NCBI GenBank assembly: GCA_017309275.1
Contig: JAFKLT010000030.1
Location: 1-64,000 of the forward strand
Direction: 5' to 3'
DNA from: Sphingomonadales bacterium
GTDB taxonomy: Bacteria; Pseudomonadota; Alphaproteobacteria; Sphingomonadales; Sphingomonadaceae
DNA length: 64,000 nucleotides
Below, piece after piece: positions 1 through 64,000 of the stretch (the first letter of the stretch is position 1; each line of letters opens with the position of its first letter). A model generated the notes under the pieces. That model did no database searches. It saw only the letters and a program-made list of their open reading frames with translations, and was not told where the DNA came from. The position numbers and the translations under genes were made by a program.

Positions 1-286
1 CGGCGCTGAACGATACGATATTCCCCTGGTCGTCGATGACGACCATCGCGGCGGTGCCCCCCGAACCGGCGAAATAATATCCCAGCACAAGCGCGGGCAC
101 GATCGCGCAGGTCGCCGCGAGCGCACCGGAAAACAGCGCGGCGGCAAGGATTGCAGGAACGAAGATCAGATAGGCCGCTTGCTCCCCCAACCACGGCGCG
201 AGCGCGTAGCGAGCGAGCCCCGCCGCGCCCACGAAAGCGAACGCCAGCGAAAGGCGTACGGCAAAGGTGCGATTCGTTTCAGCCAC
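1..286 (-). CDS. N-terminal part of a DUF4118-type membrane sensor (cut by window edge)
   Basis: Only the first 95 codons are present; the gene runs off the left edge. It starts with GTG six bases after the stop of the AraC gene. The translation shows a short basic start, then hydrophobic stretches at about residues 8-25 and 35-65. They include the pattern PAILAAALFSGALAA and a following segment ending GYYF, which resembles the four-helix DUF4118 domain found at the N-terminus of many sensor histidine kinases. Just before the edge comes VVIDDQGNIVSF, which could begin a PAS-like domain. No kinase domain is visible, so the call as a sensor kinase is inference from the DUF4118 resemblance. It may be cotranscribed with the AraC gene. 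Confidence 0.5.
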   Translation of the reverse strand, partial: MAETNRTFAVRLSLAFAFVGAAGLARYALAPWLGEQAAYLIFVPAILAAALFSGALAATCAIVPALVLGYYFAGSGGTAAMVVIDDQGNIVSFSA

Positions 287-292
287 GGTCCG

Positions 293-1081
293 TCAGGGCG
301 CCGCGCCCTCCGCCACTTTCTGCTCGCCGGGTCCCTTCTCGCGGCGTCGCATTTCCGTCGGCGCCATTCCGAACCGCCGCGCGAAAGCGCGAGTAAAGCT
401 GGCGTTGCTCAGATAACCGCAGCGATAGCCGATGCTGGAAATCGGCAGATCGCTCAGCGACAGCAGCGCGCGCGCATTCGCCAGGCGCCGTTCGCTTACC
501 GCCTCGGCGACGGTGCATTTGTACAATTCGCGGAAGCCGCGCGTCAGCTTGGCCTTGTTGAGCCCCGATCGCCGAGCGACCTCGCTCACCGTCAACCGCT
601 CCTGCCATCGCTCGTTCACGATCTGATGCGCGGCGGCAACGCGCTTGACGTCGATCTCGCTGAGCGTCGTTTCGCCTCGAAATTCGACCATGCGTTCCTG
701 CTCGAGCGCAGCGAAAAGCTGGCACAGCAGTTCCAGGCTCCGCGCGACGCGCAGCATTTCGGGGACTTCGCCTTCACCCTCCACCGCCACCAGCGCGCGA
801 CCCAGTCCGCGCAGATCGGCAGGCAGATACCAACTCCCCTTAACATTCGGCAGCATGGCGAACATGCGCAGGCAGGCGGCCCGATCGATGGCGAAGACCA
901 GCATGTGAACGCTCGCGCCGATGTCCATGTCGTCGGGGGTCAGGATGCTGACCGCCGGTTCACCCATGTCTCCGAACCCGATGATCAGCGGGTCGGACGG
1001 CAGGCGGGCGGCGTCAATCGGCCCGTGCCCGACGAAGCTGGAGAATTCCGACGATATGACGATTGCGCGCTTGTTTTTCAC
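293..1081 (-). CDS. AraC/XylS family transcriptional regulator
   Basis: A 262-residue protein starting at GTG; no in-frame ATG lies near a better ribosome site. The C-terminal ~100 residues carry the double helix-turn-helix of the AraC family. The first helix pair lies around LTVSEVARRSGLNKAKLTRG, and the second ends in the family signature region GYLSNASFTRAFARRFGMAPTEMRR. The N-terminal half has no recognisable effector domain. It sits between the leuC-leuD-hydrolase operon and the cut-off sensor gene, all on the minus strand, so it could be a late gene of that operon or a local regulator. The effector is unknown. Confidence 0.85.
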   Translation of the reverse strand: MKNKRAIVISSEFSSFVGHGPIDAARLPSDPLIIGFGDMGEPAVSILTPDDMDIGASVHMLVFAIDRAACLRMFAMLPNVKGSWYLPADLRGLGRALVAVEGEGEVPEMLRVARSLELLCQLFAALEQERMVEFRGETTLSEIDVKRVAAAHQIVNERWQERLTVSEVARRSGLNKAKLTRGFRELYKCTVAEAVSERRLANARALLSLSDLPISSIGYRCGYLSNASFTRAFARRFGMAPTEMRRREKGPGEQKVAEGAAP

Positions 1082-1108
1082 AGGTTCGACATGCCCTCCC
1101 GAACCGGC

Positions 1109-2020
1109 TTACGACGTCGCGAAAAAGGCGTCCAGTTCTGCCAGCAACAATTCTGGCACCTCTTCCTGCGGACTATGGCCGCAGGGAAGCGGGCGGCCGT
1201 CGATCGCGCGGGCCTTTGAACGCCAGCTGCCGAGGACGTCGAACAGCGTTCCCACCGTCCCATATTCGCCCCACAGCAACAGCAGCGGCGCCTCGATGAG
1301 CCGCCCCTGCTCGTCGTCGGCGGCATCATGATCCAGGTCGATGCTGGCGGCCGCGCGATAATCCTCGCAGATCGCATGGCGCGTCGCCGGATCGCGATAG
1401 CATCGGCGATATTCGGCGACGACTTTCGGATAGAGCGCCCCTTCGATCTTTATCTGGCCCGCCAGATGACGGTCGAGGAAATGGTCGGGATCGGCCCCGA
1501 TCATGCGCTCGGGCAGATCGAACGGCTGAATCAGAAAGAACCACCAGAAATAACGGGTCGGGAACTCGCGGTTGGTCTGGGCATACATCGTCGCGGTCGG
1601 CGCGATGTCGATCAGCACGATCCGGTCGACGCGATCGGGGTGATCCAGCGCCATGCGATGCGCGACGCGGGCGCCCCGGTCGTGCGCGACAACGGCGAAG
1701 CGATCGAAGCCGAGCGTCGCCATCGCCGCAACCTGGTCGGCGGCCATCGCGCGTTTCGAATAATTGCGGTGCTCGGGGTCGCCCGGCAGCTTCTCACTGT
1801 CGCCATAGCCACGCAAGTCGGTCGCGACGACGGTGAAGCGCCTGGCCAATTCGGGGGCGACCTTGTGCCAGGTCAGATGCGTCTGCGGATGGCCGTGCAG
1901 CAGCAACAGCGGCGGCCCCGAACCCCCAACAGCGGCGCGGATGCGGACGCCGCCGGCATCGATGTCGTGCCAGCGAAACCCCGGCATAAGCTCGCCATAT
2001 TCAGGATATTCGCTCATCAT
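1109..2020 (-). CDS. Alpha/beta hydrolase of the haloacetate dehalogenase / epoxide hydrolase group
   Basis: A 303-residue alpha/beta hydrolase. Visible motifs are LHGHPQTHLTWHKV (oxyanion region, residues 42-55), the nucleophile elbow AHDRGAR with Asp114, an acid candidate Asp138 in LIDIAPT, and the base His in PCGHSPQEE near the C-terminus. An Asp nucleophile, with Arg115 and Arg118, places it with fluoroacetate dehalogenases and epoxide hydrolases rather than esterases. In characterised fluoroacetate dehalogenase the halide pocket uses a His-Trp pair; the aligned pair here reads Trp159-Trp160, so halide chemistry is doubtful. Two adjacent ATG codons are possible starts. The first 20 bases overlap the end of leuD, which implies translational coupling and a shared pathway with the dehydratase. 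Confidence 0.75.
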   Translation of the reverse strand: MMSEYPEYGELMPGFRWHDIDAGGVRIRAAVGGSGPPLLLLHGHPQTHLTWHKVAPELARRFTVVATDLRGYGDSEKLPGDPEHRNYSKRAMAADQVAAMATLGFDRFAVVAHDRGARVAHRMALDHPDRVDRIVLIDIAPTATMYAQTNREFPTRYFWWFFLIQPFDLPERMIGADPDHFLDRHLAGQIKIEGALYPKVVAEYRRCYRDPATRHAICEDYRAAASIDLDHDAADDEQGRLIEAPLLLLWGEYGTVGTLFDVLGSWRSKARAIDGRPLPCGHSPQEEVPELLLAELDAFFATS

Positions 2021-2630
2021 TCCGCTCGTTCATAAGCCATGGCTTGCCGGCGAGATAGGCCTGCTCGAACGACCGGATGCGGTCGGCGTGGGTCAGCGTC
2101 TCACCGATCCGATCGAGCCCCAGCATCAGCGCCCGCCGTACCGCGGGGTCGATATCGAACGCTTCGGCGTGCCCCTCCATCTCGATTCGCTGCGCCTCCA
2201 GGTCCACCGTCACCTCGCCGACGCCGTCGCCCAGCCGCGCCGCCATCGCGGCAATCTGCGTGGGCGGCAGCGACAGCAACAGCAACCCGTTATTGGCGGC
2301 GTTGTCGGCGAATATCGCGCCATAGGAGGAACCGATGATACCGCGGATGCCATATTGCAGCATCCCCCACACGGCATGCTCACGCGACGATCCGCATCCG
2401 AAATTCGGCCCGACAAGCAGGAAGCGGATGTCCGCCATGTCCGGCCGGTTCAAGATGAAATCGGGCCGCACCGTGCCGCTTTCGTCAAAGCGCAGATCAT
2501 GGAAAAGACCTACGGCGAGCCCCGACCGGTCGATGCCTTTCAGGAAGGCCTTGGGCATGATGACGTCGGTGTCGATATTGGCGGCAGGCATCGCAGCGAC
2601 GCGGCCCGAGAGGCGGATGAAGCGTTCCAT
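2001..2630 (-). CDS. leuD: 3-isopropylmalate dehydratase-type small subunit (LeuD paralogue)
   Basis: A 209-residue small (swivel-domain) subunit of the aconitase-like isomerase/dehydratase family. The start ATG overlaps the TGA of the large-subunit gene by one base (TGATG). Family landmarks are NIDTDVIMPKAFLK near residue 20, GPNFGCGSSREHAVW (the substrate-binding GSSREH loop) and the NNGLLLL stretch. Length matches LeuD (about 200 residues). It pairs with the adjacent large subunit to form the catalytic heterodimer. Leucine biosynthesis enzymes would hydrate 2-isopropylmaleate. Here the neighbours are a hydrolase and a LysR regulator with no leuA or leuB, so a related substrate such as citraconate or dimethylmaleate is possible. 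Substrate is not settled by sequence. Confidence 0.85.
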   Translation of the reverse strand: MERFIRLSGRVAAMPAANIDTDVIMPKAFLKGIDRSGLAVGLFHDLRFDESGTVRPDFILNRPDMADIRFLLVGPNFGCGSSREHAVWGMLQYGIRGIIGSSYGAIFADNAANNGLLLLSLPPTQIAAMAARLGDGVGEVTVDLEAQRIEMEGHAEAFDIDPAVRRALMLGLDRIGETLTHADRIRSFEQAYLAGKPWLMNERNDERIS

Positions 2631-4066
2631 CACGCGATCTCCGCCGCGGCGAGCGACCGCACATCGGCCAGTCGACCCGTTACGGCCGCCGCCGCCACCA
2701 TCGCCGGGCTCATCAGATGCGTTCGCCCGCCGATCCCCTGCCGCCCTTCGAAATTGCGGTTGGTGCTCGACGCACAGCGTTCGCCGGGGGCGAGGCTGTC
2801 GTCGTTCATCGCAAGGCAGAGCGAACAGCCCGACCGTCGCCATTCGAACCCCGCCTCGATGAAAATGCGATCCAGTCCCTCCGCCTCGGCAGCGGCGCGA
2901 ACACCGCTGCTGCCAGGCGAGATCATCGCGCGCACGCCGGGGGCGACCTTGCGCCCCTTCAATATCCGCGCAGCATCGCGAATGTCGGACAGGCGGGCGT
3001 TGGTGCACGACCCGATGAAGGCCCGGTCGATCGCAATATCCTGAAGCGGCGTGTTCGGCGTTAGACCCATATAGGTCATCGCGCGCGCGGCGTCGGCGCG
3101 GCGATCGGCGGGAAGCACATCGGGGTCAGGAATGGAGCCGGTGATCGCGAGCGACTGGTCGGGGCTGGTGCCCCAGCTCACCATCGGCGGAATATCGTCG
3201 GCACTCAGCGCGACTTCCTTGTCGAAGCGTGCTTCCGGGTCGCTGCGCAGCCCCGCCCATTCAGCGACCGCCCTCGCCAGCAGCGCTTCCGACGGCGCGC
3301 GCGGGCAGCCCCGGATATAGTCGACCACCTTGGCGTCGGGCGCCATAAGCGCCACGCGCGCGCCGCATTCCACCGCCATGTTGCAGATCGTCATGCGCGC
3401 CTCGACTCCCAGAGCGTCGATCGCCTCGCCGGCGAATTCGACGGCATGGCCGCCCGCGCCGTCGGCGCCGATGCGCCGGATCACCTCCATGATCAGGTCC
3501 TTGGCCGTGACGCCAGGAGCTAGCCGTCCGCCGACCGTCACCCGCATCGTGCGGAGCCGGCGATAGACAAGCGTCTGGGTCGCCAACAGATGTTCGATGT
3601 CGGAGGTGCCGATGCCGAAACCCACCACGCCGAACGCGCCATAGGTTGTCGAATGACTGTCGCCCGCGGCAATCACCATGCCAGGAAGCACCAACCCCAG
3701 TTCGGGCATCACGACATGCTCGATCCCCTGCCGAGGATCGAAAAGATCAAAGATTTCGATCCCGAAATCGCGTCCGTTTTCGGAAAGATATTCAATCTGC
3801 CGACGCGCCCCGTCGTCCAGCTTGCCCGCCGCACGATCGGGGTTCGTCGAATTGACATGATCGACCACGCCCAGCGATGCGGAGGGCCTCCACGGCGCCC
3901 TCCCGGCAGCGCGAAGGCCGCTGAACGCTTGGGGGCTTGTATATTCGTTGAGCACCGTTCTATCGATATAGAGCAACAATCGTTCACCAGCGCCGCCGGA
4001 TTCGTCGAAAGATAATATGCGGTGCTCGTCGACGATCTTATCGTAAAGCGTTTTCGGCGCCGACAT
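2630..4066 (-). CDS. leuC: 3-isopropylmalate dehydratase-type large subunit (LeuC paralogue)
   Basis: A 478-residue aconitase-superfamily large subunit. The three [4Fe-4S] cysteines are present: one in FIGSCTNARL and two in the GCSLCLAMN segment. Other landmarks are LLYIDRTVLNEYTSPQAF at the N-terminus, GDSHSTTYGAFG, and the C-terminal NRNFEGRQGIGGRTHLMSP. Length is typical of bacterial LeuC (about 465-480). The active-site loop reads DHVNSTN, with HV exchanged relative to the usual DHNVST of biosynthetic LeuC, and GDSHST has an ST insertion-like change. Such variation fits a catabolic paralogue. It is the first gene of the leuC-leuD-hydrolase operon and is transcribed away from the LysR gene, which probably controls it. 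Confidence 0.88.
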   Translation of the reverse strand: MSAPKTLYDKIVDEHRILSFDESGGAGERLLLYIDRTVLNEYTSPQAFSGLRAAGRAPWRPSASLGVVDHVNSTNPDRAAGKLDDGARRQIEYLSENGRDFGIEIFDLFDPRQGIEHVVMPELGLVLPGMVIAAGDSHSTTYGAFGVVGFGIGTSDIEHLLATQTLVYRRLRTMRVTVGGRLAPGVTAKDLIMEVIRRIGADGAGGHAVEFAGEAIDALGVEARMTICNMAVECGARVALMAPDAKVVDYIRGCPRAPSEALLARAVAEWAGLRSDPEARFDKEVALSADDIPPMVSWGTSPDQSLAITGSIPDPDVLPADRRADAARAMTYMGLTPNTPLQDIAIDRAFIGSCTNARLSDIRDAARILKGRKVAPGVRAMISPGSSGVRAAAEAEGLDRIFIEAGFEWRRSGCSLCLAMNDDSLAPGERCASSTNRNFEGRQGIGGRTHLMSPAMVAAAAVTGRLADVRSLAAAEIA

Positions 4067-4099
4067 TCTTATACCTTTCCCTGCGGATTCGCGGGGCCG

Positions 4100-4128
4100 G
4101 GCTTACCGTGCACGGTTTGGGCTAAGCC
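4100..4128. promoter_or_regulatory. Candidate LysR operator between leuC and lysR-type gene
   Basis: The 103-base divergent spacer holds a perfect 12-base palindrome, ACCGTGCACGGT, at 4105-4116. It lies inside a wider inverted repeat with arms GGCTTA (4100-4105) and TAAGCC (4123-4128). LysR-type regulators commonly bind such dyads in the spacer shared with their target operon. The assignment to the adjacent LysR protein is inference from position. Confidence 0.5.
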
Positions 4129-4169
4129 AATGCCGGGACAGTATCAATTGATGCGACGAGTGGAATCAA

Positions 4170-5087
4170 ATGGATATCATGTGGCTCGAGGACTTCATCA
4201 AGCTAGCGGATGAAGGCAATTTTTCCCGCGCGGCAGAGGCGCGCAACCTGACCCAGCCGGCCTTCAGCCGCCGCATCCGCGCGCTGGAGGATTGGGTGGG
4301 AGCGACGCTCGTCGACCGCGACACGCATCGCATTGCGCTGACCGAGGCCGGCCAGGCCTTTCGCATCCTGGCCGAAGAGATTTTGCGGCGGCTGACGCTC
4401 GGCCGCGATCATGTCCGCGAAATCGGCGGGACGCTCAGCAACGAAATCCGCTTCGCATCGACTCACGCCCTGTCGACCACCTTCTTCCCGTCGTGGCTGC
4501 GTAGCCTGAACGACGGGCACGAGGCGGGCACGATCACGCTGATCGCCGACCATATGGTCGCCTGCGAACGCTTCATGCTGGAGGGCAAGGCCGACTTTCT
4601 GCTGTGCCATCACCATACGGCTGCGGCGCACCGCCTCGACCCAGCAGGCTTCACTTCACTGCGGCTCGGCGAGGATCTGCTGATGCCTGTCGCGGCGCCG
4701 ACCGACGACGGATCGCCCACCTATCTTCTGCCGGGCACCGGCGACCCTCCGCTTCCCTATCTGGAGTTCGAGGACAAGTCAGGCATGGGACGCATCCTAC
4801 AGGCAGCACAGGTCATATCGGCCGGGTCGGCGTCGCTGCGCACGGTGTTTCGATCGCACATGGCAACCGCGCTCCTTTCGATGGCGCGCGACGGTCGCGG
4901 GCTCTGCTGGGCGCCGCTGAGCCTGGCGAGCGCCGATCTCGAAGCGGGGCGCCTTGTCCCTGCGGGTGACGCCCGCTGGCATGTTCCGATCGAAATCCGG
5001 ATCTACAAGCCGATCGCGCGGCGGAGCCCCAGCGTCGAAGCCTTTTGGACCATGCTGAAAAATCGCCTCAAGGCTGAAACGACCTAG
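4170..5087 (+). CDS. LysR family transcriptional regulator
   Basis: A 305-residue LysR-type regulator. The N-terminal winged helix-turn-helix is clear: MWLEDFIKLADEGNFSRAAE, then LTQPAFSRRIRALEDWVGATLVDR, up to residue 60, followed by the linker helix. The rest is the periplasmic-binding-protein-like effector domain. It is divergent from the leuC-leuD-hydrolase operon across a palindromic spacer, so control of that operon by a pathway intermediate is likely. The ATG at 4170 gives the family-typical N-terminus; a second ATG at 4179 is nearly as good. Its stop overlaps the end of the convergent DUF1993 gene by four bases through a shared CTAG. Confidence 0.9.
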   Translation: MDIMWLEDFIKLADEGNFSRAAEARNLTQPAFSRRIRALEDWVGATLVDRDTHRIALTEAGQAFRILAEEILRRLTLGRDHVREIGGTLSNEIRFASTHALSTTFFPSWLRSLNDGHEAGTITLIADHMVACERFMLEGKADFLLCHHHTAAAHRLDPAGFTSLRLGEDLLMPVAAPTDDGSPTYLLPGTGDPPLPYLEFEDKSGMGRILQAAQVISAGSASLRTVFRSHMATALLSMARDGRGLCWAPLSLASADLEAGRLVPAGDARWHVPIEIRIYKPIARRSPSVEAFWTMLKNRLKAETT

Positions 5088-5650
5088 GCCGGCCTGACCC
5101 GCAACTGCCCTTCGTAGTCGCCCTTTCCGATCGGCACGCCCCGCGTGCGCAGGATATGATAGGCTGTAACCACGTGAAAATAGAAGTTCGGCAGGGCATA
5201 GGTGAGGAGATAGGTCGCGGGCGTCAAAGCCAATGTCTGCGGGCCCCACGCCGACCTCCAGGCGTTCTCCGGATCGAGGGGCCGGAATATCTCGATTTCT
5301 AGTTTCTTGTCGAAGCAGCTGTCGACATCATCAGGAGTCAAGGCCTCCAAGTCCTTGATCGTGCTTGCGATTATCGCGCGGAGGTCGGCGAACGGCATCG
5401 CGCCGATGAGCGGGGGAGGCGCGAATATGCCCGTTCTTGCGGCCTCCACGCCCCATAGCGCGTGATTCTTGAGCGCCTCGATCTGGAAATGAAAGGGCGC
5501 CATGTCGTCGACGAGCCGCGCCTCGACGAAATCGTCGGGATCGGCGCCGGTTTCGGCGCAGTGCCGCACCGCACGGTCCATCACATGGCCGACGGCCCGG
5601 GTCGTTTGCAGGAAAGTCGGAACGCTGAGGTCGTAGAGCGATATCGTCAT
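5084..5650 (-). CDS. DUF1993 family protein
   Basis: A 188-residue protein matching the DUF1993 family: it begins MTISLYDLSVPTFLQTTRAV and has the family patterns MAPFHFQIEALKNHALWG and, near the end, LTYALPNFYFHVVTAYHILRTRGV. Predicted to be all-helical and DinB-like; no catalytic function is established for the family. It has no signal peptide or membrane segment. It is convergent with the LysR gene, overlapping it by four bases at the 3' ends, and is separated by about 290 bases from the divergent TonB receptor gene. Nothing in the context suggests a specific role. Confidence 0.85.
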   Translation of the reverse strand: MTISLYDLSVPTFLQTTRAVGHVMDRAVRHCAETGADPDDFVEARLVDDMAPFHFQIEALKNHALWGVEAARTGIFAPPPLIGAMPFADLRAIIASTIKDLEALTPDDVDSCFDKKLEIEIFRPLDPENAWRSAWGPQTLALTPATYLLTYALPNFYFHVVTAYHILRTRGVPIGKGDYEGQLRVRPA

Positions 5651-5936
5651 GGGCTTTTCCGATAGAGAGGGACGCCGCCGCCGCAGGAGATGCCATGTCG
5701 ACTATCGCACGACCGCCCGGAAATCTCCTCAATTATGAGTCCGCCGCCCGAGGCGATGACGGGAGCCCGCCAGCACATGCCGCGTAATAAAGCTGCGCCC
5801 ACACCCCTCACGCCGCACGAATGATTCTATGTCGAACCGGCATTGGGATCGATGACCGCATGTCCATAGACAGGATGGGCCCTTGCACTAACCGACGAAC
5901 GGACGGCTTTGGCAGGGTTCAGGGCGGAGAAAAATA

Positions 5937-8900
5937 ATGATCCAGGGACCGGCAACGGCGGACAGCTGCAATTACAAGATTTCCACTTCCCTTCTCGCGA
6001 TCTCCCTTTTCGCGGGACTGGCGGGCCTGGGGGGCACCGCGCACGCACAGGATGCCCCGGCATCCGACGAGGGCCAGACAGCGGTACAGGGCGGTGATGA
6101 CATCGTCGTGACGGGATCGCGCATCGGACGCCCGATCCTGGACCTGCCGACCCCGGTCGGCGTGGTGACGTCGGACGCGCTCGAGAATAACAATGCCCAG
6201 TTCGACATCGGCCGCGCGCTCGCGCAGCAGCCGTCGATCGGCTTTTCGGGCAGCATGCAGCAGAGCCAGCAGACCGGCGCATCGGGATCGCGCGGCGAAA
6301 ACAGCGGCGGCCTGGCGGTCGTCGACCTGCGCAGCCTGGGGTCGAACCGCACGCTGGTGCTGGTCAACGGCAAGCGCCGCGTGGCCGGCGCGACCGACAG
6401 CGCCGCGATCGACCTCAATTCGATCAACCCCAATCTGATCGAGCGGATCGAGGTGATCACCGGCGGCGCGTCGGCGATCTATGGTTCGGACGCCGTGTCG
6501 GGCGTGGTCAACATCATCCTGAAAGACAATTTCGACGGCCTGCGCCTGTCGTTCAACGGCTCGCAGCCCGCGCGCGGCTCGGAAGGCCTGACCTATGGCG
6601 CCAGCCTGGTCGCCGGCAAGAATTTCGGCGACGGCCGCGGCAACATCACGGTCGCCGCCGACTATACGAAGGTGAAGGAAATCACCCCGGCCCAGGCCGA
6701 CATGAAAAATTATGTCGCGATGCTCAACCCCGCCGACACCGGCCCGAACGACGGCATCCCCGACATGATCGTCGTTCCGGGCGGCGAAGCGCTTCGCTTC
6801 TCGGGCTATGGCGTGGTCGGCCTGCGCGGCGACACCGGCGGCCTCGGTACCTTCGTCTTCAACGACGACGGCACCGTGCGCCCCTTTCCGACGCCCAGCC
6901 TGACCGACGGCAGCCTGTTCGGCATCTTCAACAACTGCGGCGCCGCGTGCTTCCGTTTCGACGACTCGATCTCGATCGTCCCGGATATCGAGCGCTACAA
7001 CCTCAACCTCAGCGCGCATTATGACTTCAGCGACAGCGTGCGCGGCTATTTCGGCGTCGATTACAACAATACGTCGAGCTATGGCCGCGGCCAGCCGGTG
7101 ATCCGCACCGCCCTGGCGATCAACGTCGCGCAGAATGCCTTCCTCAACAACACATTCCGCCAGAACCTGCTGGCGGCGGGCGCGACGACGCTGCGTCTCG
7201 ACCGGCTCTTCACCGACCTCGGCCTTCGTTACAGCCAGGTCGACCGCAACAGCCTGTCGTTCGTCGGCGGGTTCAAGGGCGAGTTCGAAACCGGCTTCTC
7301 CGACCTGCGTTACGACATCTATGGCACCCACGGCCGCACCAAGGCGACCTTCTTCGGCTACAACCGCATCGTCGTTCCCAATCTGCTGGCGGCGCTCGAC
7401 GCGGTGGTCGACCCGGGCAGCGGACAGATCCGTTGCCGGATGGACGTGCCCGCGCTCCAGCCCACCGGCTATGTCCGGCCGAACATCGTCGGCGGCGCGG
7501 CCTGCGCGCCCTTCAATGCCTTCGGCTCGACCGCCAGTTCGCAGGCGGCGCGCGATTTCGTGACCGCGACGACGGTGTCCAACGCCTTCATCCGCCAGAC
7601 CACCGCCGGCTTCTCGCTGGCGGGCAACAGCGACAAGTTCCTGACCCTGCCTGGCGGCGGATCGGTCGGCTTCGCGCTGGGCGCCGAATATCGCAAGGAA
7701 AGCAACGGCCGCACGACCGACCCGCTGGTCAAGGCGGGCCTGACCAACCAAGCGGCGACGCAGGATTATGAGGGCGGCTATCACGTCACCGAATTCTTCG
7801 GCGAACTCAACATCCCGATCCTGACCGACATGCCCTTTGCCAAGCTGCTGTCGGTCGAGGGCGCGGTCCGTCACGCCGACTACAGCCACGCCGGCCAGGC
7901 CACATCATGGAAGGCGGGCGCGATCTGGGAACCGACCGACGGCCTGCGCCTGCGCGCGACGCTCAGCCGCGCCATCCGCGCCCCGAACATCTTCGAGGCG
8001 TTCCGGCCGAGCGAGGGGCAGACGACCAACGTCAACGATCCCTGCTCGCAGACGAATCTGGGTCTCAACCCCAACCGCGCCGCCAACTGCACCGCACTCG
8101 GCCGTCCCGCGGGCTATGTGCCGCTCAACGGCGGCATCGGGGTGCCCTTCATCGTGTCAGGCAACCAGAATCTCAGCCCCGAAGTGTCGGACAGCTGGAC
8201 CGCCGGTTTCGTCCTGACGCCCAGCTTCCTTCCGGGGCTCCAGCTCTCGGTCGACTGGTTCAATATCGAGATCGACGATGCGATCAGCTTCCTCAGCCCC
8301 CAGCAGATCGCCGAAAACTGCGTCGATCGCACCGGCGGACCCGATCCCGATCTGTGCGCGCTGATCACCCGCGACATGACGCCCGGCAGCGCCAACTTCT
8401 TTGGCATCACCGGCGGCACCAGCACCTATGTCAACACGTCGAAGCTGGAAACGTCGGGGCTCGATACCCAGCTCTTCTACGCTCGGCCGCTCGGTTCGGG
8501 CCGCATATCGGCCAACCTGGCCTTCACCTATCTGCACCGCCTGCGCACCTATACCTTCCAGGCACGTCCGGACCTCTACACGGTGCTCGAAGGCTTCTAC
8601 GGCTATCCCAAATATAAGGGCGTGGTCGGGCTGACCTATTCGAACGGTCCGCTGACGCTCGGCTGGCAGGGCCGCTATCAGTCGAGCCAGGCGCTGACCG
8701 ACATCTCGCCGGGCATCAGCCGCGAGCTGCTGTCGCCCGACCGCACCGGTTCGCGCTTCTACAACGATATTTCGGCATCCTACACGCTGCCGATGAACGG
8801 ACGGCAGGAAGCGAAATTCTCGTTCGGCGTGACCAACCTGCTCAACGAAAAGCTGCCGGTGATGGAATCGGTCCAGGTCATCGATCCGTCGGGCGGCGGC

Positions 8901-8951
8901 TTCGACCAGTTCGGCCCCGTCATCCGGGTCGGGCTTGAAGTGAACTTCTGA
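5937..8951 (+). CDS. TonB-dependent outer-membrane receptor
   Basis: A 1004-residue outer-membrane receptor. The signal peptide ends at AHA|Q (after residue 37). A TonB-box-like DDIVVTG lies at residues 54-60. The plug domain follows, with LVLVNGKRR, ERIEVITGGASAIYGSDAVSGVVNI and similar landmarks. A long 22-strand barrel ends in RVGLEVNF with the terminal Phe expected by the BAM machinery. The large size and the IYGSDAVSGVVN plug place it among sphingomonad receptors for organic substrates rather than simple siderophores. The start ATG has a GGAG site eight bases upstream. It heads a plus-strand run with an AbgT transporter, an amidohydrolase and an acylase, so it probably imports the parent compound into the periplasm. 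Confidence 0.93.
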   Translation: MIQGPATADSCNYKISTSLLAISLFAGLAGLGGTAHAQDAPASDEGQTAVQGGDDIVVTGSRIGRPILDLPTPVGVVTSDALENNNAQFDIGRALAQQPSIGFSGSMQQSQQTGASGSRGENSGGLAVVDLRSLGSNRTLVLVNGKRRVAGATDSAAIDLNSINPNLIERIEVITGGASAIYGSDAVSGVVNIILKDNFDGLRLSFNGSQPARGSEGLTYGASLVAGKNFGDGRGNITVAADYTKVKEITPAQADMKNYVAMLNPADTGPNDGIPDMIVVPGGEALRFSGYGVVGLRGDTGGLGTFVFNDDGTVRPFPTPSLTDGSLFGIFNNCGAACFRFDDSISIVPDIERYNLNLSAHYDFSDSVRGYFGVDYNNTSSYGRGQPVIRTALAINVAQNAFLNNTFRQNLLAAGATTLRLDRLFTDLGLRYSQVDRNSLSFVGGFKGEFETGFSDLRYDIYGTHGRTKATFFGYNRIVVPNLLAALDAVVDPGSGQIRCRMDVPALQPTGYVRPNIVGGAACAPFNAFGSTASSQAARDFVTATTVSNAFIRQTTAGFSLAGNSDKFLTLPGGGSVGFALGAEYRKESNGRTTDPLVKAGLTNQAATQDYEGGYHVTEFFGELNIPILTDMPFAKLLSVEGAVRHADYSHAGQATSWKAGAIWEPTDGLRLRATLSRAIRAPNIFEAFRPSEGQTTNVNDPCSQTNLGLNPNRAANCTALGRPAGYVPLNGGIGVPFIVSGNQNLSPEVSDSWTAGFVLTPSFLPGLQLSVDWFNIEIDDAISFLSPQQIAENCVDRTGGPDPDLCALITRDMTPGSANFFGITGGTSTYVNTSKLETSGLDTQLFYARPLGSGRISANLAFTYLHRLRTYTFQARPDLYTVLEGFYGYPKYKGVVGLTYSNGPLTLGWQGRYQSSQALTDISPGISRELLSPDRTGSRFYNDISASYTLPMNGRQEAKFSFGVTNLLNEKLPVMESVQVIDPSGGGFDQFGPVIRVGLEVNF

Positions 8952-8967
8952 CGTTGCAACAAGGAGA

Positions 8968-8996
8968 TGAGGCTCGCGTCGCGGACGCGGGCCTCA
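8968..8996 (+). terminator. Hairpin after the TonB receptor gene
   Basis: TGAGGC and CGCGTC pair with GACGCG and GCCTCA around a three-base loop, giving 13 pairs with one T-G wobble. Only a short TATCGTTTG tract follows, so it may be a partial terminator or an mRNA-stabilising hairpin that sets receptor against transporter expression. Confidence 0.4.
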
Positions 8997-9045
8997 TATC
9001 GTTTGCACATGGAAAAACGACCATAGCCCGGCAGGAGGCGCAATC

Positions 9046-10653
9046 ATGAGTGCTGAAACCATCCGCCCTGCCCGCCAGAGGGGCTTTCTCGGTTTCGTCG
9101 AACGCGTCGGCAATCTGCTGCCCGATCCGACGATCATCTTCATCTATCTGATCGTCGCGCTGATGCTCGTCTCGGCGCTGGGCGCGGCGCTGGGATGGAG
9201 CGCATCGCTGCCCTATACGGGCAAGGAAGCGCCCCCCAACGCCGAACTGGTGAACGGCGTGCTGACCTATCGCGCCTCCAACCTCTTTTCGGCCGACAAT
9301 ATCGCGCGCCTGTTCACCGAAATGCCGCGAACCTATTCGAGCTTCACCCCGCTGGGCATCGTGCTGACCATCATGATGGGTGCCGCGGTGGCCGAACGGT
9401 CGGGGATGTTCTTCGCGCTGATCCGCGGCTCGCTGCGCAACACGCCGCGCCGATACATGACGCCGATCATCGCGGTGGTGGGCATGGTGTCGCACCATGC
9501 CGCCGACGCGGCCTATGTCGTGCTGATCCCGATGGCCGCCGTGCTCTTCGCCTCGGTGGGACGGCATCCGCTGGCCGGCATAGCCGCGGCGCTTGCCGCC
9601 GTATCGGGCGGCTATGCCGGGAACATCATGCCCGGCCAGCTCGACGTCCTGTTGTTCGGCTTCACGCAGGAGGCGGCGCGCATCGTCGAGCCCGGCTGGA
9701 CGATGAACCCGCTCGGCAACTGGTATTTCATTCTGGGCATCGTGGTCTTTTTCACCCCGATCATCTGGTTCATCACCGACAAGGTCGTCGAACCGCGCCT
9801 GGGCATCTGGGACGAGGTCGTCGACGACGAGTTGCGCGCCGACCTGGAAAAGGGGGAACTCAGCGACGACGAGCGCCGCGGCCTTCGTCATGCGGGTCTG
9901 GCCGCGCTGTTCGTCATCGGGCTGTTCGCCGCGCTGTGCCTGTGGCCCGGCTATACGCCCTTCATCGATCAGAGCGCCGAGGGCCCGATCCGGCTGCAGC
10001 CGCTCTACAGCTCGATCATCGCCGCACTGTTCCTGCTGTTCCTGCTGACCGGCACGGTCTTTGGCCGCGCGGTCGGGACCGTGAAGAACTCGTCCGACCT
10101 GATCCAGATGATGCGCGACGGCATCAAGACGATCGCGCCCTATATCGTCTTCGTCTTCTTTGCCGCGCATTTCGTCGCGATGTTCAACTGGTCGGGCATC
10201 GGTCCGATCGTCGCGATCACCGGCGCCGAAAATCTGAAGGGCATGGGACTTCCCGCCCCGCTGCTGCTCGTATGCGTCCTGCTGCTATCCTCGCTGCTCG
10301 ACCTGTTCATCGGATCGGCGACGGCGAAGTGGAGCGTGCTGTCCTCGGTCGTCGTACCGATGTTCATGCTGCTGGGCATCAGCCCGGAGATGACGACCGC
10401 GGCCTATCGCATGGGCGACAGCTATACGAACATCATGACCCCGCTGATGAGCTATTTCCCCCTCGTCCTCGTCTTTTGCCAGCGCTGGGACAAGAGCATG
10501 GGCGTCGGCTCGCTGCTCGCGCTGATGCTGCCCTATGCGCTCAGCTTCATGGCGATGGGGATCGCGATGACCGTCGCCTGGGTGACGTTCGACCTGCCCC
10601 TCGGCCCGCACGCGCAAGTCTTCTATCAAGTCGCGGCGCACGCCGCGCCCTGA
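9046..10653 (+). CDS. AbgT family transporter
   Basis: A 535-residue inner-membrane protein with about ten hydrophobic segments, matching the AbgT (p-aminobenzoyl-glutamate transporter) family. Landmarks are NLLPDPTIIFIYLI near the N-terminus, PLGIVLTIMMGAAVAERSG, SHHAADAAYVVLIPM, the FIGSATAKWSVLSSVVVPMF hairpin region and AYRMGDSYTNIMTPLMSYFP. Characterised members import p-aminobenzoyl-glutamate or act as drug exporters. Here an M20 amidohydrolase follows within 116 bases, the same pairing as E. coli abgT with abgAB, which favours import of an amide-linked compound for cytoplasmic hydrolysis. The start has a GGAGG site seven bases upstream. Confidence 0.92.
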   Translation: MSAETIRPARQRGFLGFVERVGNLLPDPTIIFIYLIVALMLVSALGAALGWSASLPYTGKEAPPNAELVNGVLTYRASNLFSADNIARLFTEMPRTYSSFTPLGIVLTIMMGAAVAERSGMFFALIRGSLRNTPRRYMTPIIAVVGMVSHHAADAAYVVLIPMAAVLFASVGRHPLAGIAAALAAVSGGYAGNIMPGQLDVLLFGFTQEAARIVEPGWTMNPLGNWYFILGIVVFFTPIIWFITDKVVEPRLGIWDEVVDDELRADLEKGELSDDERRGLRHAGLAALFVIGLFAALCLWPGYTPFIDQSAEGPIRLQPLYSSIIAALFLLFLLTGTVFGRAVGTVKNSSDLIQMMRDGIKTIAPYIVFVFFAAHFVAMFNWSGIGPIVAITGAENLKGMGLPAPLLLVCVLLLSSLLDLFIGSATAKWSVLSSVVVPMFMLLGISPEMTTAAYRMGDSYTNIMTPLMSYFPLVLVFCQRWDKSMGVGSLLALMLPYALSFMAMGIAMTVAWVTFDLPLGPHAQVFYQVAAHAAP

Positions 10654-10680
10654 TCGGAGACGAGGATGAAAATCGCCGCG

Positions 10681-10698
10681 GGACATGCAACCATGTCC
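10681..10698. repeat. Perfect inverted repeat between transporter and amidohydrolase genes
   Basis: GGACATG (10681-10687) and CATGTCC (10692-10698) face each other across CAAC, in the 115-base gap upstream of the amidohydrolase. It could be an operator or an RNA hairpin; no ligand or regulator can be assigned. Confidence 0.35.
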
Positions 10699-10768
10699 AA
10701 TAAGCATTGGGGTTGGACGAACGCCGACCCTAGCCTGATCTTGCCGCTGCGCCAGGAGGAGCGTCCCC

Positions 10769-11965
10769 ATGTCCGTTGACCTGTCGTCGCTCGAAACCGA
10801 CATGACCGCCTGGCGCCGGCACATCCACCAGCATCCCGAACTGGGGTTCCACGAACAGGGAACCAGCCGTTTCATCCTGGATCTGCTGAGCGAATTCGGG
10901 ATCGACGAGGTCCACACCGGCATCGGCGGCACCGGCATCGTCGCCACCGTCCGCGCCGGCCGGTCGGATCGCGCGATCGGCATCCGCGCGGATATCGACG
11001 CGCTGCCGATGACCGAGCTTGCCGAGTCCGACCATCGGTCATGCAATCCCGGCGTGATGCACGCCTGCGGCCATGACGGGCATACGACCATGCTGCTGGG
11101 CGCGGCAAAGCATCTGGCGGCGACGCGCAATTTCGATGGCGCGGTGCATCTGATCTTTCAGCCCGCCGAGGAATCGCTCGGCTATCAGGGCCCCGGCGGC
11201 GACCCCGACGGCGGCGCGAGTGCGATGATCCGCGACGGGCTGTTCGACCGTTTCCCGATGCAGGCCATCTTCGGCATCCACAACCGCCCGGGCATCGCCG
11301 CGGGCAAGCTGGCCGGGCGCGCGGGGCCGCTCTATGCCGCCGCCGACCGGTTCGAGATCGTCGTGTCGGGCAAGGGCGGGCACGCCGCGCGGCCGCATCT
11401 GGCGATCGACCCGATCCTGGTCGCGTCGCAGATCGTCGTCGCGGTACAAAGCATCGTCGCGCGCAACGTCGATCCGATGGACGCCGCGGTCGTTTCGATC
11501 TGCCGCTTCGATGCGGGGACCGCCTTCAACATCATCGCCGACGACGCCCGTCTTGGCGGAACGGTGCGGACGCTGTCGCGGCAGAGCCAGGACGCGGTCG
11601 AAAAGCGGCTCCGCGATATCGTGACCGGCGTCGCCGCCTCGTTCGGCGCGACGGCCGAGCTGCATTATGAACGCGGCTATCCCGCCCTGCACAATCCGGC
11701 GGACCTGTATGCCAGGGTGCGCGACATCGCGATCGGCGTCGTCGGCCCCGACCGGTTCGTCGACCTGGATGCGCCGGGCATGGGGGGCGAGGATTTCGCC
11801 CGCTATCTCGATATCGTTCCCGGCTGTTTCCTGCTGCTCGGCAATGGCGACGAGGGGCCGGGATCGGTGATGCTTCACAATTCGCACTATGCCTATGACG
11901 ACAGCATTTCGCCCACCGGCGCCGCGCTGTGGGTCGCCCTGGCCGAGTCCTTCCTGCCGAAATAG
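10769..11965 (+). CDS. M20 family amidohydrolase (aminoacylase / hippurate-hydrolase type)
   Basis: A 398-residue metallo-amidohydrolase of the M20/HipO group. Metal-site landmarks are HACGHDGHTTMLLGAAKHL (Cys100, His102), the FQPAEE catalytic and metal Glu pair at 134-135, IHNRPGI, and a C-terminal His in MLHNSHYAYDD. The middle lid/dimerisation domain is present (GKGGHAARPHLAIDP). No signal peptide, so it acts in the cytoplasm, releasing the amino acid or aromatic amine from an N-acyl or amide substrate. It follows the AbgT transporter and precedes a periplasmic acylase, which suggests sequential trimming of the same compound class. The start has a strong AGGAGGAG site. Confidence 0.9.
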   Translation: MSVDLSSLETDMTAWRRHIHQHPELGFHEQGTSRFILDLLSEFGIDEVHTGIGGTGIVATVRAGRSDRAIGIRADIDALPMTELAESDHRSCNPGVMHACGHDGHTTMLLGAAKHLAATRNFDGAVHLIFQPAEESLGYQGPGGDPDGGASAMIRDGLFDRFPMQAIFGIHNRPGIAAGKLAGRAGPLYAAADRFEIVVSGKGGHAARPHLAIDPILVASQIVVAVQSIVARNVDPMDAAVVSICRFDAGTAFNIIADDARLGGTVRTLSRQSQDAVEKRLRDIVTGVAASFGATAELHYERGYPALHNPADLYARVRDIAIGVVGPDRFVDLDAPGMGGEDFARYLDIVPGCFLLLGNGDEGPGSVMLHNSHYAYDDSISPTGAALWVALAESFLPK

Positions 11966-11986
11966 CCCATTGGGGAGACGCTGTTC

Positions 11987-14434
11987 ATGCGCCGTTCGAC
12001 TGCCGCCCTGCTTCATGGTTCCGTCGCCCTGATCGCCGCGATCGCCGCCGCGCCGGCCGCGTGGGCACAGGGCGCGACCCCCGAAAAGGTGACCATCTAT
12101 CGCGACGGCTTCGGCGTCCCGCATGTGGAGGCCGAGACGTCCGACGCCGTGATGTTCGGCGCGGGCTATGCGATCGCGCACGACCGCCTCGCCGCGATGG
12201 AAATGGCGCGGCACAATACGCAGGGGCGGCGCGCCGAACTCGCCGGAGCATCGGCGGTCGAGGGCGACAAGATCATGCGCGGGCGCAAACTATCCGACGC
12301 GCAATTGATGCAGCGCTATCGCGCGCTGGCGCCCGAGCATCAGCGGATGATCCAGGCGATGGTCGACGGGATCAACACGCGCATCGATGAAGTGAACGCC
12401 GACCCCGAAAATCTGACCCCGCTCGAGTTCATCCGCTGGGGCATCAAGCCGACGCGCTGGACGTTGGCCGAGTATCTGACGCTGATCACCGCCGCGCCGC
12501 TGGGCCGCGACACCTATGAAATCCGCAACCTGGAATTTCTGAAGGCGATGACGGCGCGCTATGGCCGCGAAGAGGCGTGGCGCATCTTCAACGACGTGGT
12601 GCCGATTTCGGACCCGGATTCGCCGACGACGATCGCCGCGGGCGACGACCTGGCCCCGGCGCGCCCGGTCCCCGTCCCCGTGCTGTCGCCGGCGCAATTA
12701 CCAGCGGGCGGCGGCGTGGCGGCGGCCGCGCGGCAGGCCGCCCCGCTGCAGCCGGTCAAGGGCGCCAGCCGCTGCATGGTCATCGGCCCCGAAAAATCGG
12801 CGAGCGGAAAGGTGCTGATGCTGGAGGCGACCGCCGACGGACCCGAAATCCACCTGCGCGGCGGCGGCTTCGACAATGCCGGTTTCGGCTCGACCGGCTG
12901 GGGCGTCCCGACGATGGGGCGCGGCGCGCAGCACGGCTGGCTGCTGGTGTCGGGCAGCAGCGAGGCCGGGACGGTGTTCGCCGAAAGGCTGAACCCCAAA
13001 AACCGGTACGAATATTGGTACAAGGGCGCGTGGAAGAAGATGGAGCACCGGACCGAGACGATCCGGGTCAAGGACGGCGCCCCCGTGTCGCAGGAGGTGG
13101 CCTGGACGATCCACGGCCCGGTGATCGCCTGGAATGTCGAGGACGGCACCGCCTATTCGCAGCAGATGGGCGTGCATGGCCGCGAGCTCGACACATGGGT
13201 CGCCTTTGCCGAGATGGGCCGCGCGAAAAGCCTGGCCGAATTCAAGGAAAAGGGCGTCGACCGCCTCGGCTGGAATCTGGGCGCCTGCTATGGCGGCGAA
13301 GACGGCACGATCGCCTATTTCGAGGCGGGCGCGCTTCCCAAGAAGGCGCCTGGCGTCGACCCGCGGCTGCCGACGCCAGGGACGGGCGAATATGAATGGA
13401 CCGGCTTCCTGACCCCCGACGAAAAGCCGCACACGGTCAACCCCGGCCAGGGCTATATCTTTTCGTGGAACAGCAAGGCGACGAGCTGGTCGCAAGAGGG
13501 CGACAATGCGCGGATCGGCGCGACCTTCCGCACCTGGCTGGGCGACCGCCTGGCGAAGGGGGGGCAGTCGCTGACGCTGCTCGACATGCGCGACTTCAAC
13601 GGGCGGATATTCAACGCGCTGGGGGCGGTCGACCGCAACCAGGCGGCACCCGATTTCTTCGCGCCCTATATCCGCAAGGCGATCGAGACGAGCGACGACC
13701 CCGCCGTCAAGCGGGCGGGCGAGTACATGCTGGGCTTCAACGGCCTGTACCAGGATCGCGACGGCGACCAGCGATATGACGACCCGGGCCTGACGCTGTA
13801 CCGCGCGTGGCTGCAGATCGCGCCGCGGATGCTGTTCGGCGACGACATGGGCGACTGGTGGCACCGGATCGACGCCGACCGCTACCTGACCTATCAGTCG
13901 AGCCTGCTGCTCCGCGCCTTTCAGGGCGACGCGGCGGGGGCGCCGCTGGCGGTCGACTATTTCAACGGCCGCGACCGCACCGCGGTGATGATCGAGACGA
14001 TCAAGGCGACGATCGCCGAGGTCGGCACGCGCTTTCCCGGCAAGGACATGGCCGAGTGGAAGCAGCCCATCTTCTGGAAATATTTCGACGCGTCGCTGGA
14101 AGCGCCCGACCGTCCGCAAATGGCCGAGGATGCGCCGGAGCGGCGGCTTTCGGCGGTGCTGCGGCTGGGCCCGACGATGGCGCCGCACAATGGCGGCGAA
14201 AGCTGGGTCGGGCTGATGGAGATCGGGCGCGACCGGCGGGCGCTCTATTCGGTCGTCGACGCGGGGGGACAGAATCTGTTCATCGACCCCCGCGGCAAGG
14301 GCAACCCGAACCTGGCCGACCAGACGCTGATGCACGAGACCAACGAGCTGAAGAAAATCTCGCTGGCGCCGGACGAGATACGCAAGACCGCGACGTCGAG
14401 CATGACCCTCGAATATCGGTCGCGGACCCGATAG
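11987..14434 (+). CDS. Penicillin acylase family Ntn hydrolase (exported acylase)
   Basis: An 815-residue precursor with a signal peptide ending near AWA (residue 27). An alpha-chain-like region (residues 28-235) and a proline/alanine-rich spacer follow, then the beta chain beginning at Ser261 in KGA|SRCMVIG. Ser261 aligns with the autocatalytically exposed nucleophile of penicillin G acylase, followed by the conserved ASGK and a GGGFDNAGFGSTGWGVP segment like the GAGFNIVG region of that enzyme. The usual Asn after the nucleophile is Arg262. The family cleaves amides such as beta-lactams, acyl-homoserine lactones and cyclic lipopeptides. With AbgT, M20 amidohydrolase and a flavin oxidase alongside, its job is probably periplasmic deacylation of an amide substrate. 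Confidence 0.88.
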   Translation: MRRSTAALLHGSVALIAAIAAAPAAWAQGATPEKVTIYRDGFGVPHVEAETSDAVMFGAGYAIAHDRLAAMEMARHNTQGRRAELAGASAVEGDKIMRGRKLSDAQLMQRYRALAPEHQRMIQAMVDGINTRIDEVNADPENLTPLEFIRWGIKPTRWTLAEYLTLITAAPLGRDTYEIRNLEFLKAMTARYGREEAWRIFNDVVPISDPDSPTTIAAGDDLAPARPVPVPVLSPAQLPAGGGVAAAARQAAPLQPVKGASRCMVIGPEKSASGKVLMLEATADGPEIHLRGGGFDNAGFGSTGWGVPTMGRGAQHGWLLVSGSSEAGTVFAERLNPKNRYEYWYKGAWKKMEHRTETIRVKDGAPVSQEVAWTIHGPVIAWNVEDGTAYSQQMGVHGRELDTWVAFAEMGRAKSLAEFKEKGVDRLGWNLGACYGGEDGTIAYFEAGALPKKAPGVDPRLPTPGTGEYEWTGFLTPDEKPHTVNPGQGYIFSWNSKATSWSQEGDNARIGATFRTWLGDRLAKGGQSLTLLDMRDFNGRIFNALGAVDRNQAAPDFFAPYIRKAIETSDDPAVKRAGEYMLGFNGLYQDRDGDQRYDDPGLTLYRAWLQIAPRMLFGDDMGDWWHRIDADRYLTYQSSLLLRAFQGDAAGAPLAVDYFNGRDRTAVMIETIKATIAEVGTRFPGKDMAEWKQPIFWKYFDASLEAPDRPQMAEDAPERRLSAVLRLGPTMAPHNGGESWVGLMEIGRDRRALYSVVDAGGQNLFIDPRGKGNPNLADQTLMHETNELKKISLAPDEIRKTATSSMTLEYRSRTR

Positions 14435-14444
14435 CGCGCCGGCG

Positions 14445-15842
14445 ATGAGCAGCAGCGGGACGTCGCCCGCCGATATCGGCAGCTTCTGGCTCGCGAGCTG
14501 CGACGACGACCTGACACCGCGCCCGCCGCTGGCCGGGGACGAGACCGTCGATGTCGCGATATTGGGCGGCGGTTTCACGGGATTGTGGACCGCATATTTC
14601 CTGTCGCAGCACGATCCGACCCTGTCGATCGCGATCGTCGAGCGCGAATATTGCGGCTTTGGCGCGTCGGGGCGCAACGGCGGCTGGTGCTCGCCGCGCT
14701 TTCCGATCAACCCGTCGGCGCTGACCCGCCGGTTCGGGAAAGAGACCGCGCGCGCGATGCTGCAGGCGCAGCAGACGATGGTCGACGAGGTCGGCCGGAT
14801 TTGCGAGCGCGAGGGTATCGACGCGCATTTCAATCCGGTCGGCGTGTTGACGCTCGCGCGCAGCGCCGAGCAACTGTCGTCGCTGCACCGCGGCTTCGAC
14901 GCCTATGTCCGGCTGGGCATGGAGGAAGGGTGCGAGCTGCTGGACGCGGATCGGGCGCGCGCGGCGGTGCATGCGACCGACGTCCACGGCGCCCTGCGTC
15001 TGCGCGCCGGGGCCACGATCCATCCCGGACGCCTGGTCCGGGGGCTGGCGCGGGCGGTCGAACGCCGGGGCGTGCGGATATATGAAGGAACCGAAGTGCT
15101 GCGCACCGCCGGGCATTCTGACCCCGCGCTGGTCACCGCATCGGGAACGATCCGCGCGCGCCGCGCGGTGCTGCTGGCGGGCGAGGCCTATCTGACCGGT
15201 CAGGCGAGCCATCGCCGCCGCCTGATCCCGATGGCGTCGACGATCATGCTCACCGCGCCGCTGACGCCCGAGCAATGGGATCGGGTCGGCTGGAGCGGCG
15301 GCGAATGCCTGAGCTCCTATGCCCACACCACCAATTATCTGACGCGGACAGCCGACGGCCGCATCCTGTTCGGCAGCCGCGGCGCCCCCTATCGCTATGG
15401 ATCGGACATGTGCGAGGCGGCGCTGCGCGAGAACGCCAACTTCGGCTGGATTCGCGACCGGCTGCTCGAATGGTGGCCCACGCTCGAGGGCGTCGACTTC
15501 ACCCATCGATGGGCGGGCTATCTGGGCATTCCGCGCGACTGGTTGCCCAGCGTCCATTTCGACGCGGACCGGCGGATCGGCCACAGCTATGGCTATACGG
15601 GACACGGCGTGATCACGAGCGCTATCTGCGCGCGGGCGCTGGCGGGGCTGGTCGCGGGGCGGCAAGCAGGCGCCCACGCGCCCTATGTCCGCGAACAGGC
15701 GCCGAACTGGGAAGTCGAACCGCTGCGCTGGGCCGGCATCCGTTATGTCCAGAACGCCTTCCTGCGCATGGACAAGGCGGAAATCGCGGGACGGCGCCCT
15801 CCCCTCGACGCCCGCGCCGCGACCTATTTGGGCGAGCCCTAG
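14445..15842 (+). CDS. FAD-dependent oxidoreductase, DAO family
   Basis: A 465-residue flavoprotein of the D-amino-acid-oxidase fold. The FAD dinucleotide motif VAILGGGFTGLWTAYFL starts at residue 38, followed by GFGASGRNGGWCSPRFP, typical of the gamma-glutamylputrescine oxidoreductase / PuuB-like branch. The C-terminal GYTGHGVITSAICARALAGLV is the second FAD-contact motif. Members oxidise amines or secondary amino acids to imines. It begins ten bases after the acylase stop, so it is cotranscribed and probably oxidises the amine released by the acylase or the amidohydrolase. No signal peptide; cytoplasmic. Confidence 0.85.
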   Translation: MSSSGTSPADIGSFWLASCDDDLTPRPPLAGDETVDVAILGGGFTGLWTAYFLSQHDPTLSIAIVEREYCGFGASGRNGGWCSPRFPINPSALTRRFGKETARAMLQAQQTMVDEVGRICEREGIDAHFNPVGVLTLARSAEQLSSLHRGFDAYVRLGMEEGCELLDADRARAAVHATDVHGALRLRAGATIHPGRLVRGLARAVERRGVRIYEGTEVLRTAGHSDPALVTASGTIRARRAVLLAGEAYLTGQASHRRRLIPMASTIMLTAPLTPEQWDRVGWSGGECLSSYAHTTNYLTRTADGRILFGSRGAPYRYGSDMCEAALRENANFGWIRDRLLEWWPTLEGVDFTHRWAGYLGIPRDWLPSVHFDADRRIGHSYGYTGHGVITSAICARALAGLVAGRQAGAHAPYVREQAPNWEVEPLRWAGIRYVQNAFLRMDKAEIAGRRPPLDARAATYLGEP

Positions 15843-15873
15843 GGCCGGAGCCCCGGGGCCCGCCCACCCCCAC

Positions 15874-17976
15874 TCATTTCCCCGCTTTCGCCGCGCCGCC
15901 CGACGCCGCGAAGGCCTGTTCCAACCCCGGAACGAGCGCCGCCCCGGCCTTCAGCTCGACATGCGATCCGGCCAGATCATTGCCATAGGGCTGGGCCGGT
16001 CCGCCGAGGCATTTGGACAGGAAATGCTCGGCGATCGCGGCGAAGGAGATATTCGTCGCATCCTTGGCATAGACATGCCCCTCGTCGGGATAAAAGGCAT
16101 AAGTCACCGGCTTGCCGCGCGCCTTCAGCGCCTCGACGATCTCTTCCGACTGGTCGGGAAAGATACGCGGATCATTGGCGCCGTTGGTGACCAACAGCGG
16201 TTTCGAAATGGCGTCGACGCGCGCGATCGGCGACCGGCGCATCAGGTCGGCCGCGCCGTCCTTCGTCGTCGGGTCGCCGACGCGGTTGACGAACTGCGGA
16301 CGCTGCCAGGTCCACCATTCGGGCGTCGAGGAAATCAGGCGCACCAGATTGCTGGGTCCGGCCAGGTCGACGCCGCACTGAAAGGTGTCGGGCGTGAAGC
16401 TGAGCGATACCAGCGTCGAATAGCCGCCATAGGACAATCCCATCACGGCGACGCGATCCTTTGCCGTCACGCCCTTGTCGATCGCCCACTGCACCGAATC
16501 GAGCAGGTCGTTGTGCATCGTCTCCGACCATTTCCGGTCGCCCTTCGACATGAAATCGCTGCCGAAGCCGCCCGAAGCGCGGAAGTTGACCGACAGCACG
16601 GCGTAGCCGCGGTCGGCCAGCCAAGCGTGCTGCGGGTCGAACGCCAGGTCGTCGCGCAACCAGGGGCCGCCGTGGACGAGCAATATCAGCGGCACGGGCG
16701 CCTGCGGCATGCCGTCGGCGCGCAGTTTCGCGCCCGTGGGCAGCGTCAGATAGCTGGGCAGGCTCAAGCCGTCGCGCGATGCGATCATCACCGGCAGGCG
16801 CCGGGCAAGCGCGCGCTGCGCCAGTTCGGGCCGGGTCGACAGAAGCGGCACAAGCGTCCGGTCCTTGCGATTCCACCAGCTATAGCGATCGGGGGCGTTC
16901 GGCACGGTTTCCAGCAACAGCCAGCGCATATTGTCGGCGGTCTGATCGACGATCCTGAATGGGCCCGCCACGGCGGCTTCCAGCGCGGCGAATTCCTCGC
17001 GCGCCTTGTCCGATCGTACGGTCCACTCGCTCACCAGCGGGTCTTCGCGGGTCGCGAGCAGTTCGCCGCTCGCTTCGTCCAGCAACGGATCCATGATGTC
17101 GGCGCGCCGGGCCTCGGCAAGCACGGTCCGCTCTCCGGTGGCAAGGTCGATCGACACCAGGTTCGCCTTGTCACCGCCACGGCTGTCGAGCATCGCCAGC
17201 TTGCCCTGCGCGTCGAGCCCCAGAACCTTCGAATTGCGAAGCGACGCGAGCGGTATCGTCATGAATTCGCTGGGTCCCGTGGGGTCCAGGCGAAAATAGG
17301 TCGACGACCCGTCGGCATTGCCGCGCACGCCCATCCGGATATTGAAATCGGGATCGGCGACCACGTCGATATAATTGGGGGTGTTGCGGAACAGTTCGGT
17401 ACGCTGCCCGGTCGCCAGGTCGATCCGATAAATGTCGCGATAGCGGCGGTCGCGGATGTTCATCCCGACCAGAATTTCGCCCGGGCGGCGCTTCGACGTC
17501 TTGACGATCTTGGTCTGCACCGCCGGGTCGGCGGTCGCGTTGATCACCGTCCGCTTGTCGAGGTTCGCGATCCAGAGCTGGCTATGCTCCTCGCCCCCGA
17601 TATCCTTCAATATCAGGAGGAACCGTCCGTCGGGGCTCCATTGGAAACTGTCGGGCGGCCGGGTGTCGAAATGCGTCACCGCCACCGCCTTTTCAGGGGC
17701 GTCGATCGGCGCGACCCAGATGTTGAGCACGCCGTTCAGCGGATGGAGAAAGGCGAGTTGCTTGCCGTCGGGACTGATCTGCAGTTCGGAATAGGTCGGC
17801 GAACCGAAGAGCAGGTCGCGCGGGACCAGCCCCGCCTTCGACGCCGACGCGATCGTCCGGGCCTGTGCGTCGGACGCCGGGCCGGCGACCAGTCCGGCGC
17901 AGATGACCGCTGCCGCCAGCGCCATCGCGCGGGCGTTGCGGCGAAACGTCGACCGCGGCATAATATCGAAACCCAT
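15874..17976 (-). CDS. S9 family prolyl oligopeptidase / dipeptidyl-peptidase
   Basis: A 700-residue secreted serine peptidase. I place the start at 17976 because a GGGAGG site lies just upstream and a signal peptide follows (positively charged RRNAR, then MALAAAVICAGLVAG, then ASDAQA); the reading frame extends 43 codons further without a good ribosome site. The N-terminal half is a beta-propeller with repeated patterns such as SPDGKQLAFLHP and SPDGRFLLIL. The C-terminal catalytic domain carries GLSYGGYST (nucleophile Ser), an Asp in NGANDPRIF and His in PDEGHVYA. It is convergent with the DAO gene and follows the ferredoxin reductase gene. It may supply peptide-bond cleavage for the adjacent acylase route, but this is inference. 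Confidence 0.9.
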   Translation of the reverse strand: MGFDIMPRSTFRRNARAMALAAAVICAGLVAGPASDAQARTIASASKAGLVPRDLLFGSPTYSELQISPDGKQLAFLHPLNGVLNIWVAPIDAPEKAVAVTHFDTRPPDSFQWSPDGRFLLILKDIGGEEHSQLWIANLDKRTVINATADPAVQTKIVKTSKRRPGEILVGMNIRDRRYRDIYRIDLATGQRTELFRNTPNYIDVVADPDFNIRMGVRGNADGSSTYFRLDPTGPSEFMTIPLASLRNSKVLGLDAQGKLAMLDSRGGDKANLVSIDLATGERTVLAEARRADIMDPLLDEASGELLATREDPLVSEWTVRSDKAREEFAALEAAVAGPFRIVDQTADNMRWLLLETVPNAPDRYSWWNRKDRTLVPLLSTRPELAQRALARRLPVMIASRDGLSLPSYLTLPTGAKLRADGMPQAPVPLILLVHGGPWLRDDLAFDPQHAWLADRGYAVLSVNFRASGGFGSDFMSKGDRKWSETMHNDLLDSVQWAIDKGVTAKDRVAVMGLSYGGYSTLVSLSFTPDTFQCGVDLAGPSNLVRLISSTPEWWTWQRPQFVNRVGDPTTKDGAADLMRRSPIARVDAISKPLLVTNGANDPRIFPDQSEEIVEALKARGKPVTYAFYPDEGHVYAKDATNISFAAIAEHFLSKCLGGPAQPYGNDLAGSHVELKAGAALVPGLEQAFAASGGAAKAGK

Positions 17977-18113
17977 TCCCGAAACCTCCCTGCAGTCCCC
18001 GCCAACATCAGGCGCCAGCATCAGGCGCCGGGAGGGCGGATATCCCCTCGATCGGCACAGACTGCCAATCGAAGCGGCGCAGGGCCAATGCAGAATGTGG
18101 ATCAAACCATGCG

Positions 18114-19337
18114 TTACGACGCCAGCAGTTCCTTCAGCGGGGTGGCCGCGTCGGCAAGCTGTTCGGGGGTCGCGCGCAGGCCGGCGGTGACGATCATGCG
18201 GCCCTGGACATAATCCTTGGTCGCATTGACGCAGTCGATCGCGATGACCTTGCCCGCCTTCAGATAGACGATCGAGAAACTGCGGCTGGCGATGTCGCCG
18301 CGCAGCACCGCCTGATCGTGGCCGGTCGACAGGCCCGCGGTCTGAAGCTTCAGATCATATTGGTTCGACCAGAACCAGGGGATCGCATGATAGGGCGCCT
18401 CGTCGCCGACGATGCCCTTGGCGACGACATTCGCCTGGTCGTTCGCATTCTGCACCGATTCCAGCCGGATCGTCGCGCCTTCGGCAAAATCGTTCACATG
18501 CGCGGCGCAATCGCCGATCGCATAGACGTCGGGCAGGCTAGTCTTGCACAGCCGGTCGACGAGCACGCCGTTGCCGCCCTCGGCGCCCGCGTCGATCAGC
18601 GGCTGGGTCGCGGGGACGATGCCGATGCCGACGATCACCAGGTCGGCCGGAATGACCTGTCCGTCCGCCAGCCGGACGCCGGTGACGCGCGTGTCGCCCT
18701 CGATCGCGTCGACCACGACGCCGAGGCGCAGGTCGACGCCATGGTCGCGATGTTCCTTTTCATAGAAGCGCGACAGGTCGGCACCCGCGACGCGCGCCAG
18801 CACGCGGTCGAGCGCTTCGAGCAGCACGACCTTCTTGCCCGCCTTGGTCAGCACCGCCGCGGCTTCGAGCCCGATATAGCCGCCGCCGATCACGACGATC
18901 TGTCCCGCCGTCTCCGACGCCGCCTTCATCGCGTCGGCATCGGCGCGGGTGCGCACGCCCTGAACGCCGGGCAGGTCGCCGCCCGGGATCGGCAGCATGC
19001 GAGGGCTTCCGCCGGTCGCCCAGACGAGCTTGCCGTAACCGATCGTCTCGCCGCCGTCGGTGGTGACCGTGTGCGCCGCCGGATCGACCGACACGACACG
19101 CTTGCCGAGCAGCATCGTCACCTCGCGCTCGTCCCAATATTTGGCGGGACGCAGCTGGATGCGTTCGAATTCCTTTTCGCCCGCGAAATATTCCTTCGAC
19201 AGCGGCGGGCGTTCATAGGGAAGCTCGGGTTCGTCGCCGATGATCGCGATGCTGCCCTCGAACTTTTGCGTGCGCAGCATGACCGCAACCTGCGCGCCCC
19301 CATGCCCGGCTCCCACGATCACCACGTCGAATTGCAT
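18114..19337 (-). CDS. NAD(P)H-dependent ferredoxin reductase (rubredoxin/putidaredoxin reductase type)
   Basis: A 407-residue FAD enzyme from the ATG at 19337, preceded by GGAGGG; an in-frame start 21 bases further upstream is less likely. It has the FAD motif [14 protein letters not shown] at the N-terminus, [12 protein letters not shown], the NAD motif [17 protein letters not shown], and the second FAD contact [11 protein letters not shown]-terminal reductase domain with [12 protein letters not shown] is typical of putidaredoxin, rhodocoxin and Rieske-oxygenase reductases. It passes electrons from NAD(P)H to a [2Fe-2S] ferredoxin. The only such ferredoxin in the window is at 49858 and the clients (P450, Rieske oxygenases) lie at 33-56 kb, where no reductase is seen. 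It is therefore the best local candidate to serve them. Confidence 0.9.
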
Positions 19338-19413
19338 AATCCCTCCGCTACGGCACACTCGCTATTTGCCGGGGTCCCTGACATGCGCGGCAGGCGGAGA
19401 CAAGAAACATTGG

Positions 19414-20154
19414 CTACGCCGCCTGCAGGATTAGCTCGTTGCGCAGCAGGATCAGCTCGTCGCCCAGCGCCTCTATCTCCGCATCGCTGCGCAGCCCGGC
19501 GACGACCGACGCCGACAGGCAAAAGCCGGGCGCCACGCCGCTGAGGCCCACCGCCACGGTGCTCACGCCGCGATGGGCAAAGCCCCGGTCGATCGCAAAC
19601 CCCCGGACCGCCGCGTCGCGAACCTGTTGCCGATAGACGTCGAACGGCAATTCGGCCTGCCACCGCACGGGGGCATAGCGGCGCGCGAGTTCGGCTTCGT
19701 CGATGTCCTGTACCGCGGCGATCGCGCGCCCCGCCGCGCCGCCACCCAGCGGCTGTCGCTGGTCGTCGGCCAGGCTGAGGCGCATTCCCGCATCGCTTTC
19801 GGCCCGCACGGCAAGCTGGATGCGGTCGCGCGACACGACCTTCCACAGTCCGACCGCCGCCTCGGCATCCTGGGCAAAGCGCACCATCAGCGGCAGCGCG
19901 CGGTCGGCCAGGCGCGCCGCGCGATTGTCGCGCAGCGCCTCCGCCGCCTGCCACGCCTGCGCCAGCCGGTAATGCTTGGTGCGCGCATCGCGTTCGACCG
20001 CTCCCTCAGCAACCAGCGTTTTCAGCAGGTTGAGGCAGCTTGACGGGCTCAGCCCGACCAGGCGGGCGATATCCGAAAGCGTCAGCGCGCCCGAATCCGC
20101 GAGCAGGCGGAGGATCGCAAAGGCTTGCGAAACGGAGCGTACGGGGCCGGTCAT
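19414..20154 (-). CDS. IclR family transcriptional regulator
   Basis: A 246-residue IclR-type regulator. I start at the ATG at 20154, which gives MTGPVRSVSQAFAILRLLAD, the usual beginning of the family's winged helix-turn-helix (LTLSDIARLVGLSPSSCLNLLKTL follows). An upstream in-frame ATG would add 23 untypical residues. The C-terminal half is the effector domain, with GGGAAGRAIAA and FAIDRGFAHRGVSTVAV. It is divergent from the acyl-CoA operon starting at 20261 across a spacer with a clear dyad, so it most likely regulates that operon in response to a pathway acid or CoA intermediate. Confidence 0.88.
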   Translation of the reverse strand: MTGPVRSVSQAFAILRLLADSGALTLSDIARLVGLSPSSCLNLLKTLVAEGAVERDARTKHYRLAQAWQAAEALRDNRAARLADRALPLMVRFAQDAEAAVGLWKVVSRDRIQLAVRAESDAGMRLSLADDQRQPLGGGAAGRAIAAVQDIDEAELARRYAPVRWQAELPFDVYRQQVRDAAVRGFAIDRGFAHRGVSTVAVGLSGVAPGFCLSASVVAGLRSDAEIEALGDELILLRNELILQAA

Positions 20155-20167
20155 CCGATACAGGATA

Positions 20168-20204
20168 TTTTCAACAGTGTGAAAAAGCAATTCTGAATGT
20201 TGAA
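20168..20204. promoter_or_regulatory. Candidate IclR operator dyads
   Basis: Two overlapping dyads lie in the divergent spacer. The tight one has arms TTTTCA (20168-20173) and TGAAAA (20180-20185). The wide one has arms TTCAACA (20170-20176) and TGTTGAA (20198-20204). The region is AT-rich relative to its surroundings. Binding by the adjacent IclR protein is inferred from position. Confidence 0.5.
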
Positions 20205-20260
20205 ATAATGCGAGCAAGCGCATATCGCGTTATCGACACGAATCAAGCGGGAGATCGGAT

Positions 20261-21178
20261 ATGAGCGGATGCCTTGACGGAAAGGTCGTCGCCATCACCG
20301 GAGCGGGGCGCGGCATCGGCCGCGAACTCGCGCTGCATTGCGCGGCACAGGGCGCGGCGGTGATCGTCAACGATCCGGGCGTCGCACAGGCCGGGGACGG
20401 CGGCGACGCGGCCCCCGCCGAAACCACCGCGAACGACATCATCGCCGCGGGCGGCAAGGCGGCGGCGAACTTCGGCAACGTCGCCGATCCCAAGGACGCG
20501 GCGGGCATCATCGAGGATGCGGTGGCACGCTTCGGCCGCATCGACGCCGTGGTGAACAACGCCGGCATCCTGCGCGACACCATCTGGCACAAGATGAGCT
20601 ACGAAGACTGGAAGAGCGTCATCGAGGTCAACCTGACCGGCGTGTTCAACGTGTCGAAGGCCGCGACGCCCTATTTCCGCGAGCAGCAGTCGGGCAGCTT
20701 CATCCACTTCACCTCGACCAGCGGGCTGATCGGCAACATCGGCCAGGCCAATTATTCGGCGGCGAAGCTGGGCGTCGTCGCGCTGTCGCAATCGATCGCG
20801 CTCGACATGGCGCGCGTCGGGGTCCGCTCGAACTGCATCGCGCCGTTCGCGTGGAGCCGCATGACCTCGTCGATCCCGGCGACCACCCCGGCGGAACAGG
20901 AGCGCGTCAAGCGCCTGCAGGAAATGTCGGCGGACAAGATCGCACCGCTGGTTGCCTATCTGGCGTCGGACCTGTCGAAGGATGTGACGAACCAGATCTT
21001 CAGCGTGCGCAAGAACGAGATCCTTCTCTTCTCGAAACCGCGACCGGTCCGCTCGATGGCCAAGCTCGAGGGCTGGACCGCCGAGGCGATCGCCGACGAG
21101 CTGATCCCCGCCTTTCGCCCCGCATTCGCACGCGCCGACGAGGTGTCGGCGCATGTCTTCCCCTATGACCCGATCTGA
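20261..21178 (+). CDS. SDR family 3-hydroxyacyl-CoA dehydrogenase-like protein
   Basis: A 305-residue classical SDR: cofactor motif TGAGRGIGREL near the N-terminus, NNAG in VVNNAGILRD, catalytic Ser in FTSTSGL and the YSAAK Tyr-x3-Lys pair in QANYSAAKLG. The first part, including an acidic VNDPG at the end of strand 2 (favouring NAD), resembles the (3R)-hydroxyacyl-CoA dehydrogenase unit of multifunctional enzyme type 2. A C-terminal extension of about 60 residues follows the core. It opens the IclR-controlled operon and precedes an acyl-CoA dehydrogenase by ten bases, so a beta-oxidation-type step on a CoA ester is the likely role. Confidence 0.85.
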   Translation: MSGCLDGKVVAITGAGRGIGRELALHCAAQGAAVIVNDPGVAQAGDGGDAAPAETTANDIIAAGGKAAANFGNVADPKDAAGIIEDAVARFGRIDAVVNNAGILRDTIWHKMSYEDWKSVIEVNLTGVFNVSKAATPYFREQQSGSFIHFTSTSGLIGNIGQANYSAAKLGVVALSQSIALDMARVGVRSNCIAPFAWSRMTSSIPATTPAEQERVKRLQEMSADKIAPLVAYLASDLSKDVTNQIFSVRKNEILLFSKPRPVRSMAKLEGWTAEAIADELIPAFRPAFARADEVSAHVFPYDPI

Positions 21179-21188
21179 GGAACAGCCC

Positions 21189-22358
21189 ATGAGCAACCCC
21201 GGCATGGACGCGGACGTCTTTGAACAGTTCATCGAACAGCTCGAACGCTATGTGCGCGATCGCCTTCTCCCCGCCGAGAGGGAGATCATCGAAACCGACC
21301 GCATTCCCGACGATATCCTGTCGGAAATGCGCGACATGGGCCTGTTCGGCCTGACGATCCCCGAAGCGTTCGGCGGCGCGGGGATGAACGTCAGCCAATA
21401 TGTGAAGACGATCCACACGATCAGCTATGCGATGCCGGCCTTCCGGTCGATCATCTCGATCAACATTGGCATGTTCGCATCGGCGCTGAAGAATGGCGGG
21501 ACCGACGCGCAGAAGGCCGAATGGCTGCCGCGCGTCGCGGCGGGCGAAATCGCCGCCTTTGGCCTGACCGAGCCCGGATCGGGATCGGACTCGGCGGGGC
21601 TTCAGACGACCGCGACCCAGACCGACAACGGCTGGGTGCTGAACGGCACCAAACGCTATATCACCAACTCGCCCTTCGCGAAGGTCGGGCTGATCATGGC
21701 GCGGACGAGCAAGGAAAACCTGCCCAAGAACGCGCATGTCTCCGCCTTCGTCGTGCCGATGGACGCACCGGGCATAACGATCGGCAAGTCGGACAAGAAG
21801 ATGGGCCAGTCGGGCAGCCATATCGCCGACATCATCATGGAGGATGTGCGCGTCGGCGGAGAGGCGCTGCTGGGCGGCGAGCTGGGCAAGGGCTTTGCCT
21901 ATGCGATGATGAGCCTCGACAACGGCCGCATGTCGGTGGGCGCGGCGGCGACCGCCTATGCCCGCCGCGCGCTCGACAGCGCGGTGCGCTATGCGACCGA
22001 GCGCAAGGCGTTCGGCGAACCCATCGCCAATTTCCAGCTCATCCAGCAGATGCTCGCGCAGAGCGAGATCGACATCTATGCCGCCGAATGCATGATGGAG
22101 GACGTGACGCGCCGCGCCGACGCGGGCGAGAATGTCCTGCGCAAGGCCGCGGCGTTCAAGGTGTTCGCGTCCGAAATGTGCGGCCGCGTCGTCGACGCCT
22201 GCGTCCAGGTCTATGGCGGGGCAGGCTATCTTGCCGAATATGACGCCGAACGCTTTTTCCGCGATGCGCGCATCTATCGCATCTATGAGGGGACGACGCA
22301 GATCCTGCAGCTTCAGATCGCCAAGCATATGCTGCGCGAATTCGCGGCGACGAACTGA
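21189..22358 (+). CDS. Acyl-CoA dehydrogenase
   Basis: A 389-residue acyl-CoA dehydrogenase started at the ATG at 21189, which has GAGGAA just upstream; an in-frame start at 21153 would overlap the SDR gene. It shows FGLTEPGSGSDSAGLQTTA (FAD and substrate contact), GTKRYITNSPFA, RKAFGEPIANFQLIQ and the C-terminal IYEGTTQIL with Glu367 at the usual catalytic-base position. Length and motifs match the short/medium-chain group. Electrons would go to ETF. Its TGA overlaps the ATG of the CoA-transferase-like gene (TGATG). Confidence 0.93.
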   Translation: MSNPGMDADVFEQFIEQLERYVRDRLLPAEREIIETDRIPDDILSEMRDMGLFGLTIPEAFGGAGMNVSQYVKTIHTISYAMPAFRSIISINIGMFASALKNGGTDAQKAEWLPRVAAGEIAAFGLTEPGSGSDSAGLQTTATQTDNGWVLNGTKRYITNSPFAKVGLIMARTSKENLPKNAHVSAFVVPMDAPGITIGKSDKKMGQSGSHIADIIMEDVRVGGEALLGGELGKGFAYAMMSLDNGRMSVGAAATAYARRALDSAVRYATERKAFGEPIANFQLIQQMLAQSEIDIYAAECMMEDVTRRADAGENVLRKAAAFKVFASEMCGRVVDACVQVYGGAGYLAEYDAERFFRDARIYRIYEGTTQILQLQIAKHMLREFAATN

Positions 22359-23566
22359 TGTATCCACTTCTGTCCGGCCTGTCGGTGATCGAGGCGTCGT
22401 CCTTCGTCGCCTCGCCCACGGCCGGGCTGTATTGCGCGCAGTTCGGCGCCGAGGTGATCCGCGTCGACCAGATCGGCGGCGGCCCCGATTTCCGGCGCTG
22501 GCCGGTGACGGACGCGAATGACTCGCTCTATTGGGAAAATCTCAACCGCGCGAAAAAGTCGGTCGCGCTCGACCTAAGCCGGCCCGAGGGACGCGAGCTG
22601 TTGCAGGAGCTGGTGCGCGCGACGGGCCAGTTCATCACCAATTTTCCCGTCGACGGCTTTCTGTCGCACGACAGGCTGGCCGAAGGCCGCGCCGACCTGA
22701 TCACCGTACGCGTGATGGGCTGGGCCGACGGATCGCCCGCGCTCGACTATACGGTGAACAACAGCGTCGGCTATCCGATGCTGACCGGGCCGGGGCCCGA
22801 ACCCGTCAACCATGTGCTGCCCGCCTGGGACCTGCTGACCGGAGCCTATGCGGCCTTTGCCCTGCTCGCGGCGATCCAGCGGCGAAGCGCGACCGGCGCG
22901 GGCGGCGAGGTTCGCATCCCGCTGTCCGACGTCGCGATCGGCACCGTCGCCAATCTGGGCGGTATCGCCGAAGTGCTCTATTCGGGCGCGAACCGGCCGC
23001 GGCTCGGCAACGCGGTCTATGGCCTGTTCGGCCGCGACTTCGTCACGCGCGACGGCGAGCGGACGATGATCGTCGTCGTGACGCCGCGCCAATGGACCAA
23101 TCTGATCGCCGCGCTGAATCTGGGCGATGCCGTCACCGCGATCGAGACCGATCGAGGCGTGTCCTTCGCAAAGAACGACGGCCTCCGCTTCGACCATCGC
23201 GACGCGCTGTATCCGCTTTTCGAAAAGGCCATCGCCGGCCGCGACCACGCCGACCTTGCCGCGGCTTTCGACGCCGGCGGGATCGTCCATTCGGCCTATC
23301 GCACCATGGCCGACGCAGTGCAGGACCCCGCGCTGGTCGCCGACAATCCGATCTTCGGCAGCGCCGAAAATCCCAGCGGTTTCGCCTATCCCGCCGCAGG
23401 CGCCTTTTCCACCATCCCGCAGGCGGAGCGCGAACCGCCGCGCCCTGCCCCGCGCAACGGCCAGCATAGCGAAGAAGTGCTGGCCGGCCGACTTTCGCTT
23501 TCCTCGGGCGAGATCGCCCGCCTGATCGACGCCGGCATTGTCGGCACATCCAAAACCGGAGACTGA
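22358..23566 (+). CDS. Family III CoA-transferase, resembling 2-methylfumaryl-CoA isomerase (Mct)
   Basis: A 402-residue CaiB/BaiF-fold protein. The catalytic aspartate is Asp158 in HVLPAWDLLTGAYAAF. The surroundings resemble my recollection of mesaconyl-CoA C1-C4 CoA transferase (2-methylfumaryl-CoA isomerase) of the 3-hydroxypropionate bicycle: YTVNNSVGYPMLTGPG before it, LSDVAIGTVANLGGIAEVL after it, and GNAVYGLFGRDF with TPRQWTNL further on. That enzyme moves CoA within the same molecule. Two downstream genes resemble methylsuccinyl-CoA dehydrogenase and mesaconyl-C4-CoA hydratase, which supports the reading. It overlaps the preceding gene by one base and the thiolase follows after three bases. 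Confidence 0.8.
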   Translation: MYPLLSGLSVIEASSFVASPTAGLYCAQFGAEVIRVDQIGGGPDFRRWPVTDANDSLYWENLNRAKKSVALDLSRPEGRELLQELVRATGQFITNFPVDGFLSHDRLAEGRADLITVRVMGWADGSPALDYTVNNSVGYPMLTGPGPEPVNHVLPAWDLLTGAYAAFALLAAIQRRSATGAGGEVRIPLSDVAIGTVANLGGIAEVLYSGANRPRLGNAVYGLFGRDFVTRDGERTMIVVVTPRQWTNLIAALNLGDAVTAIETDRGVSFAKNDGLRFDHRDALYPLFEKAIAGRDHADLAAAFDAGGIVHSAYRTMADAVQDPALVADNPIFGSAENPSGFAYPAAGAFSTIPQAEREPPRPAPRNGQHSEEVLAGRLSLSSGEIARLIDAGIVGTSKTGD

Positions 23567-23569
23567 CCC

Positions 23570-24784
23570 ATGACCCTTCGCCGCGCCGCCATCGTCGCCC
23601 CGATCCGTACCGCCGTCGGCAAGTTTGGGGGCTCGCTGTCGTCGATGACCGCCGGCGACCTGGGCGCGGTGATCCTGAAGGCGCTGATGGAGCGCACGAA
23701 GATCGACCCCGCGCGCGTCGACGACGTCGTTTTCAGCCAAGGCTATGGCAATGGCGAGGCACCGAGCATCGGCCACTGGTCGTGGCTCGCGGCGGGCCTG
23801 CCGATCGAGGTGCCCGGCTATCAGCTCGACCGTCGCTGCGGATCGGGACTGCAGGCGGTCGTCAACGCCGCGATGATGGTCCAGACGGGCATGTCCGACG
23901 TCGTTGTCGCCGGCGGCGTCGAATCGATGTCGAACGTCGAACATTACAGCACCGACATTCGCAAGGGCGTGCGCGCGGGCAATCTGACGCTGCACGACCG
24001 CCTGACGCGCGGCCGCCTGATGTCGCAGCCGATCGAACGGTTCGGCGTCATCACCGGCATGATCGAGACGGCCGAAAACCTGGCCAAGGATTATGACATC
24101 AGCCGCGAGGCGTGCGACGCCTATGCCGCGCGCAGCCACCAGCGCGCCGCCGCCGCCTGGGCGAACGGCCTGTTCGACGACGAACTGGTGCCCGTATCGG
24201 TACCGCAGAAAAAGGGCGATCCGATCGTCTTCGCGCACGACGAGGGCTATCGCGCCGACGCGACGACGGAAACGCTCGGCAAGCTCAAGGCGCTGGAAGG
24301 CGGGGTCGTCACCGCCGGCAACGCCAGCCAGCAGAATGACGCGGCCGCCGCGTGCCTTGTCGTCGCGGAGGACAAGCTGGACGAACTCGGCCTCGAACCG
24401 ATCGCCTGGTATCACAGCTCGGCCGCCGCCGGCTGCGACCCCAGCCGGATGGGCATCGGCCCCGTTCCGGCGGTCGAGCGCCTCTTCGCGCGGAACGGCC
24501 TGGGCTGGGGCGACATCGACCTGGTCGAGCTCAACGAAGCCTTCGCGCCGCAGGTTCTAGCCGTGCTGAAGGGCTGGGGCTGGTCCGACGACGACAGCCG
24601 CAACGAAATTCTGAACGTCAACGGATCGGGCATCTCGCTGGGCCATCCGATCGGCGCTACCGGCGGGCGCATCCTGGCGAACCTGACGCGCGAGCTGGTC
24701 CGCCGCGACGGCCGCTATGGCCTGGAAACCATGTGCATCGGCGGCGGTCAGGGCATCGCCGCGATCTTCGAACGCGCCGCCTGA
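23570..24784 (+). CDS. Thiolase family acetyl-CoA acyltransferase
   Basis: A 404-residue thiolase with a full active site: nucleophile Cys90 in LDRRCGSGLQAV, His359 in SLGHPIGATG, and Cys389 in ETMCIGGGQG. The NEAFAPQ motif is present as ELNEAFAPQVLAV. Length and motifs match degradative or biosynthetic thiolases of the FadA/PaaJ/PcaF group. It would cleave a 3-oxoacyl-CoA made by the SDR and dehydrogenase encoded upstream. It is followed by a 156-base gap that contains a dyad repeat, so it may end the first transcription segment of the operon. Confidence 0.92.
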   Translation: MTLRRAAIVAPIRTAVGKFGGSLSSMTAGDLGAVILKALMERTKIDPARVDDVVFSQGYGNGEAPSIGHWSWLAAGLPIEVPGYQLDRRCGSGLQAVVNAAMMVQTGMSDVVVAGGVESMSNVEHYSTDIRKGVRAGNLTLHDRLTRGRLMSQPIERFGVITGMIETAENLAKDYDISREACDAYAARSHQRAAAAWANGLFDDELVPVSVPQKKGDPIVFAHDEGYRADATTETLGKLKALEGGVVTAGNASQQNDAAAACLVVAEDKLDELGLEPIAWYHSSAAAGCDPSRMGIGPVPAVERLFARNGLGWGDIDLVELNEAFAPQVLAVLKGWGWSDDDSRNEILNVNGSGISLGHPIGATGGRILANLTRELVRRDGRYGLETMCIGGGQGIAAIFERAA

Positions 24785-24838
24785 GACGGCATGGGATCGA
24801 CGAGCGGCAGGCGGTCAGGTGAAATAGGCCCGTCCTCC

Positions 24839-24916
24839 GCGTCATCCCGGATGTGATCGGGTGGCCAGCCAGGCAACGGTGAAAGGCGGAACCCCGGATC
24901 AAGTTCGGGGCGACGC
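24839..24916. repeat. Palindromic intergenic repeat
   Basis: The two ends, GTCATCCCGGATGTGATCGG (from 24841) and the reverse complement of CCCCGGATCAAGTTCGGGGC (24892-24911), are imperfect inverted copies of each other, about 30 bases apart. This resembles the dispersed CCCCGGA-TTGATCC-GGGG family repeats seen between genes in many sphingomonads. It sits between the thiolase and the next acyl-CoA dehydrogenase gene and could form an RNA hairpin. It is the only clear copy I found here. Confidence 0.6.
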
Positions 24917-24940
24917 GGGGAAAGAGGACAAAGTCTGACG

Positions 24941-26536
24941 ATGCGCGCTGCCTTGAACAACAGCCTTGCCGCCGCACAGGCCTATCGCAGCGCGGCGCAG
25001 GCGGCGCTGGCCGAGCGGCTGGCCGCTGGGCCCATCGACGGCGAGCAGCGCGCGGCGCACGGCTTCGCCTGGGTCGCGACGACGGTCGCGGCGCTGGAAG
25101 CGACGCTGGCCTGGGCCGAAACCGGCCAGGGCGCGAACCCCCTCGACGACCGGATCGCCACGCTGGCCTTTGCCGAGGGGATCGGCCAGCTCGTCGGCGG
25201 GCTGCCGATGGGGCAGAATGAGATTTTCCGTCCCGCCGACCTGGGCCTCGGCGCGGCGGCGCGGACGCTTGCCGATGCCTCTGCCGACCTGCTCGATGCC
25301 GATCATGCCGCGACGCGCGCCGCCGTCGCCGCCGCGCTTGCCGACGGTCATTGGCCGAGCGAGACGCTGCACGATGCCGATCTCGACGCGATCCGCGACC
25401 AGTATCGCCGCTTCACCGACAGCGAAATCCTTCCGCACGCGCACGGCTGGCACCTTGCGAACGACCTGATCCCCGACGCGACGGTCCAGGCAATGGCCGA
25501 CCTCGGCACCTTCGGCGTCTGTATCGACGAGGAATATGGCGGCCTGGGCCTCGGCAAGCTGGTCATGTGTATCGTGACCGAGGAATTGTCGCGCGGCTGG
25601 ATCGGCACCGGCTCGCTCGGCACGCGGTCGGAGATCGCGGGCGAGCTGATCGGCATGGGCGGCACGCCCGAACAAAAGGCGCATTGGCTGCCCCGGATCG
25701 CGAGCGGCGAGATTCTTCCGACCGCGGTCTTCACCGAACCCGATGTCGGATCCGACCTGGGGTCGCTGCAAACGAAGGCGCGGCGCGAGGGCGACCATTG
25801 GGTCATCGACGGCGCCAAGACCTGGATCACCCATGCCGCGCGGTCGGACCTGATGACCCTGCTGGCGCGTACCGTCCCCGACGCAAAGGGCTATGCCGGC
25901 CTGTCGATGCTGCTCGTCCCGAAACCGCGCGGGACGGAGGCCGACCCCTTCCCCGCCGACGGCATGACCGGCAGCGAGATCGAGGTGCTCGGCTATCGCG
26001 GGATGCGCGAATATGCGCTGCAATTCGACGGCATGACCGCGCCCGCCGACGCGCTGCTCGGCGGCGAGGAGGGACAAGGCTTCAAGCAGCTGATGCGCAC
26101 CTTCGAGGGCGCGCGTATCCAGACCGCCGCGCGCGCCGTCGGCGTCGCGCGACGCGCGCTCGAGCTCGGGCTGGCCTATGCCCTGTCGCGCAAGCAGTTC
26201 GGCAAGGCGATCATCGCCTTTCAGCGCGTGTCGGACAAGCTGACGATGAGCCTGGTCGATTTCGTCACCGCGCGCGAGCTCAGCTATGCCGCCGCGCGCG
26301 CCAAGGACAGCGGCAAGCGCTGCGACATCGAGGCGGGCATGGCCAAGCTGCTCGGCGCACGCGCCGCCTGGTCGAACGCCGACGCCGCGCTGCAGATCCA
26401 CGGCGGCAACGGCTATGCCCTGGAATATGAGATCAGCCGCATCCTGTGCGACGCGCGCATCCTCAACATCTTCGAGGGCGCGGCGGAAATCCAGGCGCAG
26501 GTGATCGCGCGCGGGCTGACGGGAGGACGCAACTGA
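24941..26536 (+). CDS. Acyl-CoA dehydrogenase with N-terminal extension, (2S)-methylsuccinyl-CoA dehydrogenase-like
   Basis: A 531-residue acyl-CoA dehydrogenase. The core (about residues 145-531) has FTEPDVGSDLGSLQT, GAKTWITHAARSDL, SRKQFGKAIIAFQRV, IHGGNGYALEYEISR and NIFEGAAEIQ, with Glu512 at the usual catalytic-base position. An alpha-helical, alanine-rich extension of about 145 residues precedes it. That extension and total length (about 530-550) are features of methylsuccinyl-CoA dehydrogenase of the ethylmalonyl-CoA pathway, which makes mesaconyl-C1-CoA. Its neighbours (an Mct-like isomerase and a hydratase resembling mesaconyl-C4-CoA hydratase) support this. Substrate remains inferred. 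Its TGA overlaps the next ATG by one base. Confidence 0.82.
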   Translation: MRAALNNSLAAAQAYRSAAQAALAERLAAGPIDGEQRAAHGFAWVATTVAALEATLAWAETGQGANPLDDRIATLAFAEGIGQLVGGLPMGQNEIFRPADLGLGAAARTLADASADLLDADHAATRAAVAAALADGHWPSETLHDADLDAIRDQYRRFTDSEILPHAHGWHLANDLIPDATVQAMADLGTFGVCIDEEYGGLGLGKLVMCIVTEELSRGWIGTGSLGTRSEIAGELIGMGGTPEQKAHWLPRIASGEILPTAVFTEPDVGSDLGSLQTKARREGDHWVIDGAKTWITHAARSDLMTLLARTVPDAKGYAGLSMLLVPKPRGTEADPFPADGMTGSEIEVLGYRGMREYALQFDGMTAPADALLGGEEGQGFKQLMRTFEGARIQTAARAVGVARRALELGLAYALSRKQFGKAIIAFQRVSDKLTMSLVDFVTARELSYAAARAKDSGKRCDIEAGMAKLLGARAAWSNADAALQIHGGNGYALEYEISRILCDARILNIFEGAAEIQAQVIARGLTGGRN

Positions 26537-27402
26537 TGAGCGCCACGACCACGAACGACTGGCAAGCATGGATCGGCCGCGAGGAAACGCGCCGCGATCA
26601 GGTCGAGCCCGCGGCGGTGACGCGCTGGCTCGCGACGCTCGACCGTGCGGCGCCCGCCGACGGCAGCGTGCCGCAGGCGTATCACTGGTGCCTGTGCCTG
26701 CCCGATGCGCCTACCGCGACGCTGGGTGCCGACGGGCATCCGGTGCGTGCGGACAGCGACGACAGTTTCCTGCCCCCCATCCCCCTGCCCCGCCGCATGT
26801 GGGCCGCGAGCAAGGTCGAGTTCCTTGCCCCGCTGCGCCCCGGCCAGTCGGTGCAGCGCAACTCGCGCGTCGCGTCGATCACCGAAAAGCAGGGCGGCAC
26901 CGGCAAGCTGGTGTTCGCGGAGGTCGCGCACGAAACGCTTGGCGACGGCGCGCTCTGCGTGCGCGAGACGCAGTCGATCGTCTTTCGCGAGCCCGCCCCC
27001 GCGGGCGCTCCGCCTGCCCCGCCGCCGCCCGGCACCGCCAGCTTCGATCCATCGGCATGGGATGCGCACCGCGCGCTCGTTCCGGCGGAGGCGCTGCTGT
27101 TTCGGTATTCCGCGCTGACCTTCAACAGCCACCGCATCCATTACGACCTGCCCTATGCGACCCAGGAAGAGGGCTATCGCGGGCTGGTCGTCCACGGTCC
27201 GCTCACCGCGACGTTGCTGCTCGACCTCGCGCAGCGCCATTTCGGCGACAATGCGGTGCGGCGCTTCGACTTCCGCGGCACCTCGCCCGCGATCTGCGGC
27301 GAGTCGCTGCACCTGGTGCTGCGCGGAGCGGGCGATGCGGTCGAACTCGGCGCCTTTGCCGCCGACGGGCGTCAGGTGATGGCGGCCACCGCCGCCGCCT
27401 GA
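26536..27402 (+). CDS. FAS1-like/MaoC-type hydratase, resembling mesaconyl-C4-CoA hydratase
   Basis: A 288-residue double-hotdog protein, started at the ATG that overlaps the preceding stop (TGATG). The N-terminal half is a FAS1-like dehydratase domain (LPRRMWAASKVEFLAPLRPG). The C-terminal half has the hydratase signature FRYSALTFNSHRIHYDLPYA followed by YRGLVVHGPLTATLLLDL, with the catalytic-type Asp and His region of hotdog hydratases. This arrangement matches HTD2-like and mesaconyl-C4-CoA hydratase proteins. In that pathway it would turn mesaconyl-C4-CoA into citramalyl-CoA. No citramalyl-CoA lyase is seen in the window. It ends the plus-strand operon. Confidence 0.82.
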   Translation: MSATTTNDWQAWIGREETRRDQVEPAAVTRWLATLDRAAPADGSVPQAYHWCLCLPDAPTATLGADGHPVRADSDDSFLPPIPLPRRMWAASKVEFLAPLRPGQSVQRNSRVASITEKQGGTGKLVFAEVAHETLGDGALCVRETQSIVFREPAPAGAPPAPPPPGTASFDPSAWDAHRALVPAEALLFRYSALTFNSHRIHYDLPYATQEEGYRGLVVHGPLTATLLLDLAQRHFGDNAVRRFDFRGTSPAICGESLHLVLRGAGDAVELGAFAADGRQVMAATAAA

Positions 27403-27463
27403 CCATCGGGGCGGATCGCGGCGGATCGCGCGGGCACCCCGGCGCCATCCGCCTCCCGTCCCC

Positions 27464-28036
27464 CTAAAAATCGAACCCCTGTTGTGCCGGCGGCGCGGGC
27501 GCGGGCTCCGGAGCGGGCGCCACCCCCTCAAGCTCGAGCATCCGCGCCTTCGACGTCGACCCGCCCGGCGCGGAAAAGCCGCCGATCCTGCCGCCGGCGG
27601 CGGTCACGCGGTGGCAGGGAATGATCAGCGGCACGGGATTGTTCGCCATGGCCTGACCGACGTCGCGCGCATATTCGGGGCCGGCGCCGAGCGTGCGCGC
27701 GACCGCGCCATAGGTGGTCGTCTCGCCCCAGCCGAGCGCACGCACATGGTCGTAAACCTGCGCGAAAAAGGGCTCCTGCTCGCCAAGATCGACCGGCACG
27801 GCGGAGAAGTCGACGCGTTCGCCGGTGAAATAGCGCCGGGCGGCGTCGATGATCGCCTGAACCTCCGCCGGAGGCTCGGTCCGGGCCGCGCCGGGCAGGC
27901 GTCGCAGAATCGCGCGTTCGGCCTCGCGCGCGTCGGGTGCGGGCAGGCGCAAGGCCGTGACGCCCCGGCCGTTCCAGCCGATCGCGGCGACGCCGGCCGC
28001 GGTTTCGAAAAGCTGATAGTGATTCTGGCCGGCCAT
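27464..28036 (-). CDS. ogt: Methylated-DNA--[protein]-cysteine S-methyltransferase
   Basis: A 190-residue DNA repair protein that transfers the alkyl group of O6-alkylguanine to its own cysteine. The acceptor motif is PLIIPCHRVTAAGG, preceded by the winged-helix DNA-binding part GETTTYGAVARTLG and followed by GGFSAPGG. The frame is open further upstream, but the ATG at 28036 follows a GGGAAACGGA stretch and gives the usual length. A proline/alanine-rich tail closes the protein. It is convergent with the acyl-CoA operon and unrelated to it in function. Confidence 0.93.
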   Translation of the reverse strand: MAGQNHYQLFETAAGVAAIGWNGRGVTALRLPAPDAREAERAILRRLPGAARTEPPAEVQAIIDAARRYFTGERVDFSAVPVDLGEQEPFFAQVYDHVRALGWGETTTYGAVARTLGAGPEYARDVGQAMANNPVPLIIPCHRVTAAGGRIGGFSAPGGSTSKARMLELEGVAPAPEPAPAPPAQQGFDF

Positions 28037-28223
28037 ATCCGTTTCCCGCATCGACAGGCGGAGTATAGGATTTCCCACACCGCAAAGCCATATCCCTAAC
28101 CCGTTATCGGCGGCCCGATCGTCACCGCAACCACCCTCCTTATCGAGCGCCCGGGAGCATTCGCAGATTCTGCGCAACGATGCTTGTTTTCGCTCCGGCA
28201 CGCTGATAGAGGCGCCCCTCGTT

Positions 28224-28299
28224 GCCGCTTTAGCTCAGTTGGTAGAGCACATCATTCGTAATGATGGGGCCACAGGTTCGAGTCCTGTAAGCGGCACCA
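28224..28299 (+). tRNA. tRNA-Thr (anticodon CGT)
   Basis: A complete cloverleaf: acceptor GCCGCTT pairs with AAGCGGC, the D arm is GCTC/GAGC, the anticodon stem is CATCA/TGATG with loop TTCGTAA (anticodon CGT, threonine codon ACG), and the T arm is ACAGG-TTCGAGT-CCTGT. The CCA end is encoded. It stands alone between ogt and the two-component genes. Confidence 0.97.
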
Positions 28300-28359
28300 C
28301 CGAACAATTCGACGAATATGGGTGCGGCCCGAGGGTCCACGATCCGTGGGTGCGGGCGC

Positions 28360-29739
28360 CTATTCGCGCCGCGTGGTGGAAAATTCCAGCCTGATGCGCG
28401 CGCCGGGTCCGGCGTCGCCGATGTGCAGCGTCCCCTGATGCAGCGCGACGATCGCGTTGACGAGCGAAAGGCCAACGCCGGTTCCGCGTTCGCCCGCCGC
28501 TTCGGGCAGGCGGAAGAAACGCTCGATGACCTTTTCGCGATGAGCGGGCGGAATGCCGGGGCCGGTGTCTGAGATTTCGATCGAGACGACCCCGTCCTTT
28601 CGCGCGGCACCGACCGTGATCGTCCCGCCGTCGCCACCATATTTGATCGCATTGTCGAGGAGGTTCGAGGCCGCCTGGAACAGAAGATTGGGATCGGCCT
28701 CGAAACCCAGGCCGGGCGCGATGCGGCTTTCGATCCGCTGTCCCCGCGCCTCGGCATCGGGAAGGTGCAGTTCGATCGCGTCGGCGAGCAGGGTCGAAAG
28801 ATCGACGGTCCTGAATCCCGCCAGGTGCCGCCCGCTCTCGATCCGCGCGATGCGCAGCAAGGCGTCGAAGATCGACTGCAGCCGCTCCGCCTCGGCCAGC
28901 GCCTGTTCGGCCAGCCGCTGCCGCTCGCCATCCTCTTCGGCCGTCAGCAGGTCGTCGAGATCGGCGTGGAGCCGCGCGAGCGGCGTGCGAAGTTCGTGCG
29001 CGACATTATCCGACACGCGCCGCACCGATTCGACCGCCTCCTCGATCCGCCCCAGCATCTGATTGAGCGTGCCGCCAAGCTCGTCGAAGTCGTCGCCGGT
29101 ACCGCGCAGCGGGATGCGCTCGGTCAGGCTGCCCGCCATCACCCGCCGCGCGGTCTGCGTCACGGCGTCGATGCGGCCGCCGACCGCTCGGCTCATCGCG
29201 ATGCTGCCGCCGATCGCCAGGACCGCCGCGATCAGGACCAGCCATGCCGAAGCGATGGTGAAAAGCTCGTCGCGATCGTCGATATCCTCGACATCGCGCC
29301 CGACGATCAGGCGCGCGCCGTCGTCCAGGCGGCGTTCGACGACAAGCGGCTCATAATCCTGTTCCTGTCCGGCGAGATAGACGTCGGCTTCCAGCGTCGT
29401 CCACCCCGCGATCGGCACCTCCGGCCAGCTTGGCAGCGTCGCCGAGAGCGTCCTCCCGTCCGCGGCGATCAAGGCGTCGAAAGCGCGGCGCGGGCCGGTA
29501 CCGCGGCGATGCTCGATCGCGCGGAGCAGGGCATCGCGCCCTCCCGCCCGGTCGATCGCCGCCAGATCGCCCGCCTCGCGCTGCACCGCCGCCGATTCCT
29601 TGAGCAGGGGCTGGTACACCCCGAACCAATAGGCGGCGGCGAACATCGCGGCGGTCGAGGTCAGGAACAGCGCGACATAGATCAGCCCCAGCCGCAGCGT
29701 CAGGCTGCGCCACAAGCGGCGGCGCGGCAGCGTGCTCAC
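28360..29739 (-). CDS. Sensor histidine kinase
   Basis: A 459-residue membrane kinase starting at GTG, which overlaps the response-regulator stop (GTGA). It has a first membrane segment near residues 15-37, a periplasmic sensor of about 120 residues without a named fold, a second segment near 162-182, and a HAMP linker. The H-box NVAHELRTPLARLHADL carries the phosphorylated His248. The catalytic domain shows the N-box LLDNAIKYGGDGG and the G-box DTGPGIPP with GTGVGLSLV. It would phosphorylate the adjacent OmpR-type regulator. The stimulus is unknown; the genes next to it are a tRNA and a HAD phosphatase. Confidence 0.93.
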   Translation of the reverse strand: MSTLPRRRLWRSLTLRLGLIYVALFLTSTAAMFAAAYWFGVYQPLLKESAAVQREAGDLAAIDRAGGRDALLRAIEHRRGTGPRRAFDALIAADGRTLSATLPSWPEVPIAGWTTLEADVYLAGQEQDYEPLVVERRLDDGARLIVGRDVEDIDDRDELFTIASAWLVLIAAVLAIGGSIAMSRAVGGRIDAVTQTARRVMAGSLTERIPLRGTGDDFDELGGTLNQMLGRIEEAVESVRRVSDNVAHELRTPLARLHADLDDLLTAEEDGERQRLAEQALAEAERLQSIFDALLRIARIESGRHLAGFRTVDLSTLLADAIELHLPDAEARGQRIESRIAPGLGFEADPNLLFQAASNLLDNAIKYGGDGGTITVGAARKDGVVSIEISDTGPGIPPAHREKVIERFFRLPEAAGERGTGVGLSLVNAIVALHQGTLHIGDAGPGARIRLEFSTTRRE

Positions 29740-30413
29740 GCGCCCGCCCGCATGACATAGCCGGTGCCGCGCACCGTATGGATCAGCGGCGCGTCATGAC
29801 CGCGGTCGACCTTCTGGCGGAGGCGGCTGACATGCTGGTCGATGATGTTGGTCTGCGGATCGAAATGATAATCCCACACATGTTCGAGCAGCATCGAACG
29901 GGTGACCACCCGCCCCTCGTTACGCGCGAGATAGGCGAGGATTCGGAATTCGCGCGCGGTCAGGTCGATCGCCCGCCCCTGTCGCCGCACCTGCTGGCCG
30001 AGCAGATCGATGTCGAGGTCGCCGACGCTGAGCCTGGTCTCCGCAACGATCGACGGACCGCGCCGGCCGAGCACGTCGATGCGCGCGAGCAGTTCGGACA
30101 TGGCGAAAGGCTTGGTCAGATAGTCGTCGCCGCCCGCGCGAAGCCCGGCGACGCGCTCGTCGACCTCGCCGAGCGCGCTCAGGAACAGCACCGGGGTGGC
30201 ATCGCCCGTCGCGCGGATCGTCTGGACGATCGTCAGGCCATCGACATGCGGCAACATCCGGTCGACGACGATCAGGTCATAGCTCTCCGACGCGGCGCGC
30301 AGCAGACCCTTGCGCCCGTCATCCTCGATGGTGACGAGGTGGCCGGCCGCCTTCAGTCCCTTGCCGATATGCCCCGCGACGCGGGCATCGTCCTCGATCA
30401 CCAGGATATGCAT
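29736..30413 (-). CDS. OmpR/PhoB family response regulator
   Basis: A 225-residue two-domain regulator. The receiver has the acidic pair EDD at residues 7-9, phosphoacceptor Asp51 in LIVVDRMLPHVDG, and the conserved Lys in DYLTKPF. The winged-helix output domain (about residues 125-222) shows DLTAREFRILAYLARNEGRVVTRSMLLEHVWDY in order and ends VRGTGYVMR. It precedes and overlaps its histidine kinase gene by four bases. Confidence 0.95.
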   Translation of the reverse strand: MHILVIEDDARVAGHIGKGLKAAGHLVTIEDDGRKGLLRAASESYDLIVVDRMLPHVDGLTIVQTIRATGDATPVLFLSALGEVDERVAGLRAGGDDYLTKPFAMSELLARIDVLGRRGPSIVAETRLSVGDLDIDLLGQQVRRQGRAIDLTAREFRILAYLARNEGRVVTRSMLLEHVWDYHFDPQTNIIDQHVSRLRQKVDRGHDAPLIHTVRGTGYVMRAGA

Positions 30414-30538
30414 CGCCCCTGCGTTACCGGCTGACGGACGAAATCGCCACCCGGCGGGCGAACATGTCGAAAATCAAATGAAAGCCCCATCCGCGCGTCA
30501 GGCGCAGCCGCCACTGCCGTTCCCCGAAGGAGCAGGCG

Positions 30539-31264
30539 ATGGCACAGGTACGACGGCAGACGACAGAAGCGGCTTCAGCCCCCCGGCCGCGGCAGGTGAT
30601 GCTGTCGGTCTTCGACCTCGACCGCACCCTCACCGTCCTGCCGACATATACCCCCTTCCTGTTCTTCGCGGCGCGCAGTCGGGCGCCGTGGCGCCTGCTC
30701 CTTCTTCCGCTCCTGCTGCCGATCGCGCTGCTCTATGCGCTGAAGCTGGTTCCGCGCCGGTGGATGAAGCAGGCGATGCATCGGGTCGCGATCGGCAGCG
30801 CGCTGCCCGAGCGGGAGGCCGCGCGGCTCGCCGACCGGTTCGCGCGGCACCTGGTCGCGCGCGGCCTTTACGCCGAGGGCGTCGCGCTGATCGAGGCCGA
30901 GCGCAAGGCCGGACGGCGGATCGTGATCGCCACCGCCGCGCCGCATTTCTACACCGCCGCGCTCGCGCGCCGGCTGGGCATCGCCGATGTCGTCGCGACC
31001 GCATCGAGCTGGCGCGACGGCCACCTGACCCCGGCGATGGCTTCGGCCAACTGCTATGGCGCCGACAAGCGTGCGCAGGTCGAGGCCTTTCTGGATCGCA
31101 CCGGAATCGCACGCAAGGCGGCGCACATCCGCTTCTATTCGGATCACGCGTCCGACCTGCCGATGTTCGAGCTTGCCGACGAAGCGGTCGCGGTCAATCC
31201 GTCGGCAAGGCTTCGCGATATCGCCGCAGCGCGCGGCTGGCCCGTCCTGGACTGGCGTCGGTGA
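30539..31264 (+). CDS. HAD-IB family hydrolase (phosphatase)
   Basis: A 241-residue phosphoserine-phosphatase-like HAD protein. Motif I is VFDLDRTLT (nucleophile Asp near residue 25, acid Asp two residues later), motif II is the Thr in IVIATAAPHF, and motif III/IV is FYSDHASDLPMFELAD. A hydrophobic patch at about residues 41-68 could touch the membrane. An AAGGAG site precedes the ATG. It is divergent from the two-component genes and lies just upstream of a transferase and a methyltransferase gene with coupled starts, so it may be part of a surface-polymer or lipid modification operon. Confidence 0.85.
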   Translation: MAQVRRQTTEAASAPRPRQVMLSVFDLDRTLTVLPTYTPFLFFAARSRAPWRLLLLPLLLPIALLYALKLVPRRWMKQAMHRVAIGSALPEREAARLADRFARHLVARGLYAEGVALIEAERKAGRRIVIATAAPHFYTAALARRLGIADVVATASSWRDGHLTPAMASANCYGADKRAQVEAFLDRTGIARKAAHIRFYSDHASDLPMFELADEAVAVNPSARLRDIAAARGWPVLDWRR

Positions 31265-31269
31265 GCCCG

Positions 31270-32421
31270 ATGCACATCGGCTTCCTCTTCAATCATCATG
31301 GCGGACATCAGGTCGCGCACGCGCTGCCCGTCGCGCTCGCGCTGCTTCGCCGTGGAACGAACGCGCGCGTGAGCATCTTCGTCTCCGAAGGCTGCGAGGG
31401 CGAGGTGCGCCGCATGGCCGGGAACAAGCCGGGCCCCGCGCCCGAAATCGTCCGCCTTCGTCCCCCCTCGGCGCTGGCATGCGCCGCAAACCGCGCCAGC
31501 GGGCGATCGATCCCGGCCGATATCCTGTCGACCCTGCACCGCAATCTCGACCGTTTCCGGGCGCTCGATGCGCTTGTCGTTCCCGAAAAGACGTCGTTGC
31601 TGCTGAAGTCGCTCTTCGGGCTAAAATCGCTGAAGCTCGTCCACACGCGCCACGGCGCGGGCGACCGGGCGATCGGGTTCGACAAGGCGAGCGGCAAGTT
31701 CGACCTGGTCCTGCTGTCGGGCGAAAAGATCCGCGACCGCCTGGCCGAGGCCGACCTGCTGAAGGAAGATGGCCATGCGGTCGTGGGCTATCCGAAGTTC
31801 GATCTCGAGCCACCCGCCCGTCCGCGACTGTTTCCGAAGGACCGGCCGACCGTCCTCTACAACCCGCACCCCTCGCCCGCGCTATCCTCCTGGTATCGCA
31901 TGGGTCCGCAGATTCTCGACTGGTTTGCGAAGAGCGACAAATATAATCTGATCTTCGCGCCGCATGTGATGCTGTTCAAGAAGCGCATCACCGCCTCGCT
32001 CTCCCCCTTCGCGCTCGGCTGGAACGCCGGACCGCGCGCCGATCATCATGAGCATGACCATCTGCTGATCGACACCGGCAGCCCCGCCTCGCTCGACATG
32101 AGCTATACCGACGCGGCCGATATCTATCTGGGCGATGCGAGCAGCCAGGTCTATGAATTCATCCGTCGCCCGCGGCCCTGCTTCTTCCTGAACCCCCGCC
32201 GGTTGCCGTGGCAGGGCGACCCGGATTTCGCGCATTGGGGCGCCGGACATGTGCTCGAGAATATCGACCAGCTGGACGCGGCTCTCGCCGAGGTGCCGCG
32301 CCTGACGCCGGCGCTGCGCGCCCGGCAGGAAAGCCTGTTCCGATACAGCTTCGACCTGCAGGAACGCCCCTCGTCGGAGCGCGCGGCCGAAGCGATCCTG
32401 ACCTATATGGCACGCCAATGA
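31270..32421 (+). CDS. GT-B-like transferase (CDP-glycerol glycerophosphotransferase-like)
   Basis: A 383-residue protein beginning MHIGFLFNHHGGHQVAHALP; an in-frame GTG at 31261 overlapping the HAD stop (GTGA) is an alternative start. The two-domain organisation with LYNPHPSPALSSWY, LIFAPHVMLF, and YTDAADIYLGDASSQVYEFIRRPRPCFFLNPR resembles CDP-glycerol glycerophosphotransferases and UDP-GlcNAc 2-epimerase-like GT-B folds. The DASSQVYEF motif is the family's nucleotide-phosphate site. No membrane segment is visible. Donor and acceptor are unknown. It ends in an ATGA overlap with the methyltransferase gene. Confidence 0.65.
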   Translation: MHIGFLFNHHGGHQVAHALPVALALLRRGTNARVSIFVSEGCEGEVRRMAGNKPGPAPEIVRLRPPSALACAANRASGRSIPADILSTLHRNLDRFRALDALVVPEKTSLLLKSLFGLKSLKLVHTRHGAGDRAIGFDKASGKFDLVLLSGEKIRDRLAEADLLKEDGHAVVGYPKFDLEPPARPRLFPKDRPTVLYNPHPSPALSSWYRMGPQILDWFAKSDKYNLIFAPHVMLFKKRITASLSPFALGWNAGPRADHHEHDHLLIDTGSPASLDMSYTDAADIYLGDASSQVYEFIRRPRPCFFLNPRRLPWQGDPDFAHWGAGHVLENIDQLDAALAEVPRLTPALRARQESLFRYSFDLQERPSSERAAEAILTYMARQ

Positions 32422-33197
32422 GCGCCGCCGTTCCCTCCCCGCTCGCCAGTTTCCTCGACTATGGCGTGAAGAAGACGCTTCACAAGGCGTGGGTGCATCT
32501 GCTCACGGCGTTGCCGCTCTCGCGGTCCGAACCGGTGGTTACCTCGCGCTATGGCGTGCGGATGCGCGCGAACTGGAGCGACCGGACCTTTCAATATTGC
32601 CGCTATGCGACCTATGGCCATGCGCTGTCGGGCTATCTTGCGGCGCAGGACAGGCCCTTCACCTTCATCGACATCGGCGCGAACCAGGGGCTGTACAGTT
32701 TGCTTGCCGCGCGCAATCGGCACTGCACCGCAGCGATTGCGTTCGAGCCCGTCGCCGCAACTTTTGGGCTGCTTCGCGACAATATCGCGCTCAACGGCGC
32801 GGCCGCGAAGGTCAGACCCGTCCAGGCTGCCGTCTCGCTTCACTCGGGCATGGCGAAAATCGCGACCGACGCCACGCACAGCGGCACCGCCAGCCTGCGC
32901 GACGCGGTATCGGCAGGCGGCGAGGAAATCCGGATTCTGGGAATTGCGGGGGTCGACGCGCTGCTGGCCGGCACCGATCCGCTGATCGTCAAGATCGACG
33001 TCGAGGGGCATGAGGAAACGGTGATCGAGGCGCTGATCGCGTCCGAACACCGCGATCGCCTGACCGCCCTGTTTTACGAAGTCGACCGGCGCTGGACCGA
33101 CGCCGCAGCGATCGAACGGCGCCTCCGCGCCGCCGGCTTCACGCGCTTCACACGATATGGGATCGGCCGTCACTATGATGTCCTGGCGTGCCGCTAG
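32418..33197 (+). CDS. FkbM family methyltransferase
   Basis: A 259-residue SAM-dependent methyltransferase of the FkbM group, begun at the ATG that overlaps the preceding stop by four bases. Motif I is FTFIDIGANQGLYSLLAAR, the acidic loop is AIAFEPVAATFGLL, and the family's late motif is LIVKIDVEGHEETVIEAL. FkbM proteins methylate hydroxyl groups of glycans and polyketides. Coupling to the GT-B-like gene suggests O-methylation of the same surface molecule. Confidence 0.85.
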   Translation: MSAAVPSPLASFLDYGVKKTLHKAWVHLLTALPLSRSEPVVTSRYGVRMRANWSDRTFQYCRYATYGHALSGYLAAQDRPFTFIDIGANQGLYSLLAARNRHCTAAIAFEPVAATFGLLRDNIALNGAAAKVRPVQAAVSLHSGMAKIATDATHSGTASLRDAVSAGGEEIRILGIAGVDALLAGTDPLIVKIDVEGHEETVIEALIASEHRDRLTALFYEVDRRWTDAAAIERRLRAAGFTRFTRYGIGRHYDVLACR

Positions 33198-33282
33198 TCA
33201 CCGACACGCCCGATCCGCTCCCGACCGTCCCTGCATCGGAACCGATCGGTCATCGCAGTATCTTGGCGCATGAGATGATTTT

Positions 33283-33296
33283 AACAGCGCGTTATA
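33283..33296. promoter_or_regulatory. TATAGCGCGTTATA-like box upstream of the Rieske oxygenase gene
   Basis: AACAGCGCGTTATA matches 12 of 14 positions of the near-palindrome shared by island promoters. A plausible promoter follows: TTGACT at 33305-33310, 18 bases, then TAGCCT at 33329-33334. The 188-base gap before the gene contains nothing else. Confidence 0.45.
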
Positions 33297-33385
33297 CAAA
33301 TGGATTGACTCTGCAGCCTCACCGGACCTAGCCTCATCGGGAATTAACGCCGCGACACAAGCAATCGCGCGGCGACCGGGAGACT

Positions 33386-34783
33386 ATGATGACCGATCAG
33401 GCGATGAATTTCCGCGACGACAGGCACCCGGCGGATTCATACGAAGACGTGCTCGCGCGCGAAACCCGGCCGGTGCCGGACTATATGCGCGAAGGCCGCC
33501 AACTGGGCGACGGCGCAATGACCGTCGCGACGGATCGCTATTGCAGCCCCGCCTTCCTGGAAAAGGAAATCCGGCACGTCTGGCTGAAGACCTGGCAGTT
33601 CGCCTGCCGCGAGGAAGACATACCGAAAGCCGGCGATTTCCATGTGTATGAGGTGGCGGGAAAGTCGCTGATCGTCGTGCGTCAGGACGATGGATCGATC
33701 AAGGCGCTGCACAATGTCTGCCTGCACCGCGGCCGCAAGCTGGTGACGGGCAAAGGCTGTCGCAGCGAGTTCAAATGCCCCTATCACGCCTTCACCTGGG
33801 CGCTCGACGGTGCGTACAAGAGCAATCCGATACCGTGGGACTTTCCGCATATCGAACCGGACGAGTTCCGCCTGCCCGAGGCACTCGTCGACACCTGGGG
33901 CGGCTTCGTCTTCATCAACTTCGATCGCGACGCAAAGCCCTTGCTCGACGTCATCGCCCCGCTAGCGACCGATTTCGAGCGGTTCGATTTCGCGAACCGC
34001 TATCGCGCGATCTGGGTCCAGAAGAAGTGCCGGTGCAATTGGAAGGCATTGTCGGAAGCCTTCGCGGAATCCTTTCACAGCATCACCACGCACCCGCAGA
34101 TCCTGCCGGGCATCGGCGATGCGAACAGCCAGTTCGATTGCCCGAACGACTATGTCTCTCGGCAATTCTCGGCGACAGGTGTCGCCAGCCCGTTCATCGC
34201 ACCGCTGAGCGAGCAGGAGATTTTCGACCATCTGACCGGCGCGCGGACGCGCATCGCGGTGGACGGCGGTGTCAAATTGCCCGAGGGCGCGACCGCGCGC
34301 GCGACACTTGCGGACCTCGCGCGCCAGACTTTGGCTGCCGAGACGGGCAAGGATTACAGCGACGCCACCGATGGCGAGATGATCGATTCCATTCTCTATG
34401 ACGTTTTCCCCAACATGTCGTTCTGGGCCGGTCATGTGTCGAACATCGTGTATCGCTGGCGCCCCAACGGCCTGTCGCCCAACGAGGCGATCATGGACAT
34501 CATGATCCTGAAGCCCGTTCCGGCAAACGGCGAGCGCCCCCGTCCGGCCCCGGTCTTCGAGATCGGCCTGGATGAATCGATGACGCTGGCAAACGACATT
34601 CTCGGTCCCGGGCTTGCGGCGGTTTTCGAACAGGACATGCTGAACCTGCCGCAGGTGCAGGCAGGGCTGGAGGCATCGGAGACGGGCCGCCTCTACCTCG
34701 GCCGCTATGCCGAGCAGAAGATCCGCTCGCTGCACCTGATGCTGGATCGCTATATCGCCGAAGGCGAAGCGGCGCAGAGCTGA
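33386..34783 (+). CDS. Rieske-type aromatic-ring-hydroxylating oxygenase, alpha subunit (complete)
   Basis: A 465-residue oxygenase subunit with both metal sites intact. The Rieske [2Fe-2S] ligands are Cys112 and His114 in NVCLHRGRKL and Cys131 and His134 in KCPYHAF. The catalytic iron ligands are His231 and His236 in ESFHSITTHPQ, with a later acidic ligand region VFEQDMLNLPQVQ. Overall it resembles phenylpropionate-dioxygenase-type and related terpenoid/steroid oxygenases. No beta subunit is encoded nearby. It needs a ferredoxin and reductase, available at 49858 and 18114. Two adjacent ATG codons occur; the second is better spaced from GGGAG. It stands as the first gene of the island, preceded by a box. 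Confidence 0.92.
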   Translation: MMTDQAMNFRDDRHPADSYEDVLARETRPVPDYMREGRQLGDGAMTVATDRYCSPAFLEKEIRHVWLKTWQFACREEDIPKAGDFHVYEVAGKSLIVVRQDDGSIKALHNVCLHRGRKLVTGKGCRSEFKCPYHAFTWALDGAYKSNPIPWDFPHIEPDEFRLPEALVDTWGGFVFINFDRDAKPLLDVIAPLATDFERFDFANRYRAIWVQKKCRCNWKALSEAFAESFHSITTHPQILPGIGDANSQFDCPNDYVSRQFSATGVASPFIAPLSEQEIFDHLTGARTRIAVDGGVKLPEGATARATLADLARQTLAAETGKDYSDATDGEMIDSILYDVFPNMSFWAGHVSNIVYRWRPNGLSPNEAIMDIMILKPVPANGERPRPAPVFEIGLDESMTLANDILGPGLAAVFEQDMLNLPQVQAGLEASETGRLYLGRYAEQKIRSLHLMLDRYIAEGEAAQS

Positions 34784-34864
34784 ACCGCCGCCGTCCCTCC
34801 CGATCCGTCGCCGCATCCGGAGTGTGCGGGGGGCGGACGGGAATGGACCGGAGGCGCGCCTTGC

Positions 34865-36175
34865 TCAGTTCGGCGCCAGTTCCTTTTCGCCGACGCGCGC
34901 CAGCAACTCGCCGATCGCGTCCTCGACGTTCGCCGACGAGAATTCGTTGAGCATGACCGTCAGAATATGCTGCTGCGCGCGGGCAAGGAAAACCCGCTGC
35001 AGGCGCGGGTCGAACCGGTCGTCGACCGTGTGATAATCGGGCAGGTGCGTTTCGACGATCGTCGGCGCATCGATCATCCAGTGGAAGGCATCGACGCTGA
35101 TCGCCAGCCGATACAGGAAGCGGAACTCGTCCAGGCTGATCGCCGGACCGCCGGCAGCGCGATACTGCTCGACGAACGCCGCCATCAGCTCTTCGCGCTT
35201 CTCGTCCATCAGGTCGAGCTCCGCGGCGCAGACCATTCCCCAGAATGCGCGGACGATATTCATCTGCCCCGCGCTGCCCCAGTCGAGGAACCCGACGCCC
35301 AGACGGTTTTCGGCATCGCGCCAGAACCAGGCATTGTCGATGTTGATGTTCCAGTGGCACAGCGCGATGAAATCAGACGCCGCGTTCAGATAGCCATAGA
35401 TCATGTCCTGGTGCTTCAGAACCAGGCTGGTCTCCCGCGCAAAGCGGTCGATAAATTCGGTGGTCGCGAAATTCTTGGGAAGCAGGTGCGGCGCCTTATT
35501 CGCATAGGTCCGCAGCTTCTCGATCCGCAGGTCGACATCGGCCTGGCTATAGGGAAATCGTTCGCCGCCGATTTGCCGGGGTCCGGGAAAGCGGAATTTT
35601 TCGCCGACCGTCGGCCCGAGCTTGCCCGCGCGATGCTCGCCCGCCAGCGCGGCATTGGCCCGGCTGACGACGAGATAGCGTTCGAACTGGTCGTCCAGCA
35701 GAAAGTCCTGGCACTTCTCGAGCGCCGGTTCGACCCGCCCCTCGCCATAGCCGATCCGCTCGGTGATCAGGATGCCGCACAGCGCGTCGCCATTGAAGTC
35801 GGCGAAGAAGGCGGTCGGGATCGGCACCGGCAACGGCGTGCGGATCGACAGCAGGTAAAAGCGGACCTCGGCCTGCATCGGCCAGGTGAAAAGCTCGCGC
35901 TGCGGATGGCCTTCGTCGAGGGGGAACTTCACGAACAACTGGCGCGCCAGACCCTCGCCCCGTTCATATTCGACATCGAGAAGCAGCTTGCGCCCCATTC
36001 CGCCGCCCACGAACTCGTCGGCGCGCGTGATCGCGGTTACACGGTCATCGGCCGGAAGCGTGCCGACCGCATGAAAGGCCCGCGTGAGAAAATCGGCGCC
36101 GACCTTGCGAAAGGATTCGATCGTCGTGGGAAATTCCGTGCCGGTTTCCTCGCCTATGACCATTTCAGGAAGCAC
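34865..36175 (-). CDS. Aminoglycoside-phosphotransferase-fold protein with altered Brenner motif
   Basis: A 436-residue protein of the APH/ecdysteroid-kinase-like fold, started at a GTG with GGAGA seven bases upstream. A likely ATP-site Lys83 lies in QLFVKFP. The Brenner motif HxDxxxxN aligns with His274-Trp-Asn276-(4)-Asn281, so the catalytic Asp is Asn here. The metal-binding Asp is kept as Asp298 in GFLDWG. In true kinases of the fold the Brenner Asp is the catalytic base, so this may be a weak kinase, a pseudokinase or use a different base. It lies at the end of the E1-hydratase-lipoyl operon. Similar phosphotransferases are common in steroid and terpenoid clusters; substrate is unknown. 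Confidence 0.7.
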   Translation of the reverse strand: MLPEMVIGEETGTEFPTTIESFRKVGADFLTRAFHAVGTLPADDRVTAITRADEFVGGGMGRKLLLDVEYERGEGLARQLFVKFPLDEGHPQRELFTWPMQAEVRFYLLSIRTPLPVPIPTAFFADFNGDALCGILITERIGYGEGRVEPALEKCQDFLLDDQFERYLVVSRANAALAGEHRAGKLGPTVGEKFRFPGPRQIGGERFPYSQADVDLRIEKLRTYANKAPHLLPKNFATTEFIDRFARETSLVLKHQDMIYGYLNAASDFIALCHWNINIDNAWFWRDAENRLGVGFLDWGSAGQMNIVRAFWGMVCAAELDLMDEKREELMAAFVEQYRAAGGPAISLDEFRFLYRLAISVDAFHWMIDAPTIVETHLPDYHTVDDRFDPRLQRVFLARAQQHILTVMLNEFSSANVEDAIGELLARVGEKELAPN

Positions 36176-36244
36176 AATATCTTCTCCATTCAGGCGCCAG
36201 AACGCACACCGCCGCTCGTTCGAGGCGTGCGGCGGCGCGGTCGA

Positions 36245-36478
36245 TCAATGCTCGATCACGGCGACGACCGCACCGACCGGATAGGCTTCACCGACGACAC
36301 CGATACGCCGAACCTTTCCGGTGACGGGAGCCTCGACATCCTGCGCGGTCTTTTCGCTTTCGAGGGTATAGAGCAGCGCGCCCTCGGTCACGTCACCGCC
36401 ATCCTCGACATGCCATTCGACGATCGTGCCTTCGGACATTCCGGCGCCGAGGCCGGGAATGCAAATCTCGGTTGTCAT
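36245..36478 (-). CDS. Free-standing lipoyl (biotinyl/lipoyl-like) domain protein
   Basis: A 77-residue single lipoyl domain. I start at 36478 because GAGGGA lies seven bases upstream; an earlier in-frame ATG is weaker. The swinging-arm turn LESEKTAQDVEAP carries the lysine expected to be lipoylated, and GAGMSEGTIVEWHVEDGGDV and YPVGAVVAVIE complete the domain. In normal 2-oxoacid dehydrogenases this domain is the N-terminus of E2. Here it is separate. The E2 catalytic core is encoded at 43390 without a lipoyl domain and E1 at 37506-39487, so the three probably form one complex with a split E2. Confidence 0.85.
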   Translation of the reverse strand: MTTEICIPGLGAGMSEGTIVEWHVEDGGDVTEGALLYTLESEKTAQDVEAPVTGKVRRIGVVGEAYPVGAVVAVIEH

Positions 36479-36498
36479 GTTCGCTCCCTCAATTGATG

Positions 36499-37422
36499 TC
36501 ATGAAATGTCGGACGCCGCGGCCCCGGCCGGAGCCTCCACGCGGTCGGACGAAACCGCGGCCGGACGAAGGGCCGTGCAGCCGTTGCGGATGACCGCAAC
36601 ATCGCGCTCGACCGCCGTGGCCTTGAAATCGACGATGTCGCCGTCAACCCAAAGGTCGACGCGCAGGGTCTCGCCAGGAAAGAGCGGCGCGGTGAACCGC
36701 GCGCTGTGGCTGAAGATACGGTCGCTGTCATAGCCGACGACCTGTTGCAATATGGCGCGGCACGTCATGCCGAAGGTGCATAGTCCGTGCATGATCGGCT
36801 GCGGAAAACCGACCTGCGCAGCCGCGACGGGATCGGCGTGCAGCGGATTGCCATCGCCGTTCAGCCGATAAAGCAGCGCCTGATCGCGCCGCGTCGGCAT
36901 CAGTACGCTGATGTCGGGCGTGCGCGCCGGTTCGTCGGGCAATTGCGCCCGTTCGGCGCGCGGGCCGCCGAAGCCGCCATCGCCGCGCGCGAAGATCGTG
37001 TTGACCAGCGCGGCGACATCCGCCCCGTCGGCGTCGGTCCAGCGCGTCTCGGTCACGACGACGGCGCCGCGCCCCTCGCCCTTGTCCTCGACACTCAACG
37101 TGCGCGTGTCGGTGAACAATGTGTCGGCGGGCCGCAGCGGGCGATAGACGATGATCTCCTGCTCGCCGTGCACGACCTTCGGGAAATCGAAGCTGCTCTT
37201 TCGCAATCCCGCGCCGGGCAACAGCGGCGGCATGATGCTGCCGCCCAGCACCGTCACCGCGGTCGGGACGATCCGCAGCGCCTGTTCATAGACGAAGGGC
37301 AGCCCGCCCGCCTCCTCCCCCATGCCGATGCTGAGCGCGTACAGGATGGCGTCCTTCGTCGTATAGGAAAAGGATCGCCGCTCGCTCGCCTCGCTCAAAA
37401 TGTCGGGATAGTGGATCGGCAC
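36499..37422 (-). CDS. MaoC-like (R)-specific enoyl-CoA hydratase (hydratase 2 type)
   Basis: A 307-residue double-hotdog hydratase starting at GTG with a GAGGA site. The C-terminal hotdog carries LYRLNGDGNPLHADP and PIMHGLCTFG, the hydratase 2 signature with its catalytic Asp and His, as in the peroxisomal multifunctional enzyme 2. The N-terminal hotdog (VLGGSIMPPLLPGAGL) is the substrate-shaping half. It would hydrate a trans-2-enoyl-CoA to the (3R)-hydroxyacyl-CoA. It sits between E1-beta and the lipoyl gene, tying 2-oxoacid oxidation and side-chain beta-oxidation together. Confidence 0.9.
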   Translation of the reverse strand: MPIHYPDILSEASERRSFSYTTKDAILYALSIGMGEEAGGLPFVYEQALRIVPTAVTVLGGSIMPPLLPGAGLRKSSFDFPKVVHGEQEIIVYRPLRPADTLFTDTRTLSVEDKGEGRGAVVVTETRWTDADGADVAALVNTIFARGDGGFGGPRAERAQLPDEPARTPDISVLMPTRRDQALLYRLNGDGNPLHADPVAAAQVGFPQPIMHGLCTFGMTCRAILQQVVGYDSDRIFSHSARFTAPLFPGETLRVDLWVDGDIVDFKATAVERDVAVIRNGCTALRPAAVSSDRVEAPAGAAASDIS

Positions 37423-37453
37423 TTATTTTCCTCTGATGAAGGGTGCGGACCTC

Positions 37454-37495
37454 CCGCGGCTCGACCTCCGGCCCCGTGTCCGGGATCGAGCGCGG
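37454..37495. other. Long hairpin between E1-beta and the hydratase gene
   Basis: CCGCGGCTCGA (37454-37464) pairs with TCGAGCGCGG (37486-37495) apart from one bulged base, enclosing a further short GC stem. It lies in the 83-base gap of the operon and may be an RNA processing or attenuation element. Confidence 0.35.
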
Positions 37496-37505
37496 AGCGT
37501 CCGAG

Positions 37506-38495
37506 CTACCCCATGATCCGCTTGATGGCGGTGGTGACCTCGTCCTCGCTATAGAGGAACGCCTGCTCCAGCGGCGGGCTGAACGGCACGGGCGAATATT
37601 TGGATCCGATCCGCTGCACCGGCGCCTTCAGGTCGCTGAACAGCTCTTCGTGGATACGCGACGAGATTTCAGCGCCGGTTCCGAACGACTTGATCGCTTC
37701 ATGCACGATCACCGCTCGGCCGGTCTTGGCGACCGAATTGAGCACGGTCTCCTCGTCGAACGGCGCGATCGTGCGCAGATCGATGACCTCGACGTTGATG
37801 CCCTCGCCGGCCAGCCGTTCGGCCATCTCGTCCATCAGGCGCACCGGACGGCCATAGGTGATGACCGACACGTCCGACCCTTCGCGGCGCACGCGCGCCT
37901 TGCCCAGCGGGACCTTGAAACCGGGCGCGGGCGCCTCGCCCTGCTGCGAGTACATCATGATATCCTCGATGAACAAGGTGGGGTCGTCATCCTCGATCGC
38001 GGAGAGCAGCAGGCCCTTGGCCTCGGCGGGATTGGACGCCGACACCACTTTCATGCCGGGGACGTGGGCGAACCAGGCCTCCAGCATATCGCTATGCTGT
38101 CCGCCGAAACCGACGCCAGCGCCGGTCGTGCAGCGCACCGTCAGCGGTACCCAGGTCTTGCCGCCGGACATGAAGCGCAGCTTCGCCGCGTGATTGACCA
38201 GCTGGTCCATGCACACGGTGAGGAAGTTCATGAACATGATCTCGGCGACCGGACGATAGCCGGCGATCGCGGCACCGACTGCGGCGCCCATGATCGCCTG
38301 TTCCGCGATCGGCGTCGTGCGGACGCGGCCCGTGCCATATTTGCCCGACAGGCCCTTGGTCGCCTTGAATACGCCGCCGCCCTGTTCGTCGGCGATGTCC
38401 TCGCCGAACACCATGACCTTGGGATCGGCGCCCATGGCCTCGTCGAGCGCCTGGTTGATGGCCTGCGCGAAGCTGATCTTGTCGGTGGTGCTCAC
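37506..38495 (-). CDS. 2-oxoacid (acetoin-type) dehydrogenase E1, beta subunit
   Basis: A 329-residue transketolase-like E1-beta starting at GTG that overlaps the E1-alpha stop (GTGA). Landmarks are ISFAQAINQALDEAM, MVFGEDIADEQGG with the TPP-contacting Glu, VRTTPIAEQAIMGAAVGAA, and the C-terminal Rossmann-like domain with VIDLRTIAPFDEETV. With E1-alpha it forms the thiamine-diphosphate decarboxylase of an acetoin or branched-chain-type complex. No E3 gene is present in the window, so E3 must be supplied from elsewhere. Confidence 0.92.
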   Translation of the reverse strand: MSTTDKISFAQAINQALDEAMGADPKVMVFGEDIADEQGGGVFKATKGLSGKYGTGRVRTTPIAEQAIMGAAVGAAIAGYRPVAEIMFMNFLTVCMDQLVNHAAKLRFMSGGKTWVPLTVRCTTGAGVGFGGQHSDMLEAWFAHVPGMKVVSASNPAEAKGLLLSAIEDDDPTLFIEDIMMYSQQGEAPAPGFKVPLGKARVRREGSDVSVITYGRPVRLMDEMAERLAGEGINVEVIDLRTIAPFDEETVLNSVAKTGRAVIVHEAIKSFGTGAEISSRIHEELFSDLKAPVQRIGSKYSPVPFSPPLEQAFLYSEDEVTTAIKRIMG

Positions 38496-39487
38496 GCGCG
38501 GATCTCCTCTTTCAGCACGTCGATCCTCAATTCCTCAAGGCCGGGATATTCACTGGCCAGCGCATGCTCGACGGCGGCGTCGAGTTCGGCATCGATCGCC
38601 GCCTCGATCGCGGCGATTTCCTCGGCGGCCACGCCGCGATCCAGCAGCAACTGATGGAAAGCGGGAATGGGATCGTTGGCCTTCGCCTCTTCCTGCAGTT
38701 CCTTCGGCACATAGGAAAAGTCGGCGCCGAAGGTGTGGCCCAGCATGCGATAGGTCATCGCCTCGATCAGCGTGGGCCCCTCGCCGGCGCGGGCGCGGTC
38801 AACCGCGGCCTTGGCGGCATTGTACATCTCGATCGGGTTGTTCCCGTCGACCCGCACCGCCTCCATGCTGTAGCCCGGGGCGCGGTCGATGATCCGCTTG
38901 GCCGACGTCCCGACCGAATAGGCCGTATGCTCGGCATAGCGATTGTTCTGGCAGAGAAAGATCACCGGCAGCTTCCACAGCGAGGCCAGGTTCAGCGCCT
39001 CGTGAAAAGCGCCGATGTTGGTCGCGCCGTCGCCGAAGCTGACCACGGTCACGCGGCCGTCGCCGGACTGCTGCGAAGCCAGCGCCAGGCCGTTCGCGAT
39101 CGGCAGCCCCGCGCCGACGATGCCCGTCGTCACCATCACGCCCGTATCGGGGTCGGTGATATGCATCGGACCACCCTTGCCCTTGCAGGTGCCCGTCACC
39201 TTTCCGGTGAATTCGGCCCACAGATCCTTCAGCGGAATGCCCTTGGCAACCTGGTCGTGCACGCCGCGATAGGTCGTCACCAGATAGTCGTCGATGTTGA
39301 GCGCGCTCATCATCGACGCCGACAACACCTCCTGCCCCCGGACGGGGTAATAGACGAGGCGCAATTTGCCGCTCATGAGCATCTGCCGAAAGCGCTCGTC
39401 CGTCTTGTAGACCCGCATCGACCGACGAAAGATCTCGACCAAAGTCGCTCCGTCGATGTCATTGGCCTGGTCCAGCTGCTGGGCCAT
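38492..39487 (-). CDS. 2-oxoacid (acetoin-type) dehydrogenase E1, alpha subunit
   Basis: A 331-residue E1-alpha from the ATG at 39487, which follows GGGAGG at good distance; an ATG 18 bases earlier is possible. The thiamine-diphosphate motif is FGDGATNIGAFHEALNLASLW with CQNN after it, and GKGGPMHI plus GIVGAGLPIANGLA are typical of AcoA/PdhA. It heads a minus-strand operon: E1-alpha, E1-beta, MaoC hydratase, lipoyl protein and possibly the APH-like gene. A palindromic box lies about 75 bases upstream of the start. The substrate could be a branched 2-oxoacid or an acyloin arising from ring or side-chain cleavage. Confidence 0.92.
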   Translation of the reverse strand: MAQQLDQANDIDGATLVEIFRRSMRVYKTDERFRQMLMSGKLRLVYYPVRGQEVLSASMMSALNIDDYLVTTYRGVHDQVAKGIPLKDLWAEFTGKVTGTCKGKGGPMHITDPDTGVMVTTGIVGAGLPIANGLALASQQSGDGRVTVVSFGDGATNIGAFHEALNLASLWKLPVIFLCQNNRYAEHTAYSVGTSAKRIIDRAPGYSMEAVRVDGNNPIEMYNAAKAAVDRARAGEGPTLIEAMTYRMLGHTFGADFSYVPKELQEEAKANDPIPAFHQLLLDRGVAAEEIAAIEAAIDAELDAAVEHALASEYPGLEELRIDVLKEEIRA

Positions 39488-39559
39488 CCGCTCATCCTCC
39501 CTCATCTTTCAGGCCCGCGCGTCCTGCGCGGAAATCCTGAATCATCATTTTTGACAATC

Positions 39560-39573
39560 TACCATGCGTTATA
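39560..39573. promoter_or_regulatory. TATAGCGCGTTATA-like box upstream of the E1 operon
   Basis: TACCATGCGTTATA matches 10 of 14 positions of the island consensus, in the 131-base gap before E1-alpha. A TTGACA-like hexamer (39551-39556) lies nearby on the plus strand. Confidence 0.38.
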
Positions 39574-39618
39574 GAAATCACGAACGCAAGAGACCATGCG
39601 GCCCCTTTTCGAACGTCA

Positions 39619-41163
39619 TCAGCCGATGGTCCTGTCCGACGGCCAATAGGGCGCGCGAAGCTGTCGCTTGTTCACCTTGCCGGCGGGATTGCGCCCGACA
39701 TCCTCCACGAAATCGATCGAACGCGGGCATTTATAGGCGGCAAGCTGACCGCGCAGATATGCGAACAACTCCTCGCGTTCCGGCGGCGCTTCGGGGTCGC
39801 GCGGAATGACGAGGGCCTTCGCCTCCTCGCCGAGATCGGCGTTGGGCACGCCGATCACCACGGCATCGACGATGGCCGGGTGCGCGACCAATATATGCTC
39901 GATTTCCGCAGGATAGATATTCACGCCGCCGCTGACGATCATGTCCGACACGCGATCGGTGATGTAGAGGAAGCCTTCTTCGTCATAATAGCCGACGTCG
40001 CCGAGCGTGAAGACGCCCGGTTCCCTGTGCGCGGCGCGCGTCTTTTCGGGGTCGCCGCGATAGACGATGCCGCGGCCGCGCGTGTCGCGAAAGAATATCT
40101 GCCCCGGCTCGTTCGGACCGAGCCGCGCGCCGTCCTCGCTGAAGATCTGAAGCTCGAACGGCGCGATCGTCCTGCCGACCGATCCGGGATGCGCCAGCCA
40201 TTCGTCCGAATAGATGATGTTCGTGGTGCCGCTTTCGGTGCCACCATAGGCTTCGACGAGGACCGGTCCGAACCAGTCGATCATCGCGCGCTTGACCTCC
40301 GGCGGGCAGGCCGCGCCCGTGTGCGTCACCACTTTCAGCGAACCGACGTCGAAGCGAGCCCGCACGGATTGCGGCAGCGAAAGCAATCGCTTGAAATGCG
40401 TCGGCACCATCAGCGTGGTGACGATGCGAAAACGCTCGATCAGCTCCAGCGCCCGCTCGGCATCGAATTTCGTCATGACGACCAGTGGATTGCCCGCACC
40501 CAGGATGCGCACCGATGTCAGCGACGCATTGAAATAGAGCGGCCCCAGGCACAGGTGCGTGCCCTCGGGTCGCTCGGCGGTCCACTGGCGAAGCGTTTCG
40601 AAGAATTCGGCGACGCTGTCCGCCTGCGGCAGCGTCGTATCGACCGCGTCGATGGCTTTGGGGAAGCCGGTCGTACCCGATGTAAACTGCAGATAGCGAC
40701 GCGGCCGCATGTCGTCCGGCGGCGGCGCGTCGGATTGATCGGCCAGCCATGCCTCCCACTGTGTCAGTTTCGTCGAGGCGGCACATCGCCAGCCGATCAC
40801 CTCGACGCCTCCGACCGCCTGGGCGACGCCGGTGGCCAGTTCGACTGTCTCGGGATCGACGAACAGGATTTCGGCGCCGGATTCGCGCAGGATATAATCA
40901 AGCTCCTCTGCCTTGAGGCTCGGGTTAACCGGAACGGCCGAGACGCCGGAATGGAGGCAGGCGAGATAGGCGACGACCGCCTCGCTGGAATTTGGCGCAA
41001 ATACCGCCGCCCGCCGCTCGTCGCCCATCGAGCGGCGGATCAAGCCGTTCGCAGCACGATTCAACAATCCGTCCAGTTCAAGCCAGGTCAGCGAAACCCG
41101 GTCGTCGGCCAGCGCAAGCCGATCCCCCGCGATCGCGGCCATCCGATGAGACGCCAGCGCCAT
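39619..41163 (-). CDS. AMP-forming acyl-CoA synthetase (ligase)
   Basis: A 514-residue ANL-superfamily enzyme that activates a carboxylic acid to its CoA ester. The AMP/phosphate loop is LQFTSGTTGFPKAI. The A5 motif is EAYGGTESGTTN and the hinge region is YITDRVSDMIVSGGVNIYPAEIE. The catalytic A10 lysine is in NPAGKVNKRQL. Compared with fatty-acid ligases the acyl-binding part is close to the medium-chain/aryl group. It has its own promoter region with an AT-rich spacer. It most likely primes the island substrate, or an acid from its oxidation, for CoA-dependent degradation. Confidence 0.93.
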   Translation of the reverse strand: MALASHRMAAIAGDRLALADDRVSLTWLELDGLLNRAANGLIRRSMGDERRAAVFAPNSSEAVVAYLACLHSGVSAVPVNPSLKAEELDYILRESGAEILFVDPETVELATGVAQAVGGVEVIGWRCAASTKLTQWEAWLADQSDAPPPDDMRPRRYLQFTSGTTGFPKAIDAVDTTLPQADSVAEFFETLRQWTAERPEGTHLCLGPLYFNASLTSVRILGAGNPLVVMTKFDAERALELIERFRIVTTLMVPTHFKRLLSLPQSVRARFDVGSLKVVTHTGAACPPEVKRAMIDWFGPVLVEAYGGTESGTTNIIYSDEWLAHPGSVGRTIAPFELQIFSEDGARLGPNEPGQIFFRDTRGRGIVYRGDPEKTRAAHREPGVFTLGDVGYYDEEGFLYITDRVSDMIVSGGVNIYPAEIEHILVAHPAIVDAVVIGVPNADLGEEAKALVIPRDPEAPPEREELFAYLRGQLAAYKCPRSIDFVEDVGRNPAGKVNKRQLRAPYWPSDRTIG

Positions 41164-41274
41164 ATTGCTTCCTCTCCCTGACGATCCGCAGAGGCGGCCG
41201 CCCTTTTACCCGGCCTCGATCGGCCGGGAATCACCATGCAAGACCCTATAAAATCGGCGGCATGAAGTGAATAG

Positions 41275-41288
41275 TATTATATGTTATA
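41275..41288. promoter_or_regulatory. Weak copy of the island box upstream of the CoA ligase
   Basis: TATTATATGTTATA matches 9 of 14 consensus positions in a strongly AT-rich part of the 172-base gap between the ligase and the SDR gene. The core GC is missing, so it may only be an A/T-rich promoter. Confidence 0.2.
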
Positions 41289-41335
41289 AATTTATCGGTG
41301 CGCAGATTTTCCGCGCAGATGCCCGTGTCGTGACG

Positions 41336-42112
41336 TCATGGCAGCGCATAACCGCCGTCGACCAAGAGCTCCGCCCCGGTGGCGAACCCGGCTTCGTCGC
41401 TCGCGAAAAACAGCACCGCGTTCGCGATCTCTTCCGGAAGGCCGAGCCGCCCGATCGGATGTCGGGATATCGCGACGGCGCGCATCGCGGCGGCGTCGGG
41501 CGCCTGGCTTATCAACGCCTCGACAAGCGGCGTTTCGACATAGCCCGGATGGACCGAATTGACGCGAACGCCGAGCGGCGCCCATTCGAGGGCCGCGACC
41601 TTGGTGAGTTGCGCGACGCCCGCCTTTGAGGCGCAATAGGCGGCACCGCGAACGACCGCGGCCTTGCTTGCGACCGAACTGATATTGACGATCGCCCCGC
41701 CGCCGTTCGCCACGATCGCCGCGCCGCCGTGACGAAGGCCAAGGAACACCCCGTCCAGGTTGATGGCCAATGTCCGCCGCCAGTTCGCGAAATCATGGTG
41801 CAAAAGCTCCTGCCCGCCGGTCGCCACACCTGCGCAATTGACCAGGATATCAAGCCCGCCAAAGACGCCGAGAGCGTCGTGGACCACGCGTTGCCAGTCG
41901 GCTTCGCTCGTCACGTCGAGTTGCTCATAGACCGCCGAGCGCCCCGCCCCACGCAGCTTTGCCGCCAACGCCTCGCCTGCCTCCGCATTGATGTCGGCAA
42001 GGACGACGCTTGCCCCCTCCTCGCTCAATCGCTCCGCAATCGCCGCGCCGATGCCCGAAGCAGCGCCGGTAACGAGCGCAACCTTTCCCGCAACTCTTCC
42101 GATGGTGTCCAT
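41336..42112 (-). CDS. SDR family oxidoreductase
   Basis: A 258-residue classical SDR: TGAASGIGAAIAE at residues 15-27, acidic VLADIN after strand 2 (NAD preference), NCAG in the third landmark, Ser in ISSVASKAAV and the YCASK Tyr-Lys pair, ending with PGYVETPLVEAL and DGGYALP. It would oxidise or reduce a secondary alcohol on the island substrate. It lies between the CoA ligase and the TetR gene, all on the minus strand. It has its own AT-rich upstream region with an island box. Confidence 0.9.
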   Translation of the reverse strand: MDTIGRVAGKVALVTGAASGIGAAIAERLSEEGASVVLADINAEAGEALAAKLRGAGRSAVYEQLDVTSEADWQRVVHDALGVFGGLDILVNCAGVATGGQELLHHDFANWRRTLAINLDGVFLGLRHGGAAIVANGGGAIVNISSVASKAAVVRGAAYCASKAGVAQLTKVAALEWAPLGVRVNSVHPGYVETPLVEALISQAPDAAAMRAVAISRHPIGRLGLPEEIANAVLFFASDEAGFATGAELLVDGGYALP

Positions 42113-42238
42113 TGCCTACTCTCCCTCGAAGGCTCCGCCGGATTTGTTGCTCGGTCCGCGTCAGCCTGAAATGCACATCCGGGAAGCGGGCACACCCATT
42201 TCCCGCCGAACCGTAAAAGTTCGGCGCACAGTCAATAT

Positions 42239-42252
42239 TAGCTCACGCTATA
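42239..42252 (-). promoter_or_regulatory. TATAGCGCGTTATA-like box upstream of an SDR gene
   Basis: Read on the minus strand the site is TATAGCGTGAGCTA, matching 10 of 14 consensus positions, in the gap between the TetR gene stop and the SDR start. Its reverse-strand orientation faces the SDR gene. Confidence 0.38.
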
Positions 42253-42315
42253 CTATTATGCCAGAGACTTATTTGCCGATCTGTGCCGACATGCGCGGAT
42301 CAGCGATCGCAGACA

Positions 42316-43200
42316 TCAGGTCTTTCGCGCAGCCCTGCTCGCGGGCGATCGACGCGTGGTCTTTGCGGGCTTTTCGGCTGCACCCTTCGAAGAATCGCCA
42401 CTCGATTTCTTGGCGGGCGGCGGCCCCTCGGCCGCAGGCTGCCCCTGCTGCTTGGCCTTGTGCGTTTGCAGAAAAGCCGCACGCAGTTCGCCCGGCTCGA
42501 CCTCCGCCATCTTGCGGAAGGTCATCCAGCTCGACCGGTTGTTTCGCAGATCGCTCAGCCATTGCTCGGCTTCGGCCTTGTGCTTGCCGCGCGTCGAGGC
42601 CGCCACGATCATCAGGAAACCTTCGCAAACGCGCTCGACCAGAAGCTGGTCCTCGATCTCGCCTATGCACCAGTCGGTCAGCGTGGCGTATGTGTTGGTC
42701 GTCAGATAGGCGGCGATATGTTCGGGAGTGACCTTGGCCTGGAGCCCCTTTTCCTCGTTGAGCATCTCGATGAACGGCTTGTACGCATTGGTCGACATCA
42801 GCCGCACCGCATTGCGCAATTCCCGGTCAGACTGCGCCGAATTATACACTGACATGATCGCGGTCGTGTAGGATCGAAGCTGGGTGTTGCGCGAGTGGAC
42901 CTTGATCATCCGTTCGATCTGTCCCTCGAGCGTCTTGCGAGGAAATTTATAATAGACGGAATTATTGAATTCCTGCGTGTATTGCGTGACCGCCAGCGTG
43001 ATCACATGATCCTTGCTGCCGAACGCATTATACAGCGTTTTCTGCGCGATGCCGGCGCGGGCGCATAGCTCGCGAACGCTCAGTTCCGCGACGCCCGACT
43101 GAGCGATCATCTTGCGGGCGACGCGCAGGATACGCTCGCGCCGTTCCATGATGCTGTCGCTCTTATATTTGGTCGGGCGTCCGGCGACGGATTCTTCCAT
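42316..43200 (-). CDS. TetR family transcriptional regulator, likely controller of the island
   Basis: A 294-residue TetR-type protein, long for the family. The N-terminal DNA-binding domain is clear: RERILRVARKMIAQSGVAELSVRELCARAGIAQKTLYNAFGSKD in order, with the recognition helix near TLYNAFGSK. The middle is a helical ligand and dimer domain. The last ~55 residues are a Lys/Pro/Ala-rich, probably disordered tail (PAKKSSGDSSKGAAEK and similar), which could add DNA affinity. It is divergent from the E2 core gene across a spacer with a strong box. It is the only regulator in the 33-62 kb island, so it is the natural candidate to bind the TATAGCGCGTTATA-like sites. Confidence 0.88.
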   Translation of the reverse strand: MEESVAGRPTKYKSDSIMERRERILRVARKMIAQSGVAELSVRELCARAGIAQKTLYNAFGSKDHVITLAVTQYTQEFNNSVYYKFPRKTLEGQIERMIKVHSRNTQLRSYTTAIMSVYNSAQSDRELRNAVRLMSTNAYKPFIEMLNEEKGLQAKVTPEHIAAYLTTNTYATLTDWCIGEIEDQLLVERVCEGFLMIVAASTRGKHKAEAEQWLSDLRNNRSSWMTFRKMAEVEPGELRAAFLQTHKAKQQGQPAAEGPPPAKKSSGDSSKGAAEKPAKTTRRSPASRAARKT

Positions 43201-43350
43201 TTTCTCTCTCCTGCCGGGACCTATCCGCGGACTTTCCGCGTCCCCTGTCGATGGCCCCGTCGCACCGATGGTTCACACATCTGCCACGGTTCCACGCTTC
43301 GTTTCAATAATGTTTCGCGCAGGCTCGCCTTGCCAGTCTCGACAAGATTA

Positions 43351-43364
43351 TATAGCGCATTGCA
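43351..43364. promoter_or_regulatory. TATAGCGCGTTATA-like box between tetR-type gene and E2 core gene
   Basis: TATAGCGCATTGCA matches 11 of 14 consensus positions. It lies 26 bases before the E2 start, overlapping the expected -10 region, where a bound repressor would block transcription. The 186-base spacer is shared with the divergent TetR gene. Confidence 0.45.
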
Positions 43365-43389
43365 TTATTTAGAATCGATGGAGAGAATG

Positions 43390-44160
43390 ATGCTGGACCA
43401 TATGCTTTGGAGCCAATCGATCACGCCCGACCCTGCTCTGGTCGAGGAGTGCGCGAAACAAGGCATTCCGGAGGATAGCTATGTGGTCCAACCGCTCGAC
43501 GTGATCCGGCGAACGATGGCACGGCGGATGTCCGAATCCTTCAGCGAAGTTCCGCATTTTTCCTTGAAGTCGAGGATCGAGGTCGACCGCCTGCAGCAGG
43601 CGCGCGCCGCGATCAACGTCGGACGCGCCGACGACCGCGTCTCGTTCAACGACCTGATCATCAAGGCGGTCGCGATCGCCATCGCGCGCTATCCAGCGAT
43701 CAATGCCAGCTATCATCCCCGCGGCATATTGCTGCACGCCCACGCCGACGTCGCGGTGGCGGTCGCGATCGAGGGCGGGCTGATCACCCCGATCATCCGG
43801 GAAGCGGAGGGCAAGTCGGTCGGCCAGATTTCCTCGGAAATGAAGGACATGGCCGCGAGAGCGCGGCGCAAACGCCTGTTGCCCGAGGAATATTCGGGCG
43901 GCACGATCACCATCTCCAACCTCGGAATGTTCGGGGTGACCGAGTTTACCTCCATCATCAATCCGCCGCAGGCCTGCATCCTGTCGGTCGGCGCGGCTTT
44001 CGAGGAATATCGCGTGGTGGACGGCGCGCCCTATGTTGCGACGGTCATCGCGCCCACGCTGACGTGCGACCACCGCGTCGTCGACGGCGCCACCGGGGCG
44101 CGATGGCTGCAGCATCTGCGCGACGTGATCGAGGCGCCCGAAGAATGGGCGACCGCATAG
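43390..44160 (+). CDS. 2-oxoacid dehydrogenase E2 catalytic core without lipoyl domain
   Basis: A 256-residue acyltransferase core. Landmarks are MARRMSESFSEVPHFSLKSR (start of the E2 catalytic domain), VSFNDLIIKAVAIAIARYP, SGGTITISNLGMFGVTEFTSIINPP, and the catalytic CDHRVVDGATGARWL with His and Asp. No lipoyl domain is present and no convincing peripheral-subunit-binding domain: only about 38 residues precede the core. A normal E2 is 370-450 residues. The missing lipoyl domain is encoded separately at 36245. Several starts are possible; I chose the ATG four bases after GGAGAG. It would transfer the acyl group from lipoyl to CoA. Confidence 0.88.
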   Translation: MLDHMLWSQSITPDPALVEECAKQGIPEDSYVVQPLDVIRRTMARRMSESFSEVPHFSLKSRIEVDRLQQARAAINVGRADDRVSFNDLIIKAVAIAIARYPAINASYHPRGILLHAHADVAVAVAIEGGLITPIIREAEGKSVGQISSEMKDMAARARRKRLLPEEYSGGTITISNLGMFGVTEFTSIINPPQACILSVGAAFEEYRVVDGAPYVATVIAPTLTCDHRVVDGATGARWLQHLRDVIEAPEEWATA

Positions 44161-44173
44161 GCGATCCAGCCGG

Positions 44174-44938
44174 TCAGGCGCGCGCCTCGAGGTAGCGGAG
44201 CAGCGCGTCGCGCATCAGGGCGTAGGGGTCGACCAGCACCTCTTCCGGTCGGCCGACGAATTCGTCGCGCAGATATTGCGAATGCAGGTCGGGGAAGACC
44301 GCCGTATCGCCCGCCGCCCAGCCATCGAGGATGTTCGCCGCAATCTCCTGCGGCGACGTCTTCGCGAAGTCCGAACTGCGCATCATGTCCGTATCCATCA
44401 GCCCGGGATAGGCGAGCGAGACCGCCACGTTCGGCAGCGCGCCGCGCACCGCGTGGCCCAGCATGACACCCGCAGCCTTGCTCGCGCTGTAAAGCTCCGC
44501 CCCATGCGCGGGGACGAGCGCGGCGAGCGACAGTATGGAAATGAAGCCGCCGCCGCGGGCGTCGAGGCTCGGCCCAAACGCGTGAACCAGCCGAAGCGGG
44601 CCGAAGAAATTGGTCTCCATCGTCGCGCGCGCGCCCTCCATCGTCGTTTCGAGCAACGGCACCATATAGGTCACGCCGGCATTGCTCACGACGATGTCGA
44701 TATCCGCGAGGGCTGCAGCGGCGGCCACATGCGCGTCGTTCGTCACATCAAGCGATAGGGGAATCGCGCGCCCGCCAAAGGCGTCGAGCGCGGACCCGAA
44801 ACCGGCCACATCGCGCGCGCCGCAATAGATCTTCGCCGCCCCCCTGGCGAAGGCCGCCTCCACCAACGCCGCGCCAAGGCCGCGATTGGCCCCCGTGACC
44901 AGCAGCGTCTTGCCCTCGAAAGTCCGATCGTCACCCAT
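44174..44938 (-). CDS. SDR family oxidoreductase
   Basis: A 254-residue SDR from the ATG at 44938; the frame continues 37 codons upstream but without family sequence. It has LVTGANRGLGAALVEAAFARGA, SNAG in IVVSNAGVTY, Ser in ISILSLAAL and YSASKAAG. After strand 2 it reads KIYCGARD (basic, so NADP is likely). It is a clear paralogue of the SDR at 53901, which shares KIYAGVRN and the same organisation. Its start overlaps the end of the CaiB-like fragment gene, so both belong to the operon that begins with the Rieske-only gene. Confidence 0.87.
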   Translation of the reverse strand: MGDDRTFEGKTLLVTGANRGLGAALVEAAFARGAAKIYCGARDVAGFGSALDAFGGRAIPLSLDVTNDAHVAAAAALADIDIVVSNAGVTYMVPLLETTMEGARATMETNFFGPLRLVHAFGPSLDARGGGFISILSLAALVPAHGAELYSASKAAGVMLGHAVRGALPNVAVSLAYPGLMDTDMMRSSDFAKTSPQEIAANILDGWAAGDTAVFPDLHSQYLRDEFVGRPEEVLVDPYALMRDALLRYLEARA

Positions 44939-45605
44939 TGAACACCCCATTGCCTGTGGCGGAAAAATGCCGGTCATCGAAAGAAGCGAGAGCGGCCCAT
45001 GCCAATCGCTCGGCAAGCGCCCTCCCCTCCGCGCCCCGCTCTCGATCATGCCATCCCGGCACGGCGGTGGCGGGCACCTGATAGGTCAGGCAGGTCCCGA
45101 CGGCGTCGTCGACCTTGTGCGTGTCGAGGACCGTCGTCGCGAGACGATTGATGTCCGCGTCGCGCCATGCCTGTTCGGGTGGAACATCGCGGTATGCCGA
45201 GCGATTGAGGAAGGTCGAACAGAAGTTGCGCCACGCGTCACGCGTCGCGGTATGGACGAGCAACCAGCCGTCGTTTGCCCGCCAAAGCGACAAGGGCGGG
45301 CCGATGGGGAACTGATCTTCGTCGGTGTCCGGCGTCTCGGGCACGGTAGCGGACAGGCCGCCGCCGGCCGTTCCGGAAGCGAGGGCAAGCAGCGCGGCGG
45401 CAGCCTCGGTCGGCGCGGCGTCGCCCGGCATGTCCACACACCAGTCGAACACCTGTCCGTCCAGCCGAACGGCTTCGGCCGGCACCGGCCCGGCCGCTGC
45501 ATCGGGCCAGAATTTCATCATGGCTCGCAGGCGCACATGGCGTGGCACGATGATTGCCAAGGCCGCCGCCTTGCCTAGGCGTTCGCGGACAATGCGCGCG
45601 ACCAT
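44931..45605 (-). CDS. Half-length protein with weak resemblance to family III CoA-transferases
   Basis: About 224 residues; the start is uncertain. The ATG at 45605 overlaps the Rieske-only gene by 31 bases, and GTG or ATG codons about 20-28 codons later are alternatives. I recognise no domain with confidence. The segment PPLSLWRANDGWLLVHTATRDAW, followed by DAVGTCLTYQVPATAVPGW, resembles the C-terminal half of CaiB/BaiF proteins, where a DGW pattern and an AAGVPA pattern occur at similar spacing. The catalytic-Asp half is missing. Coupling to genes on both sides and intact codon use argue for a real gene rather than a leftover. Function unknown. Confidence 0.45.
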   Translation of the reverse strand: MVARIVRERLGKAAALAIIVPRHVRLRAMMKFWPDAAAGPVPAEAVRLDGQVFDWCVDMPGDAAPTEAAAALLALASGTAGGGLSATVPETPDTDEDQFPIGPPLSLWRANDGWLLVHTATRDAWRNFCSTFLNRSAYRDVPPEQAWRDADINRLATTVLDTHKVDDAVGTCLTYQVPATAVPGWHDRERGAEGRALAERLAWAALASFDDRHFSATGNGVFNG

Positions 45606-46438
45606 TCCGTCGTAAAATCGCCCACCGGCGGCATTCCCGAGGTGGCCGAATCGCGCCGCAATCCGGACACCGCATCTTGCAGCCTCCGCTCGAGATCTTC
45701 GGGCGACGGCGCATGCGCATCCTCCGCCACACAGACGACCAGCTCGACCTCGGTCGTCGCCTCGTCGCGGGGCCAGGCCGCCATCATGCTGAGTTCGCCG
45801 TCCTGCTCCGTGAAGCAGATGTTCGGGAAATATTGCTCGCGCCCCTCCGACCGCGACGACAGATGCGCCACGACGCGCTTCCAATTGGCATCGACGATCA
45901 GCGTCTGACGTCCGGCGATCCTGTAATGCGATCGACCCTCGATCCAGGGATGCAAGGCGCCGAGAGCCGCGGCGAGTTCGGGCGCCTTGCCGCTCTGGTC
46001 GATCCACAACCAGCCCCCCAGTTCGGCCAGCCGGAGCGGCACGAGCGAGTGGGCGCAGCGGTCGATATTGCCAAAATCCCGCTCGTCCGGGATCGCCATC
46101 AGCTTGCCGAACGTGTCGTAGGTCCAGCTATGATATTGGCAGCGAAAGGCGCGGGCACGGCCGGTCGGCGTTCGCACCACCGGCGCGCCGCGGTGGCGGC
46201 AGCTGTTGTAATAACCCCTTATTTGTCCATCGACCGAGCGAACCATCACCGTCGGGATGCGCGTGCGTTCCCAGGTGAAATAGCCGCCGATGTCGGCCAG
46301 TTCCTCCGCGCGGCCGACGGGCATCCAGAATCGGGCGAAAATTTGTGCCAGCTCGCGCTCGTAGAGGTCGGCTCCGCTCTCCGATCCTTCGAAAAATGCT
46401 GAATTCTCCAACGGTTCGACAGGCAGCGTCAACGACAA
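45575..46438 (-). CDS. Rieske-domain protein lacking the catalytic-iron region
   Basis: A 287-residue protein starting at TTG with GGGAG seven bases upstream. The Rieske domain is intact: Cys80 and His82 in NSCRHRGAPV, Cys100 and His103 in FRCQYHSWTYD. The C-terminal part begins as in an oxygenase alpha subunit (DANWKRVV, residues 184-190). Where the Glu/Asp-x-Tyr-His-x4-His motif should follow, it reads AHLSSRSEGREQYFPN and passes directly into the late strands (ELSMMAAWPRDE). About 90-100 residues carrying the mononuclear iron ligands are absent. It can carry electrons but cannot hydroxylate alone. The divergent neighbour has the opposite defect. Confidence 0.85.
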   Translation of the reverse strand: MSLTLPVEPLENSAFFEGSESGADLYERELAQIFARFWMPVGRAEELADIGGYFTWERTRIPTVMVRSVDGQIRGYYNSCRHRGAPVVRTPTGRARAFRCQYHSWTYDTFGKLMAIPDERDFGNIDRCAHSLVPLRLAELGGWLWIDQSGKAPELAAALGALHPWIEGRSHYRIAGRQTLIVDANWKRVVAHLSSRSEGREQYFPNICFTEQDGELSMMAAWPRDEATTEVELVVCVAEDAHAPSPEDLERRLQDAVSGLRRDSATSGMPPVGDFTTEWSRALSANA

Positions 46439-46579
46439 TTATCATCTCCCGAATGATAGCGGCGGCTTTTGTTTTCGCTGTAGCCGTATCGCATTACCGG
46501 AGTAAACTCTAGCACGCATTCCCCTTTTGGTATAGTGACGGGAAGAAACCGAAAAAAGACAAGGCGAGGATGAGGCGCG

Positions 46580-47932
46580 ATGGACCAGGCAATCATGGAC
46601 CGGATCAAGGGCAAGATTCTGGCCGAGTTCGACCGTGAGGGACTGCCCGACGGCTTCCCCGAACTGCCCGCGATTCCGGCGGGCCGCTATACCGAACAGC
46701 CGTTCTTCGACCTCGAGCAGGAGCATATGTGGGCGCGGACCTGGCTCTACGCAGGCCGCGCCGAGCAGTTGCCGCGCCCGGGAAGCTATCAGATCTGGGA
46801 CTATAGCGGCCCATCGATCCTGCTGGTCCGCGACGAGCAGATGCGCCTGCGCGCCTTCCTCAACGAAAGCCCGAACAATGCGCCGCTGGTTCCGCTGACC
46901 GACCAGGGCGCGCATCAGCACGAAATGCCCTTCGACGCCCCGGGGCGCATGTTCATGCAGGTCGAATTCCCCGAACTCGACCTTCCTGGCGGCGTGCTGC
47001 AATGCCAGCGCAAGGGCTGGACCTATGACCTCGACGGCCGACTGGTCGCGGTACCGAGCGGCCAGACGATCGAAAGCGTGCCGCACGCGCATCGGCACCT
47101 GACCGAGTATCGCTGCGACGTCTGGGAAGGCTTCGTGTTCGTCAACCGCGATCCGGGCGCCATTCCCCTCCTCGAATGGCTGGGGCCGGTCGCATCGCAA
47201 ATGGCGCAATATGAGTGCGCAAAGCTGCGGATGTTCTCGCGCGCCACGGTCCTCCTGCGCACCAACTGGAAGGTGGCGACCGAAGCGTTCCAGGAAGTCT
47301 ATCACTTCAAGCACATCCACCATCATGAAGGGGTGGTGTCGCTCGACCAGCGCGGCGTGACGCACGCCATGTTCCCGCACGGCCATTCGCGCATGGTAAC
47401 GCCCTTTGCCAAGCGGCAGCAGGTCGCGATGGGCATGGCCGGCCCGACCGACTGGGAAGCGGCGGCGGACAGCGCGCGCGAATCGCTCATCGGGACCGGC
47501 ACGCCGCTGATCTCGACGGTGGAATCGATCGTGAACGGCGCGGTCCTGACCTATAGCCTGTTCCCGAACCTGACCACGCCGACCTCGGCTCGCGGCCTGC
47601 CCATCCTCGCCGCCTGGCCGGTCGATCCGGCGCACACATTCTTCGAATGGACGTCGTTCGTCCCCGATTGGGGCGAGGATACGCCCGCGATCGAACAGAT
47701 GCGCGAGGCCACGCTTCGGACGCCGATGACGATCATGGAAGAGGATGTGCGGAACATGGAGCCCATGTTCATGTCGCTCTCTTCGCCCGGACTGCCGGGA
47801 CTGCGCATCGGCTATAACGAGCGCAGGCTCTACAATTCGGCCGAAGTCCTGGACCAGATCATCGGTATCGAGCGCATCCCGGAACGGCTGCGCGTTCGCC
47901 AGTTGCTCAGCGGCTTCGTGGAGCAGGACTGA
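46580..47932 (+). CDS. Rieske oxygenase-like catalytic subunit with a lost [2Fe-2S] site
   Basis: A 450-residue alpha-subunit-like protein. The catalytic domain looks intact: NWKVATEAFQEVYHFKHIHHHEG gives His242 and His247 with the usual x4 spacing, and a late acidic region MTIMEEDVRNME. The Rieske domain is recognisable (GWTYDLDGRLV, WEGFVFVNRD) but its ligands are gone: the Cys-x-His pair reads Ser97-x-Asn99 in NESPNNAPLV, and Cys-x2-His reads Cys142-x2-Lys145. About 25 extra residues separate the two. It therefore cannot hold a Rieske cluster and must receive electrons from another protein, most simply its divergent neighbour. It is coupled (TGATG) to the MDR gene. Confidence 0.85.
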   Translation: MDQAIMDRIKGKILAEFDREGLPDGFPELPAIPAGRYTEQPFFDLEQEHMWARTWLYAGRAEQLPRPGSYQIWDYSGPSILLVRDEQMRLRAFLNESPNNAPLVPLTDQGAHQHEMPFDAPGRMFMQVEFPELDLPGGVLQCQRKGWTYDLDGRLVAVPSGQTIESVPHAHRHLTEYRCDVWEGFVFVNRDPGAIPLLEWLGPVASQMAQYECAKLRMFSRATVLLRTNWKVATEAFQEVYHFKHIHHHEGVVSLDQRGVTHAMFPHGHSRMVTPFAKRQQVAMGMAGPTDWEAAADSARESLIGTGTPLISTVESIVNGAVLTYSLFPNLTTPTSARGLPILAAWPVDPAHTFFEWTSFVPDWGEDTPAIEQMREATLRTPMTIMEEDVRNMEPMFMSLSSPGLPGLRIGYNERRLYNSAEVLDQIIGIERIPERLRVRQLLSGFVEQD

Positions 47933-48879
47933 TGACCCTCGGCCGTGTGGCGGTGCTGCAGCCCTTCGGATTTCTTGCGATCGAAGAAGTCGAAATTCCC
48001 GCACCCACCGGATTTCAGGTGGCGGTGGAGATGTTCGCCGCCGGGATCGGCACGGTCGATGTCGCGTTGCTCGCGCAGTCCGACATGCCCGACTGGCAAC
48101 CGATCGTCCCGGGCATCGAGGGCGTCGGCCTGGTCACGGCGGTCGGCGAACTGGCCGAACGGGTGAAAGTCGGCGACCAGGTCGTGATCGGGACCACCCC
48201 TGCACTGCCCGGCCGCGACGCCGCGCCTCCGGTCCTGACGTTCGACGTCGGCGCGATCCAGACCGACCGTCCGATCTCCACCTGGACGACGAATGCCGTT
48301 GTGGACGAGCAATTTCTGTCACCCGTTCCCCGCGACCTTGCCGCCGACCGCGACTGCCTGGCGCTGCTTGGCGATACGGCGCTGATCGCAGCCGCGCTCG
48401 CGACGCAATGGACCGACGCGAAGGCCGACGAAGCGATCGTCGTTGCCGGCGGCGGCGGACTGGCGCTGGCGGCCATTGCGGCCCTGCGCGCGGCGGGCAG
48501 CGAACATGTCATCGCGCTCGCGCCGGGACATGCCCATGCGAGCGCATCGGCCGCGGGCGCCAGCCTTTGCCTCGAGCCCGGCGAAGACCTGGCCGCCACG
48601 GGCGCGCGCCACGGCCTCGACTGCGGCGCGGATGACGCCGGAGCGGGCGCCCCCCTCGACCACGCAATCCAGTGGATCGACGCACGCGATCCCGGCAAGC
48701 CGCTGGACCGCGCCCATGCGATGGCGACGCTGACCGGCTGGATCGCCGCCGGTACGTTCAACCCGTCGGTTGCGATCGGCAAACGCTATACCATCGAGCA
48801 GATCAATGAAGCCGTGATGGAGCTGGAGAGCGGCCGCATCGCCGGCGCCGGGATCGTCGTCATGGAACCGCTGAAATAG
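47932..48879 (+). CDS. MDR-family (zinc alcohol dehydrogenase-like) protein without zinc ligands
   Basis: A 315-residue member of the medium-chain dehydrogenase superfamily, shorter than the usual 340-380. The N-terminal fold is recognisable (IEEVEIPAPTG, PIVPGIEGVGLVTAVGE, VGDQVVIG) and a Rossmann segment AIVVAGGGGLALAAIAALRAAG follows. The catalytic zinc ligands are missing: the Cys of the usual GVCHTD is Gly (GIGTVD), the His of GHE is Ile (GIE), and the third Cys region reads GDTAL. The four-Cys structural zinc loop is deleted. A zinc-independent reductase or a non-catalytic role is possible. It overlaps the Rieske-like catalytic subunit gene by one base, so the two are made together. Confidence 0.78.
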   Translation: MTLGRVAVLQPFGFLAIEEVEIPAPTGFQVAVEMFAAGIGTVDVALLAQSDMPDWQPIVPGIEGVGLVTAVGELAERVKVGDQVVIGTTPALPGRDAAPPVLTFDVGAIQTDRPISTWTTNAVVDEQFLSPVPRDLAADRDCLALLGDTALIAAALATQWTDAKADEAIVVAGGGGLALAAIAALRAAGSEHVIALAPGHAHASASAAGASLCLEPGEDLAATGARHGLDCGADDAGAGAPLDHAIQWIDARDPGKPLDRAHAMATLTGWIAAGTFNPSVAIGKRYTIEQINEAVMELESGRIAGAGIVVMEPLK

Positions 48880-48903
48880 GCGGGTAGCGACGGAGCGCGT
48901 TTC

Positions 48904-48923
48904 TCTCTTGCCTCGGCAAGAGA
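48904..48923. other. Hairpin-forming inverted repeat after the MDR gene
   Basis: TCTCTTGCC (48904-48912) and GGCAAGAGA (48915-48923) are exact inverted arms around TC. No T-run follows on the plus strand, so a terminator role is uncertain. It sits immediately before an island-type box. Confidence 0.4.
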
Positions 48924-48929
48924 AATGAT

Positions 48930-48943
48930 ATTAGCACATGATA
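48930..48943. promoter_or_regulatory. Island box upstream of the SDR-ferredoxin genes
   Basis: ATTAGCACATGATA matches 9 of 14 consensus positions and is followed by TATAAATGG, as at the 59330 site. It lies about 100 bases before the SDR gene at 49044. Confidence 0.3.
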
Positions 48944-49043
48944 TATAAATGGCCAGAATGAGAGGGTCCGGCAAACAGCAACGCCGGGCACGCCCTCGCG
49001 GGGCGAAACCTTCTCGCACCATAGGCACGTTCGGGAGAGACAG

Positions 49044-49778
49044 ATGGACATTCAGGGAAAGCGCGCGCTGGTTACCGGGGCAAGCGGTGGCATCGGTCGC
49101 GCCTGCGCGCTGATGCTCGCCCGCAATGGCGCGAGCACGGTCGTCCTTGCGGACATCGACGAAAAGGGCCTTGCCGACCTGGCCGCAGACATCGGTCGCC
49201 TCGGGGCGGAGGCCCTGACGGAGACGGTCGACCTTTCGGACTCCGCCGCGGCGATCGCGATGTATGAAAGCGCGGAAAAGCGGAGCGGCGGCCTGGATAT
49301 CATCCACAACAACGCCGGGATCATGGGCGGCCCTCCGGATTTTCCCGACGACAATATCGGCCGCATGATCGCGGCGACGCAGATCAATCTGATCGCCATG
49401 ATGATCGGCACCAAGATGGGCGTCGATTTCATGCGCGCGCGGGGCGTGCCCGGAGTGATCATCAACACGGCATCGACCGCCGCATTGGGCCCGCTTCCCA
49501 AGGATCCCGCCTATGCCGCGTCCAAACGGGGCATCCTGGCCTATTCGGAATCGTGCAAGCCGCTGCACGCGGAATTCGGCATCCGCGTGGTGCCGCTATG
49601 CCCGGCAGTGACCGATACGCCGATTGTCGCCAAGGACGCGGCCTGGCTGCAGCCGATCCTCGAATCCATCCGCCTGCTGACGCCCGAGGAGATTGCGCGC
49701 GAGGTACGGCGGATCATCGAGGACGACGGCCTGTCGGGCGAGGCCGTCGTGGTGAACAACGAACCTTTGGCGCAATGA
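49044..49778 (+). CDS. SDR family oxidoreductase
   Basis: A 244-residue classical SDR with TGASGGIGRACALMLA at the cofactor site, an acidic VLADIDE (NAD), NNAG in HNNAGIMGG, Ser in INTASTAAL and the YAASK Tyr-Lys pair. A C-terminal PAVTDTPIVAKDA completes the core. A GGGAGAG site precedes the ATG. It is 79 bases upstream of the ferredoxin gene on the same strand, so the pair is probably cotranscribed. It would oxidise an alcohol formed by one of the oxygenases. Confidence 0.9.
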   Translation: MDIQGKRALVTGASGGIGRACALMLARNGASTVVLADIDEKGLADLAADIGRLGAEALTETVDLSDSAAAIAMYESAEKRSGGLDIIHNNAGIMGGPPDFPDDNIGRMIAATQINLIAMMIGTKMGVDFMRARGVPGVIINTASTAALGPLPKDPAYAASKRGILAYSESCKPLHAEFGIRVVPLCPAVTDTPIVAKDAAWLQPILESIRLLTPEEIAREVRRIIEDDGLSGEAVVVNNEPLAQ

Positions 49779-49857
49779 AGGCGACGGCGCGTGGGTCGAC
49801 CCGAAGGGACAACGCCCCTCGCGCACACTGAAGTAAAACGGGGCAACGGATCAAATC

Positions 49858-50178
49858 ATGGCAAGAATCACCTATATCGAACCCGACGGCACCGAACGCG
49901 TCGTTGACGTGAGAACCGGACTTTCGCTGATGGAAGGGGCGGTGAACAACGGGGTCAACGGCATCGAGGCCGATTGCGGCGGCGTCTGCGCCTGCGCCAC
50001 CTGCCACATCTATGTCGCCGCCGACTGGTTCGAGGCAGCAGGGCCGCGCACCGACATCGAGGAAGCCATGCTCGATCTGGCGAACGAGGTTCGCGAAACC
50101 AGCCGCCTGTCGTGCCAGGTCAAGGTCACCGACGCGATGGACGGGCTGATCCTGTCGATACCGGAAGACCAGCGCTAA
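49858..50178 (+). CDS. [2Fe-2S] ferredoxin, adrenodoxin/putidaredoxin type
   Basis: A 106-residue ferredoxin. The cluster ligands are Cys40, Cys46 and Cys49 in DCGGVCACATCH (Cys-x5-Cys-x2-Cys, with an extra Cys44) and Cys86 in SRLSCQVKV, the order expected for the adrenodoxin group that serves bacterial class I P450s and some Rieske oxygenases. Length is typical (about 105). It is the only ferredoxin in the window. Likely partners are the reductase at 18114 upstream in the electron path, and the P450 at 54970 or the Rieske proteins downstream. Confidence 0.95.
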   Translation: MARITYIEPDGTERVVDVRTGLSLMEGAVNNGVNGIEADCGGVCACATCHIYVAADWFEAAGPRTDIEEAMLDLANEVRETSRLSCQVKVTDAMDGLILSIPEDQR

Positions 50179-50259
50179 GCCGGCGAACGCGCGCAAACGG
50201 CCACGCGGCGACCGCCCTCAAGCACGTCGCATGCAGGCACAAAGAGGCGGCTGAACGCG

Positions 50260-50391
50260 AACGGAATACATATCGTTATAATTTCTGGAAAATCGCAGTT
50301 TCCTTGGATTTATTGCTAAGTTTTCCAAGATTCCTCTCTTGACATTCGCCCATATGATCTATTTGTATAACACGTCCTCCATTTAGGAGGC
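50260..50391 (+). promoter_or_regulatory. AT-rich promoter region of the second TonB receptor gene
   Basis: This leader of the 252-base gap contains, in order: a box-like TACATATCGTTATA (50267-50280, 10 of 14 positions); an inverted repeat CTTGGA/TCCAAG (50303-50329); a consensus TTGACA (50339-50344); a reverse-oriented half box TATAACACG (50366-50374); and a small hairpin CCTCC-ATTTA-GGAGG (50376-50390) in the presumed leader. The rest of the gap shows nothing. Confidence 0.4.
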
Positions 50392-50430
50392 GCTGCACGC
50401 AAGATGCACTGGGAGAGGGAGGATCAATTG

Positions 50431-52977
50431 ATGACGGTTCCGTCAAATCTGTCCGACGCCGCGGATATGGCGTCGATGGGGAGGTTCGCCTCCGGCTATT
50501 CGCGTTCCGGCCATGCCAAACGCTTTTGGGCCAAAAGCCTTGGAGGCGCCTCGCTCCTCGCCATGATCGCCCTCAGCCCGGCGACGGCGCACGCGCAGGC
50601 CACCGACGAGACGCCGGCAAGCACGCGAGCCGAGCGCAGCGCCATCCCCGATGATGAAATCATCGTCACCGCTCGCCGGACGCAGGAACGCCTCCTCGAC
50701 GTGCCCGTCGCGGCCGCCACATTGTCCAGCGAAGCGCTGCAGCGCTATGCAACCAGCGACCTGACCGAAATCGCGAACCAGGTCGTCGGCGTCCAGCTTA
50801 CCCGCACGCCGTCATCGTCGAGCGGCGGCAGCTTTTCCATTCGCGGCGTCGGCAACCTCGCCAACGACCTTGGCAACGAACAGCCCGTGGCGATGAACTT
50901 CGACGGCGTTCAGCTTACCCGCGGCCGCGTCGTCACCATGGCGCAGTTCGACATCCAGCGTATCGAGGTTCTGAAGGGACCGCAGGCGCTGTTCTTTGGA
51001 CGCAACAGCCCGGCCGGCGTGGTGTCGGTGCTCAGCCAGACGCCGACGCTGGGCGGCGGCATCGAAGGCTATGCCACCGCGCAATATCAGTTCAAGACCA
51101 ACACGCCGTCGATCGAGGGCGCGGTCACGCTGCCGGTGGCCGACAATTTCGCGGTCCGCGTCGCGGGACGCGTCAGCCGCATGCAGGACGGCTATCTGCG
51201 CTATGTCGCAGAACCGATCGCCGACCCGTTCCCGGCCGAAGCAGGCCTGATCCTGCCCGGTTCGGGATATGAATGGGGACCCGGAACCAAATCGAGCGCG
51301 GTGCGCGGAACGGCGCTGTGGAAACCGTCAGACAATCTCACCGTCACGCTGCGGTCGCTCTATTCGACCGAACGCAATCGCGGCGGTTCGGGCACGCGCG
51401 AAGTCGTCGCCTGTGGCGGCACGGCACCCACATCCTATGGTATCAGAGACCCGTTCGGCGACTGCACCGCGAACAACGTCACGTCGAACGGCCTGCCGCC
51501 GCTGCAGGTAACCCGCAACCTCTATAACGCACCGGAAGACGGCAAACCGTTCAGCAAGACGCGCGTTTCGCTCTCGTCGCTGACGTTCGACCTCTCGGTC
51601 GGGGCCATCGACCTCACCTCGGTGACCGGCTATTACAACTACAAGAACAGCGCTTTCGACAATTTCGACTATACGGTCTTTGGCCAGGCGACGAACACGC
51701 AGCGCGACAAGGGCTGGCAGTTCTCGCAGGAATTCCGCGCGGTCTCCAACTATGACGGGCCGGTAAATTTCTCCGCAGGCCTGTTCTATCAGAATGAACG
51801 GCGCGAATATGTCGCGGGCACGAAGATCGCGGCCCTCGGCCCGTTCACCGGCGCCGGTCCGTTCAACGGGATCTATGACACGCTGATCTCGACCGGGCAG
51901 AGCCGCGGCAAGACCTATTCGGCGTTCCTGCAGCTCCGCTGGTCGATCCTGGAAAATCTGGAACTCGCGGGCGGTGCTCGCTGGACGCGCGAAGACAAGT
52001 CGACCGACATCGGCAATATCTTCAACCGCCTGGCGTCCTTCTCGCCCGCCGGCTTCCGCTATCGTCCGAAGTTCGAGGGCGAGAATGTGTCGCCGGAAGC
52101 GACGCTGACGTGGAAAGTCACCCCCGACGTCACCATCTATGGCGCCTATAAGACCGGATATCTTTCGGGTGGTGCATCCAACCCGTCGACCGTCGCCAAT
52201 TATTCGACGCTTCCCGATCCCACCCGGCCGTTCCTGTTCGACGAGGAAACCGTCGAGGGCGGCGAAGTGGGCATCAAGGCATCGCTGCTGGGCGGGCGCC
52301 TGACCGGCGACCTTACGGCCTATCGCTACAATTACGACGGCCTGCAGGTGCAGACGTTCGATGCGACGACGACCTCCTTCTTCACCCAGAATGCGGGCGG
52401 CGCCCGTAACCAGGGCATCGAAGGACAGGTCCGGTTCAAGGCGACGCCGGATCTGACGCTGCGGCTCGCGGCCTCCTATGCCGACCTCAAGTTTACCGAC
52501 TTCGACGGCGCGCAATGCTATGCCGGCCAGACGGTGCTTCCGGTCCCGGCGCCCGGAGCCACCAAGGCCTCCGGCGCCTGCTACTCGACCGGTGTCGGTA
52601 CCGGCAAGGCGCGTTACATGACCGGCCTTCGCTATGGCCCCGCGCCGTTCCAGGCGATCGTCGGGGTGACGTACGAGACGCCGATTTCCAGCGATTGGGG
52701 GATCGGATTCAGCGTCGACGGCTATATCTACAACAAGACGCCGGCGTGGCAGATTCCTTACTCGCCGGGCCAGGAATCGCATGAACTCGTCAACGCGTCG
52801 CTGCGCCTGAACCGGCTGGACGACAGCTGGCAGTTCGCGCTGATCGCGACCAACCTGTTCGACAGCAACTGGCATCCGCCGGCGACGACCGACAAGCCGC
52901 TGGGCACGGCGGGCGACATCATGGCGGACTCGCCGGTACCGCGGCTCGTCACCTTGCAGGCGACGTTCCGCTTCTGA
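50431..52977 (+). CDS. TonB-dependent outer-membrane receptor
   Basis: An 848-residue receptor started at the ATG at 50431, which has GGGAGG eight bases upstream. A long basic N-region precedes the hydrophobic core, and the signal peptide ends AHA|Q after residue 55. The TonB box is DEIIVTARRTQE (75-86). The plug follows with SIRGVGN, IQRIEVLKGPQALFFGRNSPAGVVSV. The barrel ends LQATFRF with terminal Phe. The plug type with KGPQALFFGRNSPAGV is the large Iron-complex/organic-substrate receptor family common in sphingomonad catabolic clusters. It presumably takes up the island substrate. A strong terminator follows. Confidence 0.93.
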   Translation: MTVPSNLSDAADMASMGRFASGYSRSGHAKRFWAKSLGGASLLAMIALSPATAHAQATDETPASTRAERSAIPDDEIIVTARRTQERLLDVPVAAATLSSEALQRYATSDLTEIANQVVGVQLTRTPSSSSGGSFSIRGVGNLANDLGNEQPVAMNFDGVQLTRGRVVTMAQFDIQRIEVLKGPQALFFGRNSPAGVVSVLSQTPTLGGGIEGYATAQYQFKTNTPSIEGAVTLPVADNFAVRVAGRVSRMQDGYLRYVAEPIADPFPAEAGLILPGSGYEWGPGTKSSAVRGTALWKPSDNLTVTLRSLYSTERNRGGSGTREVVACGGTAPTSYGIRDPFGDCTANNVTSNGLPPLQVTRNLYNAPEDGKPFSKTRVSLSSLTFDLSVGAIDLTSVTGYYNYKNSAFDNFDYTVFGQATNTQRDKGWQFSQEFRAVSNYDGPVNFSAGLFYQNERREYVAGTKIAALGPFTGAGPFNGIYDTLISTGQSRGKTYSAFLQLRWSILENLELAGGARWTREDKSTDIGNIFNRLASFSPAGFRYRPKFEGENVSPEATLTWKVTPDVTIYGAYKTGYLSGGASNPSTVANYSTLPDPTRPFLFDEETVEGGEVGIKASLLGGRLTGDLTAYRYNYDGLQVQTFDATTTSFFTQNAGGARNQGIEGQVRFKATPDLTLRLAASYADLKFTDFDGAQCYAGQTVLPVPAPGATKASGACYSTGVGTGKARYMTGLRYGPAPFQAIVGVTYETPISSDWGIGFSVDGYIYNKTPAWQIPYSPGQESHELVNASLRLNRLDDSWQFALIATNLFDSNWHPPATTDKPLGTAGDIMADSPVPRLVTLQATFRF

Positions 52978-53011
52978 CGAAACAGTCCGGAGGGCACTCT
53001 CTAGGGCAACT

Positions 53012-53047
53012 GAGCGCCCCTCGATCCGAGGGGCGCTCTCTTTTTTT
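53012..53047 (+). terminator. Rho-independent terminator after the TonB receptor gene
   Basis: A perfect 12-base-pair stem, GAGCGCCCCTCG with CGAGGGGCGCTC, around a three-base loop, followed by TC and seven T residues. It separates the plus-strand receptor from the convergent SDR genes. Confidence 0.93.
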
Positions 53048-53133
53048 GGGCAAGGCCTCTTTTTGGGGCAAAGCGCGAAAGCGATCGCCGGCCGCGCATG
53101 GCCGACGACAGGATCGGATCACAGGGGAAAGGG

Positions 53134-53871
53134 TCAGCCCAGCGAGGGCGAGATCGCCCGGGCGGGCACGTCCTTCTTGACGATCAACCGCGTCTCGCCG
53201 GTCGCACCGCGGAGCAGCAAGTCGATGACCTCCAGCGCCACATCCTTCGGCTCCAGACTGTCCGGTCCGTGCAGTTCCGGCGGGAACAGGTCGCTCGTGA
53301 AGCCGCCCGGGCAAATCGCGTTGAAGCGGACGGGGCCCGACGGATACGCCGCCCCCAGGCTGCGCACCAGCCCCACAAGCGCATGTTTCGTGGACGAATA
53401 GACCGGGTCGAACGGGATCGGCATCATGCCGCCCATCGAGCTAGTGATCGTCACGGCACCCCCGGCGCTCCGCGCCATGTGCGGGACCAGGGCCTGGAGC
53501 CCGAACATCACGCCGTCGATATTCACACGGCGCAGAGCCTCATAGCGGCCCAGCGTAAAATCCTCGATCGGCGGGACCGACAGGGCAACGTCAAGCGGTC
53601 GGCTCATGATCCCGGCGTTCAGATGCGCATAGCGGACCGGACCAAGTTCGGCCGTGACCGCGTCGACCGCCGTCGCCCACTGCTCGGCCGCGCCGACATC
53701 GACGCGCCAGAAGCGGCCACCCGCCGCGCGCGCGACGGCAATGCCGTCCCTCTCGTTGACGTCGAATATCGCGACGCGCGCGCCGGCCCGCGCGGCCTCG
53801 ACCGCCACCGCGGCGCCCAGGCCGGTCGCACCGCCGGTGATCAGCAGGGTCTGCCCCTCGAAATCCGCCAT
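53134..53871 (-). CDS. SDR family oxidoreductase
   Basis: A 245-residue SDR: ITGGATGLGAAVAVEAARAG at the cofactor site, acidic AIFDVNERDG (NAD), NAG in LNAGIMS, Ser in TSSMGGMM and the YSSTK Tyr-Lys pair. PGGFTSDLFPPE follows the active site. It is 29 bases downstream of the next SDR gene on the minus strand, so the two form a short operon read away from the P450 gene. It probably acts on alcohols or ketones of the island substrate. Confidence 0.88.
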   Translation of the reverse strand: MADFEGQTLLITGGATGLGAAVAVEAARAGARVAIFDVNERDGIAVARAAGGRFWRVDVGAAEQWATAVDAVTAELGPVRYAHLNAGIMSRPLDVALSVPPIEDFTLGRYEALRRVNIDGVMFGLQALVPHMARSAGGAVTITSSMGGMMPIPFDPVYSSTKHALVGLVRSLGAAYPSGPVRFNAICPGGFTSDLFPPELHGPDSLEPKDVALEVIDLLLRGATGETRLIVKKDVPARAISPSLG

Positions 53872-53900
53872 ATGCTATCCCCCGAAACTGCGGAATGCCG

Positions 53901-54608
53901 TCAGTCGGCCGCGATCAGCCCCAGCCGCTGTCCCAGTCCGCGAGCGGCGGCGTCGGGGAAAAGCTCGTCGACCCCGCCCTTCGCCAGCGCGTCCAGCACG
54001 GCGCCGGTCAGGACGCTCGGCGGGTTGAGCAGCGCCTTGTCGGTGGATTCCAGATGCATCTCGGTATCGTATCCGCCCGCGTAGACGGCCATCACGCCGA
54101 CGCCGATGTCGGCCAGATCGACACGCAGCCCCTGCGTCATCGACCGGGCGGCCGCCTTCGACGCGTTATAGGTGCCGACCAGGGGCATATAGACCAGCGC
54201 CGCGATCGACAGGATGTTGACGATCGTCCCCTGCGACCGCGCCAGCGCCGGCGCGAAGGCGCGCGCCATCGCGAGCGGGCCGAAATAATTCACCTCCATC
54301 TCGTGCCGCGCCTGATCGAGATCGGGGGCACTCAGAAAGCCAGCATAATGGAGAACGCCCGCGTTGTTGACGAGCACCGTCACGTCGCTGGCGTCACGCG
54401 CCGCGCGGGCGACCTCGTCGGGCTTGGTCGTGTCGACGATGATGGGATGGACGCGCGGATCGATCGCGGCGACGGTCGCGGCGGCGCCTTCGTTGCGTAC
54501 GCCGGCATAGATTTTCGGCGCACCGGCCTCGAGAAACGCATCGATGAAAGCCCGGCCGATACCGCGTGAAGAGCCGGTGATCAGCGGCCGACATTGCTCG
54601 AAACTCAT
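53901..54608 (-). CDS. SDR family oxidoreductase, paralogue of the SDR at 44174
   Basis: A 235-residue SDR: LITGSSRGIGRAFIDAF, then KIYAGVRN after strand 2 (NADP-type), NNAG in LVNNAGVLHY, Ser in NILSIAAL and YNASKAAARS. It shares the layout and the KIY-x-G-x-R motif with the SDR at 44174, so the two are a duplicated pair that may act on related positions or stereoisomers. It is divergent from the P450 gene across a 361-base spacer with two boxes. Confidence 0.88.
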   Translation of the reverse strand: MSFEQCRPLITGSSRGIGRAFIDAFLEAGAPKIYAGVRNEGAAATVAAIDPRVHPIIVDTTKPDEVARAARDASDVTVLVNNAGVLHYAGFLSAPDLDQARHEMEVNYFGPLAMARAFAPALARSQGTIVNILSIAALVYMPLVGTYNASKAAARSMTQGLRVDLADIGVGVMAVYAGGYDTEMHLESTDKALLNPPSVLTGAVLDALAKGGVDELFPDAAARGLGQRLGLIAAD

Positions 54609-54969
54609 GCATCTCTCCCGATATGCTTGATTGTCATGCGCCGCGGGATGCCCCGCGGATCGGTTCGGCTCGCATGGCTTTCGATGTCCGTCCCGACAAA
54701 AATAGCGTATGAGATATTTTTATACACAGCGCAAGCAAGCGGCGCCGCAAATCGGACGCAAAACCCCCGCGCGCCGGCAATCGACAAACCAGCGCGCGCT
54801 GACGTATCGACAATTTTCCCATGATTTTTGTATGTTTCGCGATTGCGAGAGAAGCGCATCCGATCGAGGCTCCAGCCTTGACAAGAATAAAGCGCGTGAT
54901 ATTTTTTGACTCGGTGCAAAGACACCGCACGCGGAGGCGAAGCCTTCGCCATACGGGAGAGTGAGGATA
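54609..54969. promoter_or_regulatory. Divergent promoter region with two island boxes (SDR operon / P450)
   Basis: This 361-base gap has no convincing gene. It holds two similar ~40-base direct repeats. One is near 54696-54725 (box AATAGCGTATGAGATA at 54701-54716). The other is near 54880-54910 (box TAAAGCGCGTGATA at 54888-54901, 12 of 14 consensus positions). Both start with GACAA and run into a T-rich tract. The second is preceded by TTGACA (54878-54883) and sits in the spacer/-10 zone of a promoter facing the P450. Confidence 0.5.
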
Positions 54970-56202
54970 ATGAGTTTGGGGAAGACCTGTCCTGTCGAAG
55001 GAGTTGTCGAAGTCGACATGAACGCGGAGGAATTCGCGGAGAACTTCAAAGACATATACACGCAGATGCACGCCAGCGGCTGCCCCTATGCGCACTCGAC
55101 CGCGGGCGATTTCTACGCGATCGGCAAGCATAAGGACATTGTCACCGCCTGCACCAACACCAAATTGTGGAGCAGCAAGCTGGGCCCGGCGCTGCAATAT
55201 CAATCGCCCGAAACGCCGGGCGTGCTCGTCAGCGTCGATCCGCCCGAACACACGTTCGAGGCCCGCCTCGTCGGCAAGGCCTTTTCCCGCACCTATTTCG
55301 AGTCGTTCATTCCGGGCATCAAGGCGTTCCTCAACGAGCGCATCGACAGCTTTTTCGCCAACGGCCGGTGCGACATTCACAAGGAAATTTCGGAGCCGCT
55401 GCCGCTGTGGGTGATCTTCGCCATGTTCGGCAAGGCGATCGATGACGACGGTATCGAGGCCTATCGCGAAGGCTTCGTCGGATCGATCGGCCAGATGCTG
55501 GCCCCGAACCCCGTGCGCCCGCCCTCGCGCAACGCGTTCGCGGACAGCTTTCTTTCGGACCATCTGGCCGACGTGAAGCGCAAGCTGGCGTCGGGCGAAG
55601 CGCAGCCCGACGACAATCTGCTGACCCGCTTCATCACCACCGAGCTCGACGGGCGACGGCTGACCGACGACAAGATCCTCGCCTTCTGCAACTTCCTGCT
55701 CGCGGCGGGCAGCGGCACGACGACGATCCTGCTGTCGAACCTGCTCTATCAACTGCTGAACGCGCCGGACCAGTTCGAGAAGCTGAAGGCGAACCCCGAT
55801 CTGGTCCCGCTTGCGATCGAGGAATGCCTCCGCGTCGAAGCGCCGCTGCACGGCCTGTTCCGGACGAACAACGAGGAAGTCACCGTCGGCCCGCTGACCA
55901 TTCAGCCCGACACCAAGGTGATGATGATGTGGGCGGCCGCCAACCTCGACCCCACCGTGTTCCCGAACCCCGAGAAATTCGACCTCGACCGCGATCTGGC
56001 GGATGTCCGCAAGCATCTGGCGTTCGGATACGGGATCCACATCTGCCGCGGCGCGCCGCTGTCGCGCATCGAAGCGCGGCTGTTCCTGGAAACGGTGCTC
56101 GAGCGGCTGCCCAACCTTCGCTTCGACGGCCCGATGAAGAAGGATCACCGTATCCCGATCTTCAACGGCATCGGCGAATTGCCCGTCGCCTGGGACGTCT
56201 GA
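54970..56202 (+). CDS. Cytochrome P450 (bacterial class I type)
   Basis: A 410-residue soluble P450 started at the ATG at 54970 after GAGGATA. The I-helix oxygen-binding motif is AAGSGTTT (AGSGTT at residues 246-251), the K-helix ExxR is Glu285-x2-Arg288 in EECLRVE, and the heme loop FGYGIHICRG places the axial ligand at Cys359. There is no reductase domain or membrane anchor, so it needs a ferredoxin (49858) and a reductase (18114). Length and I-helix resemble CYP101/CYP108-like terpene and related hydroxylases. It probably performs a first hydroxylation or side-chain oxidation. The exact CYP family is not readable here. Confidence 0.94.
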   Translation: MSLGKTCPVEGVVEVDMNAEEFAENFKDIYTQMHASGCPYAHSTAGDFYAIGKHKDIVTACTNTKLWSSKLGPALQYQSPETPGVLVSVDPPEHTFEARLVGKAFSRTYFESFIPGIKAFLNERIDSFFANGRCDIHKEISEPLPLWVIFAMFGKAIDDDGIEAYREGFVGSIGQMLAPNPVRPPSRNAFADSFLSDHLADVKRKLASGEAQPDDNLLTRFITTELDGRRLTDDKILAFCNFLLAAGSGTTTILLSNLLYQLLNAPDQFEKLKANPDLVPLAIEECLRVEAPLHGLFRTNNEEVTVGPLTIQPDTKVMMMWAAANLDPTVFPNPEKFDLDRDLADVRKHLAFGYGIHICRGAPLSRIEARLFLETVLERLPNLRFDGPMKKDHRIPIFNGIGELPVAWDV

Positions 56203-56221
56203 GGCGCACAAGGATCATCGA

Positions 56222-56249
56222 CCGCTCGTCGCTTCAAGGCGGCGAGCGG
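56222..56249. other. Hairpin in the P450-oxidoreductase gap
   Basis: CCGCTCG plus TCGC pair with GCGG plus CGAGCGG (11 pairs, one wobble) around a six-base loop. It lies just before the upstream candidate ATG (56255) of the next gene, which would hinder that start and favours the ATG at 56279. Confidence 0.45.
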
Positions 56250-56278
56250 ACCCCATGCAGATCAATCAGGATATGGCG

Positions 56279-57292
56279 ATGAACGAAAAGGCGCGGACTG
56301 TTGTTTTGGCCCGGCGGCCCGGACCGGATATTTCGGTCGATGATTTTGCGCTGGTGGACCAGCCCCTTCCCGAACCGGGCGAAGGCCAGGTGCGCGTTCG
56401 CAATCGCTACATCAGCGTCGATCCCTATATGCGGCTGGCGCTGAGCGACCGCAACGGCGTGAGCGCGGCCAAGCCGCTGGGCGAAGCGATGACCGGCGGC
56501 GCGGTCGGCGTCGTCGAGGCATCGCGGGCGCCTGCCCTGCCCCCCGGGACCATGGTGACCAGCCAGTTTGGCTGGCGCGACCGCTTCGTCGCGGACGCAT
56601 CCGCCGTCCAGGCCGTAAGCGCGGAAGGCGTCCAGCCGAGCTGGTATCTGGGCCTGTTGGGGCTGACCGGCATGACCGCCTATGCCGGGATCGAATATAT
56701 TCTGGCCCCCGCGGCCGGAGAGACGATTTTCGTCTCGGGCGCCGCCGGCGCGGTCGGATCGGTGGCGGCACAGCTTGCCAAGCAGCGCGGCTGCCGCGTG
56801 ATTGCCACCGCGGGCACGGACGAGAAGGTCGCCTGGCTGAAGGATGTCTTGCATCTCGACGCGGTGGCCAATTATGCGACCACCGACCTTGCCGCCTTTC
56901 TGGCCCGGGAATGTCCCGGCGGGATCGACCATTATTTCGACAATGTCGGCGGCCCCACATTGGATGCCGCGATCACGGCGATGAAGCCCAAGGGCCGGAT
57001 CGTCGTCTGCGGCGCGATCTCGCAATATAATACGCCCAACTATTGCGCCGGACCGGGCGAGTTCTTCAAGATTTCCGAGAAGGGCATCACCATCGTCGGG
57101 CTAAACGTCGGCATGTGGTTCGACCGGGGCAAGGAAGCGTTCGGCGACCTCGCGCAGCGCGTCGCCACCGGCAAGCTGATCTGGGAAGAAACGATAGTCG
57201 AGGGGCTGGACAACGCCCCGCAGGCCTTTGTGTCGCTGTTCTCGGGCCAGAACAGGGGAAAGATGGTCGTCGCGGTCGATCCAGCGCGCTGA
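56279..57292 (+). CDS. NADP-dependent MDR oxidoreductase (LTB4DH/CurA-like)
   Basis: A 337-residue zinc-independent medium-chain reductase. Landmarks are VDPYMRLALSDR, GGAVGVVEAS, LGLTGMTAYAGIEYILAP, and the NADP motif VSGAAGAVGSVAAQLAKQRG; DNVGGPTLDAAITAMKPKGRI is typical of leukotriene-B4-dehydrogenase and curcumin-reductase-like enzymes. These reduce the double bond of an alpha,beta-unsaturated ketone. I chose the ATG at 56279 (AGGA eight bases upstream; family-like MNEKARTVVLARRP); 56255 is the alternative. It lies between the P450 and the flavin enoate reductase, consistent with stepwise ring reduction. Confidence 0.9.
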   Translation: MNEKARTVVLARRPGPDISVDDFALVDQPLPEPGEGQVRVRNRYISVDPYMRLALSDRNGVSAAKPLGEAMTGGAVGVVEASRAPALPPGTMVTSQFGWRDRFVADASAVQAVSAEGVQPSWYLGLLGLTGMTAYAGIEYILAPAAGETIFVSGAAGAVGSVAAQLAKQRGCRVIATAGTDEKVAWLKDVLHLDAVANYATTDLAAFLARECPGGIDHYFDNVGGPTLDAAITAMKPKGRIVVCGAISQYNTPNYCAGPGEFFKISEKGITIVGLNVGMWFDRGKEAFGDLAQRVATGKLIWEETIVEGLDNAPQAFVSLFSGQNRGKMVVAVDPAR

Positions 57293-57313
57293 TCGAGCAG
57301 ATCGGAAGAAATC

Positions 57314-59287
57314 ATGGCTTTCACGCATATCATGACGCCAATCCGCATCGGTTCGGTCGAGATCAAGAACCGGGTGTTCCGTTCGGCGCACACGACCGCG
57401 ATCGGCGGGGGCACGCTGAGCGACGACCTGATCGCCTATCATGAGGCGCGCGCGAAGGGCGGCGTCGGATTGAGCGTGATCGAGGCGATGTCGGTTCACC
57501 CATCCTCGCTCGCCGCGCTCAACATGATCGACCCCTCGCTGGCCGAAAAATATCCGCGCATGATGGACCGGCTGCGGCCCCACGGAATGCGCGTGTTCCA
57601 GCAATTGTTCCACGCCGGCCAGCATGGCAGGACGCTCGACGGATCGCCGCCCTGGGCCCCGTCCGACCAGCCGGGCGTGACCAGCGGTATCGCCCCCATT
57701 CCCATGACGAAGACGATGATCGACACGATGGTGGGCGCCTATGCCGCCGCGTCGGCCAAGCTCGAGCAATGGGGCTGCGAGGGCGTCGAGTTTCATTGCG
57801 GGCACGGCTTTCTTCCCCAGCAATTCCTGTCCCGCTACGCCAATGATCGCACCGACGATTATGGCGGATCGCCGGAAAATCGTGCGCGTTTCACGGTGGA
57901 AGCGCTCGCTGCGATCCGCGCGAGCGTGAGCAAGGATTTCGTCGTCGGCATCCGCCTGTCGCCCGACATGCTGGAAGGCGGCGTCGATGTTGCGGACAAT
58001 CTGGCCCTTGCGAAGCTGGTCGAGGAAGCCGGCCTGGTAGACTATGTCAGCATCTCGTCGGGCACGTTCCAGACGATGGACAAGACCATCGGCGGGATGC
58101 ACGAGCCGATGGGTTTCGAACTGCCCGTGACGACGCCGATCACCTCGCAGCTCAAGGTTCCGACGATGATCGTCGGACGGTTCCGCACGCTCGAGGAGGC
58201 CGATCAGGCAATCCGCGCCGGCGATGGCGACATGGTCGCGATGGTGCGCGCGACGATTGCCGAGCCCGACCTCGTCCGAAAGACGCTGGATGGCCACCCC
58301 GAGCAGGTTCGCCCCTGCATCGGCTGCAACCAGGGGTGCATCGGCCAGCTGCAGGCGCCGCCGAACCGCATGGGCTGCGTCGTCAATCCCGCGGTCGGAT
58401 ATGAGCAGACGATGGGCGACGACCGGCTCGCCGTGTCGGAGCAGCCCACGAAGATACTCGTCATCGGTGGCGGCCCGGCCGGGCTGGAGGCGGCCCGCGT
58501 CGCCGCACTGCGCGGGCACAAGGTCGTGCTGGCGGAAGCCGAATCCGACCTGGGCGGCACCGCCAAGATCGCCGCCGCCGCTCCGACGCGTGCCGGCATC
58601 CGCGACATATTGGTCTGGCTGCAGGACGAGGTCTATCGCCTTGGCGTCGATGTGCGCACCAGCAGCTATCTGGACATCGACGACATCCTGCTCGAAGCGC
58701 CGGACAAGGTCATTCTGGCGACCGGATCGATGCCGCGTATGGACGGCATCCAGCTTTCCAATCCGGGGGAACCGATAAGCGGCTTCGATCAGCCGCACGT
58801 TCTGTCGTCGAACGACCTGTTCCTGTCGCCGCACCGCAACCCCGGAAAGTCGGCGGTGGTGATCGACGACAGCGGCCATTACGAAGCGATCGCGTGCGCC
58901 GAATATCTGATGGAGCGCGGCGTCGAGGTCACGTTCGTCACCCGCCACATTTCCTTCGCGCCGCTGGTCGAGAGCGCGCTGATGACCGAACCCGCGCTCC
59001 GCCGCTTGAGCGAGGGGCATTTCACCCTCCACACGCGAATGCGGGCGCTCGCCATCGGGCCGGATCATGTCGTGATCGCACCGACCTTTCTGCCGGCGAA
59101 CAGCAACCGGACGATCAGCGTGCCGGCCGACACGGTCATATTCGTTTCAAGAAACCGGCCGAGCCGCGATCTGGCAGAGGCGCTGCGGGAGCAGGGTGTC
59201 GCCGTATCGCTGGTCGGCGACGCCAATGCCCCGCGCTTCCTTCTCGCCGCCATCCGCGAGGGAAATCAGGCCGGCGCCGCGGCCTGA
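57314..59287 (+). CDS. FMN/[4Fe-4S]/FAD enoate reductase (2,4-dienoyl-CoA reductase / OYE family)
   Basis: A 657-residue multidomain flavoenzyme. The N-terminal old-yellow-enzyme barrel (residues 1-330) has QQLFHAGQHGR, EFHCGHGFLPQQFLSRYANDRTDDYGGS and IVGRFRT. The [4Fe-4S] site is Cys335, Cys338, Cys342 and Cys355. The FAD/NAD(P)H part begins ILVIGGGPAGLEAAR at about residue 381. This is the layout of FadH, trimethylamine dehydrogenase and the bile-acid BaiCD/BaiH enzymes. It reduces a conjugated C=C of an enone or dienoyl-CoA. Together with the MDR reductase just upstream it points to reduction of unsaturated cyclic ketones or enoyl-CoAs. Confidence 0.92.
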   Translation: MAFTHIMTPIRIGSVEIKNRVFRSAHTTAIGGGTLSDDLIAYHEARAKGGVGLSVIEAMSVHPSSLAALNMIDPSLAEKYPRMMDRLRPHGMRVFQQLFHAGQHGRTLDGSPPWAPSDQPGVTSGIAPIPMTKTMIDTMVGAYAAASAKLEQWGCEGVEFHCGHGFLPQQFLSRYANDRTDDYGGSPENRARFTVEALAAIRASVSKDFVVGIRLSPDMLEGGVDVADNLALAKLVEEAGLVDYVSISSGTFQTMDKTIGGMHEPMGFELPVTTPITSQLKVPTMIVGRFRTLEEADQAIRAGDGDMVAMVRATIAEPDLVRKTLDGHPEQVRPCIGCNQGCIGQLQAPPNRMGCVVNPAVGYEQTMGDDRLAVSEQPTKILVIGGGPAGLEAARVAALRGHKVVLAEAESDLGGTAKIAAAAPTRAGIRDILVWLQDEVYRLGVDVRTSSYLDIDDILLEAPDKVILATGSMPRMDGIQLSNPGEPISGFDQPHVLSSNDLFLSPHRNPGKSAVVIDDSGHYEAIACAEYLMERGVEVTFVTRHISFAPLVESALMTEPALRRLSEGHFTLHTRMRALAIGPDHVVIAPTFLPANSNRTISVPADTVIFVSRNRPSRDLAEALREQGVAVSLVGDANAPRFLLAAIREGNQAGAAA

Positions 59288-59329
59288 ACCGGAACCGATA
59301 CCGACGCGACATCCATTTTCTTGCAAATG

Positions 59330-59343
59330 TATTGCGCGTTATA
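59330..59343. promoter_or_regulatory. Best-matching island box, upstream of the DUF35-thiolase operon
   Basis: TATTGCGCGTTATA matches 13 of 14 positions of the consensus and runs into TAAATGA. It is the only regulatory signal seen in the 113-base gap before the DUF35 gene. Confidence 0.5.
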
Positions 59344-59400
59344 TAAATGATTCGCTGATACAGGGAACCAGGCACAGCGCCGGCAGGAATGGGTGGGGAT

Positions 59401-59799
59401 ATGAGCGACGCGCATGGGCTTTCGCCGATCGCAGCGGGATTGTGGGCCGAAGGCCCGCCGCCGCGCCTGATCGGCGGCAGAAGGGAAAGCGGCGAAATCG
59501 TCTTTCCGCTGCCTGACGAACCGCTGGAACCGCTCAAGTCCGTCGAATTGTCGCCCACGGGAACATTGTGGTCGTGGACCAGCCAGGAGTTCCAGCCGAA
59601 GCCGCCATTCTCCGGCCCCGAGCCTTTCGAGCCATTTTTGCTCGGCTATATAGAATTGGCGAATGAAGTGATCGTCGAGAGCCGCATCGTCGAAACGTCG
59701 ATCGACCGGCTTCGCCTGGGGATGGCCATGCAGTTGGTGATCGTGGCGTTCGACGATCACCGCAGCACCTATGCCTTTCGCCCGGAGCCAGCCGCATGA
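59401..59799 (+). CDS. DUF35-like OB-fold protein lacking zinc-ribbon cysteines
   Basis: A 132-residue protein resembling DUF35 acyl-CoA-binding partners of thiolase-like enzymes. The OB-fold part is recognisable (VELSPTGTLWSWTSQEF, FLLGYIELANEVIVESRIVE, LRLGMAMQLVIVAF). The N-terminal region that normally holds two Cys-x2-Cys pairs reads LIGGRRESGEIVFPLPDEP, with no cysteine in the whole protein. It overlaps the thiolase-like gene by four bases (ATGA), matching the usual DUF35-thiolase pairing (for example Ltp2 with its DUF35 partner in steroid side-chain cleavage). Start at 59401 is favoured; 59389 is possible. Confidence 0.72.
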   Translation: MSDAHGLSPIAAGLWAEGPPPRLIGGRRESGEIVFPLPDEPLEPLKSVELSPTGTLWSWTSQEFQPKPPFSGPEPFEPFLLGYIELANEVIVESRIVETSIDRLRLGMAMQLVIVAFDDHRSTYAFRPEPAA

Positions 59800-60944
59800 G
59801 CGAGAATGTCTATATCATCGGCGCGGGCATCCACGCTTTCGGACGCACCGAAGGGCGATCGGGCCGGGCACAGGGCGTGTTCGCGCTGCGACAGGCGCTG
59901 GACGACGCCGGGATCGATTGGGCCGACATCGGCTTTGCCAGCGGGGGCTCGGTCGCCGCCGGTTCCGCCGACATCATGGTCAACGACCTGGGCTTTACCA
60001 GCCTGCCGTTCATCAACGTGCACAACGGCTGCGCGACCGGCGGCAGCGCGTTGACGTCGGCGCACAATGCGATCGCGTCGGGCATGTGCGACTTCGCCGT
60101 CGCGGTGGGCTTCGACAAGCATCCGCGCGGCGCGTTCAATGCCAAGCCCGCGAACTATGGCCTGCCCGAATGGTATGGCGAGACGGGCATGATGCTGACG
60201 ACGCAATTCTTTGCCCTCAAGATCCAGCGATACATGGCGCTGCACGGGATCAGCCGCCGGACGCTGGGCAAGGTGGCCGAAAAGGCGTTCCGCAACGGCA
60301 CGCTGTGCGATCATGCGTGGCGCCGCTCGCCGGTCGACCTCGACACGATCCTCAACGCGCCGATGGTCAATGATCCGCTGACCAAATATATGTTCTGTTC
60401 GCCCGCCGAGGGCGGCGTCGCGCTGGTTCTGGCGAGCGAGAAAAAGGTCCGGGAACTGGGCGCCGATGGGGTGAAGATCGCCAGCATCGCGTTTCGCACG
60501 CGGCCCGAGGGATCGTTCGAGGTCTTCGCTCCGTCGATCCGCACCCCGCCGGGCGGCAAGCCCACGGCGCTGGCCAGCAAGGCCGCGTTCGAGCTGGCGG
60601 GCATCGGCCCCGAAGACGTCGACGTCGCGCAGCTTCAGGATACGGAGAGCGGCGCCGAGATCATGCACATGGCCGAGAACGGCTTTTGCGCCGACGGCGA
60701 GCAGGAGGAATGGTTCGCCAACGGCTGGTCGGAGATCGGCGGACGCCTGCCGATCAATACCGACGGCGGATGCCTGGCCTGCGGCGAGCCCGTCGGTGCG
60801 TCGGGGCTGCGCCAGGTCTATGAAAATGTGCAGCAGTTGCGGGGGCGGACGGGCGCGCGTCAGGTCCCCGGCGATCCGAAGGTCGGATACAGCCATGTCT
60901 ATGGCGCGCCGGGCCTGTCCGCGGTGGCGATCGTCACCCGGTAG
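59796..60944 (+). CDS. Thiolase-fold protein of the lipid-transfer/Ltp type
   Basis: A 382-residue thiolase-superfamily protein. The nucleophile position is Cys in VHNGCATGGSAL. The usual GHP catalytic histidine is replaced: the late motif reads CGEPVGASGLRQVYE (Glu), as I recall for many Ltp/SCP2-like proteins. The NEAF region reads QLQDTESGAEI. Some members of this group are thiolases; Ltp2 is a retro-aldolase acting with a DUF35 partner in sterol side-chain degradation. The coupled DUF35 gene supports an Ltp-like two-subunit enzyme. It is followed by an MFS transporter. Confidence 0.82.
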   Translation: MSENVYIIGAGIHAFGRTEGRSGRAQGVFALRQALDDAGIDWADIGFASGGSVAAGSADIMVNDLGFTSLPFINVHNGCATGGSALTSAHNAIASGMCDFAVAVGFDKHPRGAFNAKPANYGLPEWYGETGMMLTTQFFALKIQRYMALHGISRRTLGKVAEKAFRNGTLCDHAWRRSPVDLDTILNAPMVNDPLTKYMFCSPAEGGVALVLASEKKVRELGADGVKIASIAFRTRPEGSFEVFAPSIRTPPGGKPTALASKAAFELAGIGPEDVDVAQLQDTESGAEIMHMAENGFCADGEQEEWFANGWSEIGGRLPINTDGGCLACGEPVGASGLRQVYENVQQLRGRTGARQVPGDPKVGYSHVYGAPGLSAVAIVTR

Positions 60945-61003
60945 GGCGGCCGTCCGACGAAGGCGGCCGCATCGGCGTCTGCAGGCTTGATGGAGAACAA
61001 GCA

Positions 61004-62326
61004 TTGAAGATGGACGACACGGCGATCGAGACACGGCCCGCATCGGGGCTTGGCTATAGCTATTACGTCGTCCTCCTTCTGATGCTGACCTATATCCTGT
61101 CGTTCCTCGACCGGGTGCTGATCAGCCTGCTGGCCGAGCCGATCCGCGCCGAATTCGACCTTGGCGACACCGAGATCGGCCTGCTTGTCGGCTTTGGCTT
61201 TGTGCTCTTCTACACCGTCCTCGGCCTGCCCTTCGGCGCCGCCGCCGATCGCACCAACCGCCGCAACCTGATCGTGATGGGGCTGGTCGGATGGAGCCTA
61301 GCGACCGCGGGCACCGGCCTGGTAAGCGGCTTCGGCGGCCTGCTGCTGATGCGCGCGCTGGTCGGGGTGGGCGAAGCGACGCTCTCGCCCGCCGCGCTAT
61401 CGACCATCGCCGACCGATTTCCCCCCGAACGGCTTGGCTTTGCCATTTCGCTCTATTCGTCGGGCGTCGTGCTCGGCGGCGGCCTGGCGATGGGATTCGG
61501 CGGGACGATCGCCGAGTGGGCGGCCCGGACGAGCATCGACATACCGGGCTGGGGCCCGATCGGCGACTGGCGGCTGGCGATGCTGCTGGTGGGGCTGCTC
61601 GGCATTCCGCTCGCGGTGCTGCTGCTCGCGACGATGCGCGAGGCACCGCGCGGAACCCGGCTGGCCGAGGTTCCGCGCATGGCCGTGCTGCTGGCGACGA
61701 TGCGCGCCAATGCGGCGGCCTTCGCCACCGTGTTCGGCGGCTTCGGCTGCCTGGTGATCGCCGGCTATATCCCCATGCTCTGGGGTCCGTCGCTGCTCGC
61801 CCGCGCGCACGGCCTGTCGGCGCCCGAGATCGGCATGGCGCTGGGCATCATCGTCGGCCTGTGCGGCTTCGCCGGCGTTCTCATCGGAGGGCTGGTTTCC
61901 GATCGCATGGCGCGGCGCGGGATCGCCAACGCGCCGGTCCTGCTGGTCCTCATGACGCTGCCGCTGCAAATCCTGTCGTTCGGCGGCGCCTATCTGCTGG
62001 CCGACACGCGGACCGTTCTGATCCTGTTGGGGCTGGGCGTCTTCCTCTCTTCGATGCTGGGCGGGTTGCAGGCGACAACGGTGCAGCTTTTGACGCCCGC
62101 GACGATGCGCGGACGGGCGATGGCCATGTATCTGCTGGTCGTGACCCTGCTGGGAATGGGGCTGGGTCCGCTGATCGTCGGCTTGCTGAGCGACCATGTC
62201 TTTGCCGCGCTACCGGCGGCGCTGGCGACCGTTTCCACCGTGTCGCTGACGCTCGCGGCGGCGATCCTGTGGGCCGGACGCAACGCGGTGCGGCAATCGA
62301 TCCTCGCCATGCGCGCGCCGGGCTAG
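61004..62326 (+). CDS. MFS transporter, spinster-like
   Basis: A major-facilitator inner-membrane protein of about 440 residues with twelve hydrophobic segments. The start is TTG at 61004 (GGAG eight bases upstream) or ATG at 61010. Landmarks are YVVLLLMLTYILSFLDRVLI in the first helix and GLPFGAAADRTNRRNLIVMG in the loop 2-3 MFS signature, with GVGEATLSPAALSTIADRF in helix 4-5. This resembles the spinster-type MFS group common in sphingomonads. It may move the island substrate or an intermediate across the inner membrane. It follows the thiolase-like gene by 59 bases and is the last gene of the island. Confidence 0.9.
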   Translation: MKMDDTAIETRPASGLGYSYYVVLLLMLTYILSFLDRVLISLLAEPIRAEFDLGDTEIGLLVGFGFVLFYTVLGLPFGAAADRTNRRNLIVMGLVGWSLATAGTGLVSGFGGLLLMRALVGVGEATLSPAALSTIADRFPPERLGFAISLYSSGVVLGGGLAMGFGGTIAEWAARTSIDIPGWGPIGDWRLAMLLVGLLGIPLAVLLLATMREAPRGTRLAEVPRMAVLLATMRANAAAFATVFGGFGCLVIAGYIPMLWGPSLLARAHGLSAPEIGMALGIIVGLCGFAGVLIGGLVSDRMARRGIANAPVLLVLMTLPLQILSFGGAYLLADTRTVLILLGLGVFLSSMLGGLQATTVQLLTPATMRGRAMAMYLLVVTLLGMGLGPLIVGLLSDHVFAALPAALATVSTVSLTLAAAILWAGRNAVRQSILAMRAPG

Positions 62327-62595
62327 GCCGAAAACTCCTTCCAATCCCGATGGCTCGATCGCCCGGCTGACGACCGGGCATGCGATGTGCGGCCTTCGCC
62401 GCCCAGGGCGGTGGTTCTGCGCCGCCGCCGGGTGTAGAATGGGCGGCCGCCTGCCAGATCGCGCGCGGCGTCTTTTCTAATTTATCGAACATATCGAGTA
62501 ATTTTATCGTTCTGTTTCGTACAAATACTCCAGTCTAGACCGGCCTCACCCCGAACGGATCGGGATCCCGGATTTCTTCAGAAGGAGTGTCAGCC

Positions 62596-63255
62596 ATGTC
62601 GATCAAAGCCACGCCGACCCCAGCCAAGGCCCTGCTGAACCCCAGCAACCACGCGCTGGTGCTCATCGATTTCCAGTCGCAAATGGCCTTCGCCACCAAA
62701 TCGATCGCCCCCGAACTGCTGCGCAACAACGCCGCGCTCGTCTCGAACAGCGCCGCGGGTTTCAATGTGCCCACCATCCTGACCACCGTCGCCGAGAAGA
62801 GCTTCTCCGGCCCGATGTTCAGCGAGATCACCGACGCCTTCCCCGGCCAGGCGCTGCTCGACCGCACCAGCATGAACACCTGGGAAGACGCCGCGGTGAT
62901 CGAGGAAGTGAACCGGATCGGCAAGGATCGCATCGTCTTTGCCGGCCTGTGGACGTCGGTCTGCATCGTCGGCCCGGTGCTCTCCGCGCTCGAACAGGGG
63001 TTCGAGGCCTATGTCATCACCGACGCCAGCGGCGACATTTCGGAAGAAGCCCATGAACGCGCCGTCGAACGGATGGTGCAGGCGGGCGCGAAGCCGATCA
63101 CCGCGCTGCAATATCTGCTCGAACTGCAGCGCGACTGGGCGCGCGCCGATACCTATGACCTGACCACCGGCATCGCCCGCAAGTGGGGCGGCGCCTACGG
63201 CCTTGGCATCACCTATGCCAAGACGATGTTCGGCGCGTCGGAAGGCGGCCACTAA
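62596..63255 (+). CDS. Isochorismatase family hydrolase (YcaC-like)
   Basis: A 219-residue cysteine hydrolase from the ATG at 62596, which has AAGGAG nine bases upstream; a GTG nine bases earlier is less likely. The catalytic Asp is in [13 protein letters not shown] and the nucleophile Cys in [23 protein letters not shown]-like segment and a C-terminal part typical of YcaC-type members follow. Biological substrates of this subgroup are unknown. The 269 bases upstream hold an AT-rich tract (62476-62530) and a small GC hairpin (62361-62379) but no gene. It is followed by a terminator, then the alpha/beta hydrolase. Confidence 0.88.
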
Positions 63256-63262
63256 CTCCCCC

Positions 63263-63295
63263 GGGGCCGGGCTCCACGCGGGTTCGGCCCCTTTT
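63263..63295 (+). terminator. Rho-independent terminator after the isochorismatase-type gene
   Basis: GGGGCCG (63263-63269) pairs with CGGCCCC (63285-63291), directly followed by TTTT. The loop region contains further GC pairing. Confidence 0.65.
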
Positions 63296-63341
63296 CACGT
63301 CCCGCACCTTCTCCCTCTCTTTGTCTGAAAGGATTATTGTC

Positions 63342-64000
63342 ATGAGCTTTGTCACCACCAACGACGGCACCAACATCTTCTACAAGGATTGGGGTCCGAA
63401 GGACGCCCAGCCGATCGTCTTCCACCACGGCTGGCCGCTGTCGTCGGACGATTGGGACGCGCAGATGCTCTTCTTCCTCGCGAACGGCTATCGCGTCGTC
63501 GCGCACGATCGCCGCGGCCACGGTCGCTCGGATCAGGTGAGCGAGGGTCACGACATGGCGCATTATGCCGCCGACGCGGCCGCCGTCGCCGACCATCTCG
63601 ACCTTCGCAACGCAATCCACATCGGTCATTCGACCGGCGGCGGCGAGGTCGCGGCCTATGTCGCGCGCCACGGCATCCCGCAGGGCCGCGTTGCCAAGGC
63701 GGTGCTGGTCAGCGCCGTGCCGCCGATCATGCTGAAGACCGATCGCTACCCCGGTGGCCTGCCGATCGAAGTGTTCGACGGCTTCCGCGCCGCGCTGGCC
63801 GCCAATCGCGCCGGCTTCTTCCGCGACGTCGCCGCGGGTCCCTTCTACGGCTTCAATCGCCCCGGCGCGAAGGTCGACGAGGCGGTCGTCGACAATTGGT
63901 GGCGCCAGGGAATGACGGGCAGCGCCAAGGCGCATTATGACGGCATCAAGGCCTTTTCGGAAACCGACCAGACCGACGATCTGAAGGCGATCACCGTCCC
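63342..64000 (+). CDS. Alpha/beta hydrolase, non-heme chloroperoxidase-like (cut by window edge)
   Basis: The first 219 codons of an alpha/beta hydrolase; the C-terminus lies beyond the window. It starts [18 protein letters not shown] and has the oxyanion region [28 protein letters not shown] and the nucleophile elbow [15 protein letters not shown] with Ser. These match the cofactor-free haloperoxidase/arylesterase group (often 270-280 residues). The catalytic Asp and His would lie downstream of or near the edge. The pairing of an isochorismatase-type gene with this hydrolase is common in proteobacteria but the pathway is unclear. Confidence 0.9.

Follow-up and report, generated by a model that had tools for sequence, protein, structure and literature searches.

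In nearly all Rieske oxygenases both metal sites, the Rieske cluster and the catalytic iron, lie in one chain. Electron transfer between neighbouring subunits is a central and usually inseparable feature of these enzymes, because every α subunit normally has both sites. For the chlorophyllide a oxygenase of the alga Micromonas pusilla (MpCAO), Kunugi et al. in 2013 are said to have found that one chain keeps the Rieske site and the other the iron site. According to the available part of PMC9615114, MpCAO consists of two polypeptide chains suggested to form a heterodimer, and is active in vitro with NADPH and VanB, albeit less than its single-chain homologue; the assignment of sites to chains in the Micromonas enzyme is not described in the available portions of PMC13297055, PMC13363849, PMC6006212 and PMC8003979. 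NdmC, which with NdmD and NdmE makes up a 7-methylxanthine N7-demethylase, is a catalytic subunit without a Rieske cluster that obtains its cluster from another protein (available text of PMC4408171). In CntA, E205—the counterpart of Glu239 in protein A below—is needed for inter-subunit electron transfer, which spans 12.2 Å between subunits versus 44 Å within one (available text of PMC7948474).

The main finding of this study is that two divergent neighbouring genes, in a window of 64,000 nucleotides (the whole stretch of DNA analysed), encode oxygenase-type proteins that are exactly complementary at the Rieske and iron positions. Judging from these sequences, a few bacteria appear to split one oxygenase into two neighbouring proteins, one holding the iron-sulfur relay and the other the reactive iron. 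Protein A (P0002; 46580..47932, plus strand, 450 residues), whose ORF was confirmed at these coordinates, is a Rieske-less, iron-site-bearing α subunit. The earlier note held that Ser97, Asn99 and Lys145 replace three of its Rieske ligands, and our alignment bears this out, placing all three at ligand positions in the pseudo-Rieske region (46868..47014, plus strand); the fourth, Cys142, is retained, and the four residues are the same in 3/3 A orthologues. Pfam gives 18.6 bits for Rieske, under the 20.3 cut-off, and 69.4 bits for Ring_hydroxyl_A, above its cut-off. Between the former ligand pairs, the alignment reveals a 25-residue insertion (residues 113-137; 46916..46990, plus strand), of which residues 115-128 are invariant in the three orthologues. 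The motif with His242 and His247 (EVYHFKHIH; 47294..47320, plus strand) is kept, as the earlier note had said. To this we add the bridging Glu239 and the third iron ligand Asp389 (47744..47746, plus strand), and alignment shows all four in 3/3 orthologues. The top PDB match of A is CntA.

Protein B (P0001; 45575..46438, minus strand, 287 residues), also confirmed as an ORF at these coordinates, has a TTG start with GGGAG upstream and is a Rieske-only relative of oxygenase α subunits. Its four ligands Cys80, His82, Cys100 and His103 (motif CRH...CQYH; 46130..46201, minus strand) are intact, in agreement with the earlier note: they are aligned in 3/3 B orthologues, amid residues of which the majority are invariant, and Pfam Rieske scores 54.8 bits, above its cut-off. 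All four catalytic-iron columns are gaps in the same three proteins. B had been said to lack about 90-100 residues including the iron motif; we counted 100 relative to the single-chain protein of Novosphingobium PP1Y, spread over four stretches rather than forming one block. Of these, 49 and 13 fall around the first and second iron ligands, the third ligand (Asp) accounts for 14 and the C terminus for 24; the N terminus is a further 23 residues short. According to Pfam, B contains Rieske, part of Ring_hydroxyl_A and nothing else, and the scan found no reductase domain in it. The leftover C-terminal part (residues 186-287; 45578..45883, minus strand) is without iron ligands.

Intact relatives provide a yardstick for these losses. 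In the same alignment, whose rows were classed as "family" or "other" according to how they score to A, all eight site positions are intact in 35/35 A-family relatives, and the 16 other Rieske oxygenases all keep C/H/C/H at the Rieske positions and an Asp or Glu as bridging acid (16/16 for each), with one row lacking the second His and one having a gap in the Asp column. The divergent pair recurs, with identical losses and gene order, in two further genomes of the genus, G420 and the Sphingopyxis strain Root154, which makes three genomes, one per species. Because each loss is found in 3/3 orthologues, against intact Rieske ligands in 35/35 relatives and 16/16 others, it is not a matter of chance. 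B is 73% identical to its G420 orthologue and 50-56%, depending on the alignment, to that in Root154. The Rieske part of B (residues 38-150; dN/dS 0.039) and the iron motif of A (residues 225-275; dN/dS 0.010) are under strong purifying selection, and the C terminus of B is relaxed (dN/dS 0.49 for residues 185-287 and 0.56 for residues 200-287); selection thus preserves in each protein the site missing from the other. That the two genes are decaying or misread is therefore scarcely credible, even though the adjoining CoA-transferase gene is also a fragment: both forms stay open in all three genomes, at identities of 50-91%, which rules out a sequence error or frameshift, and the retained sites have a dN/dS well below 1, on which ground a pseudogene was rejected. 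As the earlier note proposed to check, A and B do occur together, in 3/80 genomes. However, this pattern is common to the whole cluster, including a canonical oxygenase (33386-34783) found in exactly the same three genomes; the co-occurrence is therefore weaker than it seems, and we dropped it as proof of a partnership.

The two copies likely arose by duplication, each then losing the metal site that the other kept, a scenario suggested by a profile search with B, since the best nine of its 43 non-own places all belong to the A family. We fetched 19 of the places; 10 of these fall in the A family (198-244 bits to A), and both motifs are present by pattern in 19/19. The closest full-length relatives of A that we saw, in Novosphingobium PP1Y, Niveispirillum, Paracoccus and Acaryochloris (about 33-39% identity), also score among the highest with B. 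Of the NCBIfam models, GbcA fits each protein best (A at 62 bits, B at 95 bits), and both scores fall far short of its 670 cut-off. No second family gene was seen in the genome of the window, where the next single match to A reaches 42 bits and the best whole protein compared 78 bits. A and B are together in the highest-likelihood tree found; their sisterhood is not significant in any of three tree tests (p-AU 0.512, 0.524 and 0.763). Grouping B with other oxygenases is not rejected in the first tested tree (p-AU 0.411), and is what the free search returns in the second (support 54/84). In the third, the free search leaves B outside the starred branch (95/91) holding A and 35 relatives, and constraining A with B gives a log-likelihood 6.66 higher. 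Shortened or duplicate ORFs were not used in the trees, and the three tested trees omit eight rows present in a preliminary one, all of them other oxygenases or oxygenases on long branches (own C63, C57a, C57b and C33; window 33386 and its G420 copy; a second Niveispirillum gene; the N. resinovorum gene of L036), the third being also without a duplicate Niveispirillum row and an extra L061 ORF (<70 bits).

The surroundings of the pair offer a candidate control element and a candidate electron donor. The promoter region between the divergent genes contains a 25-bp block (46504..46528) that is identical in three species and is a candidate shared operator/promoter element. In each of the three genomes the 19-bp core of this block is matched perfectly once; no second good copy was found there, the sole further hit being a 3-mismatch match in Root154, and we therefore rejected the idea that the block marks a regulon. 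With the backwards control a single match appeared, in the genome of the window. A separate [2Fe-2S] ferredoxin (49858..50178, plus strand), present in the cluster of 2/3 genomes, may be the donor to B; it is 90% identical in G420 and has no match in the 39 kb examined in Root154. Directly downstream of B lies the C-terminal half of a CoA-transferase III (44931..45521, minus strand; start picked at MMKFW), with positions 194-311 of the 366 in PF02515 matched within 45047-45578 on the minus strand. None of the 7 plasmid records matching the pair holds most of its DNA, scans of viral contigs found no relatives, and a comparison with phage records yielded 7 weak matches to A, with 21-25% identity in the five listed.

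We consider it somewhat more probable than not, at roughly 0.57, that A and B are two obligate α-type subunits of one hetero-oligomeric Rieske oxygenase, derived from a duplicated single-chain GbcA/CntA-like gene. We infer that A would assemble with B, and that the ferredoxin would reduce the Rieske cluster of B. B would dock so that His103 faces the bridging Glu239 of A, and the electron would cross the A-B junction and reach the iron bound by His242, His247 and Asp389, where substrate would be oxygenated. The dead Rieske-like domain of A would be retained for its structural role, a salt bridge may link Lys145 to the Glu239 of a neighbour where A meets A, and the assembly could be A2B, AB2 or larger. 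The suggestion in the earlier note that a hetero-oligomer could rebuild a full enzyme is favoured by the complementary sites, their conservation in three species, the selection on them, the bridging Glu and the divergent genes around the 25-bp block, but runs into a problem of stoichiometry: a three-member head-to-tail A/B ring has at most one B-to-A junction. Furthermore, the conserved Rieske-like domain of A could keep B out of the canonical junction, the genes are divergent rather than co-directional, and the relaxed C terminus of B could mean that an α-type interface is no longer needed. The two AlphaFold monomer models are poor (pLDDT 42.6 and 32.7), and in Foldseek the poor model of B gives TM-scores of at most 0.28 to CntA and other Rieske oxygenases among the 50 matches listed, which we do not count as evidence.

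The fast-evolving catalytic remnant of B (dN/dS 0.56), as if the Rieske part alone mattered, would suit a free-standing B, in effect an oxygenase-derived ferredoxin, that carries electrons to A, and perhaps to the canonical oxygenase in the same 3/80 genomes, without being a stable subunit, much as the Rieske domain of NdmD feeds NdmC (available text of PMC4408171). We nevertheless find this rather unlikely: at 287 residues, B matches oxygenase models in 6/6 of its NCBIfam hits and no Rieske ferredoxin model among them, an oxygenase with its own Rieske cluster has no need of B, and the cluster already has its ferredoxin in 2/3 genomes. The canonical oxygenase, which has both Pfam domains and an intact Rieske motif and co-occurs with the pair, might itself feed A, for example in mixed trimers, leaving B separate or dying. 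This seems quite improbable, since its identity to A is 29% and some 12 kb separate the two (about 30 kb, on the same contig, in Root154), and since the strong conservation of the Rieske part of B shows that B is not dying. Just as improbable is that A has left oxygenase chemistry to become an isomerase, lyase or substrate-binding protein that employs its iron or fold but takes no Rieske electrons, with B an unrelated redox protein. The replacement of 3/4 Rieske ligands and the new insertion would fit such a change, but Glu239 is invariant and the motif of A has a dN/dS of 0.010, and to our knowledge a bridging Glu is useful solely for the entry of Rieske electrons.

If the hetero-oligomer is real, such a natural one-site pair would allow each site to be measured, tuned or removed separately, would reveal if a single working junction in each ring suffices, and would provide a clean case of duplication then complementary loss inside the catalytic chain of an enzyme. 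More tentatively, it could represent a bacterial oxygenase turned into an obligate one-site pair, asymmetric (non-C3), with one working junction per ring and convergent with the two-chain Micromonas CAO.

Comparison with known systems highlights both similarities and differences. With GbcA/CntA-type enzymes, A shares the bridging Glu and the iron ligands, but in those enzymes both sites are in one chain of an α3 homotrimer; likewise, the single-chain relatives from Novosphingobium PP1Y, Niveispirillum, Paracoccus and Acaryochloris keep both sites in those examined, unlike A and B. NdmC resembles A as a Rieske-less catalytic subunit. However, the Rieske domain of NdmD is fused to a flavin reductase, a domain that B lacks, and a GST-like protein, NdmE, takes part there, whereas no GST family was found among the 37 window proteins scanned. 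The earlier view that a divergent pair of one-site α subunits looks new was too strong in light of the two-chain MpCAO (available text of PMC9615114). As in MpCAO, one Rieske oxygenase activity would be distributed over two chains; MpCAO is algal and acts on chlorophyll, whereas A and B are bacterial, lie in a CoA-type catabolic cluster and belong to a GbcA/CntA-like family. No bacterial pair of this kind was described among the literature matches listed, and such a pairing of opposite one-site α subunits in bacteria appears to be a new variation on a known two-chain theme.

Both open reading frames that the earlier note had described are present as it claimed: B (P0001), a 287-residue Rieske-only relative of oxygenase alpha subunits with a TTG start codon, at 45575-46438 on the minus strand, and A (P0002), a 450-residue Rieske-less alpha subunit bearing the iron site, at 46580-47932 on the plus strand. 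In Pfam, the Rieske domain is full in B (54.8 bits) and below threshold in A (18.6 bits versus 20.3), while the catalytic domain scores 69.4 bits in A and is a sub-threshold scrap in B (21.5 bits versus a cut-off of 24.9). An alignment of 57 proteins—three A, three B, 35 single-chain relatives belonging to A's GbcA/CntA-like family, and 16 other Rieske oxygenases—resolves this to individual ligands. The Rieske positions read C/H/C/H in 35/35 relatives, 16/16 other oxygenases and 3/3 B orthologues, and S/N/C/K in 3/3 A orthologues. The iron site (bridging acid, two His and Asp) is complete in all 35 relatives and all three A proteins, and its columns are gaps in 3/3 B; among the 16 other oxygenases, the second His is missing in one and the Asp column is gapped in one. 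Relative to the Novosphingobium PP1Y protein, B lacks 49+13, 14 and 24 catalytic-domain residues, and A carries a 25-residue insertion (positions 113-137), of which residues 115-128 are invariant across the three A orthologues. Nei-Gojobori dN/dS between the window and the genus genome G420 is 0.098 for the whole of A, 0.010 for its motif region (225-275) and 0.14 for its Rieske-like region, and 0.039 for the Rieske region of B (38-150) and 0.56 for its C terminus (200-287). A second comparison, with Sphingopyxis sp. Root154, agrees where synonymous sites are unsaturated (B Rieske 0.089, A motif 0.030), those of the B C terminus being saturated. Each protein is thus tightly constrained at the site absent from the other.

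The pair is rare in the genomes searched. Among 80 genus genomes, A orthologues occur in three—the window's own, G420 (91%) and G421 (79%)—and each of these also carries a B orthologue (73% in G420, 56% in G421); a fourth match to A, in G411 (29%), is a canonical enzyme with its Rieske motif intact. When the collection of named genomes was scanned for close relatives, the single locus recovered was that of Root154, which is the G421 region, and strict thresholds gave no copies besides the window's own in 397 sampled family genomes, a sample outside which G420 and G421 fall. Profile searches with A, covering 396 genomes of the order and 385 of the class, found 16 further places, every one with the Rieske and EVYH/ETYH motifs intact. 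The B profile found 44 places in 166 order genomes, the sole short one being the window's and the other 43 frames spanning 387-605 residues; both motifs are present by pattern in all 19 loci fetched, ten of them A-family members (198-244 bits to A). This distribution, with both motifs intact elsewhere, argues against chance and sequence error. Since a canonical Rieske oxygenase of the same cluster (33386-34783, plus strand) occurs in the identical 3/80 genus genomes, co-occurrence marks the cluster rather than the pair.

That cluster looks like a CoA-type catabolic island, with an acyl-CoA ligase, SDRs, MaoC, acyl-CoA dehydrogenases, a full CoA-transferase III, E1 and E2 components, a lipoyl protein, a thiolase with an OB-fold partner, a ferredoxin, a P450, an OYE-type flavoprotein and a TonB receptor. 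The 141 bp between A and B hold a 25-bp block (46504-46528) identical in three species amid otherwise diverged DNA, whose 19-bp core has one mismatch-free copy in each of the three genomes; this block is a candidate shared operator or promoter element, and a TetR gene lies at 42316-43200. Another truncated enzyme adjoins the pair: directly after B, 44931-45521 (minus strand) encodes a CoA-transferase III reduced to its C-terminal half, with conserved counterparts in G420 (62%) and Root154 (47%). There is also a split E2, consisting of an acyltransferase domain without a lipoyl domain (43330-44160, plus strand) and an 85-residue stand-alone lipoyl protein (36245-36502, minus strand) placed with the E1 subunits. 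A 436-residue protein (34865-36175, minus strand) has zero sequence matches in Pfam, NCBIfam or PDB and is 89% identical in G420 and 74% in Root154. On a Niveispirillum plasmid (L028, 2973-7221), a single-chain relative of A has as neighbors a complete CoA-transferase and another Rieske oxygenase gene, which is divergent, so that the arrangement recalls the window's.

The closest single-chain relatives of A seen, from Novosphingobium PP1Y, Niveispirillum, Paracoccus and others, share about 33-39% identity with it, and A groups with them in trees of the shared N-terminal region. The placement of B is less sure. Among the proteins compared, its five top scores (110-132 bits) all come from A's family, followed by an N. 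resinovorum protein outside it (109 bits) and a mixture of family and non-family proteins (94-106 bits); its top PDB chain is a biphenyl dioxygenase (89 bits). In the 166 order genomes, the nine best places for the B profile other than its own all belong to A's family, the tenth lying outside. A, B and the family form one side of a starred branch in two reduced trees, not in the widest tree, where a constraint uniting A with B improved the log-likelihood by 6.66, a non-significant gain (p-AU 0.763); grouping B with other oxygenases was not rejected in one reduced tree (p-AU 0.411). B's best scores and these trees make duplication with reciprocal loss the favored, yet unproven, origin. Because the trees also allow B to sit with other oxygenases, a reading in which A has left oxygenase chemistry, as an isomerase, lyase or substrate-binding protein, and B is an unrelated redox protein gained very slightly, and we consider it quite unlikely. 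Our probability that A and B are obligate alpha-type subunits of one hetero-oligomeric Rieske oxygenase, derived by duplication and reciprocal loss, moved from 0.58 to 0.57, somewhat better than even.

For such a hetero-oligomer, CntA offers a guide: its Rieske-iron distance is reported as 44 Å within a chain versus 12.2 Å across the head-to-tail junction, and its bridging Glu205 as essential (PMC7948474). With Glu239, the equivalent of Glu205, retained in A, the Rieske ligands retained in B and the inter-subunit distance in CntA, the simplest electron route would run from the Rieske cluster of B to the iron site of A across a B-to-A junction. In a three-member ring built from A and B, no more than one junction could be of this kind, for A2B and AB2 alike. 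From sequence and known structures, the conserved Rieske-like domain of A presumably still occupies its slot at A-A junctions, where Lys145, in place of the His ligand usually turned toward the bridging acid of the adjacent subunit, could pair with Glu239. Predicted structures, from alignments of 3 (A) and 2 (B) sequences, are of low confidence, with pLDDT of 32.7 and 42.6, respectively. Electrons could be supplied by a ferredoxin-reductase-like protein (18114-19358) and a ferredoxin (49858-50178).

Kunugi et al. in 2013 reportedly described a Micromonas enzyme with the Rieske center in one chain and the iron in the other. For this two-chain chlorophyllide a oxygenase, the authors of a paper on it consider a trimer of dimers or a comparable arrangement likely (PMC9615114). 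NdmC, which is without a Rieske center, is described as served by NdmD together with NdmE (PMC4408171), and a 2025 review lists C3 assemblies among Rieske oxygenases of the alpha3, alpha3beta3, alpha3alpha'3 and alpha3alpha3 types (PMC12445004). The A/B pair is similar in plan to the Micromonas enzyme but differs in that it is bacterial, comes from a family resembling GbcA and CntA, and is rare among the genomes that were searched.
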